DNA of 37,881 nucleotides, taken from a virus. Positions 1-37,881 of this stretch are shown here, one piece after another (positions within the stretch are counted from its first letter, which is position 1; the number at the start of each line of letters is the position of its first letter). The translations under genes were made by a program, and so were the position numbers. A model generated the notes under the pieces. That model did not search any database and was not told the DNA's origin. It saw only the letters and a list, made by a program, of their open reading frames with translations. The stretch is from the IMG/VR virus record IMGVR_UViG_3300046797_000014, positions 1 to 37,881 of that record; one strand, 5' to 3'.

Positions 1-68
1 GCCTCTTTGCCACATTGGGGGCAAAGGCCGTGATCGACCCTAAGCTGCCGCCGTTCGGCGGGCGTCAC
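1..68 (-). CDS. 5' part of zinc-ribbon/winged-helix protein that continues at 37881
   Basis: This is the first 22 codons of a minus-strand gene that starts at GTG 68-66 and runs off the left edge. The GTG directly follows the TGA (71-69) of the upstream gene, and AGAGG lies five bases before it. The product begins MTPAERRQLRVDHGLCPQCG, so it opens with one CxxC zinc knuckle. The last two bases (GC) plus the complement of base 37881 make an Ala codon, and the frame then continues without a stop in the ORF at 37881-37449, which supplies the second CxxC. Seen: in-frame continuity across the window ends. Inferred: the molecule is circular or circularly permuted and this is one 166-residue protein. 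See the companion entry for its possible role. Confidence 0.8.
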   Translation of the reverse strand, partial: MTPAERRQLRVDHGLCPQCGKE

Positions 69-356
69 TCACGCCTCTGCGGTGGCGTATGCGCGCCAGC
101 TAGCGAGGACATGGAACCGAGAGCCGGGATTTAGAAGGGCGAGGCGCATGGCCTCTCGTTGCGCATGCGCGCGAGTGGCGTGGATCATGGAGGGAACGTC
201 GCCAGCCTCTCCGAAAACCATATAGGCCCGCTTGGTGGTGCGGCCCTTGACGGGCAAAAGAAGGGTGGCCTCCTCCACTTCCGGCTCCTGAATTTCAGGT
301 AGCTCAGCGGGGGGTTGCTTGACGCTCAGACGGGGGCGGTCTATATGGGTCTTCAT
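69..356 (-). CDS. small phage protein, unknown function (95 aa)
   Basis: A 95-residue protein in the leftward operon. ATG 356-354 is chosen because AGGAG lies eight bases upstream; the open frame further upstream looks non-coding. The N-terminal half is rich in Pro and Glu (residues 15-35). The C-terminal half is compact, with an Arg/Ala-rich helix (HATRAHAQREAMRLALL) followed by NPGSRFHVLASWRAY. Its TGA is followed at once by the GTG of the next gene, so the two are translationally coupled. I do not recognise a characterised family. It lies between recombination genes (RusA side) and the replication-type genes reached by wrapping around the window ends. Confidence 0.7.
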   Translation of the reverse strand: MKTHIDRPRLSVKQPPAELPEIQEPEVEEATLLLPVKGRTTKRAYMVFGEAGDVPSMIHATRAHAQREAMRLALLNPGSRFHVLASWRAYATAEA

Positions 357-382
357 CGGCATGGCTCCTGTTAAGCCGCATT

Positions 383-420
383 GGCGGGTGCGTCCGATCC
401 GAAAACCCGGACGCCCCGCC
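383..420. promoter_or_regulatory. strong GC hairpin between two leftward genes
   Basis: GGCGGG (383-388) pairs with CCCGCC (415-420) and GCGTCCG (390-396) pairs with CGGACGC (408-414). This gives a 13-pair stem with one bulged base and an 11-base loop. It lies in the 151-base gap between the genes ending at 508 and starting at 356, the only sizeable gap in this stretch of the leftward operon. No U-tract follows on either strand, so it is not a standard intrinsic terminator. It could be an RNA-processing or stability element, or a pause site. I see no gene in the rest of the gap. Confidence 0.5.
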
Positions 421-507
421 CGCCAACTTACACGGACGCCATCGGAACGCAACCCCCCATCCGCGCTATCCCGGCCAGCTCTGTCAGGCGATAATCCGTT
501 GGCCCCA

Positions 508-885
508 TCAATACAGAGCTTCCGAGACGCCGCCGAGCGTGTAGGATGGTTCGGCACGCCGGGATATGGGGACGACCTCTATGATGCTGGCGCCGGCCCT
601 CACCCGCGCCATCGCCTTCTCAAACGGCGTGACATATTCGGCCTCGACGACATCCGCCAGTTGCTCTGTGGAGATGCCGCCGTTAAGCTCGCGCTCGATC
701 TTCGCGGCCAAATCCACTTCGGCCATACGCGCGTGGTACAGGGCCATTACGAACCGATCGTTCGCCATTGAGGCAGCCGTCCGGCGGTTCTGCTCCTCAA
801 GCGCGCCCTCACAGCCTACAGCCTGCCCTCGTGCGATTGGAACCCCGTTGGTGAAGCGGCAATGGAATGGTGCTGACTGTTTCAT
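508..885 (-). CDS. phage protein, unknown function (125 aa)
   Basis: A 125-residue protein whose ATG (885-883) overlaps the TGA of the RusA gene in an ATGA junction. The central part, about residues 40-85, is helical and acidic (MANDRFVMALYHARMAEVDL, then KIERELNGGISTEQLADVV). The C-terminus ends in a short Ser/Gly/Tyr segment. An internal ATG at residue 40 is an alternative start. No catalytic motif is visible. Its place next to RusA suggests the recombination or replication module, but that is context only. Confidence 0.65.
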   Translation of the reverse strand: MKQSAPFHCRFTNGVPIARGQAVGCEGALEEQNRRTAASMANDRFVMALYHARMAEVDLAAKIERELNGGISTEQLADVVEAEYVTPFEKAMARVRAGASIIEVVPISRRAEPSYTLGGVSEALY

Positions 886-1229
886 GTTCCCTCCCGGATG
901 ACGATAACGACCTTTCCGTTCTTGATTGACTCGGCGAAGTGAATTGTAGGTGCCGGGAACAGCTTGTCATCGACCGCCAGAGCGAGCGCAAGGCCGTCCT
1001 GGTATGCCTTCAGCGAGGCCCGCGCATTGTCGTCATCAATTGTGTGGCGCGTCTTCGGATAGAAGGTGGCGCTCCAAACGAAAGGGCCGAACGGCATTGC
1101 GTCCACGCCAGCGGCGAGCGCGGCATGATAGGCCCATTGCTTGTGCTTCCTGAACTCGCGGGCCTTCGTGCCCCAATGGGCGCGACCGTTCGGCCAGAGG
1201 ACCTTGTTGGGAAAGGGAAGCTCGATCAT
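882..1229 (-). CDS. rusA: RusA-family Holliday-junction resolvase
   Basis: A 115-residue protein, the usual size for RusA, a Mg-dependent homodimeric nuclease that resolves four-way DNA junctions. It opens with the family-like strand IELPFPNKVLWPNGRAHW. It carries the acidic signature in the centre: DDDNARASLKAYQDGL (about residues 64-79) followed by AVDDKLF (about 84-90), which are the metal-binding Asp positions of the family. It probably processes branched replication or recombination intermediates before packaging, acting downstream of the ERF annealing protein of the same operon. It overlaps both neighbours: its ATG overlaps the TGA of a 59-codon gene and its TGA overlaps the next ATG. 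Confidence 0.88.
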   Translation of the reverse strand: MIELPFPNKVLWPNGRAHWGTKAREFRKHKQWAYHAALAAGVDAMPFGPFVWSATFYPKTRHTIDDDNARASLKAYQDGLALALAVDDKLFPAPTIHFAESIKNGKVVIVIREGT

Positions 1230-1405
1230 CGCAGCAACGCTGGCAAGTCAGGCCCGCGTCCATATTGCTCCCACCTGTCCAGCCCGTTTTGAGCCCAGAG
1301 GACCGGCGCGTGACTACGCCAAGGCCGAGTTTCCGGTCGATACTCCCACTCCGCACAGGTCCGGTGCGCATACGGGAATTTGCCCTTTGCTGCGGTGGGT
1401 TTCAT
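1226..1405 (-). CDS. small protein, unknown function (59 aa)
   Basis: A short gene under the usual length cut-off. ATG 1405-1403 overlaps the TGA of the HNH gene (ATGA), and its own TGA (1228-1226) overlaps the ATG of rusA (1229-1227). The product is basic and aromatic: MKPTAAKGKFPYAHRTCAEW, then EYRPETRPW and NGLDRWEQYGRGPDLPALLR. It fills what would otherwise be a 172-base gap in a fully packed operon, and the double overlap is the main support. Function is unknown; the Trp/Arg-rich composition would suit a small nucleic-acid or protein-binding factor, but that is a guess. Confidence 0.7.
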   Translation of the reverse strand: MKPTAAKGKFPYAHRTCAEWEYRPETRPWRSHAPVLWAQNGLDRWEQYGRGPDLPALLR

Positions 1406-1893
1406 TTCGCCTCTCCCTCTCGCCGCAAATCCTCAACCGGAACGCCGGTCCACAGCGAATAGACGTGGCGGACCCGTGGCGGAGTTAGGACCGCGCGCTC
1501 GTCTGACCAGCCAAGCCCAAGGCGGCGGTGGATTGTGCTGGCGCCGATACCTGTGATCTCAGACCATTCCCAGACCGGGCGCCGGGCCCCATGACAGGTG
1601 AGGATTCTAGCCGTACTACGGTTTCGGTTCTGCGTTTTCCTAGTTGCCCATCGGCAATTGTTCGGCTCGTAATCGCCGCCGCCATCTATTCGGTCGATGG
1701 TCATGCCGATTTCTGGCTCGCCCATATCAGCCAAGAATCTGGAAAAGCTATGCCATTCCTTGCAAACCCTGATGCCCTTTGCGCCGTATCTAGGAAAGGC
1801 GGAATCGCTGGGGCGATGGCAGCGGGCGCGCATGGATACCCACACACGATAGACCCTAGAGGTTGCACGATTGTGTTTTTCGTAGGTTGTCAT
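1402..1893 (-). CDS. HNH endonuclease, homing-type
   Basis: A 163-residue protein starting at ATG 1893-1891, which overlaps the upstream TAA. The core (residues 10-95) has the arrangement of free-standing phage HNH/homing nucleases: SRVYRVWVSMRARC, YGAKGIRVCKEWHSFSRFLA, DMGEPEIGMTIDRID and YEPNNCRWATRKTQNRN. Residues 100-140 look like a nuclease-associated helix-turn-helix for DNA recognition (VWEWSEITGIGASTIHRRLG). The last 20 residues (VYSLWTGVPVEDLRREGEAK) resemble the last 19 of the gene directly upstream (FSLWTGVEVEALTQEASAA). This suggests the nuclease gene inserted near the 3' end of that gene and fused to the displaced tail. Such enzymes nick or cut DNA lacking their own gene. Confidence 0.82.
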   Translation of the reverse strand: MTTYEKHNRATSRVYRVWVSMRARCHRPSDSAFPRYGAKGIRVCKEWHSFSRFLADMGEPEIGMTIDRIDGGGDYEPNNCRWATRKTQNRNRSTARILTCHGARRPVWEWSEITGIGASTIHRRLGLGWSDERAVLTPPRVRHVYSLWTGVPVEDLRREGEAK

Positions 1894-2321
1894 TAAGCCG
1901 CAGAAGCCTCCTGCGTAAGCGCTTCTACCTCCACCCCGGTCCACAAAGAGAATATCCGGAAAGCCTTCTGCATAAACTCAGCTCTTTCTGGCTCAGACAT
2001 TGCCTTGTCAGATGTGCTGCGCAGTTTAACAAAAACCTCGCCGGATGGCAAGGTGTGTTCGGTGAAATAGCCGAGCTTTCGGCGAATGATATCGTGCAGG
2101 TCGTTATCGGTCAGGCTCATGCCGTGCAGGTCGTTCAGGATATCCGCGACGATCCCGGTAACGATCCAGTAGAGCGCGCGGCGGCGCTGGTTGCGGTTGG
2201 CCTTGGTGATCTTGACGACGCACCGACCATCGATGGCTGACACGGCTTCTCTGGCGGCAGGATTGACGGGAGAAAGCATCCCGAGCCTCCGCTCGAATAC
2301 GAGAGGGGCTTGGTCAGGCAT
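1893..2321 (-). CDS. phage protein of the recombination block, unknown function
   Basis: A 142-residue protein starting at ATG 2321-2319, eight bases inside the end of the upstream gene. The order is a short N-terminal lead, a basic strand (DGRCVVKITKANRNQRRRAL), a helix (YWIVTGIVADILNDLHGMSL), an acidic helix with LHDIIRRKLGYF, a hairpin (HTLPSGEVFVKLRSTS) and a C-terminal helix ending SLWTGVEVEALTQ. The basic segment followed by a long helix loosely recalls NinB or DUF1367 phage recombination proteins, but I cannot assign it. Its 3' end seems to have been re-created when the HNH gene arrived: the HNH gene ends with a similar SLWTGVPVEDL segment. Confidence 0.7.
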   Translation of the reverse strand: MPDQAPLVFERRLGMLSPVNPAAREAVSAIDGRCVVKITKANRNQRRRALYWIVTGIVADILNDLHGMSLTDNDLHDIIRRKLGYFTEHTLPSGEVFVKLRSTSDKAMSEPERAEFMQKAFRIFSLWTGVEVEALTQEASAA

Positions 2322-2526
2322 CTTGCCGCATCTCGGCGAATTTTCGGGAGCAAACGACGAACATATTCCCGGCGCTTCCGACCACGGCATCCTGACCATC
2401 TGCCCGCTTCGCCTCGCAATCAGCCAGCGCCTTGTGGGCAGCGGAAGCCGGGCCTAGAATATGGGCCATCCGGCGAAGCACGTAATCGCTCAGGATGACG
2501 AAATTGTCAGATTTGCGCTTAGCCAT
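2314..2526 (-). CDS. small phage protein, unknown function (70 aa)
   Basis: The start is set at ATG 2526-2524, overlapping the upstream gene by eight bases; the open frame further upstream is the shadow of the HNH gene. The 70-residue product starts MAKRKSDNFVILSDYVLRRM and has a helical middle (SAAHKALADCEAKRADGQDA) and a short strand ending FVVCSRKFAEMRQDA. No known motif is seen. It belongs to the leftward recombination block by tight overlap on both sides. Confidence 0.6.
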   Translation of the reverse strand: MAKRKSDNFVILSDYVLRRMAHILGPASAAHKALADCEAKRADGQDAVVGSAGNMFVVCSRKFAEMRQDA

Positions 2527-2884
2527 TCTTCGCCTCCCACGCCCGCCGGCCGGGCCACGCCTCCCAATAAGCTTTCGCGATCCAGATACCGCTGAAGCCG
2601 TACAACTTCTCGAACGACTTCCAGCCCATGCTGTGCTGCCGAGCATGGCAGCATGAACAAAGAGGAATCGCGAACTTGTCGCTCGCTTTCGTGCCCATGC
2701 CCTTGTCGCCACCGTGATCGACGTGAGCGGCCTCCAGTTTTCCGCCGCAATGCGCGTGAGTCTGTCTGAGCCGCGAGATGAGGCATTCCCGCCCGCGTAG
2801 CCACTTGAGATAGCCGGGCGCTGATTTATGAGCCGGGCGTGGCGCGTTCTTATGGCGAGGCGCTGTAGCCGAACGGGGGAGCAT
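2519..2884 (-). CDS. HNH-type nuclease, DUF968/YbcO-like
   Basis: A 121-residue protein starting at ATG 2884-2882, which overlaps the upstream TGA (TGATG). It has a basic N-terminus (residues 1-35), then CLISRLRQTHAHCGGKLEAA and HVDHGGDKGMGTKASDKF, followed by IPLCSCCHARQHSMGWKSFE. This is the HNH nuclease pattern of phage DUF968 proteins: a Cys pair, a His-Val core, KGMGTKASD, then CxxCHxxQH. In lambdoid phages such proteins (YbcO type) lie near rusA and ninG and are thought to cut recombination intermediates or single strands. Here it sits between erf and rusA, which fits a role in phage recombination. Metal ligands look intact. Confidence 0.82.
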   Translation of the reverse strand: MLPRSATAPRHKNAPRPAHKSAPGYLKWLRGRECLISRLRQTHAHCGGKLEAAHVDHGGDKGMGTKASDKFAIPLCSCCHARQHSMGWKSFEKLYGFSGIWIAKAYWEAWPGRRAWEAKNG

Positions 2885-3117
2885 CAATCGAAGCCGGGAA
2901 TGTAGCCTTCGTCACCCTCACGGCGCGGACGGCTGTTTTCCGGCTTCTCACGCGGCTCGCGCAAATGGATGACGTACTGCCCTTCGTTGCTCGCGGGCAT
3001 CGCGTCCAGCTTCACCATGTAGCTACCATCGCGGCCCGGAAAGGCAACGCCGATCTTTGTCCACCAGCTTTTCCCGTCGCTCTCGCGAACGGTGAGCGCG
3101 TCCAACCGATTAGCCAT
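2884..3117 (-). CDS. small protein following erf, unknown function (77 aa)
   Basis: A 77-residue protein starting at ATG 3117-3115 that overlaps erf by eight bases. It looks like one small beta domain: MANRLDALTVRESDGKSWWT, then KIGVAFPGRDGSYMVKLDAM and QYVIHLREPREK, followed by a charged, disordered tail. The family recurs beside single-strand annealing genes in alphaproteobacterial phages as far as I recall, and the strand-rich design could suit nucleic-acid binding, but no function is established. It is certainly translated with erf. Confidence 0.72.
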   Translation of the reverse strand: MANRLDALTVRESDGKSWWTKIGVAFPGRDGSYMVKLDAMPASNEGQYVIHLREPREKPENSRPRREGDEGYIPGFD

Positions 3118-3775
3118 TCTCGATCAACTCCTTCTTGCGGTGATATTCCTTGGTCAGGAACTCGTAGGCGGTTTCCGAGCGGAGCTTGATGTGATCTAGC
3201 GTCACGCTGTTATCGGACCAGATGAGGCCCAACTCGTCAAGATCGTTGGCGCCGAGGATCGCTCGGCGGATGCGCCCGGCCTGCTTCTGCAAATCGGTTT
3301 CCTCATCACCGCTGTGCCGGATTTCCACCTTCTCCTTGTCGGGATCGTCATCGTCGCCGGTCTTGATCTGGAAAAGGCCGCGCATGAGCTGCTTCATGGC
3401 GTAGGACTGTGCCGACCCCGCCGCTTGAGCGCCGGTTGCATAGACCATGACCGTCTTGTAAATCGGGCCATAGGCTTCACCGGATTGGTGAACGAGGGTG
3501 AAGGCGAAGCGCGAAAGCCACATGGCGCGCGGCCCCCTCCCGGTCATCATATCGACCACGCGCGCCGGATCATCCTCGTTAGGAATGATGAACAGGCCGG
3601 CGGCGATGCAGTGGCCCCGGACGTGAGCAATGAAGTCGTCAATCGAGGCGTACATGTACTTGCCGCCTTCCTTGTTTTCATGCTCCTTGCCGAGGGTACC
3701 GAGCGCGGACATGACCTCAATCACGGCCTTCGCTATCGCTTGCGGAAATGCAGTTTCCGGAGTAGAAGCAGCCAT
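3110..3775 (-). CDS. erf: ERF-family single-strand DNA annealing protein
   Basis: A 221-residue protein of the ERF superfamily, named after the P22 essential recombination function. These proteins form rings on single-stranded DNA and anneal complementary strands for circularisation and recombination. The conserved core covers residues 10-130: KAVIEVMSALGTLGKEHENK, GGKYMYASIDDFIAHVRGHC, MWLSRFAFTLVHQSGEAYG and the family signature GAQAAGSAQSYAMKQLMRGL. An acidic segment (DDDDPDKEKVE) links to a C-terminal helical tail. It lies in an operon with two HNH proteins and RusA, which together make a full recombination set. It overlaps the upstream gene by 43 bases and the downstream gene by eight. 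Confidence 0.92.
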   Translation of the reverse strand: MAASTPETAFPQAIAKAVIEVMSALGTLGKEHENKEGGKYMYASIDDFIAHVRGHCIAAGLFIIPNEDDPARVVDMMTGRGPRAMWLSRFAFTLVHQSGEAYGPIYKTVMVYATGAQAAGSAQSYAMKQLMRGLFQIKTGDDDDPDKEKVEIRHSGDEETDLQKQAGRIRRAILGANDLDELGLIWSDNSVTLDHIKLRSETAYEFLTKEYHRKKELIENG

Positions 3776-4017
3776 TCAAATTCGCTCCTTGAAATGGGCT
3801 GAGCCCGATTGATTATGAACCTGATTGGCACGGCACGAGCCCGCGCCGAATGTGTTGCCGGATACCACTCGGCCCTAAGCCACTGGTCCGATAGCAGTTC
3901 CCATGTTTCGGGATCGCGCTCGCCGTCTTCGAGAAAGACCTGAATCGGTATCCAGTGGCCCTTCGCACGGCGGCGGACCTTGTAAAATCCCTCGTCAAGC
4001 CAGTCGATTTGCGGCAT
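3733..4017 (-). CDS. phage protein, unknown function (94 aa)
   Basis: ATG 4017-4015 is chosen over an in-frame TTG at 4035-4033. The product starts MPQIDWLDEGFYKVRRRAKG and continues HWIPIQVFLEDGERDPETWE, then EWYPATHSARARAVPIRFII. This reads as a small beta-rich phage domain with conserved Trp and acidic loops. The last 15 codons overlap the 5' end of erf, so the tail may be dispensable. No catalytic motif is seen. Confidence 0.6.
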   Translation of the reverse strand: MPQIDWLDEGFYKVRRRAKGHWIPIQVFLEDGERDPETWELLSDQWLRAEWYPATHSARARAVPIRFIINRAQPISRSEFEWLLLLRKLHFRKR

Positions 4018-4059
4018 TTCACGACCGTTCCCCAAACTGAGCTAGCCCATCCATCGAGC

Positions 4060-4284
4060 CTATTCGTCTGCGTCTTCCGGAAGATCGGGCGCAGAAAGCA
4101 GAGCGTTCGCATATTCGGTTGCCTCGCGGGCAATCGCGCGCTGTTCCAGAACTTCCCGCAGCAGATTGGAATCGGCGACGGTATAGGTCTGGGCGAACTC
4201 GGCCTTGAAATCGGAAATCGCGTTCTGGCGCTTCTCGATTTCCAGCACGGCATCAAGCAAAAGCCTGTTGGTCAACTCGGTCAT
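4060..4284 (-). CDS. small helical protein, unknown function (74 aa)
   Basis: A 74-residue, mostly helical and acidic protein: MTELTNRLLLDAVLEIEKRQ, then AISDFKAEFAQTYTVADSNL and REVLEQRAIAREATEYANAL. The heptad-like spacing of Leu and Ala suggests a short coiled coil. GAGAGA lies five bases before ATG 4284-4282, and the start overlaps the upstream TGA. A 42-base gap separates it from the next gene. Function unknown. Confidence 0.6.
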   Translation of the reverse strand: MTELTNRLLLDAVLEIEKRQNAISDFKAEFAQTYTVADSNLLREVLEQRAIAREATEYANALLSAPDLPEDADE

Positions 4285-4466
4285 TTTCTCTCTCCTTCAA
4301 ATTCCACCAGCCCATCAATCCTCGCCCGATGCTCCCGGTTAGCTCTGGTCCGGTAGGCTTGTTGCGATGCGGGACGGGCCTTGCGGCGGCGCTCCCAAGC
4401 TTCGTTCAGGCTGTCCTCCAGCTCGTAGCGGCGGTTGATCGCAATGAGGTCGATGAGGTCGCTCAT
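4281..4466 (-). CDS. small basic helical protein, unknown function (61 aa)
   Basis: A 61-residue charged protein beginning MSDLIDLIAINRRYELEDSL and continuing ERRRKARPASQQAYRTRANR. Both ends overlap the neighbouring genes by four bases, supporting translation as part of the operon. It resembles the many small Arg-rich helical proteins of phage early regions; no domain is recognisable. Confidence 0.55.
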   Translation of the reverse strand: MSDLIDLIAINRRYELEDSLNEAWERRRKARPASQQAYRTRANREHRARIDGLVEFEGERK

Positions 4467-4819
4467 GCCTTCACCCGCTTGCGGATGGGGCGCTTAATTA
4501 GGGCGGTGAACTCGGCTTCAGCGGGCTCGGCATCTTCAAGGGCTTTGCGGAAGCCGCGATGGTCCCACCCGCAGGGCTTATCGCGGAAAAAGAGAACGAT
4601 TATTCTGGCGTTGATGTAGGTGCCGAAAGAGTCTTCAATGCCCGCGACCCTCAGAACTTCCCCGACTTCCGGAACCCACGCCAGATCAACCGCGCACCCG
4701 GGGTTCCAGTCGTTGCCGATGCAAACCGCTAGGTCGCCGACTTGCCATTGCCAGCCATCCCCACGCTCATCGGGCGTCGGCTCCGACTTCCGACCAAAGA
4801 AGCGTGTCCAAAGGCTCAC
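4463..4819 (-). CDS. phage protein, unknown function (118 aa)
   Basis: A 118-residue protein starting at GTG 4819-4817. The N-terminus (MSLWTRFFGRKSEPTPDERG) is a short basic leader. Residues 25-85 read as a small SH3-like beta barrel: WQVGDLAVCIGN, then VPEVGEVLRVAGIEDSFGTY and INARIIVLFF. The tail is helical and basic. The same kind of protein (WxVGDxAxCI ... GxxxxV) is frequent in sphingomonad and rhizobial phages. A 13-codon ORF (4857-4816) fills the space to the methyltransferase gene, overlapping its stop and this GTG, so ribosomes could be passed along without a separate loading site. Confidence 0.65.
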   Translation of the reverse strand: MSLWTRFFGRKSEPTPDERGDGWQWQVGDLAVCIGNDWNPGCAVDLAWVPEVGEVLRVAGIEDSFGTYINARIIVLFFRDKPCGWDHRGFRKALEDAEPAEAEFTALIKRPIRKRVKA

Positions 4820-4853
4820 CCCTTCCCTCCCGCGACAATTGCGAACAGGTGGT

Positions 4854-5405
4854 TCATGCGGCTTCCAGTGCGGTCAGGAGATCATTCCGGACAACACGGC
4901 GTTCGGCAATGCAAATGGTGTCGTTATGACCGCCGCCGTGCGCGACAAGCAGGGTTTCCGTAATCTCCCATCCGCGCCTCTTGCCCATGCCGTTGCTGTT
5001 CCAGCCAAAGCTCAGGACTATCGCGTTCGGGGTGAGGACCGGTGTCAGGGCATCGCGGACACGGCGATAGAGAGCCGCGTTCTGCGTCTCCTTCATGCCG
5101 ACTTCCATGCCGATACCTCGATAACATTCGCTGATCTGGCGGGGGCTGTAAGGCGGATCGAATAGAGCGAGATCGAACATCTTGCCCTGCGCCTTCATCT
5201 CAAGCAGAAAAGCCTCGGCATCCATGTGATATTCGGCTACGGTGTCGGGCGAAAGATCGTTGGTCACGGTGGCCCACCGCTTGTTGCGCGCGAACGGATC
5301 GACGCTGCATTTGCTGGCCGCCAGATAGCGCCGAACGAACGCCTCGACTGGCGGCATCGAGAACGTCTCGGCATTCGGCATCGAAAAGGCGCGCGTGAAG
5401 GTCAT
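4854..5405 (-). CDS. adenine-specific DNA methyltransferase (DPPY type)
   Basis: A 183-residue orphan methyltransferase. The catalytic motif IV is FDPPYSPRQISECYRG at about residues 90-105; the Asp-Pro-Pro-Tyr motif places the target amino group, usually N6 of adenine. An SAM-binding-like segment lies upstream (VDPFARNKRWATVTNDL, about residues 36-52). The C-terminal part has strands IVLSFGWNSNG and ETLLVAHGGGHNDTICIAER. No restriction enzyme partner is present, so the likely role is to mark phage DNA against host restriction or to alter regulation. The enzyme is short for the class but typical of phage versions. It is one of the first genes of the leftward operon, consistent with early expression. 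Confidence 0.85.
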   Translation of the reverse strand: MTFTRAFSMPNAETFSMPPVEAFVRRYLAASKCSVDPFARNKRWATVTNDLSPDTVAEYHMDAEAFLLEMKAQGKMFDLALFDPPYSPRQISECYRGIGMEVGMKETQNAALYRRVRDALTPVLTPNAIVLSFGWNSNGMGKRRGWEITETLLVAHGGGHNDTICIAERRVVRNDLLTALEAA

Positions 5406-5593
5406 CTCTCCTCATCCCCTCGCAACAGCCCTCGGGAGCGATCTTCGGGGACATGGCCGCCAAGGTCGATCATGCGCCTGATATAGTCGCTCTCATCGTC
5501 AGCATTTCTGCTGTGGCGGATGAAGCCGGTGATGAGCAACGCCAGCAGGGTAATGAAGCCGGTGAGGCAGAATAGAGCAGCGGGGATTGTCAT
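5402..5593 (-). CDS. small single-span membrane protein (63 aa)
   Basis: ATG 5593-5591 overlaps the TGA of the zinc-ribbon gene (ATGA) and is preferred to an ATG four codons upstream. The product has one N-terminal transmembrane helix (MTIPAALFCLTGFITLLALL, about residues 1-23), then a charged cytoplasmic tail with DDESDYIRRMIDLGGHVPED. It is expressed early with the methyltransferase. Such early membrane peptides can act in host takeover or superinfection exclusion, but nothing here proves that. Confidence 0.65.
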   Translation of the reverse strand: MTIPAALFCLTGFITLLALLITGFIRHSRNADDESDYIRRMIDLGGHVPEDRSRGLLRGDEER

Positions 5594-5763
5594 GCCGATT
5601 GCCAATCAGGGCCGCTTTCCATCGGAATCACGGGGCCGCGCGGTTTGGCAGTCGCGCCACAGTTTCTGCACGTAGGCGTGGGCGGATAAATGCCATACCA
5701 CGCATGAGGAACATCGACGGGGCCACCGCATTTGCTGCAACGGCCAATAGTGTGAACGCTCAT
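5590..5763 (-). CDS. zinc-ribbon microprotein (57 aa)
   Basis: A 57-residue protein below common length cut-offs. ATG 5763-5761 overlaps the TGA of the regulator gene (ATGA) and its own TGA overlaps the next ATG. It carries two CxxC pairs, CSKCGG (residues 9-14) and CRNCGA (residues 32-37), with 19 residues between them, a typical structural zinc ribbon. Early phage zinc-ribbon microproteins often bind host enzymes such as RNA polymerase or nucleases; here that is only a possibility. Confidence 0.72.
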   Translation of the reverse strand: MSVHTIGRCSKCGGPVDVPHAWYGIYPPTPTCRNCGATAKPRGPVIPMESGPDWQSA

Positions 5764-5945
5764 GCTAAAAATCCTTCCGGCAAATCCAGCTTTTGCTTGC
5801 GCGCCAAGGCTGCTATCTTCGGGCGATAGCGCCAAGCGATTTCGCGCTCGCGCCAGTTGTGAACCCGATTGGGCTTCTTGAATTGGAGCGCATCGGCTAC
5901 GGCCTTCGGGCCACCTAGCGCGTCGATGAGGTCCGCGTGCGTCAT
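5760..5945 (-). CDS. Cro/YdaS-like helix-turn-helix regulator
   Basis: A 61-residue protein and the first gene of the leftward operon, directly beside the divergent control region. MTHADLIDALGGPKAVADAL, then FKKPNRVHNWREREIAWRYR and PKIAALARKQKL, match the small YdaS/Cro-like antitoxin-type regulators: helix 2-3 region GGPKAVADALQ...NRVHNWR, then a short conserved IAWRYRPKIAALA. It probably binds the dyads at 5946-6104 and sets the balance between the leftward and rightward operons, including its own transcription. A classical CI-type partner with a cleavable C-terminal domain is not visible anywhere in the genome. Confidence 0.78.
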   Translation of the reverse strand: MTHADLIDALGGPKAVADALQFKKPNRVHNWREREIAWRYRPKIAALARKQKLDLPEGFLA

Positions 5946-6104
5946 TCACGCTATGTGCCCGAAAAAAAAGATGGGGTCAAACACTTTTTGTGAAAGAAAT
6001 CGCTTGACCGCCTTCACGCCGCGTGAAATAAGCATCTCCAAGGCGATCCCGGCAGTCCCCCCACAAATCCCCGCCGGGGTCGCCGCCAGATTTGGAGATA
6101 GAGC
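5946..6104. promoter_or_regulatory. divergent early control region
   Basis: These 159 bases separate the two outward-facing operons. They hold a perfect dyad, TTCACG-ccg-CGTGAA (6013-6027), an extra half-site TTCACG at 5945-5950 and a GTGAAA at 5990-5995. TTGACC (6004-6009), with AATAAG at 6027-6032 after 17 bases, is a candidate rightward promoter whose spacer contains the dyad, so a repressor bound there would block polymerase. A GGTCAA at 5975-5980 could be the leftward -35 but has only a poor -10 partner. No gene is seen here. Confidence 0.6.
6013..6027. promoter_or_regulatory. candidate operator dyad
   Basis: TTCACG (6013-6018) and CGTGAA (6022-6027) form a perfect 6+6 inverted repeat around CCG. 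It lies between the putative -35 and -10 of the rightward promoter. This is a typical size for the operator of a small dimeric Cro-like protein; the adjacent gene ending at 5945 is the obvious candidate binder. Confidence 0.6.
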
Positions 6105-6380
6105 ATGTCAACCGTCGCCAACTTCCCCGGACGCCGCAATGAGCGCCGTATCCGCGCCCTGAGCCGGATCGAGCGCCAGATCGCGAGCGGCGTGAAGCGG
6201 TGGGGCCGGATCGAGGAGCCGCTGACCGCTGGCGACCGCAATCGCCTCGGTCGTGAAGCCGACGCGCTCGCCCTGCGTATCCGCCCGCACGACGCCCTGC
6301 GCGCCATCCGGACCAAGAAGCTCAAGGCCGATGGATGGACCGCTGCTCGCACCGCATGGCGTCGCGGCAAGCTAGCCTGA
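6105..6380 (+). CDS. basic helical early protein, unknown function (91 aa)
   Basis: The first gene of the rightward operon; GGAG lies nine bases before ATG 6105. The 91-residue product is strongly basic and helical: MSTVANFPGRRNERRIRALS, RIERQIASGVKRWGRIEEPL and TKKLKADGWTAARTAWRRGK. The charge (many Arg, few acidic residues) suits binding to nucleic acid. Being the promoter-proximal gene, it should be the first rightward product made. No family is recognised. Confidence 0.65.
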   Translation: MSTVANFPGRRNERRIRALSRIERQIASGVKRWGRIEEPLTAGDRNRLGREADALALRIRPHDALRAIRTKKLKADGWTAARTAWRRGKLA

Positions 6381-6408
6381 CCTTCAGCCCTTCATGGGAG
6401 TGATGATG

Positions 6409-6630
6409 ATGCATAACCAATCAGATTACGGCTACTCAAGCAGCGGCATCGAAGTCAAGACACGCGCAATGTGCGCCAGACGTGCCAGAAGCTGTCTGTC
6501 AGCCTCGCGCCGTGATCCTGAAGCACGCCCGTACTACGCCTCCGATAGCACGCACCGGCAGATGGCCGCGGCTTGGGTGGCCGAAGGCCGCCACCTGCCT
6601 CGCGCCAAAGCCCGTAGTGAGTCCCTGTGA
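6409..6630 (+). CDS. small early protein, unknown function (73 aa)
   Basis: Four in-frame ATG codons occur at 6394, 6403, 6406 and 6409. GGGAG (6396-6400) is correctly placed only for the last two, so I use 6409. The product starts MHNQSDYGYSSSGIEVKTRA and is Arg/Ser-rich, with CARRARSCLSASRRDPEARP and a final helix. Its TGA overlaps the start of the next short ORF. No motif is recognisable. Confidence 0.5.
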   Translation: MHNQSDYGYSSSGIEVKTRAMCARRARSCLSASRRDPEARPYYASDSTHRQMAAAWVAEGRHLPRAKARSESL

Positions 6631-6749
6631 TGGGAAATCAAGGACTTGGGGCGCATCCTGACGGACCGCGCTGGCGGGCTACGCCCCGAGCCATGCTTCG
6701 CTGTCTCGGCCTGTCGGCGCTCATCGCTTGCGCAGGAGAATTGCTGTGA
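6630..6749 (+). CDS. 39-codon coupled ORF, uncertain
   Basis: ATG 6630-6632 overlaps the TGA of the previous gene, and its own TGA (6747-6749) overlaps the GTG of the next gene at 6746. The product would start MGNQGLGAHPDGPRWRATPR and end in a hydrophobic segment (CLGLSALIACAGELL). It bridges a gap in an otherwise gapless operon and contains the ribosome site of the next gene. It could be a translated microprotein or only a coupling leader. Confidence 0.35.
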   Translation: MGNQGLGAHPDGPRWRATPRAMLRCLGLSALIACAGELL

Positions 6750-7078
6750 GCCTCCCGCAAGGACCGACTGGCGTTAGGAGCGAAGCCCCGCTGACCGACG
6801 CACATTTCACGCACGCCGAGCAGGAAAGCTGGCGGTGTCGCTTCTGCGGCGGACGCCTTGGGGGCATCCGGTGGACCACGCACTGGACCGGTGACGTTGT
6901 GCATACGACAACCATCATGTGCGAAGATTGCCAATCCCATCATTTCATCCGGGACGGCGCACACGCTTGGGAACCCGGCAGGCTCCTCGCATCAGGGACA
7001 GAAACCAGAGAGGGCGAAGACCGGAACGGGCTTCGTGCGCAGCATGATGGCCCGGCCCCGAAGGGGGATGCCCGATGA
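6746..7078 (+). CDS. zinc-finger early protein (110 aa)
   Basis: GTG 6746 is chosen because AGGAG (6734-6738) lies seven bases before it; an upstream in-frame ATG at 6728 has no such site. The product has CRFCGG and, 31 residues later, CEDCQSHH, a likely zinc-binding pair with nearby His residues, around a strand region (GIRWTTHWTGDVVHTTTIMC). The C-terminus is disordered and charged. Small Cys-rich proteins of this sort are typical early phage genes; no specific target can be named. Confidence 0.62.
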   Translation: MSLPQGPTGVRSEAPLTDAHFTHAEQESWRCRFCGGRLGGIRWTTHWTGDVVHTTTIMCEDCQSHHFIRDGAHAWEPGRLLASGTETREGEDRNGLRAQHDGPAPKGDAR

Positions 7079-7365
7079 CAACCCCAACCAAAGCCCTGCT
7101 TGAGCTGGCTTCCCGTGTCGAACAGACTGACTGGATCGAGGAAGGCCGCAAGCATTTCCTCGCCACAAAGCTGCACCCGGAGAAGCTGGCCGAAAACTAC
7201 CCATCGCAGGATGTTCATACGCTCAAGGATGAGGCGGATTTCATTCTCGGCTTCAGGGCGGCCAAGGGCGAATGGGAACGGGGCATCGGTCTGACTGGCT
7301 TGGGTGCCTACACAGCCGAGCGCGATGAACGCGCCCTCGCCGCGCAGACAGGTGACGCGAAATGA
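7075..7365 (+). CDS. small early protein, unknown function (96 aa)
   Basis: ATG 7075 overlaps the previous TGA by four bases. The 96-residue acidic product reads MTTPTKALLELASRVEQTDW, then EGRKHFLATKLHPEKLAENY and DEADFILGFRAAKGEWERGI. It looks all-helical. No known domain; support is the unbroken overlap chain on both sides. Confidence 0.6.
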   Translation: MTTPTKALLELASRVEQTDWIEEGRKHFLATKLHPEKLAENYPSQDVHTLKDEADFILGFRAAKGEWERGIGLTGLGAYTAERDERALAAQTGDAK

Positions 7366-7781
7366 GGTGCGGGTCGTTTGTCAAGTTCGAGGAGCGTCGG
7401 CGCAAGGGGTCTGGCAAGCCGTTCATGAAGCCGGGCAGACCGATTTCGTGGTGGGCTCTTTCTGACCTTGGCCCAACCAAGGTTAACGCATGGGGCATCG
7501 GGAAGTCCAGTGCCGACTTGCTCGGCGAAGGCTATGTCGTTTGCGATGGAATGATCGCAGCCGAGGTCAGGATCGAGTATGGCCCGCATCGCGACGATGA
7601 AACGCTCGCCGTCGAGTACAGGTGCGGTAAGTGCGGGCAAACGTTCTTCCCCGAGCTTCCGAGTCCGTATGATCTGAACGCTTACCTAACCGCCTCGATT
7701 GACGCGATGGGCGAAGAGGAATCTCTCCGCGAAAAGGCAAGGTCCGATCATCAGGCGCACTACGGAAGGCTTGGCCTGTGA
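7362..7781 (+). CDS. early protein with a C-terminal CxxC, unknown function (139 aa)
   Basis: A 139-residue protein with ATG 7362 overlapping the previous TGA. It has a basic N-terminus (residues 1-30), a hydrophobic beta segment (RPISWWALSDLGPTKVNAWG), an acidic middle and CGKCGQTFFPELPSPYDLNA near residue 88. A single CxxC pair with downstream Phe/Pro resembles half of a zinc ribbon. Function unknown. The reverse strand shows a longer open frame here, but the overlap chain and composition favour this strand. Confidence 0.58.
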   Translation: MRCGSFVKFEERRRKGSGKPFMKPGRPISWWALSDLGPTKVNAWGIGKSSADLLGEGYVVCDGMIAAEVRIEYGPHRDDETLAVEYRCGKCGQTFFPELPSPYDLNAYLTASIDAMGEEESLREKARSDHQAHYGRLGL

Positions 7782-8053
7782 CCCTCTACCAACCCGAGGA
7801 CCGGACAGCACGCTCGTATCGCATTGAGCAGCACCGCGACTTCATCTCGGGCTTCAACTTTCGCCTGACGCTCACCGGCCCGTCTGTGGGCGGCTACGGC
7901 GTGCTGAACGACAGCTTCGGCGCCAAGTTCGAGCGCGAGGAAGATGCGCGCCTCGCCGGCGAGACATGGAACCAGACGGGCCTGCTTCCGGCGTTCCAGA
8001 CCGGGGAAAATATCGCAGCCCATTGCGGGCTTAAGGACAGGAGAGCGGCATGA
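7778..8053 (+). CDS. small early protein, unknown function (91 aa)
   Basis: GTG 7778 overlaps the previous TGA (GTGA). The product begins MTLYQPEDRTARSYRIEQHR and continues DFISGFNFRLTLTGPSVGGY, a strand-rich segment with Gly turns, followed by FGAKFEREEDARLAGETWNQ. It could be a small beta domain with a C-terminal helix. No family recognised. Confidence 0.58.
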   Translation: MTLYQPEDRTARSYRIEQHRDFISGFNFRLTLTGPSVGGYGVLNDSFGAKFEREEDARLAGETWNQTGLLPAFQTGENIAAHCGLKDRRAA

Positions 8054-8655
8054 ACAAGGACAAGGGCGCTTCTGCTTCGCAGACCGGGCCGTCGCAAGCC
8101 GAGCCTGAAGAAGTCTCGGTCCTCCGAGCTTCCGTCCCTGGCGCGGACTTGTTCGGCGAGGAAGCGCCTGCGCCAAAACGCGGGCTCGATCTGCGCACTG
8201 AATTTCTGAAGGAGCGCTACAACCTTCATCCCGATTGGGTCTGGCACTCCTTTGAATCGCTCGACCACCACGGGCGCGAGCCGAAGGATTGGCAGTACAC
8301 GATGTACGAGGGCGGCGTCTATCCGTGGGCCAAGGAGCGCGGAAAGTACAAAGGCCGCACAAACTACAAGCGGCCACTGCCCGGCAGCGAAGGTAAGTTT
8401 GTCCTAGATGAGCGCGCATACGAAGCGTGGCTACCGACATGGGAGGAGCGCACCGACAAGTGCCATCTCTGCAAAGGCACGGGCCAGCAATACATGGGAT
8501 GGAGCAAGGCCGAGGGCACCAAGACCCGCGACTGCCCGCGCTGCGGCGCAACCGGAAACGCGCCCGCGTCAGGGATCGAAACGCAAAGCGCCAAGACCGA
8601 AGGGCTTGATCCGAAGGACGAGAGCCCGTCCGACGCCCGAAAGGCCACGTCATGA
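8050..8655 (+). CDS. early protein with DnaJ-like zinc motifs (201 aa)
   Basis: A 201-residue protein, one of the largest in the rightward operon. The N-terminal 45 residues are disordered. Residues 46-130 contain a Trp/Tyr-rich region (HPDWVWHSFESLDHHGREPK and DWQYTMYEGGVYPWAKERGK). Residues 138-169 carry CHLCKGTG and CPRCGATG, two CxxCxGxG-type repeats like the zinc centre of DnaJ. There is no J domain, so chaperone activity is not implied. ATG overlaps the previous TGA, and its TGA overlaps the Lar-like gene. A role against a host protein is possible but unproven. Confidence 0.62.
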   Translation: MNKDKGASASQTGPSQAEPEEVSVLRASVPGADLFGEEAPAPKRGLDLRTEFLKERYNLHPDWVWHSFESLDHHGREPKDWQYTMYEGGVYPWAKERGKYKGRTNYKRPLPGSEGKFVLDERAYEAWLPTWEERTDKCHLCKGTGQQYMGWSKAEGTKTRDCPRCGATGNAPASGIETQSAKTEGLDPKDESPSDARKATS

Positions 8656-8996
8656 CCAAAAGCGTGATCGAGCGGGTGGCTGTCACCCTGAAGCCGTGTC
8701 CGTTTTGCGGTGGCGATCCCTACCTTTTCAAGGGCGGCTTTCCCTTCGCTCGGGATTGGGCGGCTTGTTACGGCAAGCGGGAAGGTTTCGAGCATCCTGT
8801 CGTCTCGATGCCGCTCGATAAATGGAACACTCGTGCCGCCCTCCAGTCCTCAGGGGTGGAGGAGATGGTGGAGGCGCTGGAAGCGCTCATCTCGTCGGCT
8901 GATAGCACCGCATGGGGTGCCAATGTCGGCACGATGGACAGCGCTATCGAAGCCGCCCGCACCGCCCTCGCTCGCTACCGGGGAGGCGGGATATGA
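8652..8996 (+). CDS. Lar-like restriction-alleviation protein, divergent
   Basis: A 114-residue protein. The start VTLKPCPFCGGDPYLFKGGF and the later LDKWNTRAALQSS match the Lar family frame, which has LKPCPFCGG near the N-terminus and WNxRA at the end of the zinc domain. Lar proteins of lambdoid phages weaken type I restriction and can stimulate modification. Here the second CxxC of the zinc ribbon is reduced to a single Cys (WAACYGKREGFE), so metal binding may differ. The C-terminal 45 residues form an extra helical tail (VEEMVEALEALISSADSTAW). Early expression fits protection of incoming DNA, alongside the methyltransferase of the leftward operon. Confidence 0.7.
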   Translation: MTKSVIERVAVTLKPCPFCGGDPYLFKGGFPFARDWAACYGKREGFEHPVVSMPLDKWNTRAALQSSGVEEMVEALEALISSADSTAWGANVGTMDSAIEAARTALARYRGGGI

Positions 8997-9250
8997 GCGG
9001 TCATCTCGATCTTGTGATGAAACACGCGGTCGATAGCGCAGTGAACGCGGCCATCGAACGCTTCCGCGACAGACTCGGCGAAGATGGGGAGACCGTTCAT
9101 CTCATTGCCCACACTGCCGCTGAGATCGCAGTCGAGCAATTCAGCTCTTACTGCGCGGTGGAACTGAGCCTCATAAAGGCCGACCACGAGTTGCGGCTGC
9201 GCGATGCCATGCGGCGCCCGCCCACACTCATTTTCAAGGACGCGCCATGA
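8993..9250 (+). CDS. small helical early protein, unknown function (85 aa)
   Basis: ATG 8993 overlaps the previous TGA (ATGA), which rejects the longer open frame starting at 8912. The 85-residue product starts MSGHLDLVMKHAVDSAVNAA and continues ETVHLIAHTAAEIAVEQFSS, all predicted helical, with a short Pro-rich tail. No motif is known. Confidence 0.6.
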   Translation: MSGHLDLVMKHAVDSAVNAAIERFRDRLGEDGETVHLIAHTAAEIAVEQFSSYCAVELSLIKADHELRLRDAMRRPPTLIFKDAP

Positions 9251-9372
9251 CCCTCCGCACCGCCTTCTCCTTCCTCTTTACCCCGGTGGAGAGTGGGTTT
9301 CATTCCTGGTGTGTGATTTTGGGGATGGGGCTTGTTGCTGTGATCTTCGCGGCTTTGGCGGTGGTGTCGTGA
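9247..9372 (+). CDS. 41-residue membrane peptide
   Basis: ATG 9247 overlaps the previous TGA (ATGA). The product MTLRTAFSFLFTPVESGFHS ends in a hydrophobic helix (WCVILGMGLVAVIFAALAVV), so it is a single-span membrane microprotein. Overlaps on both sides suggest real translation. Function unknown. Confidence 0.5.
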   Translation: MTLRTAFSFLFTPVESGFHSWCVILGMGLVAVIFAALAVVS

Positions 9373-9509
9373 CGGCGCGTCGGCAAGCCGACCGGGTGCT
9401 ACCGGCTACGCCGCCCGAGCCCGCAAGCGGTCTCGTCCCTCCGGGTGACGCCCCCTCGCGCTGTAATAAAGGGCGCTGGCTCAGCCCGTATCTTTGGGGA
9501 ATTATATAG
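9369..9509 (+). CDS. 46-residue ORF, uncertain
   Basis: GTG 9369-9371 overlaps the TGA of the membrane peptide, and its TAG ends one base before the ATG of the next gene. The product is Pro/Arg-rich (VTARRQADRVLPATPPEPAS ... SPYLWGII) and not convincingly protein-like. It may be only a spacer carrying the ribosome site of the next gene. Confidence 0.28.
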   Translation: MTARRQADRVLPATPPEPASGLVPPGDAPSRCNKGRWLSPYLWGII

Positions 9510-10307
9510 ATGACTTCCGATAATACGACGCTTCGGACAATGCGGGTCGCTACGGGGCTGAGCGGAAAGGCGTTCGCTGCTGAGCTTGGGATAAGCGCCG
9601 AGCACCTGAGCCGGATGGAGAACGGCGCGAAGCCAATCCCCCGATGGATGCTACTGGCGTCGCGGGCGCTCGTCGCTTCTTCCAATCCAGTATACCGCAA
9701 GGGTGCCAACGGGCAAGAAGTCGAAATCCTGCTTATTGACGGCGTGAAGATTGAAGTAGATCGTGAAATTTCGCCTATTGTCCGCGCCCTCAAAGCTGCG
9801 GGAGCGTCGACCAAGGCGTCTTGCTCCGGCCACGGCCACCGCCCCGGCAACATCGTCCTGCGCGACGGGCGGGAAATCATCATCGCCCGTGATTTTGACG
9901 AGGCCCGCAAGATCGACAGGCTGTTTCCGCTCGACATCAATGGCGAGCCGATTCGGGGAGCGGAGATAATGAAATCGGAAGTCATCTATATAGGTTCCTA
10001 TCTTTGGCCCTGTCGCGCCTGTGGTGCTGTGGAGCCGACGCCCGAAGGCCACGATCCGTGCATTGCAAATCTTCCCGGAGTCGATTTCGCGTGCTGCGGG
10101 CATGGTCGACAGCCGGGCTATGTTGCCTTCACCAATGGCACGGTGATCCGAGGCGAGTTCGAGGAGTTCCATGGCTGGAGAGACCCCGCCGATGCGGTCG
10201 CTCACAGGCCTCGCGATAGGGATGGCAGCGGCGAAGCCGGACAGACTGCATCGCAGGCTGGACCCGAAGGGCAACAGCCCGACGCCGAAGGCGGATCGCC
10301 CGAATGA
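9510..10307 (+). CDS. helix-turn-helix protein fused to two CxGHGxxPG repeats
   Basis: A 265-residue composite protein. Residues 6-45 form an XRE-type helix-turn-helix (LRTMRVATGLSGKAFAAELG, SAEHLSRMENG). Two related modules follow: CSGHGHRPGNIVLRDGREI at 105-123 and CCGHGRQPGYVAFTNGTVI at 195-213, each preceded by a strand region. A CxxC (CRAC, 168-171) and other Cys residues lie before the second copy. The two modules look like separate small phage proteins joined to a DNA-binding domain. An internal ATG at 9969 (residue 154) follows GCGGAG, so the second module might also be made on its own. The disordered Gly/Glu tail covers residues 225-265. Regulation of phage or host genes is inferred from the HTH only. 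Confidence 0.7.
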   Translation: MTSDNTTLRTMRVATGLSGKAFAAELGISAEHLSRMENGAKPIPRWMLLASRALVASSNPVYRKGANGQEVEILLIDGVKIEVDREISPIVRALKAAGASTKASCSGHGHRPGNIVLRDGREIIIARDFDEARKIDRLFPLDINGEPIRGAEIMKSEVIYIGSYLWPCRACGAVEPTPEGHDPCIANLPGVDFACCGHGRQPGYVAFTNGTVIRGEFEEFHGWRDPADAVAHRPRDRDGSGEAGQTASQAGPEGQQPDAEGGSPE

Positions 10308-10471
10308 CATATCCCCACACCAGCATAGAAGCCGGGACACTGGCAGCAATCGACATGCTCGGCTCAATCGAGACACGCCAAACCCGTTGGCTTCTTCGCG
10401 CTGGTCCCATCGCACGCCAGTTGAACGAGCAATCAGCCAACGACCCACAGGATGAGGAACAGCCGAGATGA
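10304..10471 (+). CDS. small early protein (55 aa)
   Basis: This gene is too short for usual cut-offs. ATG 10304-10306 overlaps the TGA of the HTH gene and its TGA (10469-10471) overlaps the next ATG. The product MTYPHTSIEAGTLAAIDMLG, then SIETRQTRWLLRAGPIARQL, is a helical amphipathic peptide with an acidic tail. The double overlap is the main evidence. Function unknown. Confidence 0.62.
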   Translation: MTYPHTSIEAGTLAAIDMLGSIETRQTRWLLRAGPIARQLNEQSANDPQDEEQPR

Positions 10472-10737
10472 GCAGCATGACAGACCAAGAGATTCTAGCG
10501 CTTCCGATGCAGGAAAACGACAGCGGCGCTTCGACGATAACTGGCTATTTCCGTGCCCTACTCACCAAACTTTTCGAGGAAGAAGAAGGGTTCAGCGGCA
10601 AGCGTCCGTTCGGCAATAGCGGGTGGATTTATGCGGTATTATGTAGCAAATGCACCAACGATGTGACGTGCGCCCCTACGGGCGATTACCCCTGTCATCA
10701 TCCGCGATGCACGAACTGCCTGATACCGGCGCGCTGA
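10468..10737 (+). pseudogene. 5' half of phage gene interrupted by the transposon
   Basis: ATG 10468 overlaps the previous TGA. The first 55 codons (to 10632) are native: MSSMTDQEILALPMQENDSG, then TITGYFRALLTKLFEEEEGF and SGKRPFGNSGWIY, a small phage protein type in which GKRPFGNSGW is typical. From 10633 the frame runs into the left inverted repeat of the transposon and adds 34 foreign residues (AVLCSKCTNDVTCAPTG...) before a TGA at 10735-10737. The matching 3' half lies at 14707-14854. The gene was the last of the rightward operon and is now split. Confidence 0.75.
10633..10701 (+). repeat. left terminal inverted repeat
   Basis: It starts GCGGTATTATGTAGCAAATG and is identical over its first 27 bases (10633-10659) to the reverse complement of 14680-14706. 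In the same register two further blocks of nine bases match perfectly: 10676-10684 with 14655-14663 and 10693-10701 with 14638-14646. The repeat therefore extends imperfectly to 69 bases. Confidence 0.9.
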
Positions 10738-10748
10738 GGAGGCGCCGG
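10726..10748. terminator. GC hairpin at convergent gene ends, weak terminator candidate
   Basis: CCGGCGC (10726-10732) pairs with GCGCCGG (10742-10748) around a nine-base loop. It lies between the end of the chimeric rightward ORF (10737) and the end of the leftward membrane-protein gene (10762). Neither strand has a T-tract after the stem, so termination would be weak or factor-assisted. Confidence 0.35.
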
Positions 10749-10761
10749 AAATGTGTGGTGG

Positions 10762-11727
10762 TTAGCGGCCCTTGCGGCGACCGGCCTTAATGTCATCGAA
10801 AGCGCGCAGGAACGCCACGGGCCAGCGGACGTACCACGCCTCTTTTTGGCTTCCCGGCAGCCGCAGGTCTTCCCACAAGTTCTCACTTGGGACCGGCCCA
10901 AGACCCTCCCCGCTGAAATTGTCATCAAGCTCGATTTGATAGGCGAAACTTGTTCGCCAACGCCGATAGCCGGTGTCTCGGTATACCGAATAGCCGAGGA
11001 GATAGACCGATTTGGTGTTCCTGATTGCCTCGGCGGCCCCCCTCCGAAATGTCCATTTGGAGGATTTGTCTTCCGCTATCGAAACCCCAGTGTTGGGCGC
11101 GCAATGCACAAAGCGATTTTCTTCAAACTCCGTCCCGCAGATAAGAGGCAGGTTTTCATCATTCGGAATGCCTGCGGGATACACGCACCATTTCTCCAGC
11201 CAGCAGCCCGTTTTGCCCTGATTGATCAGAGACCAGCTCAGCTTGATAGCAACGGCGTCCGGCTCGTCCTCCGGTTCGTCCCCTTTGGCGATTTTGGCCT
11301 TGCTGATCAGCATCAGCGGCCTTTCAGTTTCAATCTGGGCTTCAACCGCATCAACGGCAGCCTGCGTGCCTTTCACCGTGTAGCGCAGAGTGACCAGCAA
11401 CAGCCCGATCCCGAGGAGGCTCGCGAAGAAACCACGCGCCGCCCAGTCAGCGGTTTCCTCGGCGGAATCCGCAGCCTTCCACTGAGCGCAAAGATCGGAA
11501 TTGCGGTTGTCCTGATCTTGATCGCAGCGCCGGTCGTGATCCGGGGAACCGACCGTATTATTGATCGCCGCCGCAACCGTATTCGCGGCGTGCGCGATCT
11601 CTGTATCGGGCTGAGTCTGTTGGGGCTGAGCGGTCTGTTTTGGGAATATGCCGTTGTTAGGTGCGGTGGCTGCTAAGATCAGCCATCCGACAAGCGCAAG
11701 GAAGATGCCCCGATAGCTTCCAGACAT
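10762..11727 (-). CDS. two-span membrane protein, transposon passenger (321 aa)
   Basis: A 321-residue protein. An N-terminal hydrophobic helix (GIFLALVGWLILAATA, residues 7-22) is followed by a Gln/Asn-rich linker with a Cys pair, then a second helix (FFASLLGIGLLLVTLRYTVK, about 99-118). A soluble C-terminal domain of about 200 residues follows, with a coiled start (GTQAAVDAVEAQIETERPLM) and a strand-rich body. ADWAARGFFASLLGIG is a pattern I recall from membrane proteins of sphingomonad accessory regions, but no function is known. It overlaps the DUF6471 gene by 49 bases and should be co-transcribed with it from the promoter at 11934-11962. Confidence 0.72.
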   Translation of the reverse strand: MSGSYRGIFLALVGWLILAATAPNNGIFPKQTAQPQQTQPDTEIAHAANTVAAAINNTVGSPDHDRRCDQDQDNRNSDLCAQWKAADSAEETADWAARGFFASLLGIGLLLVTLRYTVKGTQAAVDAVEAQIETERPLMLISKAKIAKGDEPEDEPDAVAIKLSWSLINQGKTGCWLEKWCVYPAGIPNDENLPLICGTEFEENRFVHCAPNTGVSIAEDKSSKWTFRRGAAEAIRNTKSVYLLGYSVYRDTGYRRWRTSFAYQIELDDNFSGEGLGPVPSENLWEDLRLPGSQKEAWYVRWPVAFLRAFDDIKAGRRKGR

Positions 11728-11906
11728 TGGATCAAGAACACCGCTGTGAATTTGCCCCGGCTGATCTTGTTCCTGATATTCTGCTCGGAGTCCACAACGC
11801 CAACGGCTGCCAGCTTATCGACCAGCTCCAGATAGGAGACATTGCGGCGCTTCAGCTCAACCTTGAGCAGCGTCTTGACCTTCGCTTCCCAAACCGTGTC
11901 CGCCAT
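11679..11906 (-). CDS. DUF6471-family small protein, possible regulator
   Basis: A 75-residue protein; GGAG lies seven bases before ATG 11906-11904. It matches the DUF6471 pattern: LLKVELKRRNVSYLELVDKL, then GVVDSEQNIRNKISRGKFTA and FLIQCLEAIGASSLRL. The layout (Tyr-x-x-Leu helix, then NIRNKISRGKFT) reads like a compact XRE-type helix-turn-helix, so DNA binding is plausible. It diverges from the transposase gene and the two promoters overlap at their -35 boxes, so this protein could limit transposase expression. The regulatory role is inference; the family itself is uncharacterised. Confidence 0.78.
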   Translation of the reverse strand: MADTVWEAKVKTLLKVELKRRNVSYLELVDKLAAVGVVDSEQNIRNKISRGKFTAVFLIQCLEAIGASSLRLSDG

Positions 11907-11933
11907 GATGTAACTCCATTCGTCGCAAATGCC

Positions 11934-11985
11934 ATCATATGCGATACGAACGTCATTGACAACAGTGCATGTATGTCACTATATC
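11934..11985. promoter_or_regulatory. back-to-back promoters for DUF6471 and transposase
   Basis: Rightward: TTGACA (11956-11961), an 18-base spacer and TATATC (11980-11985), 28 bases before the transposase ATG. Leftward: TTGTCA (11962-11957), a 17-base spacer and TATGAT (11939-11934), 28 bases before the DUF6471 ATG. The -35 boxes share five bases, so the two promoters cannot be occupied together. Both are close to the sigma-70 consensus. Confidence 0.68.
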
Positions 11986-12012
11986 CGATGCATAAGCAAC
12001 GGAAACGATGAC

Positions 12013-12969
12013 ATGCAGCACTTCCTCCTCTCCGCCGCCGCCCGCACTCTGAGCCTCAAGCAGGTTTTCCAGATGGGCGAGGATCGGGCCTATCAGACGT
12101 TCTGCCTCCTGCGCTGGCCGGAGACGGACGGCGAGGCCGTTTGTCCGCGCTGCGGCTGCTGCGAAACCTATGGGATCACCACCCGCCGCCGCTTCAAGTG
12201 CGTCGGCTGCCACCACCAGTTTTCCGTCACGTCCGGCACGATCTTCGCCTCGCGCAAGCTGAGCTTCACGGATCTACTCGCGGCCATCGTCATCTTCGTG
12301 AACGGCGCCAAGGGCGTCTCCGCGTTGCAGGTGAGCCGCGATCTGGACGTGCAGTACAAGACGGCCTTCGTGCTGTCGCACAAGCTGCGCGAGGCGATGG
12401 CCCGCGAGCAAATCGGCCGCGAGCTGAACGGCATTGTCGAGATCGACGGCGGATATTTCGGCGGCCATGTGAAGCCGGAAAACTACGTCGCCGACCGCAA
12501 GGACCGCCGCCTCAAAGCCAACCAGTCTGGCAAGCGCGAGTGCGTCGTAATCATGCGGGAGCGCAATGGCCGCTCGCTTCCGTTCGTGGTCGCCAACGAG
12601 GGCGACGCGGTTCCGATCATTCGCGACCGCGTCGGCACGCTGGCGACGATCTACGCCGATGAGGGTGCGGGTTGGGATGCGCTTCATGCCGGTTGGGACA
12701 TGCGCCGAGTCAATCACAGCGTTGCGTTCATGGATGAGGGCGTTTGCACCAATCAGGCGGAGAGCTATTTCAGCCGTCTGCGCCGCGCCGAGATCGGCAC
12801 GCACCACCACATCGCCGGCCCGTACCTTGCGGCTTACGCCCGCGAAATGTCGTTCCGCGAGGACAATCGGCGCGTTTCCAACGGCACGCAGGCGACGATG
12901 GTTACGGAAGCTGCGCTGGCGGCCCCGGTGTCGCGCCAGTGGGCAGGCTACTGGCAGCGGGCAGCCTAG
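12013..12969 (+). CDS. IS1595-family (ISXO2-like) transposase
   Basis: A 318-residue transposase from ATG 12013; the frame is open further upstream but that part overlaps the promoter. Residues 44-66 form a zinc ribbon (CPRCGCCETY ... FKCVGCHHQF), followed by the helix-turn-helix part of the family (KGVSALQVSRDLDVQYKTAF). The catalytic domain begins with VEIDGGYFGGH (first Asp), then IYADEGAGWDAL (second Asp), and VCTNQAESYFSRLRRAEIGT with HHHIAGPYLAAYAREMSFRE completes the ISXO2-like DDE core. No frameshift or missing catalytic residue is seen, so it may be active. Its TAG interlocks with the TAG of the convergent gene ending at 12966. It is the only transposase between the inverted repeats. 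Confidence 0.93.
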   Translation: MQHFLLSAAARTLSLKQVFQMGEDRAYQTFCLLRWPETDGEAVCPRCGCCETYGITTRRRFKCVGCHHQFSVTSGTIFASRKLSFTDLLAAIVIFVNGAKGVSALQVSRDLDVQYKTAFVLSHKLREAMAREQIGRELNGIVEIDGGYFGGHVKPENYVADRKDRRLKANQSGKRECVVIMRERNGRSLPFVVANEGDAVPIIRDRVGTLATIYADEGAGWDALHAGWDMRRVNHSVAFMDEGVCTNQAESYFSRLRRAEIGTHHHIAGPYLAAYAREMSFREDNRRVSNGTQATMVTEAALAAPVSRQWAGYWQRAA

Positions 12970-13385
12970 CCGTAGGCCTCGCGAAATACCGCGATGTCCA
13001 CTGGCGTAAGGGGGCGCGCCCCGCTGCCGTCGCAGATAAAGAACTGGTCTATCGGGATGCCCTTGAACCGCTTCTTGAGCGCGGAGTTGGACACATCGAC
13101 AACTTCTCGATGACACTCATCTCCGGTGTCAGAGAGCGTTTCGATGATTGTGTAATTCGCGGGCAGTTGGGCCGGGTCGAGATAGTAGAAGACAGCCGGG
13201 TCCCCGCCCACGTTTTGATAGTAGTGGGCGATGTGCTGGCACACTACGCCACTTGCAGCCTCCCCGCATTCGCGGTGGAAGATGGACATGCCACCACCAT
13301 CAGTGGATTTTTTGAATGCCAAGTCGTTGAATCGGTTGAGATGATGGTCAAAGTTCCGAGGGTGAACAAGTCGGACGTATTCCAT
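12966..13385 (-). CDS. passenger cassette protein 3, unknown function (139 aa)
   Basis: A 139-residue protein beginning MEYVRLVHPRNFDHHLNRFN. It has a conserved-looking centre with Cys and His (REC at about 38-40, VCQHIAHYYQNVGGDPAVFY) and CHREVVDVSNSALKKRFKGI, then IDQFFICDGSGARPLTPVDI. The scattered Cys/His residues could bind metal. It overlaps the gene before it by 142 bases in another frame, and it ends inside the transposase stop codon. I do not recognise a characterised family. With its two upstream partners it forms a compact cargo operon of the transposon. Confidence 0.68.
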   Translation of the reverse strand: MEYVRLVHPRNFDHHLNRFNDLAFKKSTDGGGMSIFHRECGEAASGVVCQHIAHYYQNVGGDPAVFYYLDPAQLPANYTIIETLSDTGDECHREVVDVSNSALKKRFKGIPIDQFFICDGSGARPLTPVDIAVFREAYG

Positions 13386-13750
13386 ATGCGTCTCGCAACT
13401 TCCCTAACCAGCCACTCCTTTGCTCTGGCAGTGTCAACAGCGTCAACCTCGCTGACATCATGCCCGGCATTTTCATAAGAGCAGGCGATCTCACCCGTGG
13501 GATCAATAGTGAAAGCCACGTGGTGACGTTGATAATAACCCGTTAGAAGTACCTCACCATCCGCACCGGCAAACGCGTCGGTGCGCGTCATGCCGTTCAG
13601 GATAAGCGTATTGAGTAAATCGGCGGCAATTTCAACGGCGCGCGCGGAAGGCGCGTCACCAGAGCCATAATGCCAACCATGTGGAAGGCCTAGAAAGGCC
13701 TCCAGCTTTTTCAGCGTCCGAGACTTCGGATCAGTGACGGCCCGATACAT
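13244..13750 (-). CDS. passenger cassette protein 2, unknown function (168 aa)
   Basis: A 168-residue protein starting at ATG 13750-13748, overlapping the upstream gene by 20 bases. The core reads KKLEAFLGLPHGWHYGSGDA, PSARAVEIAADLLNTLILNG and TDAFAGADGEVLLTGYYQRH, then HVAFTIDPTGEIACSYENAG. I recall this type (LPxGWHYGxG ... TDAFPGxDGEI) as widespread among proteobacterial accessory genes, always uncharacterised. The last 45 residues lie in the region that also encodes the start of the next gene and look less conserved, so the original stop may have been lost. Confidence 0.66.
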   Translation of the reverse strand: MYRAVTDPKSRTLKKLEAFLGLPHGWHYGSGDAPSARAVEIAADLLNTLILNGMTRTDAFAGADGEVLLTGYYQRHHVAFTIDPTGEIACSYENAGHDVSEVDAVDTARAKEWLVREVARRIWNTSDLFTLGTLTIISTDSTTWHSKNPLMVVACPSSTANAGRLQVA

Positions 13751-14051
13751 CCTGTTGTTCCTTAAGAGCCGCAGCGGCCATGCGGCTGTCTACGTCATGT
13801 GTGGTCAGCATCTCTTGGCCGACTATTTGCTCCAGGTTTCCTACTGTGGTTCCGAGCGCCAGCGCCAGAGTCTTGGCCACGGTAAAGGACATGTTGAGAA
13901 ATGCGATGGGGAGCCCATTTCGCTCCAGAAGCACAGCCACGTCACCCGAGCCCATGCCAGCGGCAAAGCCATTGAAATAGTATTGGGGCACCTCGGCTGT
14001 GAGTCCAGCGCGGATTCTGTCTTCCGCCAGCACTTCGGTTGGCTCGTCCAT
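13731..14051 (-). CDS. passenger cassette protein 1, DUF3467-like (106 aa)
   Basis: ATG 14051-14049 is preferred to a TTG six codons upstream that falls inside the dyad. The product has EVPQYYFNGFAAGMGSGDVA, VLLERNGLPIAFLNMSFTVA and KTLALALGTTVGNLEQIVGQ. This resembles the DUF3467 fold pattern: a two-strand start, a strand with loss of function unknown, and a helix AKTLALALGxxVxxLE. It opens a three-gene operon whose candidate promoter and 11-base dyad lie just upstream. Family function is unknown. Confidence 0.66.
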   Translation of the reverse strand: MDEPTEVLAEDRIRAGLTAEVPQYYFNGFAAGMGSGDVAVLLERNGLPIAFLNMSFTVAKTLALALGTTVGNLEQIVGQEMLTTHDVDSRMAAAALKEQQDVSGRH

Positions 14052-14067
14052 CAGCGCCTCAACACCC

Positions 14068-14094
14068 AATAATCCCGACTGGCTCGGGATTATT
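14068..14094. promoter_or_regulatory. 11-base perfect dyad before the cassette operon
   Basis: AATAATCCCGA (14068-14078) and TCGGGATTATT (14084-14094) flank CTGGC. Outer arms ACACC (14062-14066) and GGTGT (14097-14101) add a second dyad with slight offset. It lies 17 bases upstream of the cassette start at 14051; a TATAGG hexamer sits just beyond it on the minus strand (14107-14102). An operator at the transcription start is the likely reading; a hairpin in the leader RNA is the alternative. Confidence 0.6.
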
Positions 14095-14136
14095 CAGGTG
14101 TCCTATAACACTAATGTGTGAATGGAAAGCCGGGCT

Positions 14137-14637
14137 TCAAGCCATGGGAACGACCGAATTGCCGGAAGTGCTGCCATTCCGCCAGCCGCCCTCTACGTTC
14201 GCGTCGGGCTTGGTGATCCGCCATGCCAGCAACGCGCTCTTGCCCGCCCGCCTAGACGTGACCATGCCCTTCCGCCGCAGCCGTGCGAGCGCCTCGCCGA
14301 CGCGCACCCGCACAGTCCGGCGCAGCGCCAAGTCCTGATCGTTCATGCGCCGGATGACCATGACCCGCACGGCTAGCTGGTCCGTGGTCTGCCAGTGCTG
14401 TGTCCCCCGCAGCATTTCGAGAAGCGACCGGGAGAACTCGCCACGGAAGGCGGCGTTCGGCGGCGGCAGGGGCTTGATCGGCAAATCCGAGAAGTCGATC
14501 TTCGGATCGAAAATGCGGATCGAGCTATCCAGATGGTCCAGCTCGACAACCAACCTGGCCGCCTCCGCGTGTATCGCCTCTATGCGTCCGGCTATCTCGG
14601 CGCGCTTCCGGATCAGCGCGTGCACCACGGGTTTCAT
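14137..14637 (-). CDS. winged-helix-like passenger protein (166 aa)
   Basis: A 166-residue protein whose ATG (14637-14635) abuts the inner end of the right inverted repeat. Residues 1-45 form a long helix or coiled coil (MKPVVHALIRKRAEIAGRIE, then AARLVVELDHLDSSIRIFDP). A Pro linker (PIKPLPPPNAAFRGEFSR) follows, then a winged-helix-like domain (about 70-150): LEMLRGTQHWQTTDQLAVRV, RVRVGEALARLRRKGMVTSR and KSALLAW. Proteins of this design are common in sphingomonad and rhizobial mobile DNA, as far as I recall, without known function. Its position suggests control of the element, perhaps from a promoter within the repeat. Confidence 0.7.
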   Translation of the reverse strand: MKPVVHALIRKRAEIAGRIEAIHAEAARLVVELDHLDSSIRIFDPKIDFSDLPIKPLPPPNAAFRGEFSRSLLEMLRGTQHWQTTDQLAVRVMVIRRMNDQDLALRRTVRVRVGEALARLRRKGMVTSRRAGKSALLAWRITKPDANVEGGWRNGSTSGNSVVPMA

Positions 14638-14706
14638 ATGATGACATTAGCCGCCGCCCGTAGTTATGTCTGTACTGCGGTTGGTGCATTTGCTACATAA
14701 TACCGC
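14638..14706 (-). repeat. right terminal inverted repeat
   Basis: Reverse complement of the left repeat: 27 of 27 bases over 14680-14706, with further nine-base blocks at 14655-14663 and 14638-14646. An ATG inside it (14666) is in frame with the displaced 3' half of the phage gene, so the repeat could supply a new start for that fragment. Confidence 0.9.
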
Positions 14707-14854
14707 GTTTTTCGATACCGGGCACCTTTGGGATGATTTCAGCCCGAAGAGTCCGCCGCCACTGATAAAGGCGGTTTGCAAGGCAATCGAGGATCATCTG
14801 CGCCAATACGCAGACGATGTGGCGGGGCACCTCGTAAACGTAGAGCGGCCCTAA
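14707..14854 (+). pseudogene. 3' half of the phage gene split by the transposon
   Basis: From 14708 the frame reads FFDTGHLWDDFSPKSPPPLI, KAVCKAIEDHLRQYADDVAG, then HLVNVERP and TAA at 14852-14854. It lacks a start of its own and continues the protein begun at 10468: the N-terminal half ends at GNSGWIY on the other side of the transposon. Joining the visible ends directly is out of phase by one base, so a short duplication or loss occurred at the junction. It ends the rightward operon, facing the lysis genes. Confidence 0.62.
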
Positions 14855-15000
14855 TCCGGCACCGGCCTCGATCTGCCGGCATCGGGGGAGCGCTCACTGA
14901 AATTACACATGCTCACCGATACGCCGAGAAAGGCCAGAGCCGCTATAATCGTCATGGCGAGGTTGCGAGCGGGGAAACGGCTCACTGTATGCACCAGCAT
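14851..15000 (-). CDS. possible small membrane peptide after the lipoprotein gene, doubtful
   Basis: The 49-codon frame from ATG 15000-14998 has one hydrophobic helix (MTIIAALAFLGVSVSMC) followed by a polar tail. It lies after the lipoprotein gene at the end of the lysis block, where a small spanin-like gene would be in place. No ribosome site is seen before any start, and the Cys context is not a good lipobox. The 186 bases 14855-15040 otherwise hold nothing I can name. Confidence 0.25.
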   Translation of the reverse strand: MLVHTVSRFPARNLAMTIIAALAFLGVSVSMCNFSERSPDAGRSRPVPD

Positions 15001-15040
15001 AGACAAACGGCCGCCTGTAGATGCGAGTGCATACAGCCCA

Positions 15041-15286
15041 TCACAGCACCGCAACCGGCGGATCGACCAGCCGGCAGAACCGCTCCACCTCTTTCCGGCT
15101 CGCCATGATGATCGTGGCCCATGAGGATGCCTTTGCCTCGCTCAGCCCGAAGTCGCGAACGAGGATCGGGATAAGCTCCTGAGCCGTTCTAAAGCCCGTG
15201 AGCGCGCTCTGGCAGATGCGGGCGCTCGGCAGGGTTGCGCATCCGCCAAGGGAGAGGGCCATGAAGGCGAGGATAGCTGGTTTCAT
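15041..15286 (-). CDS. small lipoprotein of the lysis block (81 aa)
   Basis: ATG 15286-15284 begins a signal peptide with a lipobox: MKPAILAFMALSLGGC, with Cys at residue 16 as the lipidation site. The mature part is helical (QSALTGFRTAQELIPILVRD, then GLSEAKASSWATIIMASRKE) with two Cys residues. In phage lysis cassettes a small outer-membrane lipoprotein next to holin and endolysin is often the o-spanin (Rz1), which links to an inner-membrane coiled-coil partner. This one is longer and less Pro-rich than typical Rz1, so the role is possible but not certain. The coiled-coil partner candidates are the genes at 16733-17281. Confidence 0.65.
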   Translation of the reverse strand: MKPAILAFMALSLGGCATLPSARICQSALTGFRTAQELIPILVRDFGLSEAKASSWATIIMASRKEVERFCRLVDPPVAVL

Positions 15287-15287
15287 G

Positions 15288-15560
15288 TCAAACCACCTTC
15301 GCCACACTGTTCGGCGCGGCAGCAGCGGTCGCGATCAGTTTGCGTTTGTTATGGACAGAGAGGACCGCTCCCCATATGGTCGGACCAGCGGCGATGATCG
15401 CCCCGATGATGGTCTGCACGGTGTCCGCGCTGACGAGACCGTTATTGGTCAGCACGAAGCCGATCCCGGTCAGGACATAGCGGACAATCGTCCACAGCGG
15501 CGGGGTGACGGTCTGGTCGCTGACGATGATCGGGGCTTCAGGGGCGTTGCGAACGGTCAT
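15288..15560 (-). CDS. putative holin (90 aa, two membrane spans)
   Basis: A 90-residue protein with two probable membrane helices, PPLWTIVRYVLTGIGFVLTN (about 20-40) and DTVQTIIGAIIAAGPTIWGA (about 46-65), and a basic tail (SVHNKRKLIA). The class II-like holin layout, the small size and the position directly after the GH19 endolysin gene support this call. Holins form membrane lesions that release the endolysin to the periplasm at a set time; the endolysin here has no signal sequence and would need this. ATG 15560-15558 follows the endolysin stop region with GGAG eight bases upstream. Confidence 0.75.
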   Translation of the reverse strand: MTVRNAPEAPIIVSDQTVTPPLWTIVRYVLTGIGFVLTNNGLVSADTVQTIIGAIIAAGPTIWGAVLSVHNKRKLIATAAAAPNSVAKVV

Positions 15561-15572
15561 GTGGTTTCTCCT

Positions 15573-16340
15573 TCAACCGAGTATCTGCAGGGCCTTGGCG
15601 CGCAAGGTGGCGACGCTTTCCAGCCCAAGAGCCGCGCCGTTCGTAATCCGGCGGGCTTCCCTGAAATCGCCACGGTCTATCGCGGCATTGACATGACCTA
15701 CCTTGAAAAACTCCAGCGCGATCTGCACAGAGACAGCGGGATCGGCGGCAAGGTCCGGATTGCCTTCAAGGTCGATACCTAGATGCAGGCCGAACAGGCG
15801 ATAGTTGTTGCGAAAGGTGAGCTGCAATGCGCCACGGCCTCGGTAGCGCCAGCCGTCGCCCGGATGCGTGTTCCCCATGCTGGTCCGCTGGTAGACGACA
15901 TTGGCAATGGCCTCGGGATTGTGCGCAATCTGCGCGGCGAGCGCAGCCGAGACACGGTTCGGCCAAACCTGCCGAAGTCGGGACGCGGAGTAATTCAGAT
16001 TCTCGTTGAACACCCGGAAGCCGCCAGTCTCGTTGGCGATCTGCGCGACGAACTCGGCGATGCGGGGCTTGCTTGCGTCCTGTCCGAACGCGGGCGCGTG
16101 GGCGGCGAACGAAGCCGCCATGGCTGCGACATCCTCCGGCTTGGCCTGCGGGCTCGCCAGATGCTGAAACAGCCTCAGAAAGCGGTCAGGATCGCCGTGG
16201 GGCTGAGGGACGGGTGGCGGAGGTGTTCCGGCTCTCAGTGCTGCACAGGCGGCGTCCAGCGCAGCGATGCGGGCAGGCGTAAAGCCCTGAGCGTCCAGCC
16301 AAGGGCGCACGGCGTCAAAAACCGGGGCATTGCTCACCAT
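15573..16340 (-). CDS. GH19 chitinase-type endolysin
   Basis: A 255-residue muralytic enzyme. ATG 16340-16338 is chosen because GGAGG lies six bases before it; the longer frame starts inside the PAS gene. The N-terminal 50 residues are a helical lead with a Pro linker (TPPPPVPQP). The glycoside hydrolase family 19 fold covers about 55-250: catalytic QIANETGGF (Glu104) and FNENLNYSAS (Glu113), then RGRGALQLTFRNNYRLFG and LGIDLEGNPDLAADPAVS. It should cut peptidoglycan glycan strands at lysis. No signal peptide or anchor is seen, so export depends on the holin at 15288-15560. Confidence 0.92.
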   Translation of the reverse strand: MVSNAPVFDAVRPWLDAQGFTPARIAALDAACAALRAGTPPPPVPQPHGDPDRFLRLFQHLASPQAKPEDVAAMAASFAAHAPAFGQDASKPRIAEFVAQIANETGGFRVFNENLNYSASRLRQVWPNRVSAALAAQIAHNPEAIANVVYQRTSMGNTHPGDGWRYRGRGALQLTFRNNYRLFGLHLGIDLEGNPDLAADPAVSVQIALEFFKVGHVNAAIDRGDFREARRITNGAALGLESVATLRAKALQILG

Positions 16341-16356
16341 GCCGATCCTCCATCGC

Positions 16357-16740
16357 TCATCGCGGCGTGATCCGCGCCAGACCCATAATACCCATATCGG
16401 TTTCAACGTAACTTAACTGGATATCCAAATCCATCAATTCGCCGTTCTTGTTGCGGCCCTGAATGTTTAAAGCTTCGCCCATCGGCCTCGCGCGCGGGTG
16501 CATGAACCAACTTCCGATATGCGCCTCATGACCGTCTCGCCGATCCTCCGGAAGCAGCATGTTGACGTGCTGGTCCACCACCTCCGGCGTGCCGTAGCCG
16601 AACTGGGTCACAAACTGCGGGTTGACCTGATGAATGATCCCTTCGCGGTCGATAATGACAGCGGCGCGCGTGTCGTCGCGAAGCACCTTGTGAAAGCCTT
16701 CGTTCATGAAGGCGATCATCTCTGCCGGGGTTCTAGGCAT
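16357..16740 (-). CDS. PAS-domain protein in the lysis block (127 aa)
   Basis: A 127-residue protein made of one PAS domain with a short N-terminal helix. AAVIIDREGIIHQVNPQFVT is the first PAS strand pair, then QFGYGTPEVVDQHVNMLLPE (the FGY...E..G.n...l.P motif) and ALNIQGRNKNGELMDLDIQL, ending in strands of the core sheet. PAS domains sense small ligands, redox state or light, or mediate dimerisation; no output domain is attached. It overlaps the upstream gene by eight bases and is followed by the endolysin gene. A PAS protein in this place is unusual; it may tune lysis to host state, or act as an early-type host-signalling decoy. Function is inference. Confidence 0.85.
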   Translation of the reverse strand: MPRTPAEMIAFMNEGFHKVLRDDTRAAVIIDREGIIHQVNPQFVTQFGYGTPEVVDQHVNMLLPEDRRDGHEAHIGSWFMHPRARPMGEALNIQGRNKNGELMDLDIQLSYVETDMGIMGLARITPR

Positions 16741-17002
16741 TCGAGCCGCCTTTCGCTACGATCTTCATAAGCTCGTCACAAGTTGTCCGGAGGCCCGTCG
16801 CCTCCTTGTCCCTCGCCTTGTCGCGTTCGGTAAGCCGCGCCAATTCTATTTCGCATTGCCGGTGCTTTTCAGACTGAGCGGCAGCCTCCGTCCGGTTCCT
16901 CGCCTTCTCCTTGCCGAATTGCGCCCACAGCCACCCTACGGCAGTCCCCAGCGAGCCGAGAACGATGCTCAAAACCACCGGGTTCGATAATATGGTGCCC
17001 AT
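16733..17002 (-). CDS. membrane-anchored coiled-coil protein, i-spanin candidate (89 aa)
   Basis: An N-terminal membrane helix (NPVVLSIVLGSLGTAVGWLW, residues 7-26) is followed by a long charged helix (FGKEKARNRTEAAAQSEKHR, then EIELARLTERDKARDKEATG) with two Cys. This is the design of inner-membrane spanins (Rz-type), which bridge the periplasm to an o-spanin lipoprotein and fuse the membranes at lysis. It starts directly after the stop of the preceding gene, with no gap. The lipoprotein at 15041-15286 is a possible partner. The next gene upstream has the same design, so one of the two may have another role. Confidence 0.6.
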   Translation of the reverse strand: MGTILSNPVVLSIVLGSLGTAVGWLWAQFGKEKARNRTEAAAQSEKHRQCEIELARLTERDKARDKEATGLRTTCDELMKIVAKGGSNA

Positions 17003-17281
17003 TCATCTGCCCCGATGCTCCAAATCTCTTACCCGATCCATGATGTCCGTGAACTGCACATCGCGGCGCTGGCCCCTCTCGGCTATCGTCGCGGTGAGCG
17101 AATTGAGGCTCGTCGAAACGGAGGACAGCGATATTTCCACAGCCCTGAGCCGTGCCTCGATGTCGTCCTTCGCCTTCGCGCTCAATCCATATGCCGCCCA
17201 CCCTATGCTTGCCAAAAGGCTAAGGGCCGTCATGATGATCGAGGGACGGCTCCACTCGCTCTGCCCCCCGCTTTTTGTCAC
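17003..17281 (-). CDS. second membrane-anchored coiled-coil protein (92 aa)
   Basis: ATG 17281-17279 overlaps the upstream TGA (ATGA). A short polar lead is followed by a membrane helix (SIIMTALSLLASIGWAAYGL, about 14-33), then a long heptad-like helix (DIEARLRAVEISLSSVSTSL, NSLTATIAERGQRRDVQFTD). It would lie in the inner membrane with a periplasmic or cytoplasmic coiled coil. It may work with the similar gene downstream as an i-spanin pair or as part of the virion. No family is certain. Confidence 0.62.
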   Translation of the reverse strand: MTKSGGQSEWSRPSIIMTALSLLASIGWAAYGLSAKAKDDIEARLRAVEISLSSVSTSLNSLTATIAERGQRRDVQFTDIMDRVRDLEHRGR

Positions 17282-17357
17282 CTGACCATGCCCGCATGAC
17301 CGGGATGAGCAGGAGCCGGATCACTATCGAGGCCACGAGGGCGTAGAAAACGCTCAA
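17220..17357 (-). CDS. nested 45-codon membrane ORF, doubtful
   Basis: In a third frame, TTG 17357-17355 opens MSVFYALVASIVIRLLLIPV, a clear membrane helix, then a basic tail (MRAWSGDKKRGAERVEPS). GGAGG lies eleven bases upstream, longer than ideal. It overlaps the ends of the genes at 17278-17739 and 17003-17281. Nested lysis genes are known in phages (Rz1 within Rz), so it is noted, but hydrophobic frames can arise by chance next to membrane genes. Confidence 0.28.
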   Translation of the reverse strand: MSVFYALVASIVIRLLLIPVMRAWSGDKKRGAERVEPSLDHHDGP

Positions 17358-17739
17358 CGAACCACCACCCTCCAAGCAACAATAATTGCACGATTGCCGA
17401 TAGTGATAGTCCCCACCAATAGCCGTTTCTGTCGGTGGCGTCGCCAACAATTATTCGTCCGAAATGGACCGCAACTTGAATAACGTATGTTAAGCCCACG
17501 ATTGACTGCCAGCGACCGGCAGGATGCCAGCAGATTGTAACCAGAGCAGCCGAGTCAATGCCGATCATCGCCCATGCGTAGGCTTCAGTCGGCCAGAGCG
17601 GGGAAAGCCACCATGCCGCCAGCATCACGGCCACGAGGGTAAGCACTGTGCGCTTCATGCGCCCTTCTCCCGAAATCAGGATCAGGACACATAACGCATA
17701 GAGGGTCCATTCGTAGCCGTGCTGCATGGCGAGGTACAT
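17278..17739 (-). CDS. multi-span membrane protein, unknown function (153 aa)
   Basis: A 153-residue protein with about four or five membrane helices: TLYALCVLILISG, TVLTLVAVMLAAWWLSPLW, AMIGIDSAALVTICW, SIVGLTYVIQVAVHFGRIIV and LSAIVQLLLLGGWWFVE. It has a short polar C-terminus. ATG 17739-17737 overlaps the TGA of the Pro-rich peptide gene (TGATG). It lies between the ejection proteins and the lysis enzymes, so it may be an accessory holin or antiholin, or act in superinfection exclusion. No domain is recognised. Confidence 0.66.
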   Translation of the reverse strand: MYLAMQHGYEWTLYALCVLILISGEGRMKRTVLTLVAVMLAAWWLSPLWPTEAYAWAMIGIDSAALVTICWHPAGRWQSIVGLTYVIQVAVHFGRIIVGDATDRNGYWWGLSLSAIVQLLLLGGWWFVERFLRPRGLDSDPAPAHPGHAGMVR

Positions 17740-17840
17740 CAGTCGCCCGATTCTTCTTTTGGCGGAGGCGGGGGAGGCGGGGGCGGAGCAGGAGGGCTCG
17801 GCGGGATCGGGGGCGGCGGCGGGATGGGATCGTCGTACAT
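17739..17840 (-). CDS. 33-residue polyproline peptide
   Basis: ATG 17840-17838 has GAGGAGGAAA about six bases upstream, one of the best ribosome sites in the genome. The 33-residue product starts MYDDPIPPPPPIPPSPPAPP and ends KEESGD, so about two thirds of it is proline, including a run of nine. Ribosomes stall on such runs unless EF-P helps. Its TGA overlaps the ATG of the membrane protein gene, so the stalling peptide could control translation of that gene. It could also bind an SH3-like or profilin-like surface in the host or virion. Confidence 0.6.
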   Translation of the reverse strand: MYDDPIPPPPPIPPSPPAPPPPPPPPPKEESGD

Positions 17841-17842
17841 AG

Positions 17843-20491
17843 TCAGTTTCCTCCTCTTCCGTACAAAATTTGATAGATATCGTCGTTCGGATCGGAAATG
17901 CCCGGCTCGATCATCGGAAGGGCAACCGACCTGCCGATATGCGAGGCCCATCTTTGCGATGTCGGGGATGCCAGAATGTCACCGCCACGTCTAAAGGCTT
18001 GCGGGCGGCGGATGAGCGCAGCCTGCATCGCGGCTCTGCCGGGGTTGGTATACATCGCCGCTGCACCTAGGCCGTAAGGCAGAGCGTTTTCAGTGAGGCC
18101 CAGAGCGTCAGAGCCGGCGGCACCGCCAGCGATCAGGGCAGGCAGGGCAAGGCGCCCGACCGTGCCGCTGTTCGGGATACGCTCCGGCAGCGTCTGGCGC
18201 ATCGCGTCTTGCAAGGCGTAGAATGGCCGGTTTGTAGAGGATGCCTGTCTGTCGCCGCCATAGCGCCTGGTTTGTTCGCGAATGGCGAGGCCGAATTGTC
18301 CGGGAGTTACGGCTCCTTTCTCGGCATTGATCGCGCGCATTTGTGCGTTGCGAAGGATCGAGGCGCGGCGATAGGACGCATCTGCATTACGAAGGGCCGG
18401 AAGCATCTCGGGGCGCTGGCGACGCGCCAACCCGCGAATGGACGCTTCCGCCCTGTCCAGCGCCGACATGGCGGGGCCGGGGAGATGGGTATTCCGGACA
18501 GCCGCGCGGGTTTCTCGGATGATTTGCATCGCCGCCTGATAGCGCCGGCCATCGACCATGCCGTTCTGGAAAAGCTCCCGCACCTGTCCGAAAGCGGGCT
18601 GAAGCAATTCGCGTTGGGGCGTGGTTACAGAGGGGCGATTGCCAAGCCTCTCAGCGCCCGCGAACAAGCGGACGAATGGCCGGTCCGTCCTGAGATTCAC
18701 GCCCTGAAAAGCATTGTTATATGCCTCCGAAACGGCAATGTCCGTGGCCTGCATCAACTCTTCACCAGTCCGCGCCCCAACATTGGCGGCTTGACCAATC
18801 GGTGCCAGCGCCTCGTTATGGGCGGCGTTCATCGCCCCGCGATAGGAGCGCTGATATTGATTGCTGACCGCATCGCCGAGGACTGGAAAGCTGGTCGCGC
18901 CCTGCTCAAGAGTGGAATAGCCGCGCCCCACCAATCCGCCCAGCCTGCCTTCAGCGCCGCGCAATATCTGGCCTGGGGTCAGTGTGACGCCCCGGTCCGA
19001 AAGCATCCGAGCGGCGGGGTTGCGGATACCGCCGACAACGGAGCCGAGCCCATGTGCGGCGCTGGAACCTACCTCACCGCCAAGAGCCCCGGTGCCGGCG
19101 CCCAGAAGACCGCCTTCCAGACGGTTGTTCGGACCGGCATCAGCGGCGCCGTAAATGCCGCCGTAGATCGCGTTGCTCGCCGTGCGCGGGGCGTAGCGAA
19201 GCATCGCGTTTTCGCCGAGGTTCGCGCCGAGCCTCGCCAAGCCTCGCCCGACTCCGGCCTCGATCAGACGGGAAGGCTGAATAGAGCCGACAACATCGCC
19301 GAGAAAAGAAGCGACTGGCTGCTCCCTGCGGCTGACATCCATCGCTTCTCTTGCCTGCGGACCCATCAGCTCCGGAATGACATTGCCGGTCGCCGAATTG
19401 GCAAAGTGACCGACAGCGGCGCCGGGAAACGAATGTGCAATCCCGGCGTGGATTCTCTCCAGAAGGGAGAGGTCGCGGTTCGTGGTGTAGGTGCTGGGGT
19501 CAATGGGCTGACCCCGGCGGCGATAGGCGCGGAGCCCGATACGGCGGCGATTGTCGAGCAGTGACCTAACGTTGCCGGTGCCGCCGAGACTGCGGGTTGC
19601 CTCTGCCAGAACCTGCTCATCGGGAACGCCGGCAAGAATCATGTCCCGGATATGCCGCGCCGCTGTCCTGCGGGCTTCATCGACCACCGCTTGCTGCGTG
19701 TTGCTGGCCTCATTCGTGGAAGGATCGTCGGCTATCGGAGCATTGGGATCGAAGCCGGGATCGGTGTTAAGTGAAGTGATGCGCTGGCCCTGACTCTCCG
19801 AAATTGAGGGAGGAGCGCCGCCAATTTCGGAATCCGGATCGATGAGCCGCGACGTTATGCTGCGACCCGACTGCGGTTGTGGCTGACGCGGAGGCTCGTC
19901 CATCTGCCGCCAGTCGATAGGCGGGAGGCCGTAGACTTGACGATTGGCGTTCAGCCGGGTCTGCAGGTTGTCGAAGCGGCTTTCGTTCGTCTGGTCCCAT
20001 TCCTGAGAGCCCGGACGGTTTGCACGGGCGAAGCGCAAGGCGTCGCCTTCCGTGTCCGCGCCAGTGCCCGGAACTCGGAAGATGCTGTAGGCAGCCGCCT
20101 CAAGGCCCGCTGCGTCGGCGTCGAACCCGCGCTCCTCGCCGCTCAGGCCGAGCGTGACCAGAGGATCGTTGCTCTGGAAATTGTGGCGATAGCGGCGGGC
20201 GACCCTGAGAAACTGTTCCGTGCCAGCATCAACGCGAGCCCGCTCAAGGTCGATGACATGCTGGCGCTGCATGTTCTCGCTGACACCGGGGAGGCTGTTC
20301 AGGATTTGCCGTGTTCGGGCGTCGGCCTCTGCGGTCAGTGCGGAAGTCTGGCCGGCCTCAAGCGGGGCATTTCTGGCGCGGCCTGCATCTATCGCGGCTT
20401 GGTTCGGGGTCTGCGGTGGTGCTTGGCGCGGTGGCCCAGCCAACGGACGCGGAACAAGGTCCTCGAACGAGTCCTGAAAATCAAAGGCCAC
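17843..20491 (-). CDS. large internal virion / DNA ejection protein (882 aa)
   Basis: An 882-residue protein, the largest in the genome. Residues 1-330 are disordered and acidic to mixed (MAFDFQDSFEDLVPRPLAGP), with Gln/Pro-rich linkers. About 360-520 is Gly/Ala-rich and amphipathic (VGRGLARLGANLGENAMLRY, GGLLGAGTGALGGEVGSSAA), the pattern of segments that insert into membranes. The C-terminal part is helical and basic, with another Gly/Ala segment (LPALIAGGAAGSDALG). Length, position after two smaller Gln-rich proteins and the membrane-active segments fit the ejection proteins of podoviruses (P22 gp16/gp20 type), which leave the capsid with the DNA and form a channel through the envelope. 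It overlaps the next upstream gene by 11 bases. Confidence 0.78.
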   Translation of the reverse strand: MAFDFQDSFEDLVPRPLAGPPRQAPPQTPNQAAIDAGRARNAPLEAGQTSALTAEADARTRQILNSLPGVSENMQRQHVIDLERARVDAGTEQFLRVARRYRHNFQSNDPLVTLGLSGEERGFDADAAGLEAAAYSIFRVPGTGADTEGDALRFARANRPGSQEWDQTNESRFDNLQTRLNANRQVYGLPPIDWRQMDEPPRQPQPQSGRSITSRLIDPDSEIGGAPPSISESQGQRITSLNTDPGFDPNAPIADDPSTNEASNTQQAVVDEARRTAARHIRDMILAGVPDEQVLAEATRSLGGTGNVRSLLDNRRRIGLRAYRRRGQPIDPSTYTTNRDLSLLERIHAGIAHSFPGAAVGHFANSATGNVIPELMGPQAREAMDVSRREQPVASFLGDVVGSIQPSRLIEAGVGRGLARLGANLGENAMLRYAPRTASNAIYGGIYGAADAGPNNRLEGGLLGAGTGALGGEVGSSAAHGLGSVVGGIRNPAARMLSDRGVTLTPGQILRGAEGRLGGLVGRGYSTLEQGATSFPVLGDAVSNQYQRSYRGAMNAAHNEALAPIGQAANVGARTGEELMQATDIAVSEAYNNAFQGVNLRTDRPFVRLFAGAERLGNRPSVTTPQRELLQPAFGQVRELFQNGMVDGRRYQAAMQIIRETRAAVRNTHLPGPAMSALDRAEASIRGLARRQRPEMLPALRNADASYRRASILRNAQMRAINAEKGAVTPGQFGLAIREQTRRYGGDRQASSTNRPFYALQDAMRQTLPERIPNSGTVGRLALPALIAGGAAGSDALGLTENALPYGLGAAAMYTNPGRAAMQAALIRRPQAFRRGGDILASPTSQRWASHIGRSVALPMIEPGISDPNDDIYQILYGRGGN

Positions 20492-21398
20492 GGTCGCTTA
20501 CTCCCATTTGACGAAGGCGGGCGCGGACGGCATCACGATTGGCACCTCGATTAATCGCGCTTCTGGCAGATTGGCGAAGTTGCGCTGCTCTGCTGTTCCC
20601 AGAGCGGGGACGTTGACCAACGCGCGGCATATTAGCCACTGGTGCCCCGAACTGGATACCGCGAATCGACGCGAGAGGCGGTGCGGAGGCAAGGTCAGTC
20701 GGGTTCGGGTTGAACGCTGGCGCCGGATCATTTTCGGGTCGCGTATCTGCAGAAGTTGGGAGTTGCGGCGGCGTTTGTGGGGCCACTGGAACCTGAACAG
20801 GCGGGATTGCTCCGTTCTGCGGGACGGGGCCAAGCCTAGGCGGTCCCGGCGCCCGCCCGCCCATGCTGTCAGGCGCAACGCCCCATCCGCCTTGTCCCCG
20901 GCTGTTGAATACGGCCACCCCGCCGCCTTCAGTGACAGGAACGTAATGGCCGCCTTCGTACACACTGCGGGAAATGCCTTCGGGGCTGGTCCGGATAATG
21001 CCGCCGTTGATTTCCCGCTCGGAAGGAGCTTGAGAATAGGTCTCCGTGCCATCGGGCGCGACATTCCGGACGCTCCCGCCTTCGGCTCCAAACTGGCGAG
21101 GCGTGAACCTCTCGCGAACAAGCTGCGAAAGATCGCCGGGGGTGACGGCTGAAATCTGATCCTTGCTCCAGCCAAGGGCCTGAGCCGCCTCCTGCTGTCG
21201 CCCGGAGACCTCAAGCGCCCGCGCCATTTCGGCCTGTTGACGCGCTTCCGCCTGCTGCTGCTGAGCAAGGCGCTGGCGTTCAAGCTGCAACTGCTGAAAC
21301 CGCGACGCCGCGCCTGTATCGCCCTGTGCATAAGCAATGGCCGCACGCACGCGGTCGCCGAAAGCCGGATCGTTTCGGGCTCTACTGAACAGACCCAT
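20481..21398 (-). CDS. internal virion / ejection protein (305 aa)
   Basis: A 305-residue protein. The first 75 residues are a Gln/Ala-rich helix with coiled-coil character (RFQQLQLERQRLAQQQQAEA, then RQQAEMARALEVSGRQQEAA). A Gly/Ser-rich beta-like middle follows (about 100-180), then a long Pro-rich linker (about 180-240) and a basic helical tail (RAAQLRQSARSAINRGANRD). Such low-complexity helical proteins between tail and lysis genes are typical podovirus ejection proteins. It probably enters the host cell with the DNA, together with the proteins at 17843 and 21408. ATG 21398-21396 lies nine bases after the upstream stop. Confidence 0.68.
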   Translation of the reverse strand: MGLFSRARNDPAFGDRVRAAIAYAQGDTGAASRFQQLQLERQRLAQQQQAEARQQAEMARALEVSGRQQEAAQALGWSKDQISAVTPGDLSQLVRERFTPRQFGAEGGSVRNVAPDGTETYSQAPSEREINGGIIRTSPEGISRSVYEGGHYVPVTEGGGVAVFNSRGQGGWGVAPDSMGGRAPGPPRLGPVPQNGAIPPVQVPVAPQTPPQLPTSADTRPENDPAPAFNPNPTDLASAPPLASIRGIQFGAPVANMPRVGQRPRSGNSRAAQLRQSARSAINRGANRDAVRARLRQMGVSDRGL

Positions 21399-21407
21399 TC
21401 GGCCCTC

Positions 21408-22592
21408 CTAGAAGAACATCGACGCGGCGCCAGCGCCTTGGAGCAACGACTGGAATAGCGAGGGACTGGACCTTTGCACAGTCGTTCCCTGACTTCTGCC
21501 GGTCGTGTCCACCTGATTACCGACGAGGATTTGATACGGGGTCTGGCCGTAGAGGTTCGATGCTTCCTCAAGCTGCCCGACAGGAGCCCCCAGATAAGCC
21601 TGCTCGATCTGGCGCTGCTGATCGCCGAGGCCGCTCATCAGGCCGATGTCGGCACGCTGGTCGGCGCCGTACTGACTGGCCCCCTGCTGCAATAACCCCG
21701 CCGCCTGAAGCTGCCTCATCTGTGCCGCGTCACGCTGCTGCGCGTCGAACTGGCGCATCTGGTTTCCGGCTGCTGCGTCCTGCATCCCGTAGCCGGCGGC
21801 GGTGTTGAAGCCCTGACTGCGCAATCCGCCTTCAAGCTGTCCCCGGCCAAGGGTGAGATCGGCCCCCAACTGGCCCTGAGCAATGCCGAAGCGAGAGCTG
21901 CCGAACGCGCCGTTCCTGGCGCCCTGAGCCATCAGCGCGGCCTGTCGCTGGCCCGCGTCCTGATCGTAGCCTGCAAGGGTGGTGTCGATCACCTGTTGCT
22001 GGAACGGGTTCTGGTAGGCCCCCAGCTGGTCCGCCCCGGTGATCGCGGGATTGTTGGGATTGAACGGCTGCCCGGAACGCGGCATCGCATAGTTCGGATC
22101 GTTGGGGGCAGGCGAATAGCCATTGGCAGGAACGAGGCTGCCCTGAGGCAGGAAGCCGCCGGTTTCCGTCGCGCGGCCCGGAACGCCTTTCCCCATCGGG
22201 CTTTGCTGCGGACCTTGCGCGACCTGAGGGCCGCTCATGATGGTGGAGAAGCCATCGCTCTTGTCCGCGAGTGGCAAGGGCACGTCTGACGAGCCGCCAT
22301 AGACGCCAGCGGTGTTGGCCGGACCTGTGCCAGCCTCAAGCGCCAGTCCCGCACCTAGCCTTGCCTGAGGCTGCCAGTCGCCGAGTGTGTTAGCGCTGCC
22401 CCATGCGGCTTGCTGAAGCGGTGCGGGACCGGCGATGTAGGAATAGGGGTCGCTGTTCGCATAGTCGCCGATGCGGTTGTCCTGCTGACGGGTGCGGTCC
22501 AATAGCCAGTCGGGCGTGATCGGATTTGTCGTGCCGCTCTGGGACTGGTTGGTGTCCTGAGTGGTTTTGGTCTTTGACGAGGACAGGCCCAT
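21408..22592 (-). CDS. Gln/Ala-rich virion protein, probable ejection protein (394 aa)
   Basis: ATG 22592-22590 has AAGGA six bases upstream; the ten extra codons of the longer frame are rejected. The 394-residue product starts MGLSSSKTKTTQDTNQSQSG, then has PDWLLDRTRQQDNRIGDYAN and a Gly/Pro-rich stretch. From about 180 it is a long Gln/Ala-rich helix region (QNPFQQQVIDTTLAGYDQDA, RQAALMAQGARNGAFGSSRF, NQMRQFDAQQRDAAQMRQLQ). GARNGAFGSSRFGI is a motif I associate with virion proteins of this kind. It likely sits inside the capsid and takes part in DNA ejection. Confidence 0.7.
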   Translation of the reverse strand: MGLSSSKTKTTQDTNQSQSGTTNPITPDWLLDRTRQQDNRIGDYANSDPYSYIAGPAPLQQAAWGSANTLGDWQPQARLGAGLALEAGTGPANTAGVYGGSSDVPLPLADKSDGFSTIMSGPQVAQGPQQSPMGKGVPGRATETGGFLPQGSLVPANGYSPAPNDPNYAMPRSGQPFNPNNPAITGADQLGAYQNPFQQQVIDTTLAGYDQDAGQRQAALMAQGARNGAFGSSRFGIAQGQLGADLTLGRGQLEGGLRSQGFNTAAGYGMQDAAAGNQMRQFDAQQRDAAQMRQLQAAGLLQQGASQYGADQRADIGLMSGLGDQQRQIEQAYLGAPVGQLEEASNLYGQTPYQILVGNQVDTTGRSQGTTVQRSSPSLFQSLLQGAGAASMFF

Positions 22593-22641
22593 GGCGGTTC
22601 CTTCGCTTGGTAGCGGGGGCAAAATGTGGTAGGAGGGGAGA

Positions 22642-22863
22642 ATGACGAGATGGCGGAAATTCGTGCAGCGGGCCTTTTTCAGGATGCCGCTGCTGCCTGA
22701 GTGGCTTCTGAAAAAGATGGCGCGTTATCTGAACCGAACCATGGTTCTCCCGAAACCCGGCGATCCGGAATATCCGCTCTATTACAGCTTTCTGTCCGAT
22801 GAGCTTAAGGCGCTAGAGCCTTCCGCAGCGTCGTCTGAAAACGGCTCCAGCCAAAGGGCTTAA
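22642..22863 (+). CDS. plus-strand small gene within the virion operon (73 aa)
   Basis: A rightward ORF between two leftward genes. AGGAGGGGAG lies just before ATG 22642, the strongest ribosome site seen in the window. The product starts MTRWRKFVQRAFFRMPLLPE, a basic amphipathic helix, then WLLKKMARYLNRTMVLPKPG and DPEYPLYYSFLSDELKALEP. The leftward strand has no gene between 22593 and 22804, so the space is otherwise empty. Its last 59 bases overlap the convergent gene ending at 22805. It may be a moron-type gene with its own promoter, although I see no clear promoter. Function unknown. Confidence 0.58.
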   Translation: MTRWRKFVQRAFFRMPLLPEWLLKKMARYLNRTMVLPKPGDPEYPLYYSFLSDELKALEPSAASSENGSSQRA

Positions 22864-23248
22864 GCTCGCGCTCCCACCCCTCGCGGCTCTCGATCAGGCC
22901 CCCGATGCAGCCTAGCTCGCGCCCGTAATCGAGCGCTTCCGGAATCAGCTTTTCGACAATCGTTTCAAGGTCGCCCGCCGCCAGCACGCCGTGAATGTCC
23001 ATCGCTCCGGCCGGGTAGGATTTCAGTTCGCAAAGGACGCAGGCTTCTTCGTTGCCAATGACGATATAGGCCCCGAACGCGACTTGCCGATCCAGCCATT
23101 CGAGCGTGTAGCGCTCTGGATCGAGGACGGATGCGAATTGGTCCCGAAAGCGCCAGTAGGTGTCCCAATCCGAGCCGAGATTGACCCCTCGTTGCTCTTC
23201 GTCATGATGCCAGCGGACGACCGAGCCGTCCCGCCATATCGCGGTCAT
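22805..23248 (-). CDS. GNAT-like phage protein after the tail gene (147 aa)
   Basis: A 147-residue protein with ATG 23248-23246 overlapping the upstream TGA. The core reads AFGAYIVIGNEEACVLCELK, then SYPAGAMDIHGVLAAGDLET, LIPEALDYGRELGCIGGLIE and SREGWERELKPFGW. This alternation of strands and a helix with a final ESREGW...L...G resembles the acetyltransferase (GNAT) fold without a clear acetyl-CoA loop. Proteins of this kind commonly follow the gp10-like tail gene in podoviruses. Whether it is active or structural is not known. Confidence 0.72.
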   Translation of the reverse strand: MTAIWRDGSVVRWHHDEEQRGVNLGSDWDTYWRFRDQFASVLDPERYTLEWLDRQVAFGAYIVIGNEEACVLCELKSYPAGAMDIHGVLAAGDLETIVEKLIPEALDYGRELGCIGGLIESREGWERELKPFGWSRFQTTLRKALAP

Positions 23249-24699
23249 CGCTGGCCCAACTTCACGGCATCGAAGGTGAGCTTGCCCTGCCTTGCGAAGG
23301 TGTCTGATGCTCCACTTGCGTCATCGCCGGAGAATTTGAGGCTGATGAGCCTTCCCGAAAGCCGCAAGCTCGTCTTGTACGTTGTCGTGCCGAAGGTAAC
23401 GGTCTGTGTGCCAGTTCCCCCGCCGCTCGGATAGGCCAGAGCGGTGATGAGGCAAGTGACATTGCCCCTCTGCGTATTGCCCCCGATATTGTCGATGAAG
23501 TCGGGCCAGACCTCCCTGAGCATGTAGCGCGAATTGGCGTTATCGAGGTAGTAAGGCGCGCTTGTAATCGACCATGTGAGCGGGCTCGCCGCGGTCCCCT
23601 TATACCCTCGCTCATGGGAATAGGTGACACCGCTGCTGTCGGCCCCCAGAAGATAAAGCTCGCTCTGGTACATGGCCGAGCGGTTGAGCGCGCCGAGGAA
23701 CCATGAGCCATCGTCGAGGCAGAGTGCGATATAGACGCTCGGATTGGCGGACGAGGAAGAACCTGTGGGAAAGAAGAACCAGACCTCGTTGAATCGGGAA
23801 TTGTAGAAGGCGAAGGAGCGGCGGACCACGGCGGCAGATTTGTTGGTGTTCATCGTGCTTTGAAGGTATGAAATAACCGAGCATGGAACGGCTTGCGGAA
23901 CGGCGCCGGGAGTCCAGTGATAAATCTGGTAATCGTTGGTCATCCAGTAGGCGACACCGCCTGCGACAACCACGCATTTGAGCCCGAGACACCCGCAATT
24001 ATCCCCGACTTTCTCGAAGCGATAGGTCTGGGCCGGATCGCCGAGGAATGTCCCCATGTAGAGCGAGCGGTCGGTCAGGACACCGATAAAACCCGCGATC
24101 TTGAACGCGGTGATGATTTTGCCGGAGCCTTCCAGAATATGCTCAAAGGCGTTGTTCGATGCCGTAGTGGTCCAGTCGGTCGGGTCCTCCAGGTCAGACC
24201 CACGGATGCACATGCTGTTGAACGTGGTCGACACTTCCTCGTTGCACCCGAAGGCCAGCACCTGCCGCTCGTTCGTAACCAGCATCGCCGTGATAACCGC
24301 GGGGGCTTGGCTGATGACCGTCGCAACCCCGGTGCCGGTGTACTGGTAGAGCGCTCCTGCTGCTTGAGCGGCCATTAGGTTTTCGCCGTAAGCCTGAAGC
24401 GACCAGCCCGTGCTGGTTGGGAGAGACGCAGGTGTGATATCGGTCGAGCCGTTGAAGTCAGCGTAGAGCTTGGTCGTCGTCCCCCACGCATACATTGCTG
24501 TGCCGGCGAGGTTGGCCCATGAGAAGATTGCGCGCGGAGTGCCGGCAGCAAGCGTCCCGCCCGCAATCCATCCGCCTATCGTCTCGAACCGCTTGTTCCG
24601 ATAGCGGACGTTGTTGCTGACAATCCACCGCCCGTCCGCGCTGAAGGCGGTCAGTTCGGTGACGGTGCCCGGTGGCGGCTGGAACAGGATATTGTTCAA
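23245..24699 (-). CDS. P22 gp10-like tail / packaged-DNA stabilisation protein
   Basis: A 484-residue beta-rich protein. The start PGTVTELTAFSADGRWIVSN and NVRYRNKRFETIGGW is typical of podovirus tail proteins that close the portal after packaging (gp10 or nozzle type). It continues with repeated blades: PRAIFSWANLAGTAMYAWGT, ENLMAAQAAGALYQYTG, QVLAFGCNEEVSTTFNSMCI, VLTDRSLYMGTFLGD and WMTNDYQIYHWTPG. This pattern suits a beta-propeller. It should form the tail hub below the gp4-like adaptor (27892-28536). It overlaps both neighbours by four bases. Confidence 0.82.
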   Translation of the reverse strand: MNNILFQPPPGTVTELTAFSADGRWIVSNNVRYRNKRFETIGGWIAGGTLAAGTPRAIFSWANLAGTAMYAWGTTTKLYADFNGSTDITPASLPTSTGWSLQAYGENLMAAQAAGALYQYTGTGVATVISQAPAVITAMLVTNERQVLAFGCNEEVSTTFNSMCIRGSDLEDPTDWTTTASNNAFEHILEGSGKIITAFKIAGFIGVLTDRSLYMGTFLGDPAQTYRFEKVGDNCGCLGLKCVVVAGGVAYWMTNDYQIYHWTPGAVPQAVPCSVISYLQSTMNTNKSAAVVRRSFAFYNSRFNEVWFFFPTGSSSSANPSVYIALCLDDGSWFLGALNRSAMYQSELYLLGADSSGVTYSHERGYKGTAASPLTWSITSAPYYLDNANSRYMLREVWPDFIDNIGGNTQRGNVTCLITALAYPSGGGTGTQTVTFGTTTYKTSLRLSGRLISLKFSGDDASGASDTFARQGKLTFDAVKLGQR

Positions 24700-25052
24700 G
24701 ACAATATGCCGTTGAACAATGCGGCCCAGCCCGTTCCGGCGATGTAAGCCATGCGCTGCGTCCTTCCGGGGGCGATGGTGACCTTGCTGTTGCCGCCGGG
24801 GACATAGATTTCATTCCCGCCCGGAGTGCCCGCGATAAGGTCGATGCTCATGGTGCCGGTAGGGTCTCCGTTCGCGACTTCCATCATCCAGTTATGATCC
24901 GCGAGCGGCGGGTTGAAGCCGGTCACCCGGTCGCCATCCGCGTGCGGGATCAGCACCATATATTCTGCGGCGTCGGGAACATTGTCGCCAGCAGTCAAGG
25001 CTGCCGTGGCATATTCCATATCGTTCCAGCCGTTCTCCGTCGTGGAGCCCAT
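24696..25052 (-). CDS. structural protein of the fibre block, unknown (118 aa)
   Basis: ATG 25052-25050 overlaps the upstream TGA (TGATG) and has AAGGAAGG in front, so the longer frame from 25079 is rejected. The 118-residue product is beta-rich: MEYATAALTAGDNVPDAAEY, MVLIPHADGDRVTGFNPPLA, GTPGGNEIYVPGGNSKVTIA and PGRTQRMAYIAGTGWAALFN. It looks like a small trimeric fibre tip or decoration domain. Its order in the operon places it with the host-contact genes. Confidence 0.66.
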   Translation of the reverse strand: MGSTTENGWNDMEYATAALTAGDNVPDAAEYMVLIPHADGDRVTGFNPPLADHNWMMEVANGDPTGTMSIDLIAGTPGGNEIYVPGGNSKVTIAPGRTQRMAYIAGTGWAALFNGILS

Positions 25053-25543
25053 CAGCCCTTCCTTATCGTCGTCCAGCACTTCCAGTTGATCGTTTGGCCG
25101 ATAGCGCCGGTGATCTTGACATCTGCGGAGCTGGTGCCCTGATTCAGCGCTATATCGGCAACCACCGCGCCCAAGGTGCCGACCGTGACGACAGTGGGGA
25201 CGCCGGATCGAAACAGCACCGAGCTTTTGGTGAAAGCGGCGGCAAGCGTCACTCTGGAAGAAAGGGTTAGTCCGGCATTGACCCCGATCATGACTACTTC
25301 GATGTCATATTGAGCATTAGCCGGGACGGGGACGCTGCGAAGGACGATTGTGCCAGTCCCTACGGTTTGCCCGGTGTCCTTGTAGCTTTCCATCGATGGA
25401 CCCGGCGCATGAACGTGATCCGAGCGCGACAATGCCGTGGAGGTTCCCGCCGCTCCGACACTGCAACCGGAAGGCGTCGCGTTGGAAGCGGAGGGCGTGG
25501 TCCCCGCGAAATCCTGATTGGTGACGTGTCTTACATTGCCCAT
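25052..25543 (-). CDS. structural protein of the fibre block (163 aa)
   Basis: ATG 25543-25541 overlaps the upstream TGA (TGATG); the longer frame is the shadow of that gene. The product starts MGNVRHVTNQDFAGTTPSAS and has NATPSGCSVGAAGTSTALSR followed by SDHVHAPG, a collar-like motif of phage fibre proteins. A beta-sandwich-like part comes next (QYDIEVVMIGVNAGLTLSSR, VTLAAAFTKSSVLFRSG). It is probably a tail-fibre or decoration subunit. Confidence 0.7.
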   Translation of the reverse strand: MGNVRHVTNQDFAGTTPSASNATPSGCSVGAAGTSTALSRSDHVHAPGPSMESYKDTGQTVGTGTIVLRSVPVPANAQYDIEVVMIGVNAGLTLSSRVTLAAAFTKSSVLFRSGVPTVVTVGTLGAVVADIALNQGTSSADVKITGAIGQTINWKCWTTIRKG

Positions 25544-26190
25544 CAATCGGTCAAATCTATCAGAGTGAGAGCGCCGGAGTCGATCTGGAGCCGATAATAG
25601 GTGCCCGTGGTCTGGTCCTTCATGATGAGGCCCTTCCATGCCTTCGGGCTGTCGTCGTCATTTCTGCCCAGATAGAAGGTGTTGTCGGTCTCCGGCTCAA
25701 ACCCGGTTGCGGACACATGCCCGATAGGGGCTCCTCCGGTGTAGAGCGTGACCCCGTTGCCCGTAGCGGAGATGAGCAGCCCAAGCGCGCCGTTGACGAC
25801 TACGCCGAGAATGTCGTTCGTGACCCTGTAGATGCCGGTGTTCGTGTCGGCAGAGAAAGACAAGGCCGGTGTGGCGAGCGCACCGTCCGGAAGCAGGAGC
25901 GCGCCGGTCATCGTGTCGCCGGCCTTCTTTACGTAGCGTGTGTCTCCGTAGGTGAGGCTGATAGTCCGCTGCCACGCCGCGCCATCGTACCATGTGATCG
26001 CGTCAAGCGTCGTGTCGTAGGCAATCGCGCCTTCGTTCGCCCCGAGGTCCGCTGTGGTCGGCAGGCCAGTGGTCGCCGCTGTCCACAGCCATAGCGCCCG
26101 ATCCAGCTTCTGCCTGAACAGATCAATGATACCCCGTCCGAAGTCAGCCCAACCGGGACCGCCCGCGCCCGGGAAGGGGGGAAGGCGCAT
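25543..26190 (-). CDS. tail-fibre protein (215 aa)
   Basis: A 215-residue protein. The N-terminal 35 residues include a Gly/Pro-rich start and a helix that may bind the tail (DLFRQKLDRALWLWTAA). The body has fibre motifs: ANEGAIAYDTTLDAITWYDG, DTRYVKKAGDTMTGALLL (the classic TMTG fibre repeat) and LSFSADTNTGIYRVTNDILG, then FEPETDNTFYLGRNDD. These short beta repeats form trimeric shafts in phage fibres. It lies among five small beta-rich genes between the gp4-like and gp10-like genes, so receptor contact is likely. Confidence 0.8.
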   Translation of the reverse strand: MRLPPFPGAGGPGWADFGRGIIDLFRQKLDRALWLWTAATTGLPTTADLGANEGAIAYDTTLDAITWYDGAAWQRTISLTYGDTRYVKKAGDTMTGALLLPDGALATPALSFSADTNTGIYRVTNDILGVVVNGALGLLISATGNGVTLYTGGAPIGHVSATGFEPETDNTFYLGRNDDDSPKAWKGLIMKDQTTGTYYRLQIDSGALTLIDLTD

Positions 26191-26420
26191 TAGTCGTGAT
26201 CGGTAATGCTGCCAGCGGCGCTGATATTGCCGTCTGCGCGAATATCGTGAAAGGTCGGGCTGTCGTCGGCGCCGTAGATGAACTTGACCTCGGACGTACC
26301 TGTCGCGACACAGAGCCGGAGCCCTTCGTCGATCAGGTAAAGCTCACCATAAGTGAACTCGTTATTGCCCTGCGCGGCATCGAACTCGGTTCCAGTGGCA
26401 AAGGTGCGGTCAACTGGCAT
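26190..26420 (-). CDS. small fibre-block protein (76 aa)
   Basis: A 76-residue protein: MPVDRTFATGTEFDAAQGNN, then EFTYGELYLIDEGLRLCVAT and GTSEVKFIYGADDSPTFHDI. DADGNIS-like ending (IRADGNISAAGSITD) recalls the head of fibre repeats. Its TAA overlaps the next ATG. It may be an attachment or fibre segment that works with the 215-residue protein. Confidence 0.66.
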   Translation of the reverse strand: MPVDRTFATGTEFDAAQGNNEFTYGELYLIDEGLRLCVATGTSEVKFIYGADDSPTFHDIRADGNISAAGSITDHD

Positions 26421-26431
26421 ATGGGATACTC

Positions 26432-27241
26432 CTAAGCTAGTGCAATTGAGTCTGGTGCAACGCTGAACAGAAGCTCGGCGCCCGCCGTTGAACGGACAGA
26501 GAAACCAGAGCCAGTGCCGCTAGTCACCGTCTTTGTGAACTCGCCGTCAGTAGTGATCTCCATGTCCACCCACGCGCCGCCCTTGAAACTTACCTCAACT
26601 GTCCCCGAATTGTATTGGGAAATTAGAGCCGTAAAGGTGCAGGCGGTGTTATTGCTCACCGCTGCATCAAAGGCGGTGGCGGCTGCTCCGGTCAAAGAGC
26701 CTGTTTCGCCCGCGATGCCGCCAAACTGGATGCACTGGAAAGTTGAGTTCCAATTTGCTGTAAGCGTCCAATTGGCTTCGATGCCATTCAAGCCGACGCT
26801 CTTGACGGAGAAGTTGTCGAGCTGCATGGTGGCGGAGGTGGCGCCGAATAATATCCAGTTGTCGTCGTTGAAGACGTAGACCATATCCTCTGAGAAGGTG
26901 CCGACAGAACTTCTTATTGTGCCGCCTGTTTCGCCGAGGTAAATCTGCACCGAGCCGCCGACACGACTATCAATCGTGAACGCGTTGCGATAAGTTGCGC
27001 CGTCAATCAGAGTGTCTATTGTGACGCCGCTATTGTTAACCGTCGATGTGAAGGCGGTGAGCGTCATCTTCCCGGCAGCGATTGCTGAACCAGCAGGCAG
27101 CGTCCACCCCGTCCCTGACGAGCAATCCCCGTTGACCATCATCTCCGCGCCGGGGAGAGGGGGCCAGGCGGCGGCGGGTGGAGCAGCAGCGGTCCCCCCA
27201 CTCTGCGTCGCTGCTGCCATGAGGATGTCGCGGAACAGCAT
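26432..27241 (-). CDS. carbohydrate-binding-like fibre-block protein (269 aa)
   Basis: ATG 27241-27239 overlaps the upstream TGA (TGATG), so the product starts MLFRDILMAAATQSGG. After a Pro/Ala linker it has a jelly-roll-like domain: MMVNGDCSSGTGWTLPAGSA, IAAGKMTLTAFTSTVNNSGV and SVQIYLGETGGTIRSSVGTF, then IQLDNFSVKSV-like ending (TMQLDNFSVKSVG). This pattern (NGDFs...GWt ... iDNvsV) is typical of carbohydrate-binding modules seen in phage fibres. The second half is another beta domain. Receptor or capsule binding is likely but unproven. Confidence 0.72.
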   Translation of the reverse strand: MLFRDILMAAATQSGGTAAAPPAAAWPPLPGAEMMVNGDCSSGTGWTLPAGSAIAAGKMTLTAFTSTVNNSGVTIDTLIDGATYRNAFTIDSRVGGSVQIYLGETGGTIRSSVGTFSEDMVYVFNDDNWILFGATSATMQLDNFSVKSVGLNGIEANWTLTANWNSTFQCIQFGGIAGETGSLTGAAATAFDAAVSNNTACTFTALISQYNSGTVEVSFKGGAWVDMEITTDGEFTKTVTSGTGSGFSVRSTAGAELLFSVAPDSIALA

Positions 27242-27876
27242 CAGGTGAACGTGCCGAAGCCGGTGGCGGACATGTTCGCCCCAGAGGTGATGTTCCACGA
27301 CCCGCCGACGCTCAGGGCGTTGATCGGGACGACAATCGGGCGAAGGTCCGCGAGCGTGCCAGCGGTGTAAACATAAACGGCGGTTGCATTGTTGAAGATC
27401 GTGGTCGTGCCGGCGCCGACAGCGGCAGGCTGGAGGATGACGTGCGACATGTAATCTCCTGCCGCGCCGGTCGCTCCGAATGGCGAAGTGGTGAGCCCGG
27501 CGGCCTTGGGGAAGGGGGTGAGGACAGCCGGTGTGACGGACAGACTGAGCGCGGGGGTTTTGCCACCCAATGAAGCTGGAAGCTGCGCGATCAGCGCTAG
27601 AAACTTGACGATCAGGCCCCGCAGATATTGCTGGATCGTGCCGTTCGCATCGGTGACGACTGCTGCCCCAGTGGTCGCGCCGAGCGTAGCCTGCATCGCC
27701 TGCTCGGCGGTTATCTGGGTGTCCTGCTTAGCCTCGGTCGCGCCACCAGTCGCCACGGCAGCCATGGATACCGGAACCGGGTTCGATGCGCTGACAGGCG
27801 TCGCTGTTTCACCAACCGCGCCGGTCGCAAGTGCAACCTGCTCCACAGTCCCGAGTACAATCTTCTGAGTCGTCAT
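27241..27876 (-). CDS. structural protein, fibre or decoration (211 aa)
   Basis: A 211-residue protein: MTTQKIVLGTVEQVALATGA, then GGATEAKQDTQITAEQAMQA with LGATTGAAVVTDANGTIQQY and LRGLIVKFLALIAQLPASLG. The ATEAKQDTQI segment and the Leu-rich helix are common in phage baseplate or decoration proteins. The C-terminal 110 residues are beta-rich (SHVILQPAAVGAGTTTIFNN, TAVYVYTAGTLADLRPIVVP). It starts 15 bases after the stop of the gp4-like adaptor gene and overlaps the next gene. Confidence 0.7.
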   Translation of the reverse strand: MTTQKIVLGTVEQVALATGAVGETATPVSASNPVPVSMAAVATGGATEAKQDTQITAEQAMQATLGATTGAAVVTDANGTIQQYLRGLIVKFLALIAQLPASLGGKTPALSLSVTPAVLTPFPKAAGLTTSPFGATGAAGDYMSHVILQPAAVGAGTTTIFNNATAVYVYTAGTLADLRPIVVPINALSVGGSWNITSGANMSATGFGTFT

Positions 27877-27891
27877 AATCCGTTCCCCAAA

Positions 27892-28536
27892 TTAGGCGTA
27901 AAGCAGGTCGGAACCGCGCCGAATGATCGGCAAATCGCTCTTTAGCCCGAACCTGCCTCTGCGGCGGGTCTCACGCTGAAGCTTCGCAAGCGCCTCACCT
28001 TCGGCGGCCTGAGCAAGGGTTGCGCCCTCGATATCTCTGAAATAATCCCGGTAAAGCCGCTTGCAGGTGGTCGCGACGATCAGGTCATAGGCTTCCGTGG
28101 TCCAGATATTAGACGAGCCCGAGGCCGGAACGCCGGCTGAGTCATTGCCGTAGACGTAGATCGCATAAACTCCATTCGGGATCGGCCAAAGTTGGATCGT
28201 GCCCTCGTTTTCGGCCCATTGGGTAGGCTGGCCGGTGACCGTGCTGGTCTCTATGGTCTCCAGATCGACCCGCTCCAGCTTTCGGCCGCTATAGGCAGTC
28301 CCATAGGCAACCACAGCAGGCACTCTGATGCCGGAGGGCATGGTGATTGTCGCGACATTGGCAGTCGTATTTCCGGTGCCCGAGGCACGGTTGAACCAGA
28401 ACTGCGTGTCCGCCCAATCCTCCACTGCCTGAGCCAGCGCATCCGTAAGTGCCTGTTCAAGTATCCCGCCAGAGCCCATGTCGTCGCGGCTGGTCTGGAG
28501 AATGACGCGGGTTTTCAGTTGAGCGGTGGTTGCCAT
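27892..28536 (-). CDS. P22 gp4-like head-tail adaptor protein
   Basis: A 214-residue protein, similar in size and layout to podovirus adaptor proteins that sit under the portal and hold the tail hub. An N-terminal helix (MATTAQLKTRVILQTSRDDM) precedes ILEQALTDALAQAVEDWADT and QFWFNRASGTGNTTANVATI, then strands (LPSGIRVPAVV-like region; QLWPIPNGVYAIYVYG). It ends in helical segments (EAYDLIVATTCKRLYRDYFR). This matches the gp4/gp11-type tail accessory factor pattern. It follows the head genes and precedes the fibre and gp10-like genes, as expected. Confidence 0.78.
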   Translation of the reverse strand: MATTAQLKTRVILQTSRDDMGSGGILEQALTDALAQAVEDWADTQFWFNRASGTGNTTANVATITMPSGIRVPAVVAYGTAYSGRKLERVDLETIETSTVTGQPTQWAENEGTIQLWPIPNGVYAIYVYGNDSAGVPASGSSNIWTTEAYDLIVATTCKRLYRDYFRDIEGATLAQAAEGEALAKLQRETRRRGRFGLKSDLPIIRRGSDLLYA

Positions 28537-28769
28537 CAGCCAAGCTTCTCGCGCAGCGTAGCTTCATCCCAACGCGGGCCGGGATTCTTCTTGAACCGCT
28601 TACGATACGCCGCACGAAGCTCGCCGATCTCGGCCAGGCTCTCGGCGCTGCCATCTGGAACGAGGGAGGGGTGATCGTACCACCCCTCCGGCAATTCCTC
28701 GTCGCTGTCGAACAGCTTTACTTCCCCACCGGGACCGTAGCGCCAGCTTTTCAGCTTTTCCTCAGCCAT
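28536..28769 (-). CDS. small virion-associated protein, unknown (77 aa)
   Basis: A 77-residue protein: MAEEKLKSWRYGPGGEVKLF, then DSDEELPEGWYDHPSLVPDG and EIGELRAAYRKRFKKNPGPR. WRYGPGGE...FDSxEELPEGWYDHPSLVP is a pattern seen in small head-completion or scaffold-like phage proteins, and the last helix is basic. It ends in a TGATG overlap with the adaptor gene. I cannot name its role. Confidence 0.7.
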   Translation of the reverse strand: MAEEKLKSWRYGPGGEVKLFDSDEELPEGWYDHPSLVPDGSAESLAEIGELRAAYRKRFKKNPGPRWDEATLREKLG

Positions 28770-28770
28770 C

Positions 28771-29274
28771 CTAGGTCATCCTGTAGCTGACAAAGGTATT
28801 GGCCGCCGTTTTGCGGCATCGGAACTGCGATGACGTGTTTATCGCCAAAGTCGCGAGACCGACAATGGAATGATCGGTTCCCGCCGTCATGGTCACAACG
28901 CCGGACGAAGAGCCGAGGTTGATGACGTAATAATCGAACGACTGATCGACCGCCATCGTACCTGAGCCGAGACCAGCATCCGTCAGTGTTCCGGTGGGCA
29001 GCGTCAACGCGACAGCGGAAGCAGAGGTCGCGGTGATGATGCTTGTCTGAAGCTCGGCGATGGTCAGCGTCGCACTGCCCGTCTTGGCCGTGGGCGTTGG
29101 CTGAGCACCGTTCGTGATCGCCAGCCAAGAGGAAGCCCCGGCCAGACCGTAGCTGAGCTGCTTGGTGTCCGTGGCGTAATAGAACCCGAACGTGTCCGAG
29201 GGGAAATCGGGAACCGAGGGCCTGTTGGCGGCGGTGCCCTTCATGACTGCGCCAATCCAGAGATTATTCGACAT
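28771..29274 (-). CDS. beta-rich decoration or structural protein (167 aa)
   Basis: ATG 29274-29272 has AAGGA eight bases upstream; the ATG-rich longer frame is rejected. The product has a short lead (AANRPSVPDFPSDTFGFYYA, TDTKQLSYGLAGASSWLAIT) and a beta-sandwich-like domain (ATLTIAELQTSIITATSASA, ALTLPTGTLTDAGLGSGTMA, YYVINLGSSSGVVTMTAGTD). Such modules occur in capsid decoration and fibre proteins. It is the first gene after the coat terminator at 29291-29321, so its expression depends on readthrough or a further promoter. Confidence 0.7.
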   Translation of the reverse strand: MSNNLWIGAVMKGTAANRPSVPDFPSDTFGFYYATDTKQLSYGLAGASSWLAITNGAQPTPTAKTGSATLTIAELQTSIITATSASAVALTLPTGTLTDAGLGSGTMAVDQSFDYYVINLGSSSGVVTMTAGTDHSIVGLATLAINTSSQFRCRKTAANTFVSYRMT

Positions 29275-29290
29275 GACGTTGTTCCTTTGC

Positions 29291-29321
29291 AAAAAGGCCC
29301 CGCCCGGTGAAAGGCGGGGCC
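29291..29321 (-). terminator. strong intrinsic terminator after the coat gene
   Basis: On the minus strand GGCCCCGCC (29321-29313), an eight-base loop and GGCGGGGCC (29304-29296) are followed by TTTTT (29295-29291). A perfect nine-pair GC stem plus a U-tract is a textbook rho-independent terminator. It ends nine bases after the coat stop codon and lies before all tail genes, so it would set a high coat-to-tail ratio. Confidence 0.92.
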
Positions 29322-29329
29322 AAAGAGGT

Positions 29330-30670
29330 TTAGGTGCCGCTGATTTCGTGACCCATCAGACGGTCGGCGTTGACCGTGCCGTAGATGCAGTCCCAGCGGT
29401 GGACGTGGGCGCCGGTAGCGATGTCCGAACCTCTCCAGTAACGGATCGAGATGCCCGTTTCCGGATCGTTGGCGAAACTCCATTCCCCGGTGAAAGGGGT
29501 GTGCAGCTTGGCCGAGACCAGCTTGATCGCCGACTTGTTCCACGCGGCCCGAACGCGGCGGGTGGTGGAAAGGACGCCCAGATGGGTTACCGCAGCCCCA
29601 TCGACTGCGGCGGCGTTGACCGTGGCGAACGCGGTGTTCGCAGCGGTGGAAACGCCGTCCGAAGTGCCCGGAACGATCAGCGGCGGCGAGACGATAAGGT
29701 CGATATCGCCATTCGCATCCGTGGTGATCGCGGTTCCGAGAGGTGAGGTGATCGGCACCGACCCCGAGGCCGTCGAAGCGCCGCCAAGGACGACGAACTG
29801 CTGAAGATAGGGCAGCGTCACCTGGTTGCGCCAGTCGTAGGCGTAGACATCCGCGATGGTCAGTTTTTCGCCGGTCTTGATCGTCTTGCCGGACGATTGG
29901 CCGTCGATATGAATGGTCTGGACCATCGTGGTCTTCACGTCGCGGTAATTGACCGAGAGCGTGCCGTTGTCCATCAGCGATGTCGAGCCGGCGACGCGGG
30001 TGCCGTTGGTGATCGAGGGGCACTGCTGCGTGCCGTAAACGTCGATCTCCGACAGGATCGGCACCTTCGTCTTCTCCAGTGCGTTCTTGTTCACCCCGTC
30101 GATATAGCCCGCGAGCAGCGCGCCCCGGATTTCCTCGGCGTCGTCAAACAGGATCGTCGAGCAAAGATCGCTGTTCGGGACGCCGTTGTTCATCAGGCGC
30201 GTATGCACTCGATTGAACTCGGACGGAGAGCCGATATTGTTGAACGGATCGGTGGAGAAAGTGCCCGTGCCGATATAGCCCGAAAACTCGGCGACCCGCG
30301 ACTGAAGCTCCGCGTCGATCTGATGGGCCAGCGTCGAAGCCGCCGACTTCATCGTTTCCGACTTCATCAGCGCGTTGAACGACTGGACATATTCGATGTC
30401 GCCGACCGAAACGTGAACCTTCGCGTAGCGGTCGATGGCGACATTGACCGAGCCGGTCACGATGTCCTGAGCGGCAAGCGCGGCTGACATCGCGGAGGCG
30501 TCGTTGCGGGCAAAACGGGGCGGGCGCTTGATCGAAAGCGAAAGCCCGTTTTCGTCCGTCACCTGATTCTTGAACTGCCCGTCTACCAGTTTGCCGGTGA
30601 CGAGCTGATTCTTGGCGAGCAAGAGCATGACATTGGCATACTCCTGATTGTTGAGGAATTGATTGGCCAT
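29330..30670 (-). CDS. major capsid protein, P22-coat-like
   Basis: A 446-residue protein following scaffold and portal, as in P22. It starts MANQFLNNQEYANVMLLLAK and continues GLSLSIKRPPRFARNDASAM, then SVNVAIDRYAKVHVSVGDIE. The N-terminal arm, the GxSLSIKRPPRF strand and VHVSVGDIE fit the P22-type coat protein (gp5 family); the middle is an HK97-like core with an inserted domain (VSIDVYGTQQCPSITNG-type region, AGSTSLMDNGTLSVNYRDVK). Many copies form the icosahedral shell around the scaffold. It is followed at once by a strong terminator. Start ATG 30670-30668. Confidence 0.88.
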   Translation of the reverse strand: MANQFLNNQEYANVMLLLAKNQLVTGKLVDGQFKNQVTDENGLSLSIKRPPRFARNDASAMSAALAAQDIVTGSVNVAIDRYAKVHVSVGDIEYVQSFNALMKSETMKSAASTLAHQIDAELQSRVAEFSGYIGTGTFSTDPFNNIGSPSEFNRVHTRLMNNGVPNSDLCSTILFDDAEEIRGALLAGYIDGVNKNALEKTKVPILSEIDVYGTQQCPSITNGTRVAGSTSLMDNGTLSVNYRDVKTTMVQTIHIDGQSSGKTIKTGEKLTIADVYAYDWRNQVTLPYLQQFVVLGGASTASGSVPITSPLGTAITTDANGDIDLIVSPPLIVPGTSDGVSTAANTAFATVNAAAVDGAAVTHLGVLSTTRRVRAAWNKSAIKLVSAKLHTPFTGEWSFANDPETGISIRYWRGSDIATGAHVHRWDCIYGTVNADRLMGHEISGT

Positions 30671-30721
30671 GGGAAAGGTATCCTGTTCTTGAAAGAGCCA
30701 CGGCCATTCGGCGGCGGCTGG

Positions 30722-31591
30722 TTAGGTCTTGGACTTGGCGGCCAACCGCTCGAAGTCGGCGAAATTCCGGGTTGCGGCGCTAACCGGCGCCTTCCCCGAA
30801 GTTCCACGGAGCGTCTGAACGGGCGTGACCTCTTGCCCCTGAGCGATGCGCGCAGCCTTGCTGCGTTTCCCTTCGGCTTCCTCCAGCGTGTGCAGCCTGT
30901 GGAACGCCTTGGCGATGCGGGGATCGATCTTCATGTCCGCCATTTCATCAGCGGTGAAGCCGAATGCCTTCATCCCAAAGTCGGCCACCTGGGCTTCGAC
31001 AGCGGGGGACCAGTCGGGAATGTCCTTTGCGATAGCCGCCTTGGTCTGCTCGATGCGCTTGGCAGCTTCCTGCTGCGCGGCCGAGGTCCGTTGCGTCTTC
31101 AGTTGATTCAGGTGACCGAGAGCGTTGTTTTTGGCGTCCTTGAGCTGCTGATACGCCATGAAGGCGCTCTGGGCGGCGTCGGGGTCGTCATATTGCCATT
31201 GCTGCCAGTCGATGCGGGCATATTGGGCAAGCTGCTGGTCGTAGACCATGATCTGCCCTGCCGTCGCGAGTTCCGCTGTGCTGGCCTGCTGGAAGTTCTG
31301 TCGCTCGGCATCGAAAGCCTTGCGTCCGTCTGCCAGTTCCTGCGTCTTGCGGGTATAATCAGCCTGCATGAGGGCGCCGTCCTTGAGCGCCTTGATTTTC
31401 TCAGCCGCCGTCTTGGGAACCCTCAGCTTCACGTCGTCGAGGTCGATTTCCTCGTCATCGTCCGGTTCCGGTATCGGATTGCCGTCATCATCTAGCTGAG
31501 GCTCATTGGTTTCGACTTCCTGTTCGGCATCGGATTCCGCAAGCGGATTGTCCTCGGCCTCGACCGGATTGGTCGCGGTTTCCGTGTCCAT
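30722..31591 (-). CDS. scaffold protein
   Basis: A 289-residue, highly charged, mostly helical protein. The first 55 residues are strongly acidic (EVETNEPQLDDDGNPIPEPD, then DDEEIDLDDVKLRVPKTAAE). KALKDGALMQADYTRKTQEL is a motif of phage scaffolding proteins. The middle is a long helix (AKNNALGHLNQLKTQRTSAA) and the C-terminal part is basic (EEAEGKRSKAARIAQGQ), which in P22-type scaffolds contacts the coat. It lies between portal and coat genes. It directs capsid assembly and is lost before packaging is complete. AAGGA lies four bases before ATG 31591. Confidence 0.85.
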   Translation of the reverse strand: MDTETATNPVEAEDNPLAESDAEQEVETNEPQLDDDGNPIPEPDDDEEIDLDDVKLRVPKTAAEKIKALKDGALMQADYTRKTQELADGRKAFDAERQNFQQASTAELATAGQIMVYDQQLAQYARIDWQQWQYDDPDAAQSAFMAYQQLKDAKNNALGHLNQLKTQRTSAAQQEAAKRIEQTKAAIAKDIPDWSPAVEAQVADFGMKAFGFTADEMADMKIDPRIAKAFHRLHTLEEAEGKRSKAARIAQGQEVTPVQTLRGTSGKAPVSAATRNFADFERLAAKSKT

Positions 31592-31606
31592 ATCGTCCTT
31601 CGTGGG

Positions 31607-33589
31607 TTATGCCGCTGCTGAGTAGCTTGGCGACGGTTGGAAAATCTGTCCGCGCTCGGTTTCGGCGCGGTAGGCGTCGATCCGCAGTTCCTCTTCCTTG
31701 ATCGCAAGTTCGCGATCTTTCTGGGACTGCTCGACTTGCTTGTTCTCTGCGTCCCGGCGCAGCTTGGCGATTTCCGCCCCCTGCTGCTGGATAAGCTGCA
31801 TCCCCTGATCGATCTGCTGCTTGATCTCCGGAGCAATCCCTTCCTGAGGGCCGGCGGTCATCGCCTCCAGCTTGGCGGCGGCCTCGTCGGCGCCGGGCCA
31901 GTCCGAATTGCGAAGATACATCGGGCCAAGGATCGAGGCAGACTCGGGGGCGCTTCGGATAACCTCGACAATCTCAGCCCGCGCTTCTTCGCGCATCGTG
32001 CCGAACGATGGACCGGCCTTCACTACAAGGTCATATTTGCCAGCCCCGAGGTCGTAAATCCGCGAGATTGCCTGTCCTTGTCCGTCGACCTTGGGCCGGC
32101 CGTTTTCATCCATCACCGGGACTTGCTGCTTCAGCGGAACCGTGCGCTCTTTCTCATCCTCTCCCAATATGCGAACAACCCGCTCGGTATTGTAGACCTT
32201 CGGAATGAGATCGAGCAGGATACGGCCGCCGCAGCGGATCGCGCGGGATAGGTTGTCGATGAAGTGGAACGAATTGTTATCGCCCTGCTGCTGACGGGCC
32301 TTGATCGCTACTCCACTGATCTCGTTCGATCTCGCCCCCAAAGAGGCGTCGTACATGCCTGTGACCGCCTTGATATGCTCGGCGGCGGTCATCATTTCCT
32401 GCATCATGCCCGTGGGGACCCCCGCGAAAGGCTGACGTTGGGGCGCCTCCGGGCCGTCATATTCCAGATATGGGATTGAGCTGTCGTTCACTCTTTCCCA
32501 ATTGTCGTCGCCGTTGAATGCGCCCTTTCTTCCGATATACGGCGTGCGGGGCGCCAGCGCGACAACCGCAGTCGTCTTGCTCGCCCAATAATTGTACATC
32601 CGCTGCGCATCAATCGCGGAGTGGATCATCGAGCGGAAATACCGTTTGCCCTTCAGCACGATCTCGTCGCCGTAAACCGGGACAATCGGAATGTACTTGC
32701 CCGCCCACTTGACCGTCTCGACGACCTCAACGCCAGTCAGAATGCGTTGCCTGACCTCGTAGGACATGACATCGCGAGGCTGGCCGATGGGCTCGATCCC
32801 GGCGGCATAGAGGTTTTCCGCCTCCTTTTTCAGCTCATCCATGCTGATCGTGCGACCATCGGACAATTGTACGATCTTGCGCCTGACTTCAGAGCGCGTC
32901 CAGTATTCGGCAACGGTGATCTCGTCGCCGTCAACCCACTCGGCGGGGAAGTTGCCTAGCTCAAAGCCAGTCGCTTGCGCGCCCTTGTATTTCTTCTCGA
33001 AAGTGTCGAGCGGCATCCGGTCAGTGACGAATGAAACGTTCCAGTCGGAACTGTCCGCCGCAGTCGAATAGGGATCGCCATGGACGGTAAGCGGGTCGAT
33101 CACCCGCTCGATGACAATATCCTGCTCCCAATTGTCGTCGCACGCATATTTGGTGTTGATGCGGAAATATCCGAACCCGCCCGAAACCGCATTATCGACC
33201 GCCGTGTCGTAGGCAACGTCCGCGTCCGACGCGCTTTCGATGTTGCGGATGAGGCCAGACATTATCTCAGCTGTCTCGGGGTCCGCAAAGCTGTCCTGCG
33301 GCCTTACCGAAATGGCGGGCTTGTTTCGTCTCGCATCGTTGACGACTTGCCGGATGATCGGCGCCAGCTTGTTAATCGTAAGCCTGGCATCGTCGCCGAA
33401 CGTGTCGTTGACCGAGCGCGTCGTGCCGTCCGCGATTATCGTCGGGTCGGCAATCGAATCGTTGGTGGGCCATTGCTCTTCAAGCCTGGCAAAGCGAACG
33501 TCCTTCACATAGCTTATGTGATTGTGGGATTCGCGCTCCTGACATTCGGTGAAGGCTTCCTGAGCCTCTTTGAGGATGTCGCTGTCCAT
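31607..33589 (-). CDS. portal protein, P22-like
   Basis: A 660-residue protein of the large P22-type portal class, in the expected place between TerL and scaffold. It starts MDSDILKEAQEAFTECQERE, then YVKDVRFARLEEQWPTND and ARLTINKLAPIIRQVVNDAR with RNKPAISVRPQD, which are conserved portal motifs. A later stretch (PLTVHGDPYSTAADSSDWNV, FVTDRMPLDTFEKKYKG) and EISGVAIKARQQQGDNNSFH follow. The C-terminal 100 residues form a long Gln/Glu-rich coiled coil (QIDQGMQLIQQQGAEIAKLR), like the P22 portal barrel. Twelve copies form the channel for DNA packaging and exit. Confidence 0.88.
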   Translation of the reverse strand: MDSDILKEAQEAFTECQERESHNHISYVKDVRFARLEEQWPTNDSIADPTIIADGTTRSVNDTFGDDARLTINKLAPIIRQVVNDARRNKPAISVRPQDSFADPETAEIMSGLIRNIESASDADVAYDTAVDNAVSGGFGYFRINTKYACDDNWEQDIVIERVIDPLTVHGDPYSTAADSSDWNVSFVTDRMPLDTFEKKYKGAQATGFELGNFPAEWVDGDEITVAEYWTRSEVRRKIVQLSDGRTISMDELKKEAENLYAAGIEPIGQPRDVMSYEVRQRILTGVEVVETVKWAGKYIPIVPVYGDEIVLKGKRYFRSMIHSAIDAQRMYNYWASKTTAVVALAPRTPYIGRKGAFNGDDNWERVNDSSIPYLEYDGPEAPQRQPFAGVPTGMMQEMMTAAEHIKAVTGMYDASLGARSNEISGVAIKARQQQGDNNSFHFIDNLSRAIRCGGRILLDLIPKVYNTERVVRILGEDEKERTVPLKQQVPVMDENGRPKVDGQGQAISRIYDLGAGKYDLVVKAGPSFGTMREEARAEIVEVIRSAPESASILGPMYLRNSDWPGADEAAAKLEAMTAGPQEGIAPEIKQQIDQGMQLIQQQGAEIAKLRRDAENKQVEQSQKDRELAIKEEELRIDAYRAETERGQIFQPSPSYSAAA

Positions 33590-33627
33590 TTACGAACGGC
33601 GCCCAAAGCAGCCCATGACATATCTGC

Positions 33628-34947
33628 TCATCGGTTCATCCACCCCGCCTCACCATTGAAATTGCGTCTAGGCCGTTGCGTGCGTTTTTCGGCTGGCGCT
33701 TCGTAGGCCACGGCCATCAGCCCGAAGGCGTCGGCACCGTGGCTGGACCAATCATGCTCAGGACCAAGCCCGATGTTGCGCTGATCGTCCTTCTTTTCGT
33801 GATACCAGCCAAGGGCCAGCCTGCCGCCTTCGGTCGTGTCCTCGTTAAACCAGCATGAGGGAAAGCGGCGACGTGCGGACTCGATCCTCGCAGCAGCAGC
33901 GCCTTTGCCCTGATTCTCGATCACCGTGACCGAATAACCCACTTCCTGAAACGCCTTCTCGTAGCTGGCGTCGTAAACCTTGTCCTTTTGCGCTCCGTCA
34001 TGAGGCAGCCAGATTTGCGCCTTGTCGGGCGTATATCCTTTTGACCTGAGCCATGCGAGATGCGTCGCCAAATCCTGACCGACCGCCTCGTAATAATCCA
34101 GCACCCTGATCTCACGGCCGACAAACTGAGCCGCCCAGAATACGAAGCTGTCAGCCCGTGCGCCAGTTCCACCAATATCGGCGAACAAGCGGATCGTCAT
34201 CAATGGGTCGGGAGCGACCTTGCCAATCCTGCCCTGTGCCTTTGCCTCGGCCAGACACTTCGCGAAATAGGCCCCTTCCGAGACCGTCACGTAATCCCCT
34301 TCCCAGATGTGATCGTACTGGTCGGGGTTCATTCTGAGGCAGTCGGTCCGCTCCTGCTCTAGCTCGGCCGGGAACCACGGATTGTCGCGCCAGTTCGCAT
34401 GAACGACCTTCGCGCCTGTCGGTATCTCAGGGCCGGTCAGCATCACATCGACCGGATCGATGCGAAGCCGGCGGTTCCAGCTGAACATCAGTTGTGAGCC
34501 GGAAGCGCGAAGCGTCGGGCGCAACAACGTCAGCGAGCGGGCCGAAAGAGATTGGGCCTCCTCCGCCCATGCTCGCCTGAAGCCCTCAAGCGACTTGATC
34601 GACTCCGCCGTGTGATCCTGCATCCCCTGAAACAATATGATGCCGTCGCCGGGCGTCTGGATCACGTCGGAGAAAACCTTGAAGCCGTCCGCTTCCCCAA
34701 GGCGGAACTTGACCAGCTTGCTCTCGATAAGGCGCTTGGCCGAATCCTTGAGCGACTTCTGGACCTCGCGGATGCAGACCGAGAGAAGTCCGCGTTCGTA
34801 TAAGCTGTCGTCGATCAGGCTTTCGGCGAAGAAGTGCGACTTGCCCGAACCCCTGCCGCCATGTGCGCCCTTGTAACGATGATCGCCGAGCAGCGGCTCA
34901 AAGATAGCGGCGGTCTCAATCGTTAGGACGGACAATTTTGCGCTCAA
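33628..34947 (-). CDS. terL: terminase large subunit
   Basis: A 439-residue packaging motor. Walker A is HGGRGSGKS (residues 29-37), and the Walker B-type acidic pair is in RAWAEEAQ (Glu129-Glu130). The C-terminal nuclease domain has LFADIGGTGARADSFVFWAA (first Asp), later HDGAQKDKVYDASYEKAF and HDWSSHGADAFGLMA (last Asp). The ATPase drives DNA into the prohead through the portal; the nuclease cuts the concatemer, here probably by headful given the circular layout of the window. ATG 34947-34945 overlaps the end of the terS gene by 32 bases, so the two are coupled. Confidence 0.93.
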   Translation of the reverse strand: MSAKLSVLTIETAAIFEPLLGDHRYKGAHGGRGSGKSHFFAESLIDDSLYERGLLSVCIREVQKSLKDSAKRLIESKLVKFRLGEADGFKVFSDVIQTPGDGIILFQGMQDHTAESIKSLEGFRRAWAEEAQSLSARSLTLLRPTLRASGSQLMFSWNRRLRIDPVDVMLTGPEIPTGAKVVHANWRDNPWFPAELEQERTDCLRMNPDQYDHIWEGDYVTVSEGAYFAKCLAEAKAQGRIGKVAPDPLMTIRLFADIGGTGARADSFVFWAAQFVGREIRVLDYYEAVGQDLATHLAWLRSKGYTPDKAQIWLPHDGAQKDKVYDASYEKAFQEVGYSVTVIENQGKGAAAARIESARRRFPSCWFNEDTTEGGRLALGWYHEKKDDQRNIGLGPEHDWSSHGADAFGLMAVAYEAPAEKRTQRPRRNFNGEAGWMNR

Positions 34948-35374
34948 TAGTGCTGATCGTCACTTCCCCGCTATGCTCGAAGTCCTGCTTGTCGCGCCAG
35001 TCGAGCTTGCGGCGGTTGAGCAGCCAGAGGCGTTGTGCCGTCACGTCGCCGGGAACAAACTGCTTGAGGCGCATCGCTTCGTAAGAGCCGTCCTCTTTCT
35101 TGATCGCCTTCTCGATGATGATGCTCTCGCCAGTTGCGCGGCGATAAAGGCTGTCGGCCACTTCGGCGTCAGCAACGACCTTACCAGCGCCAATGGACTG
35201 CAGAAAAGCCGGATAGCGCTCCTTCCAGTTGTTGATTGTGCGCTCACATACTCCGAAGAAGTCGGCTAGTTCAGCGTCCGTGCAACCGAGCAGGCAGAGC
35301 TTCCTTGCTTGGTCGGCAAATTCGGCTTTGTATTTCGTGTCTCGCCCGGGACCCGGGATCGGTAGCTTGGACAT
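34916..35374 (-). CDS. terS: terminase small subunit
   Basis: A 152-residue protein directly upstream of terL. The N-terminal helix-turn-helix reads FADQARKLCLLGCTDAELAD, then FFGVCERTINNWKERYPAFL, the usual DNA-recognition domain of small terminases. A helical oligomerisation part follows (GKVVADAEVADSLYRRATGE) and a C-terminal tail (VTAQRLWLLNRRKLDWRDKQ) that contacts the large subunit in related systems. The ring recognises the pac site to begin packaging. AGGGAG lies five bases before ATG 35374-35372. Confidence 0.9.
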   Translation of the reverse strand: MSKLPIPGPGRDTKYKAEFADQARKLCLLGCTDAELADFFGVCERTINNWKERYPAFLQSIGAGKVVADAEVADSLYRRATGESIIIEKAIKKEDGSYEAMRLKQFVPGDVTAQRLWLLNRRKLDWRDKQDFEHSGEVTISTIERKIVRPND

Positions 35375-35401
35375 GCCGACTCCCTTTCGGGTTGGTCGCG
35401 A

Positions 35402-35563
35402 TCAGAACAGACCGGCTCGACGGGAAATGACGATGATCGCCACCAAAAGGATGAGGATGCGGGCGATGGTGTTGAGCGGAGGCTGCGCGCCTGCCGCATC
35501 AACGATCCACATCAGCAGAATCGCAATGAGGATGACGATGATGGCGAAGATCAGCAATTCCAT
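35402..35563 (-). CDS. two-span membrane microprotein (53 aa)
   Basis: This gene is too short for usual cut-offs. ATG 35563-35561 with AGGGA upstream opens MELLIFAIIVILIAILLMWI, then VDAAGAQPPLNTIARILILL and VAIIVISRRAGLF. Two hydrophobic helices with a short Pro hinge resemble the small Thivi_2564-type membrane proteins common in phages and prophages. It might be a second holin or a regulator of lysis, although it lies before the packaging genes. It starts ten bases after the stop of the secreted protein gene. Confidence 0.65.
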   Translation of the reverse strand: MELLIFAIIVILIAILLMWIVDAAGAQPPLNTIARILILLVAIIVISRRAGLF

Positions 35564-35572
35564 GTCGTTTCC

Positions 35573-35773
35573 CTATGGGCCGGAGCAGACCACCATCCAG
35601 CCGCCTTCGTAGCAGACTTCTTCTTCGGGAGGCGGAATGTAACAGGGGTGATCGGGCGGAAGAAGCATTCGCTGTGCTATCGGGAGGAAGCCGCAGCCTT
35701 CTTGGGGAGGACCGGGGTCGGCGATGGCGGGAAGCGGTGCGGCGAGGATGAGAAGGGCGGCGAGGCGTTTCAT
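35573..35773 (-). CDS. small exported Cys-rich protein (66 aa)
   Basis: ATG 35773-35771 opens a signal peptide (MKRLAALLILAAPLPAIADP, cleavage likely after AIA near residue 17). The mature part is short and has four Cys residues (EGCGF, HPCYIPP, EEVCYEG, VVCSG) suited to disulfides in the periplasm. The longer frame from 35920 includes an improbable lead and is rejected. Export during infection suggests a role at the envelope, for example superinfection exclusion or inhibition of a periplasmic host enzyme. That is inference. Confidence 0.65.
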   Translation of the reverse strand: MKRLAALLILAAPLPAIADPGPPQEGCGFLPIAQRMLLPPDHPCYIPPPEEEVCYEGGWMVVCSGP

Positions 35774-35883
35774 GGGATTACTCACATGACTTTGAAACCG
35801 TCCCGGACAGGTCGCCTGTCGCGACCCCCCGGTCATCGTTCGGCCCACTGCGTTTTCCCTGACGTGCGGTACTGTGCAAAGGC
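35774..35883. promoter_or_regulatory. 110-base leader region with a dyad (35806-35820)
   Basis: This gap between the NusG-like gene and the exported-protein gene holds a perfect dyad, GACAGG-tcg-CCTGTC (35806-35820), and no gene. No good U-tract follows. It may hold a late operator or an RNA site for the NusG-like factor, since it precedes the packaging genes. No convincing sigma-70 pair was found. Confidence 0.4.
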
Positions 35884-36405
35884 TCATGCCGCAAGCGCGG
35901 TCGGCGGCGATGATATACAATCCGGCCTCAATAAGTAAGTCCCTATTTTCACCGGCCGAGATCGGGTGAATGAGACCGAGGTGAACCTGTGATCGCCGTC
36001 CTTTTCGACAATGCCCTTCATGCCTGCGAAACTGCCTTCAGTGATGCAGACCTTCTCACCTCGTTCGTAGGTGCGTGCGCGTTGCTTGGGCCTCGATCTG
36101 GATTCCTCTGTGCGTAAGGGTTCAAGTTGTTCGTCAGAGACCAATGCGGGGCCATGTTCGTCCCAGAACAGGCTGAAGGTCGGGTGGGCGTGATATGTTT
36201 CGAGCAGGCTTGGAAGATAAGCGGCGCGGGCGAAGACGTAGCGCGGGATGAGCGCGGTTATCTTTTCCTGCCGGGCCTTGCGTCTGGGGACGCGGCGTAG
36301 CTCAACGCGGATCGGGGTCCAGGCTTCGATGCCGGCGGCTGTCAGAGATGTGGCGAGGCTGAGCGTGCGCGAGCTGTTCGTTCGCAAGATGCACCAGTCA
36401 GCCAT
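35884..36405 (-). CDS. NusG-like transcription elongation / antitermination factor
   Basis: A 173-residue protein. It opens with the NGN-domain signature MADWCILRTNSSRTLSLATS, then GIEAWTPIRVELRRVPRRKA and ITALIPRYVFARAAYLPSLL. A linker precedes a KOW motif (YERGEKVCITEGSFAGMKGI). NusG-type proteins bind the clamp helices of RNA polymerase and make it processive; specialised paralogues (RfaH type) need a loading site. Here it likely drives transcription through the long virion operon downstream, including the coat terminator. ATG 36405 is chosen because the NGN domain starts there and a promoter lies just upstream; an in-frame ATG at 36489 would add 28 low-complexity residues and overlaps the previous stop. 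Confidence 0.87.
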   Translation of the reverse strand: MADWCILRTNSSRTLSLATSLTAAGIEAWTPIRVELRRVPRRKARQEKITALIPRYVFARAAYLPSLLETYHAHPTFSLFWDEHGPALVSDEQLEPLRTEESRSRPKQRARTYERGEKVCITEGSFAGMKGIVEKDGDHRFTSVSFTRSRPVKIGTYLLRPDCISSPPTALAA

Positions 36406-36409
36406 GCGA

Positions 36410-36429
36410 TCCCCCGTAGGTGTGGGGGA
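36410..36429 (-). promoter_or_regulatory. hairpin over the ribosome site of the NusG-like gene
   Basis: On the minus strand TCCCCC (36429-36424) can pair with GGGGGA (36415-36410) around an eight-base loop. GGGGGA is also the only ribosome-site-like sequence before ATG 36405. Folding would hide it, so translation may be controlled. Confidence 0.45.
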
Positions 36430-36431
36430 GG

Positions 36432-36461
36432 TGTATAGCGGAGGGGAGAGTGGAATTGCAA
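36432..36461 (-). promoter_or_regulatory. candidate promoter for the NusG-like gene
   Basis: On the minus strand TTGCAA (36461-36456), an 18-base spacer and TATACA (36437-36432) form a sigma-70-like promoter. Transcription would begin near 36425, about 20 bases before ATG 36405. It would be able to drive the late operon independently of the early leftward promoter. Confidence 0.55.
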
Positions 36462-36485
36462 GCGTGTCTGGATCGGTAGTGGTTT

Positions 36486-36971
36486 TCATGTTTGATGGAG
36501 GTAGCGTGATCCGTCTTCACGATAGCGGGCGGTGGCGCCGAGGCGTTTGAGGCGTTCGTTCAGTTCTGCGGTGTCCGAGCGCGACATGGGCTGACCGCGC
36601 CTGTCCATTACGTCTCGCTTGCTTGGCGCGGGGAGGGCTTCCAAGCGGGCGCGCTCATCTCGCGCAGCGTCCCTTCGATAGCGCAACAAGTCGTCGACCT
36701 CGGCGTGGATCATGGGGACGATCTTGGCCGGATGATCCGCAATCTTCCTAGCCTTCGCGCAGCCGATCCGCAACAGGTCGGCGGGCAAATCCTTGAGCGT
36801 TTCCCATGCCACCGCCAGCCATTCACCGCGTGCCGCTTCATCCATGCCCACCGGGACCACCAAGGCGAGGCAGGCTGTTAGCTCCGCCCGAAATTCCCTC
36901 TTCGTCGCAGGAGCCAAAGACGCGGAAAGCGGCTCTGGTTGTGGCACTGAGCCCATCTGGTGTTCGTCCAT
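36486..36971 (-). CDS. replication-module protein, unknown function (161 aa)
   Basis: A 161-residue mostly helical protein: PATKREFRAELTACLALVVP, then EAARGEWLAVAWETLKDLPA and DLLRIGCAKARKIADHPAKI, followed by a basic tail (LRYRRDAARDERARLEALPA). GxxxxARKIADHPAKIVPxI is a pattern seen after replication-initiator-like genes in sphingomonad phages as I recall. It overlaps the upstream gene by 134 bases in another frame, which is unusual, and its TGA overlaps an ATG upstream of the NusG-like gene. Its function is unknown; a helicase-loader or primase-partner role would suit its place. Confidence 0.66.
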   Translation of the reverse strand: MDEHQMGSVPQPEPLSASLAPATKREFRAELTACLALVVPVGMDEAARGEWLAVAWETLKDLPADLLRIGCAKARKIADHPAKIVPMIHAEVDDLLRYRRDAARDERARLEALPAPSKRDVMDRRGQPMSRSDTAELNERLKRLGATARYREDGSRYLHQT

Positions 36972-37452
36972 TTCGTTGCTCTTTCGGTTCGTGAATTGTC
37001 GTCCAGCCCCGCTCTATGGCGAGGTCGATCATCTCGCCGGGCGGAAAACCATGCTCGGCAATGGTCCGTAGCTTTCCGCACAGCAGCGAATAACCGTGAT
37101 CGGTAAGCGGCTGGCGCTTGGCTTTTCGCAGCCCGAGAAACGCCTCCCATTGAGGTTCCGAAATGCCCTCGGGGGGAGCGTGCCTCGTGCGCGCGGAAAT
37201 AACTCTTCCCGTAGGGACGGGGGTGGGGGTTAATTTTTGGGGGTCTGGGGGGCTTTTATCAGGGGAGGGGGATTGTCCTGTGACATCCGCGCTGTCACGT
37301 GACATCACGTGACGCCTAGCCGCCTGCCTCTCTCTGTCGCTTGCCCTTCTCCGCTCCAATGCGCCGACTTCTCCTGCCAACATCGCGACTTCCGCCACTA
37401 GCGCAGCGGGCGTTCCGGCCTCGATCAGCTTTTGGAGAAGCTCAGCACTCAT
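36838..37452 (-). CDS. replication-type protein, possible initiator (204 aa)
   Basis: ATG 37452-37450 overlaps the TGA of the zinc-ribbon gene, so the longer frame from 37575 is rejected. The order is an N-terminal helix (MSAELLQKLIEAGTPAALVA), a basic helix (ALERRRASDRERQAARRHVM), a Pro/Ser linker (about 60-100) and a C-terminal domain with WEAFLGLRKAKRQPLTDHGY, LLCGKLRTIAEHGFPPGEMI and DLAIERGWTTIHEPKEQ. A basic helical N-terminus, a linker and a C-terminal domain ending in a WxxI element recall lambda-O/replisome-organiser proteins. No polymerase, primase or helicase is encoded, so this phage must recruit host ones; this protein and its neighbour are the best candidates. Confidence 0.68.
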   Translation of the reverse strand: MSAELLQKLIEAGTPAALVAEVAMLAGEVGALERRRASDRERQAARRHVMSRDSADVTGQSPSPDKSPPDPQKLTPTPVPTGRVISARTRHAPPEGISEPQWEAFLGLRKAKRQPLTDHGYSLLCGKLRTIAEHGFPPGEMIDLAIERGWTTIHEPKEQRNGRTPDGLSATTRAAFRVFGSCDEEGISGGANSLPRLGGPGGHG

Positions 37453-37881
37453 GCCCGCATCTCTGACTGTTGCCGTTTGGAAGCCCTGTGTTCGCGACGA
37501 CGTTGAGCAGCGATGATCCTCTTCATATCGCCAGCGAGCGTTTCTGTCTTTCGGCGGGAACGAAGGCGCCCCCATGCGTGATAAATCTCTTCCATCGTCA
37601 GGGGCTTTCCGGCGTCACGGAAAATCTGCATCAATGTATCGTCAAGATCGACCGGCCGGCGTCCCAAGCGCGGACGAAGGCGCTTATCACTTTCGTCCAT
37701 TTCCATGAGATATTTGCCCCAGCGAAAATCATCGATCTCTGTATGTGCCTTGTCCTTGTCGATAAGCCAAAGGCTATCTCGGCCCTTGCGCGTTTTATCA
37801 ATCACGCCGCGCCGCGCCATTGTGTTCAGCATCCGCCGGAAGGACGATGCCGTGCGACAATCGGGGCACAGATAATAAGGC
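37449..37881 (-). CDS. zinc-ribbon/winged-helix protein, 3' part (continues at 68-1)
   Basis: The frame is open to the window edge: it reads PYYLCPDCRTASSFRRMLNT, then MARRGVIDKTRKGRDSLWLI. Joined to the 22 codons at 68-1 it gives a 166-residue protein with CPQCG and CPDC, a proper zinc ribbon, so the ATG at 37832 is internal and not the start. Residues 38-60 look like a winged-helix recognition unit (FRRMLNTMARRGVI ... SLWLID), and 85-120 is a second helical region (DLDDTLMQIFRDAGKPLTME, EIYHAWGRLRSRRKTE). It probably binds DNA, as first gene of the replication-type block. Its TGA overlaps the next ATG. Confidence 0.75.
   Translation of the reverse strand, partial: PYYLCPDCRTASSFRRMLNTMARRGVIDKTRKGRDSLWLIDKDKAHTEIDDFRWGKYLMEMDESDKRLRPRLGRRPVDLDDTLMQIFRDAGKPLTMEEIYHAWGRLRSRRKTETLAGDMKRIIAAQRRREHRASKRQQSEMRA

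Follow-up and report, generated by a model that had tools for sequence, protein, structure and literature searches.

Background

Siguier and colleagues are said to have described, in 2009, IS1595 family insertion sequences together with IS1595 elements that carry passenger genes. Transposons that are directed to a site by exchangeable protein selectors are known mainly among Tn7-like elements; Tn7 itself has two routes, with TnsD serving a safe site and TnsE serving mobile DNA. The selector TnsF guides the Tn7-like element Tn6022 and the tyrosine-recombinase transposon Tsy to the Walker B motif of comM, in a report that makes no mention of IS1595 (PMC10293859). Tn7-like elements carry defence-rich cargo (PMC8649781).

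The element described here was found in the window, the whole 37,881-nucleotide stretch that was analysed. The window is an IMG/VR virus record; its genes include those for terminase small and large subunits, portal, major head protein, a virion structural protein, endolysin, an Erf-like annealing protein and an HNH endonuclease. The insert belongs to a large alphaproteobacterial family of cargo transposons of the IS1595 type. From sequence comparison across this family, the coiled-coil/winged-helix protein encoded at the right end is probably a dedicated target selector.

Boundaries of the window element

The sequence-only reading of the window described a 27-base perfect inverted repeat extending in register to 69 bases, and this was confirmed. 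Positions 10633-10659 and 14680-14706 are identical at 27 of 27 bases, and subterminal similarity is weaker (49 of 69 identical in register). A 27-bp repeat is far beyond chance; the ends of related elements reproduce it with one or two substitutions. When compared with elements that bear target duplications, the transposon proper has its ends at C|GGTATTATG (10634-14705), which leaves the outermost of the 27 repeat bases (10633/14706) in the flank. The duplications come into register once the outer C is counted in the repeat, as in CATCGATG of phage contig L002. The whole transposon (10634-14705, no strand assigned) is 4,072 bp long, and its ends, C|GGTATTATGTAGCAAATGCACC, were defined by comparison with relatives whose 8-bp target duplications are perfect. 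The left terminal inverted repeat lies at 10634-10659 (+ strand) and the right at 14680-14705 (- strand).

The window copy has the transposase and terminal repeats of an IS1595 element, and no 8-bp target duplication; its flanks read GATTTATG and CGTTTTTC. As the duplication is a trace of insertion that can be lost, IS1595 membership rests on the transposase, the ends and the relatives. An exact search of IMG/VR with the 22-base repeat gave zero matches; this is explained by relatives differing at one or two bases. At the DNA level the element had no match among phage records and only partial matches among plasmids, at 60-80% identity and for the most part within the transposase gene or next to it. 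The plasmid search gave no relative of the first cassette gene or of the winged-helix protein.

The insertion was at first thought to split one phage gene, but two different genes are truncated. The ORF on the left (10468-10632, + strand) belongs to a protein of about 85-90 aa; beyond the break its relatives in L013-L016 go on with sequence that does not resemble the right flank. The gene on the right (14707-14854, + strand) has a relative in L017 whose start lies some 45 aa ahead of the break. Searches with the flank genes turned up no phage with an empty site. Since the flanks derive from two genes and there is no target duplication, it is implied that the window copy would adjoin a deletion or would have arisen by recombination between two copies.

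Genes of the window element

The transposase gene (12013-12969, + strand) is intact, as had been read from the sequence. It encodes an IS1595-family (ISXO2-like) protein with the domains PF12762 (E=2.9e-37) and zinc ribbon PF12760 (E=6.5e-11), both above cut-off. The ORF is open from 11929; homology begins at 12013, which is the likely start. No gene of the window element has a Pfam match to the TnsB/TnsC/TniQ core. The six other predicted genes all have homologues in related elements and are therefore real genes, the middle cassette gene through a weak match (E=0.007).

Divergent from the transposase gene is a 75-aa DUF6471 gene (11679-11906, - strand; PF20075, E=8e-30), found in 60 of the 72 delimited relatives. 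Its AF2 model (pLDDT 94) is a four-helix HTH of the XRE/C-protein-like kind, resembling the controller proteins of restriction-modification systems; Foldseek gave weak similarity to C.BclI, C.Esp1396I and HipB. The left-end membrane protein (10762-11727, - strand; 321 aa) occurs in 29 of 72 relatives and has no curated family match.

The proposed target selector (14137-14637, - strand; 166 aa) has an AF2 model (mean pLDDT 84.5) with a long N-terminal helix and a C-terminal winged helix. Foldseek matches were to MarR and ArsR regulators and HOP2, all weak (best E 0.009). NCBIfam and Pfam hold no curated family for this protein; a weak match to HARE-HTH-like domains (best 1.5e-5) was seen in 13 of 62 winged-helix members.

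The cargo is a three-gene cassette on the - strand: gene 1 (12966-13385; 139 aa), gene 2 (13244-13750; 168 aa) and gene 3 (13731-14069; 112 aa). Elsewhere the cassette was found in just two elements, L043 and L050, both from Novosphingobium. Gene 1 has homologues only in these two, gene 2 has its weak homologue in L050, and gene 3 has homologues in both L043 (E=1e-14) and L050 (E=2e-17). The target of L043 is comM while that of L050 is a glycosyltransferase gene, so the same cassette occurs at different targets. Against defence families, gene 2 has a weak PADLOC match to PDC-M32A, a candidate defence family (E=4.5e-4); genes 1 and 3 have no match.

The transposon family

Scans with the transposase identified 11 loci in viruses and 80 in genomes. 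By their paired CGGYATTAKGTAGCAAACGCACC ends, 72 relatives, the window copy among them, could be delimited; 70 are distinct, L007-L009 being one element. An 8-bp target duplication is present in 65 of the 72 (64 perfect, one with a single mismatch), and these 65 elements are 2.8-7.0 kb long. The ends, the duplications and the conserved gene order are direct observations. Other copies with the same kind of ends, which the sequence-only reading had proposed to look for, are therefore present in both bacteria and phage contigs; together with the transposase and the ends, they bear out its view of the insert as a cargo-carrying IS1595-family transposon.

The family core consists of the inverted ends, the IS1595 transposase, usually a divergent DUF6471 HTH gene, and the right-end coiled-coil/winged-helix protein. 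The winged-helix gene is present in 72 of 72 elements, nearly always on the minus strand just inside the right repeat. It and the DUF6471 gene (60 of 72) had been taken for cargo; at these frequencies they are conserved parts of the transposon, and the cargo assignment was rejected. The true cargo differs in nearly every copy: the 133 non-core ORFs fall into 101 clusters. Library matches were to BstA (4 members), Panacea antitoxins (5), methyltransferases, KilA-N, NYN and Fic; the recurrent types are BstA, Panacea and restriction/methylation genes. At the level of the family, defence genes are thus among the cargo.

The transposase was found in 32 of 401 same-family genomes (33 hits), about one copy per genome. 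Relatives also lie in other phage contigs, near endolysin genes in L002 and L003 and near a portal gene in L005. The view of a phage as carrier needs correcting in one respect: most of the family occupies fixed positions in chromosomes, which makes a phage an uncommon location. In L003 a second, distant IS1595-type transposase gene (3359-4321; 29% identity) directly follows the first. In L002 (4967-5218) the right-end protein stops after the coiled coil, the winged helix being lost; this element has a non-canonical target and the perfect duplication CATCGATG.

Insertion targets

Targets were read directly by joining the two flanks of each bacterial element, and exact sites recur. The most frequent is in comM/yifB after Walker A (site 1, AE^ALEV; 20 elements), with insertions in both orientations (7 and 13). 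Site 2 is at Walker B of the same gene (LDELPE^F; 11 elements). The gene was confirmed as YifB family (TIGR00368, E=2e-161). Two exact positions in comM hence account for 31 of the 65 duplication-verified elements; for comM-type elements such as L030, the expected target is a GAGGCGCT-type site.

Three targets lie in glycosyltransferase genes: GGTSNH^F (4 elements), the GPTTKADCLN region of an NF011307/NfrB-like protein (GT_TKAD; 4 elements) and LD^YP (3 elements). GT_TKAD was scored per gene and not per position, because its positions vary by about 30 codons. The remaining targets are a protein C-terminus (F^DWR; 3 elements), the 3' end of mnmE (...FCIGK^stop; 2 elements, gene named from its sequence), repeats (6 elements) and a position 6-7 bp beyond tRNA-Gln (three elements).

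Some loci extend this picture. L136 has a winged-helix gene (9321-9827) and no detected transposase, next to a comM gene that is interrupted at Walker B; this may be a decayed or non-autonomous element. In L154 two element ends apparently lie side by side at tRNA-Gln, which suggests a tandem insertion. L133 (7718-10057) combines a comM-type selector (63%) with a more distant transposase; its insertion adjoins a sequence that by eye resembles the 3' end of tRNA-Ser, with the duplication CAAATATG.

Correlation of the proposed selector with the target

The type of the right-end protein predicts the insertion site across the family, a link that the sequence-only reading had not made. On the selector tree, the 10 target labels need 10 changes (minimum 9; at least 27 in shuffles), compared with 21 on the transposase tree (shuffle mean 32.6) and 26 on the DUF6471 tree, which is no better than shuffled (shuffle mean 27.5). 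Leave-one-out assignment by nearest neighbour was right in 50 of 55 cases for the selector, 26 of 55 for the transposase and 19 of 47 for DUF6471.

Target classes were set on this training set and applied to new genomes, the 32 of 401 chosen by their transposase. Of 25 elements delimited, 8 were the same as training elements and 17 were new. Among the 17, the nearest neighbour was right for 15 by selector, 4 by transposase and 6 by DUF6471; the selector alone was correct in 11 and the transposase alone in 0 (exact p=0.001). A second, class-wide draw gave 3 elements callable at 45% similarity or more, a cut chosen after the first draw had been inspected, and one of these was right (L154; not L146 or L152). 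Combined, the two draws give 16 of 20 for the selector and 4 of 20 for the transposase.

One alternative is that old insertions are inherited and the right-end gene simply stays with its flank while transposase and cargo recombine away. The distance from the winged-helix gene to the right flank is indeed no more than about 100 bp, and the clades of the comM sites correspond in part to groups of hosts. The left-end membrane gene, which is equally near a flank and serves as the control for such linkage, nevertheless gave only 5 of 23 correct in the leave-one-out comparison. The same target base is also occupied in both orientations, with at least six orientation changes on the selector tree, and by elements with selectors of one class in hosts of different families. 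Inherited linkage is thus unlikely.

It is very unlikely that the transposase, alone or with DUF6471, chooses the target while the role of the winged-helix protein is limited to regulating expression or binding the ends. The transposase tree does hold some target signal, at 21 changes against the shuffled mean. However, L027 and L030 form a natural swap: their transposases are 97.8% identical and their selectors 36%, and their targets are a repeat and comM respectively. More broadly, L025, L027 and L032 (at the repeat) have transposases 95-98% identical to that of L030 (at comM) and right-end proteins only 35-37% identical. With the tree, the 4 of 17 new cases and this swap, control of the target by the transposase was rejected; DUF6471 has no target signal.

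A plain IS1595 passenger transposon, loose in its choice of target and in a phage by chance, would fit the unrelated sites of the window copy and some relatives; this reading is contradicted by the concentration at two exact comM positions, and is extremely improbable.

Exceptions to the selector-target rule

The preferred reading remains that the right-end protein selects the target; exceptions among the delimited elements mean that this rule is strong, not absolute. The window copy is itself off-site: its selector, at 74% to that of L048, belongs to the type with NfrB-like glycosyltransferase targets, yet the copy lies in a phage and not at the predicted target. L113 and L116 have comM-type selectors but are inserted elsewhere although comM is intact; L113 interrupts a TrwC/TraI-type relaxase gene while L116 lies near a MobA/VirD2-type relaxase. 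L137, whose duplication is only approximate, adjoins a type ISP restriction enzyme, and L146 adjoins ftsK and an ammonium transporter gene. Some of these locations are in mobile DNA, a pattern among the exceptions that is at most suggestive. Among loci with a strong winged-helix hit and no strong transposase hit, two of seven are at the predicted gene and five are not.

L152 (2561-10170) is a 7.6-kb element with a GT_SNHF-type selector, located outside that gene. Its octamer, CACTTTCG, is the same as that used in L083, and may hint at a recognised core.

Proposed mechanism

The transposase would cut and join at the CGGYATTAKGTAGCAA ends, yielding the 8-bp target duplication, and the divergent DUF6471 HTH protein would probably repress the transposase. 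The winged helix of the selector is predicted to recognise a short conserved sequence in a host gene: the Walker A or Walker B region of comM, or NfrB-like or cellulose-synthase-like glycosyltransferases. Further recognised sites would be the 3' ends of mnmE and tRNA-Gln and genomic repeats. Once bound at its target, the selector may contact the transposase and bring it there. Selector exchange would give a new target, and transposase and cargo could stay unchanged.

If the preferred site is not used, the element may insert elsewhere, phages and conjugative elements included, and be carried by these between hosts; this would make a life cycle with two routes. The window copy, with its glycosyltransferase-type selector, would be a case of the second route, placed in a phage between two gene remnants after deletion or recombination. 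It is likely, judging from sequence, that these small proteins are a new family of exchangeable selectors guiding IS1595-type cargo transposons among conserved host sites, some of which (e.g. comM Walker B) serve unrelated elements guided by TnsF as well, and that the transposons spread along a second route, through phages and conjugative elements.

Comparison with known systems

A search of open-access literature gave no description of DUF6471 or of target selection by IS1595 elements; as far as that literature shows, the selector role, if confirmed, is new. If the mechanism is true, the pairing of a roughly 145-aa selector and a single-protein DDE transposase would rank among the smallest guided transposition systems, and the choice of comM would be convergent among unrelated elements. 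The persistence of a family rich in defence cargo at safe sites of alphaproteobacteria, with occasional phage rides, would be explained as well.

The family shares with other IS1595 elements an ISXO2-like DDE transposase with zinc ribbon, short inverted repeats, an 8-bp duplication and passenger genes. It differs in its conserved DUF6471 and winged-helix accessory genes, its recurrent exact targets, and the fact that the target follows an accessory protein. With Tn6022 and Tsy (PMC10293859) it has in common a dedicated selector, insertion at comM Walker B, modular selector exchange and cargo. Unlike these, it has an IS1595 transposase and a small coiled-coil/winged-helix selector, with no TnsABC, TniQ or TnsF; it also uses a second comM site, glycosyltransferases, mnmE and tRNA-Gln, and inserts in both orientations.

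Like Tn7, the family combines a safe chromosomal site with occasional insertions in mobile DNA, and a cargo rich in defence genes is common to it and Tn7-like elements (PMC8649781). In contrast to Tn7, no TnsE or TniQ homologue was seen, the second route is suggested by where the exceptions lie, and insertions occur in both orientations. The selector is best read as analogous to TnsD/TnsF yet unrelated to them. The family is one of IS1595 elements working like selector-guided transposons, and is not a member of the Tn7-like group.
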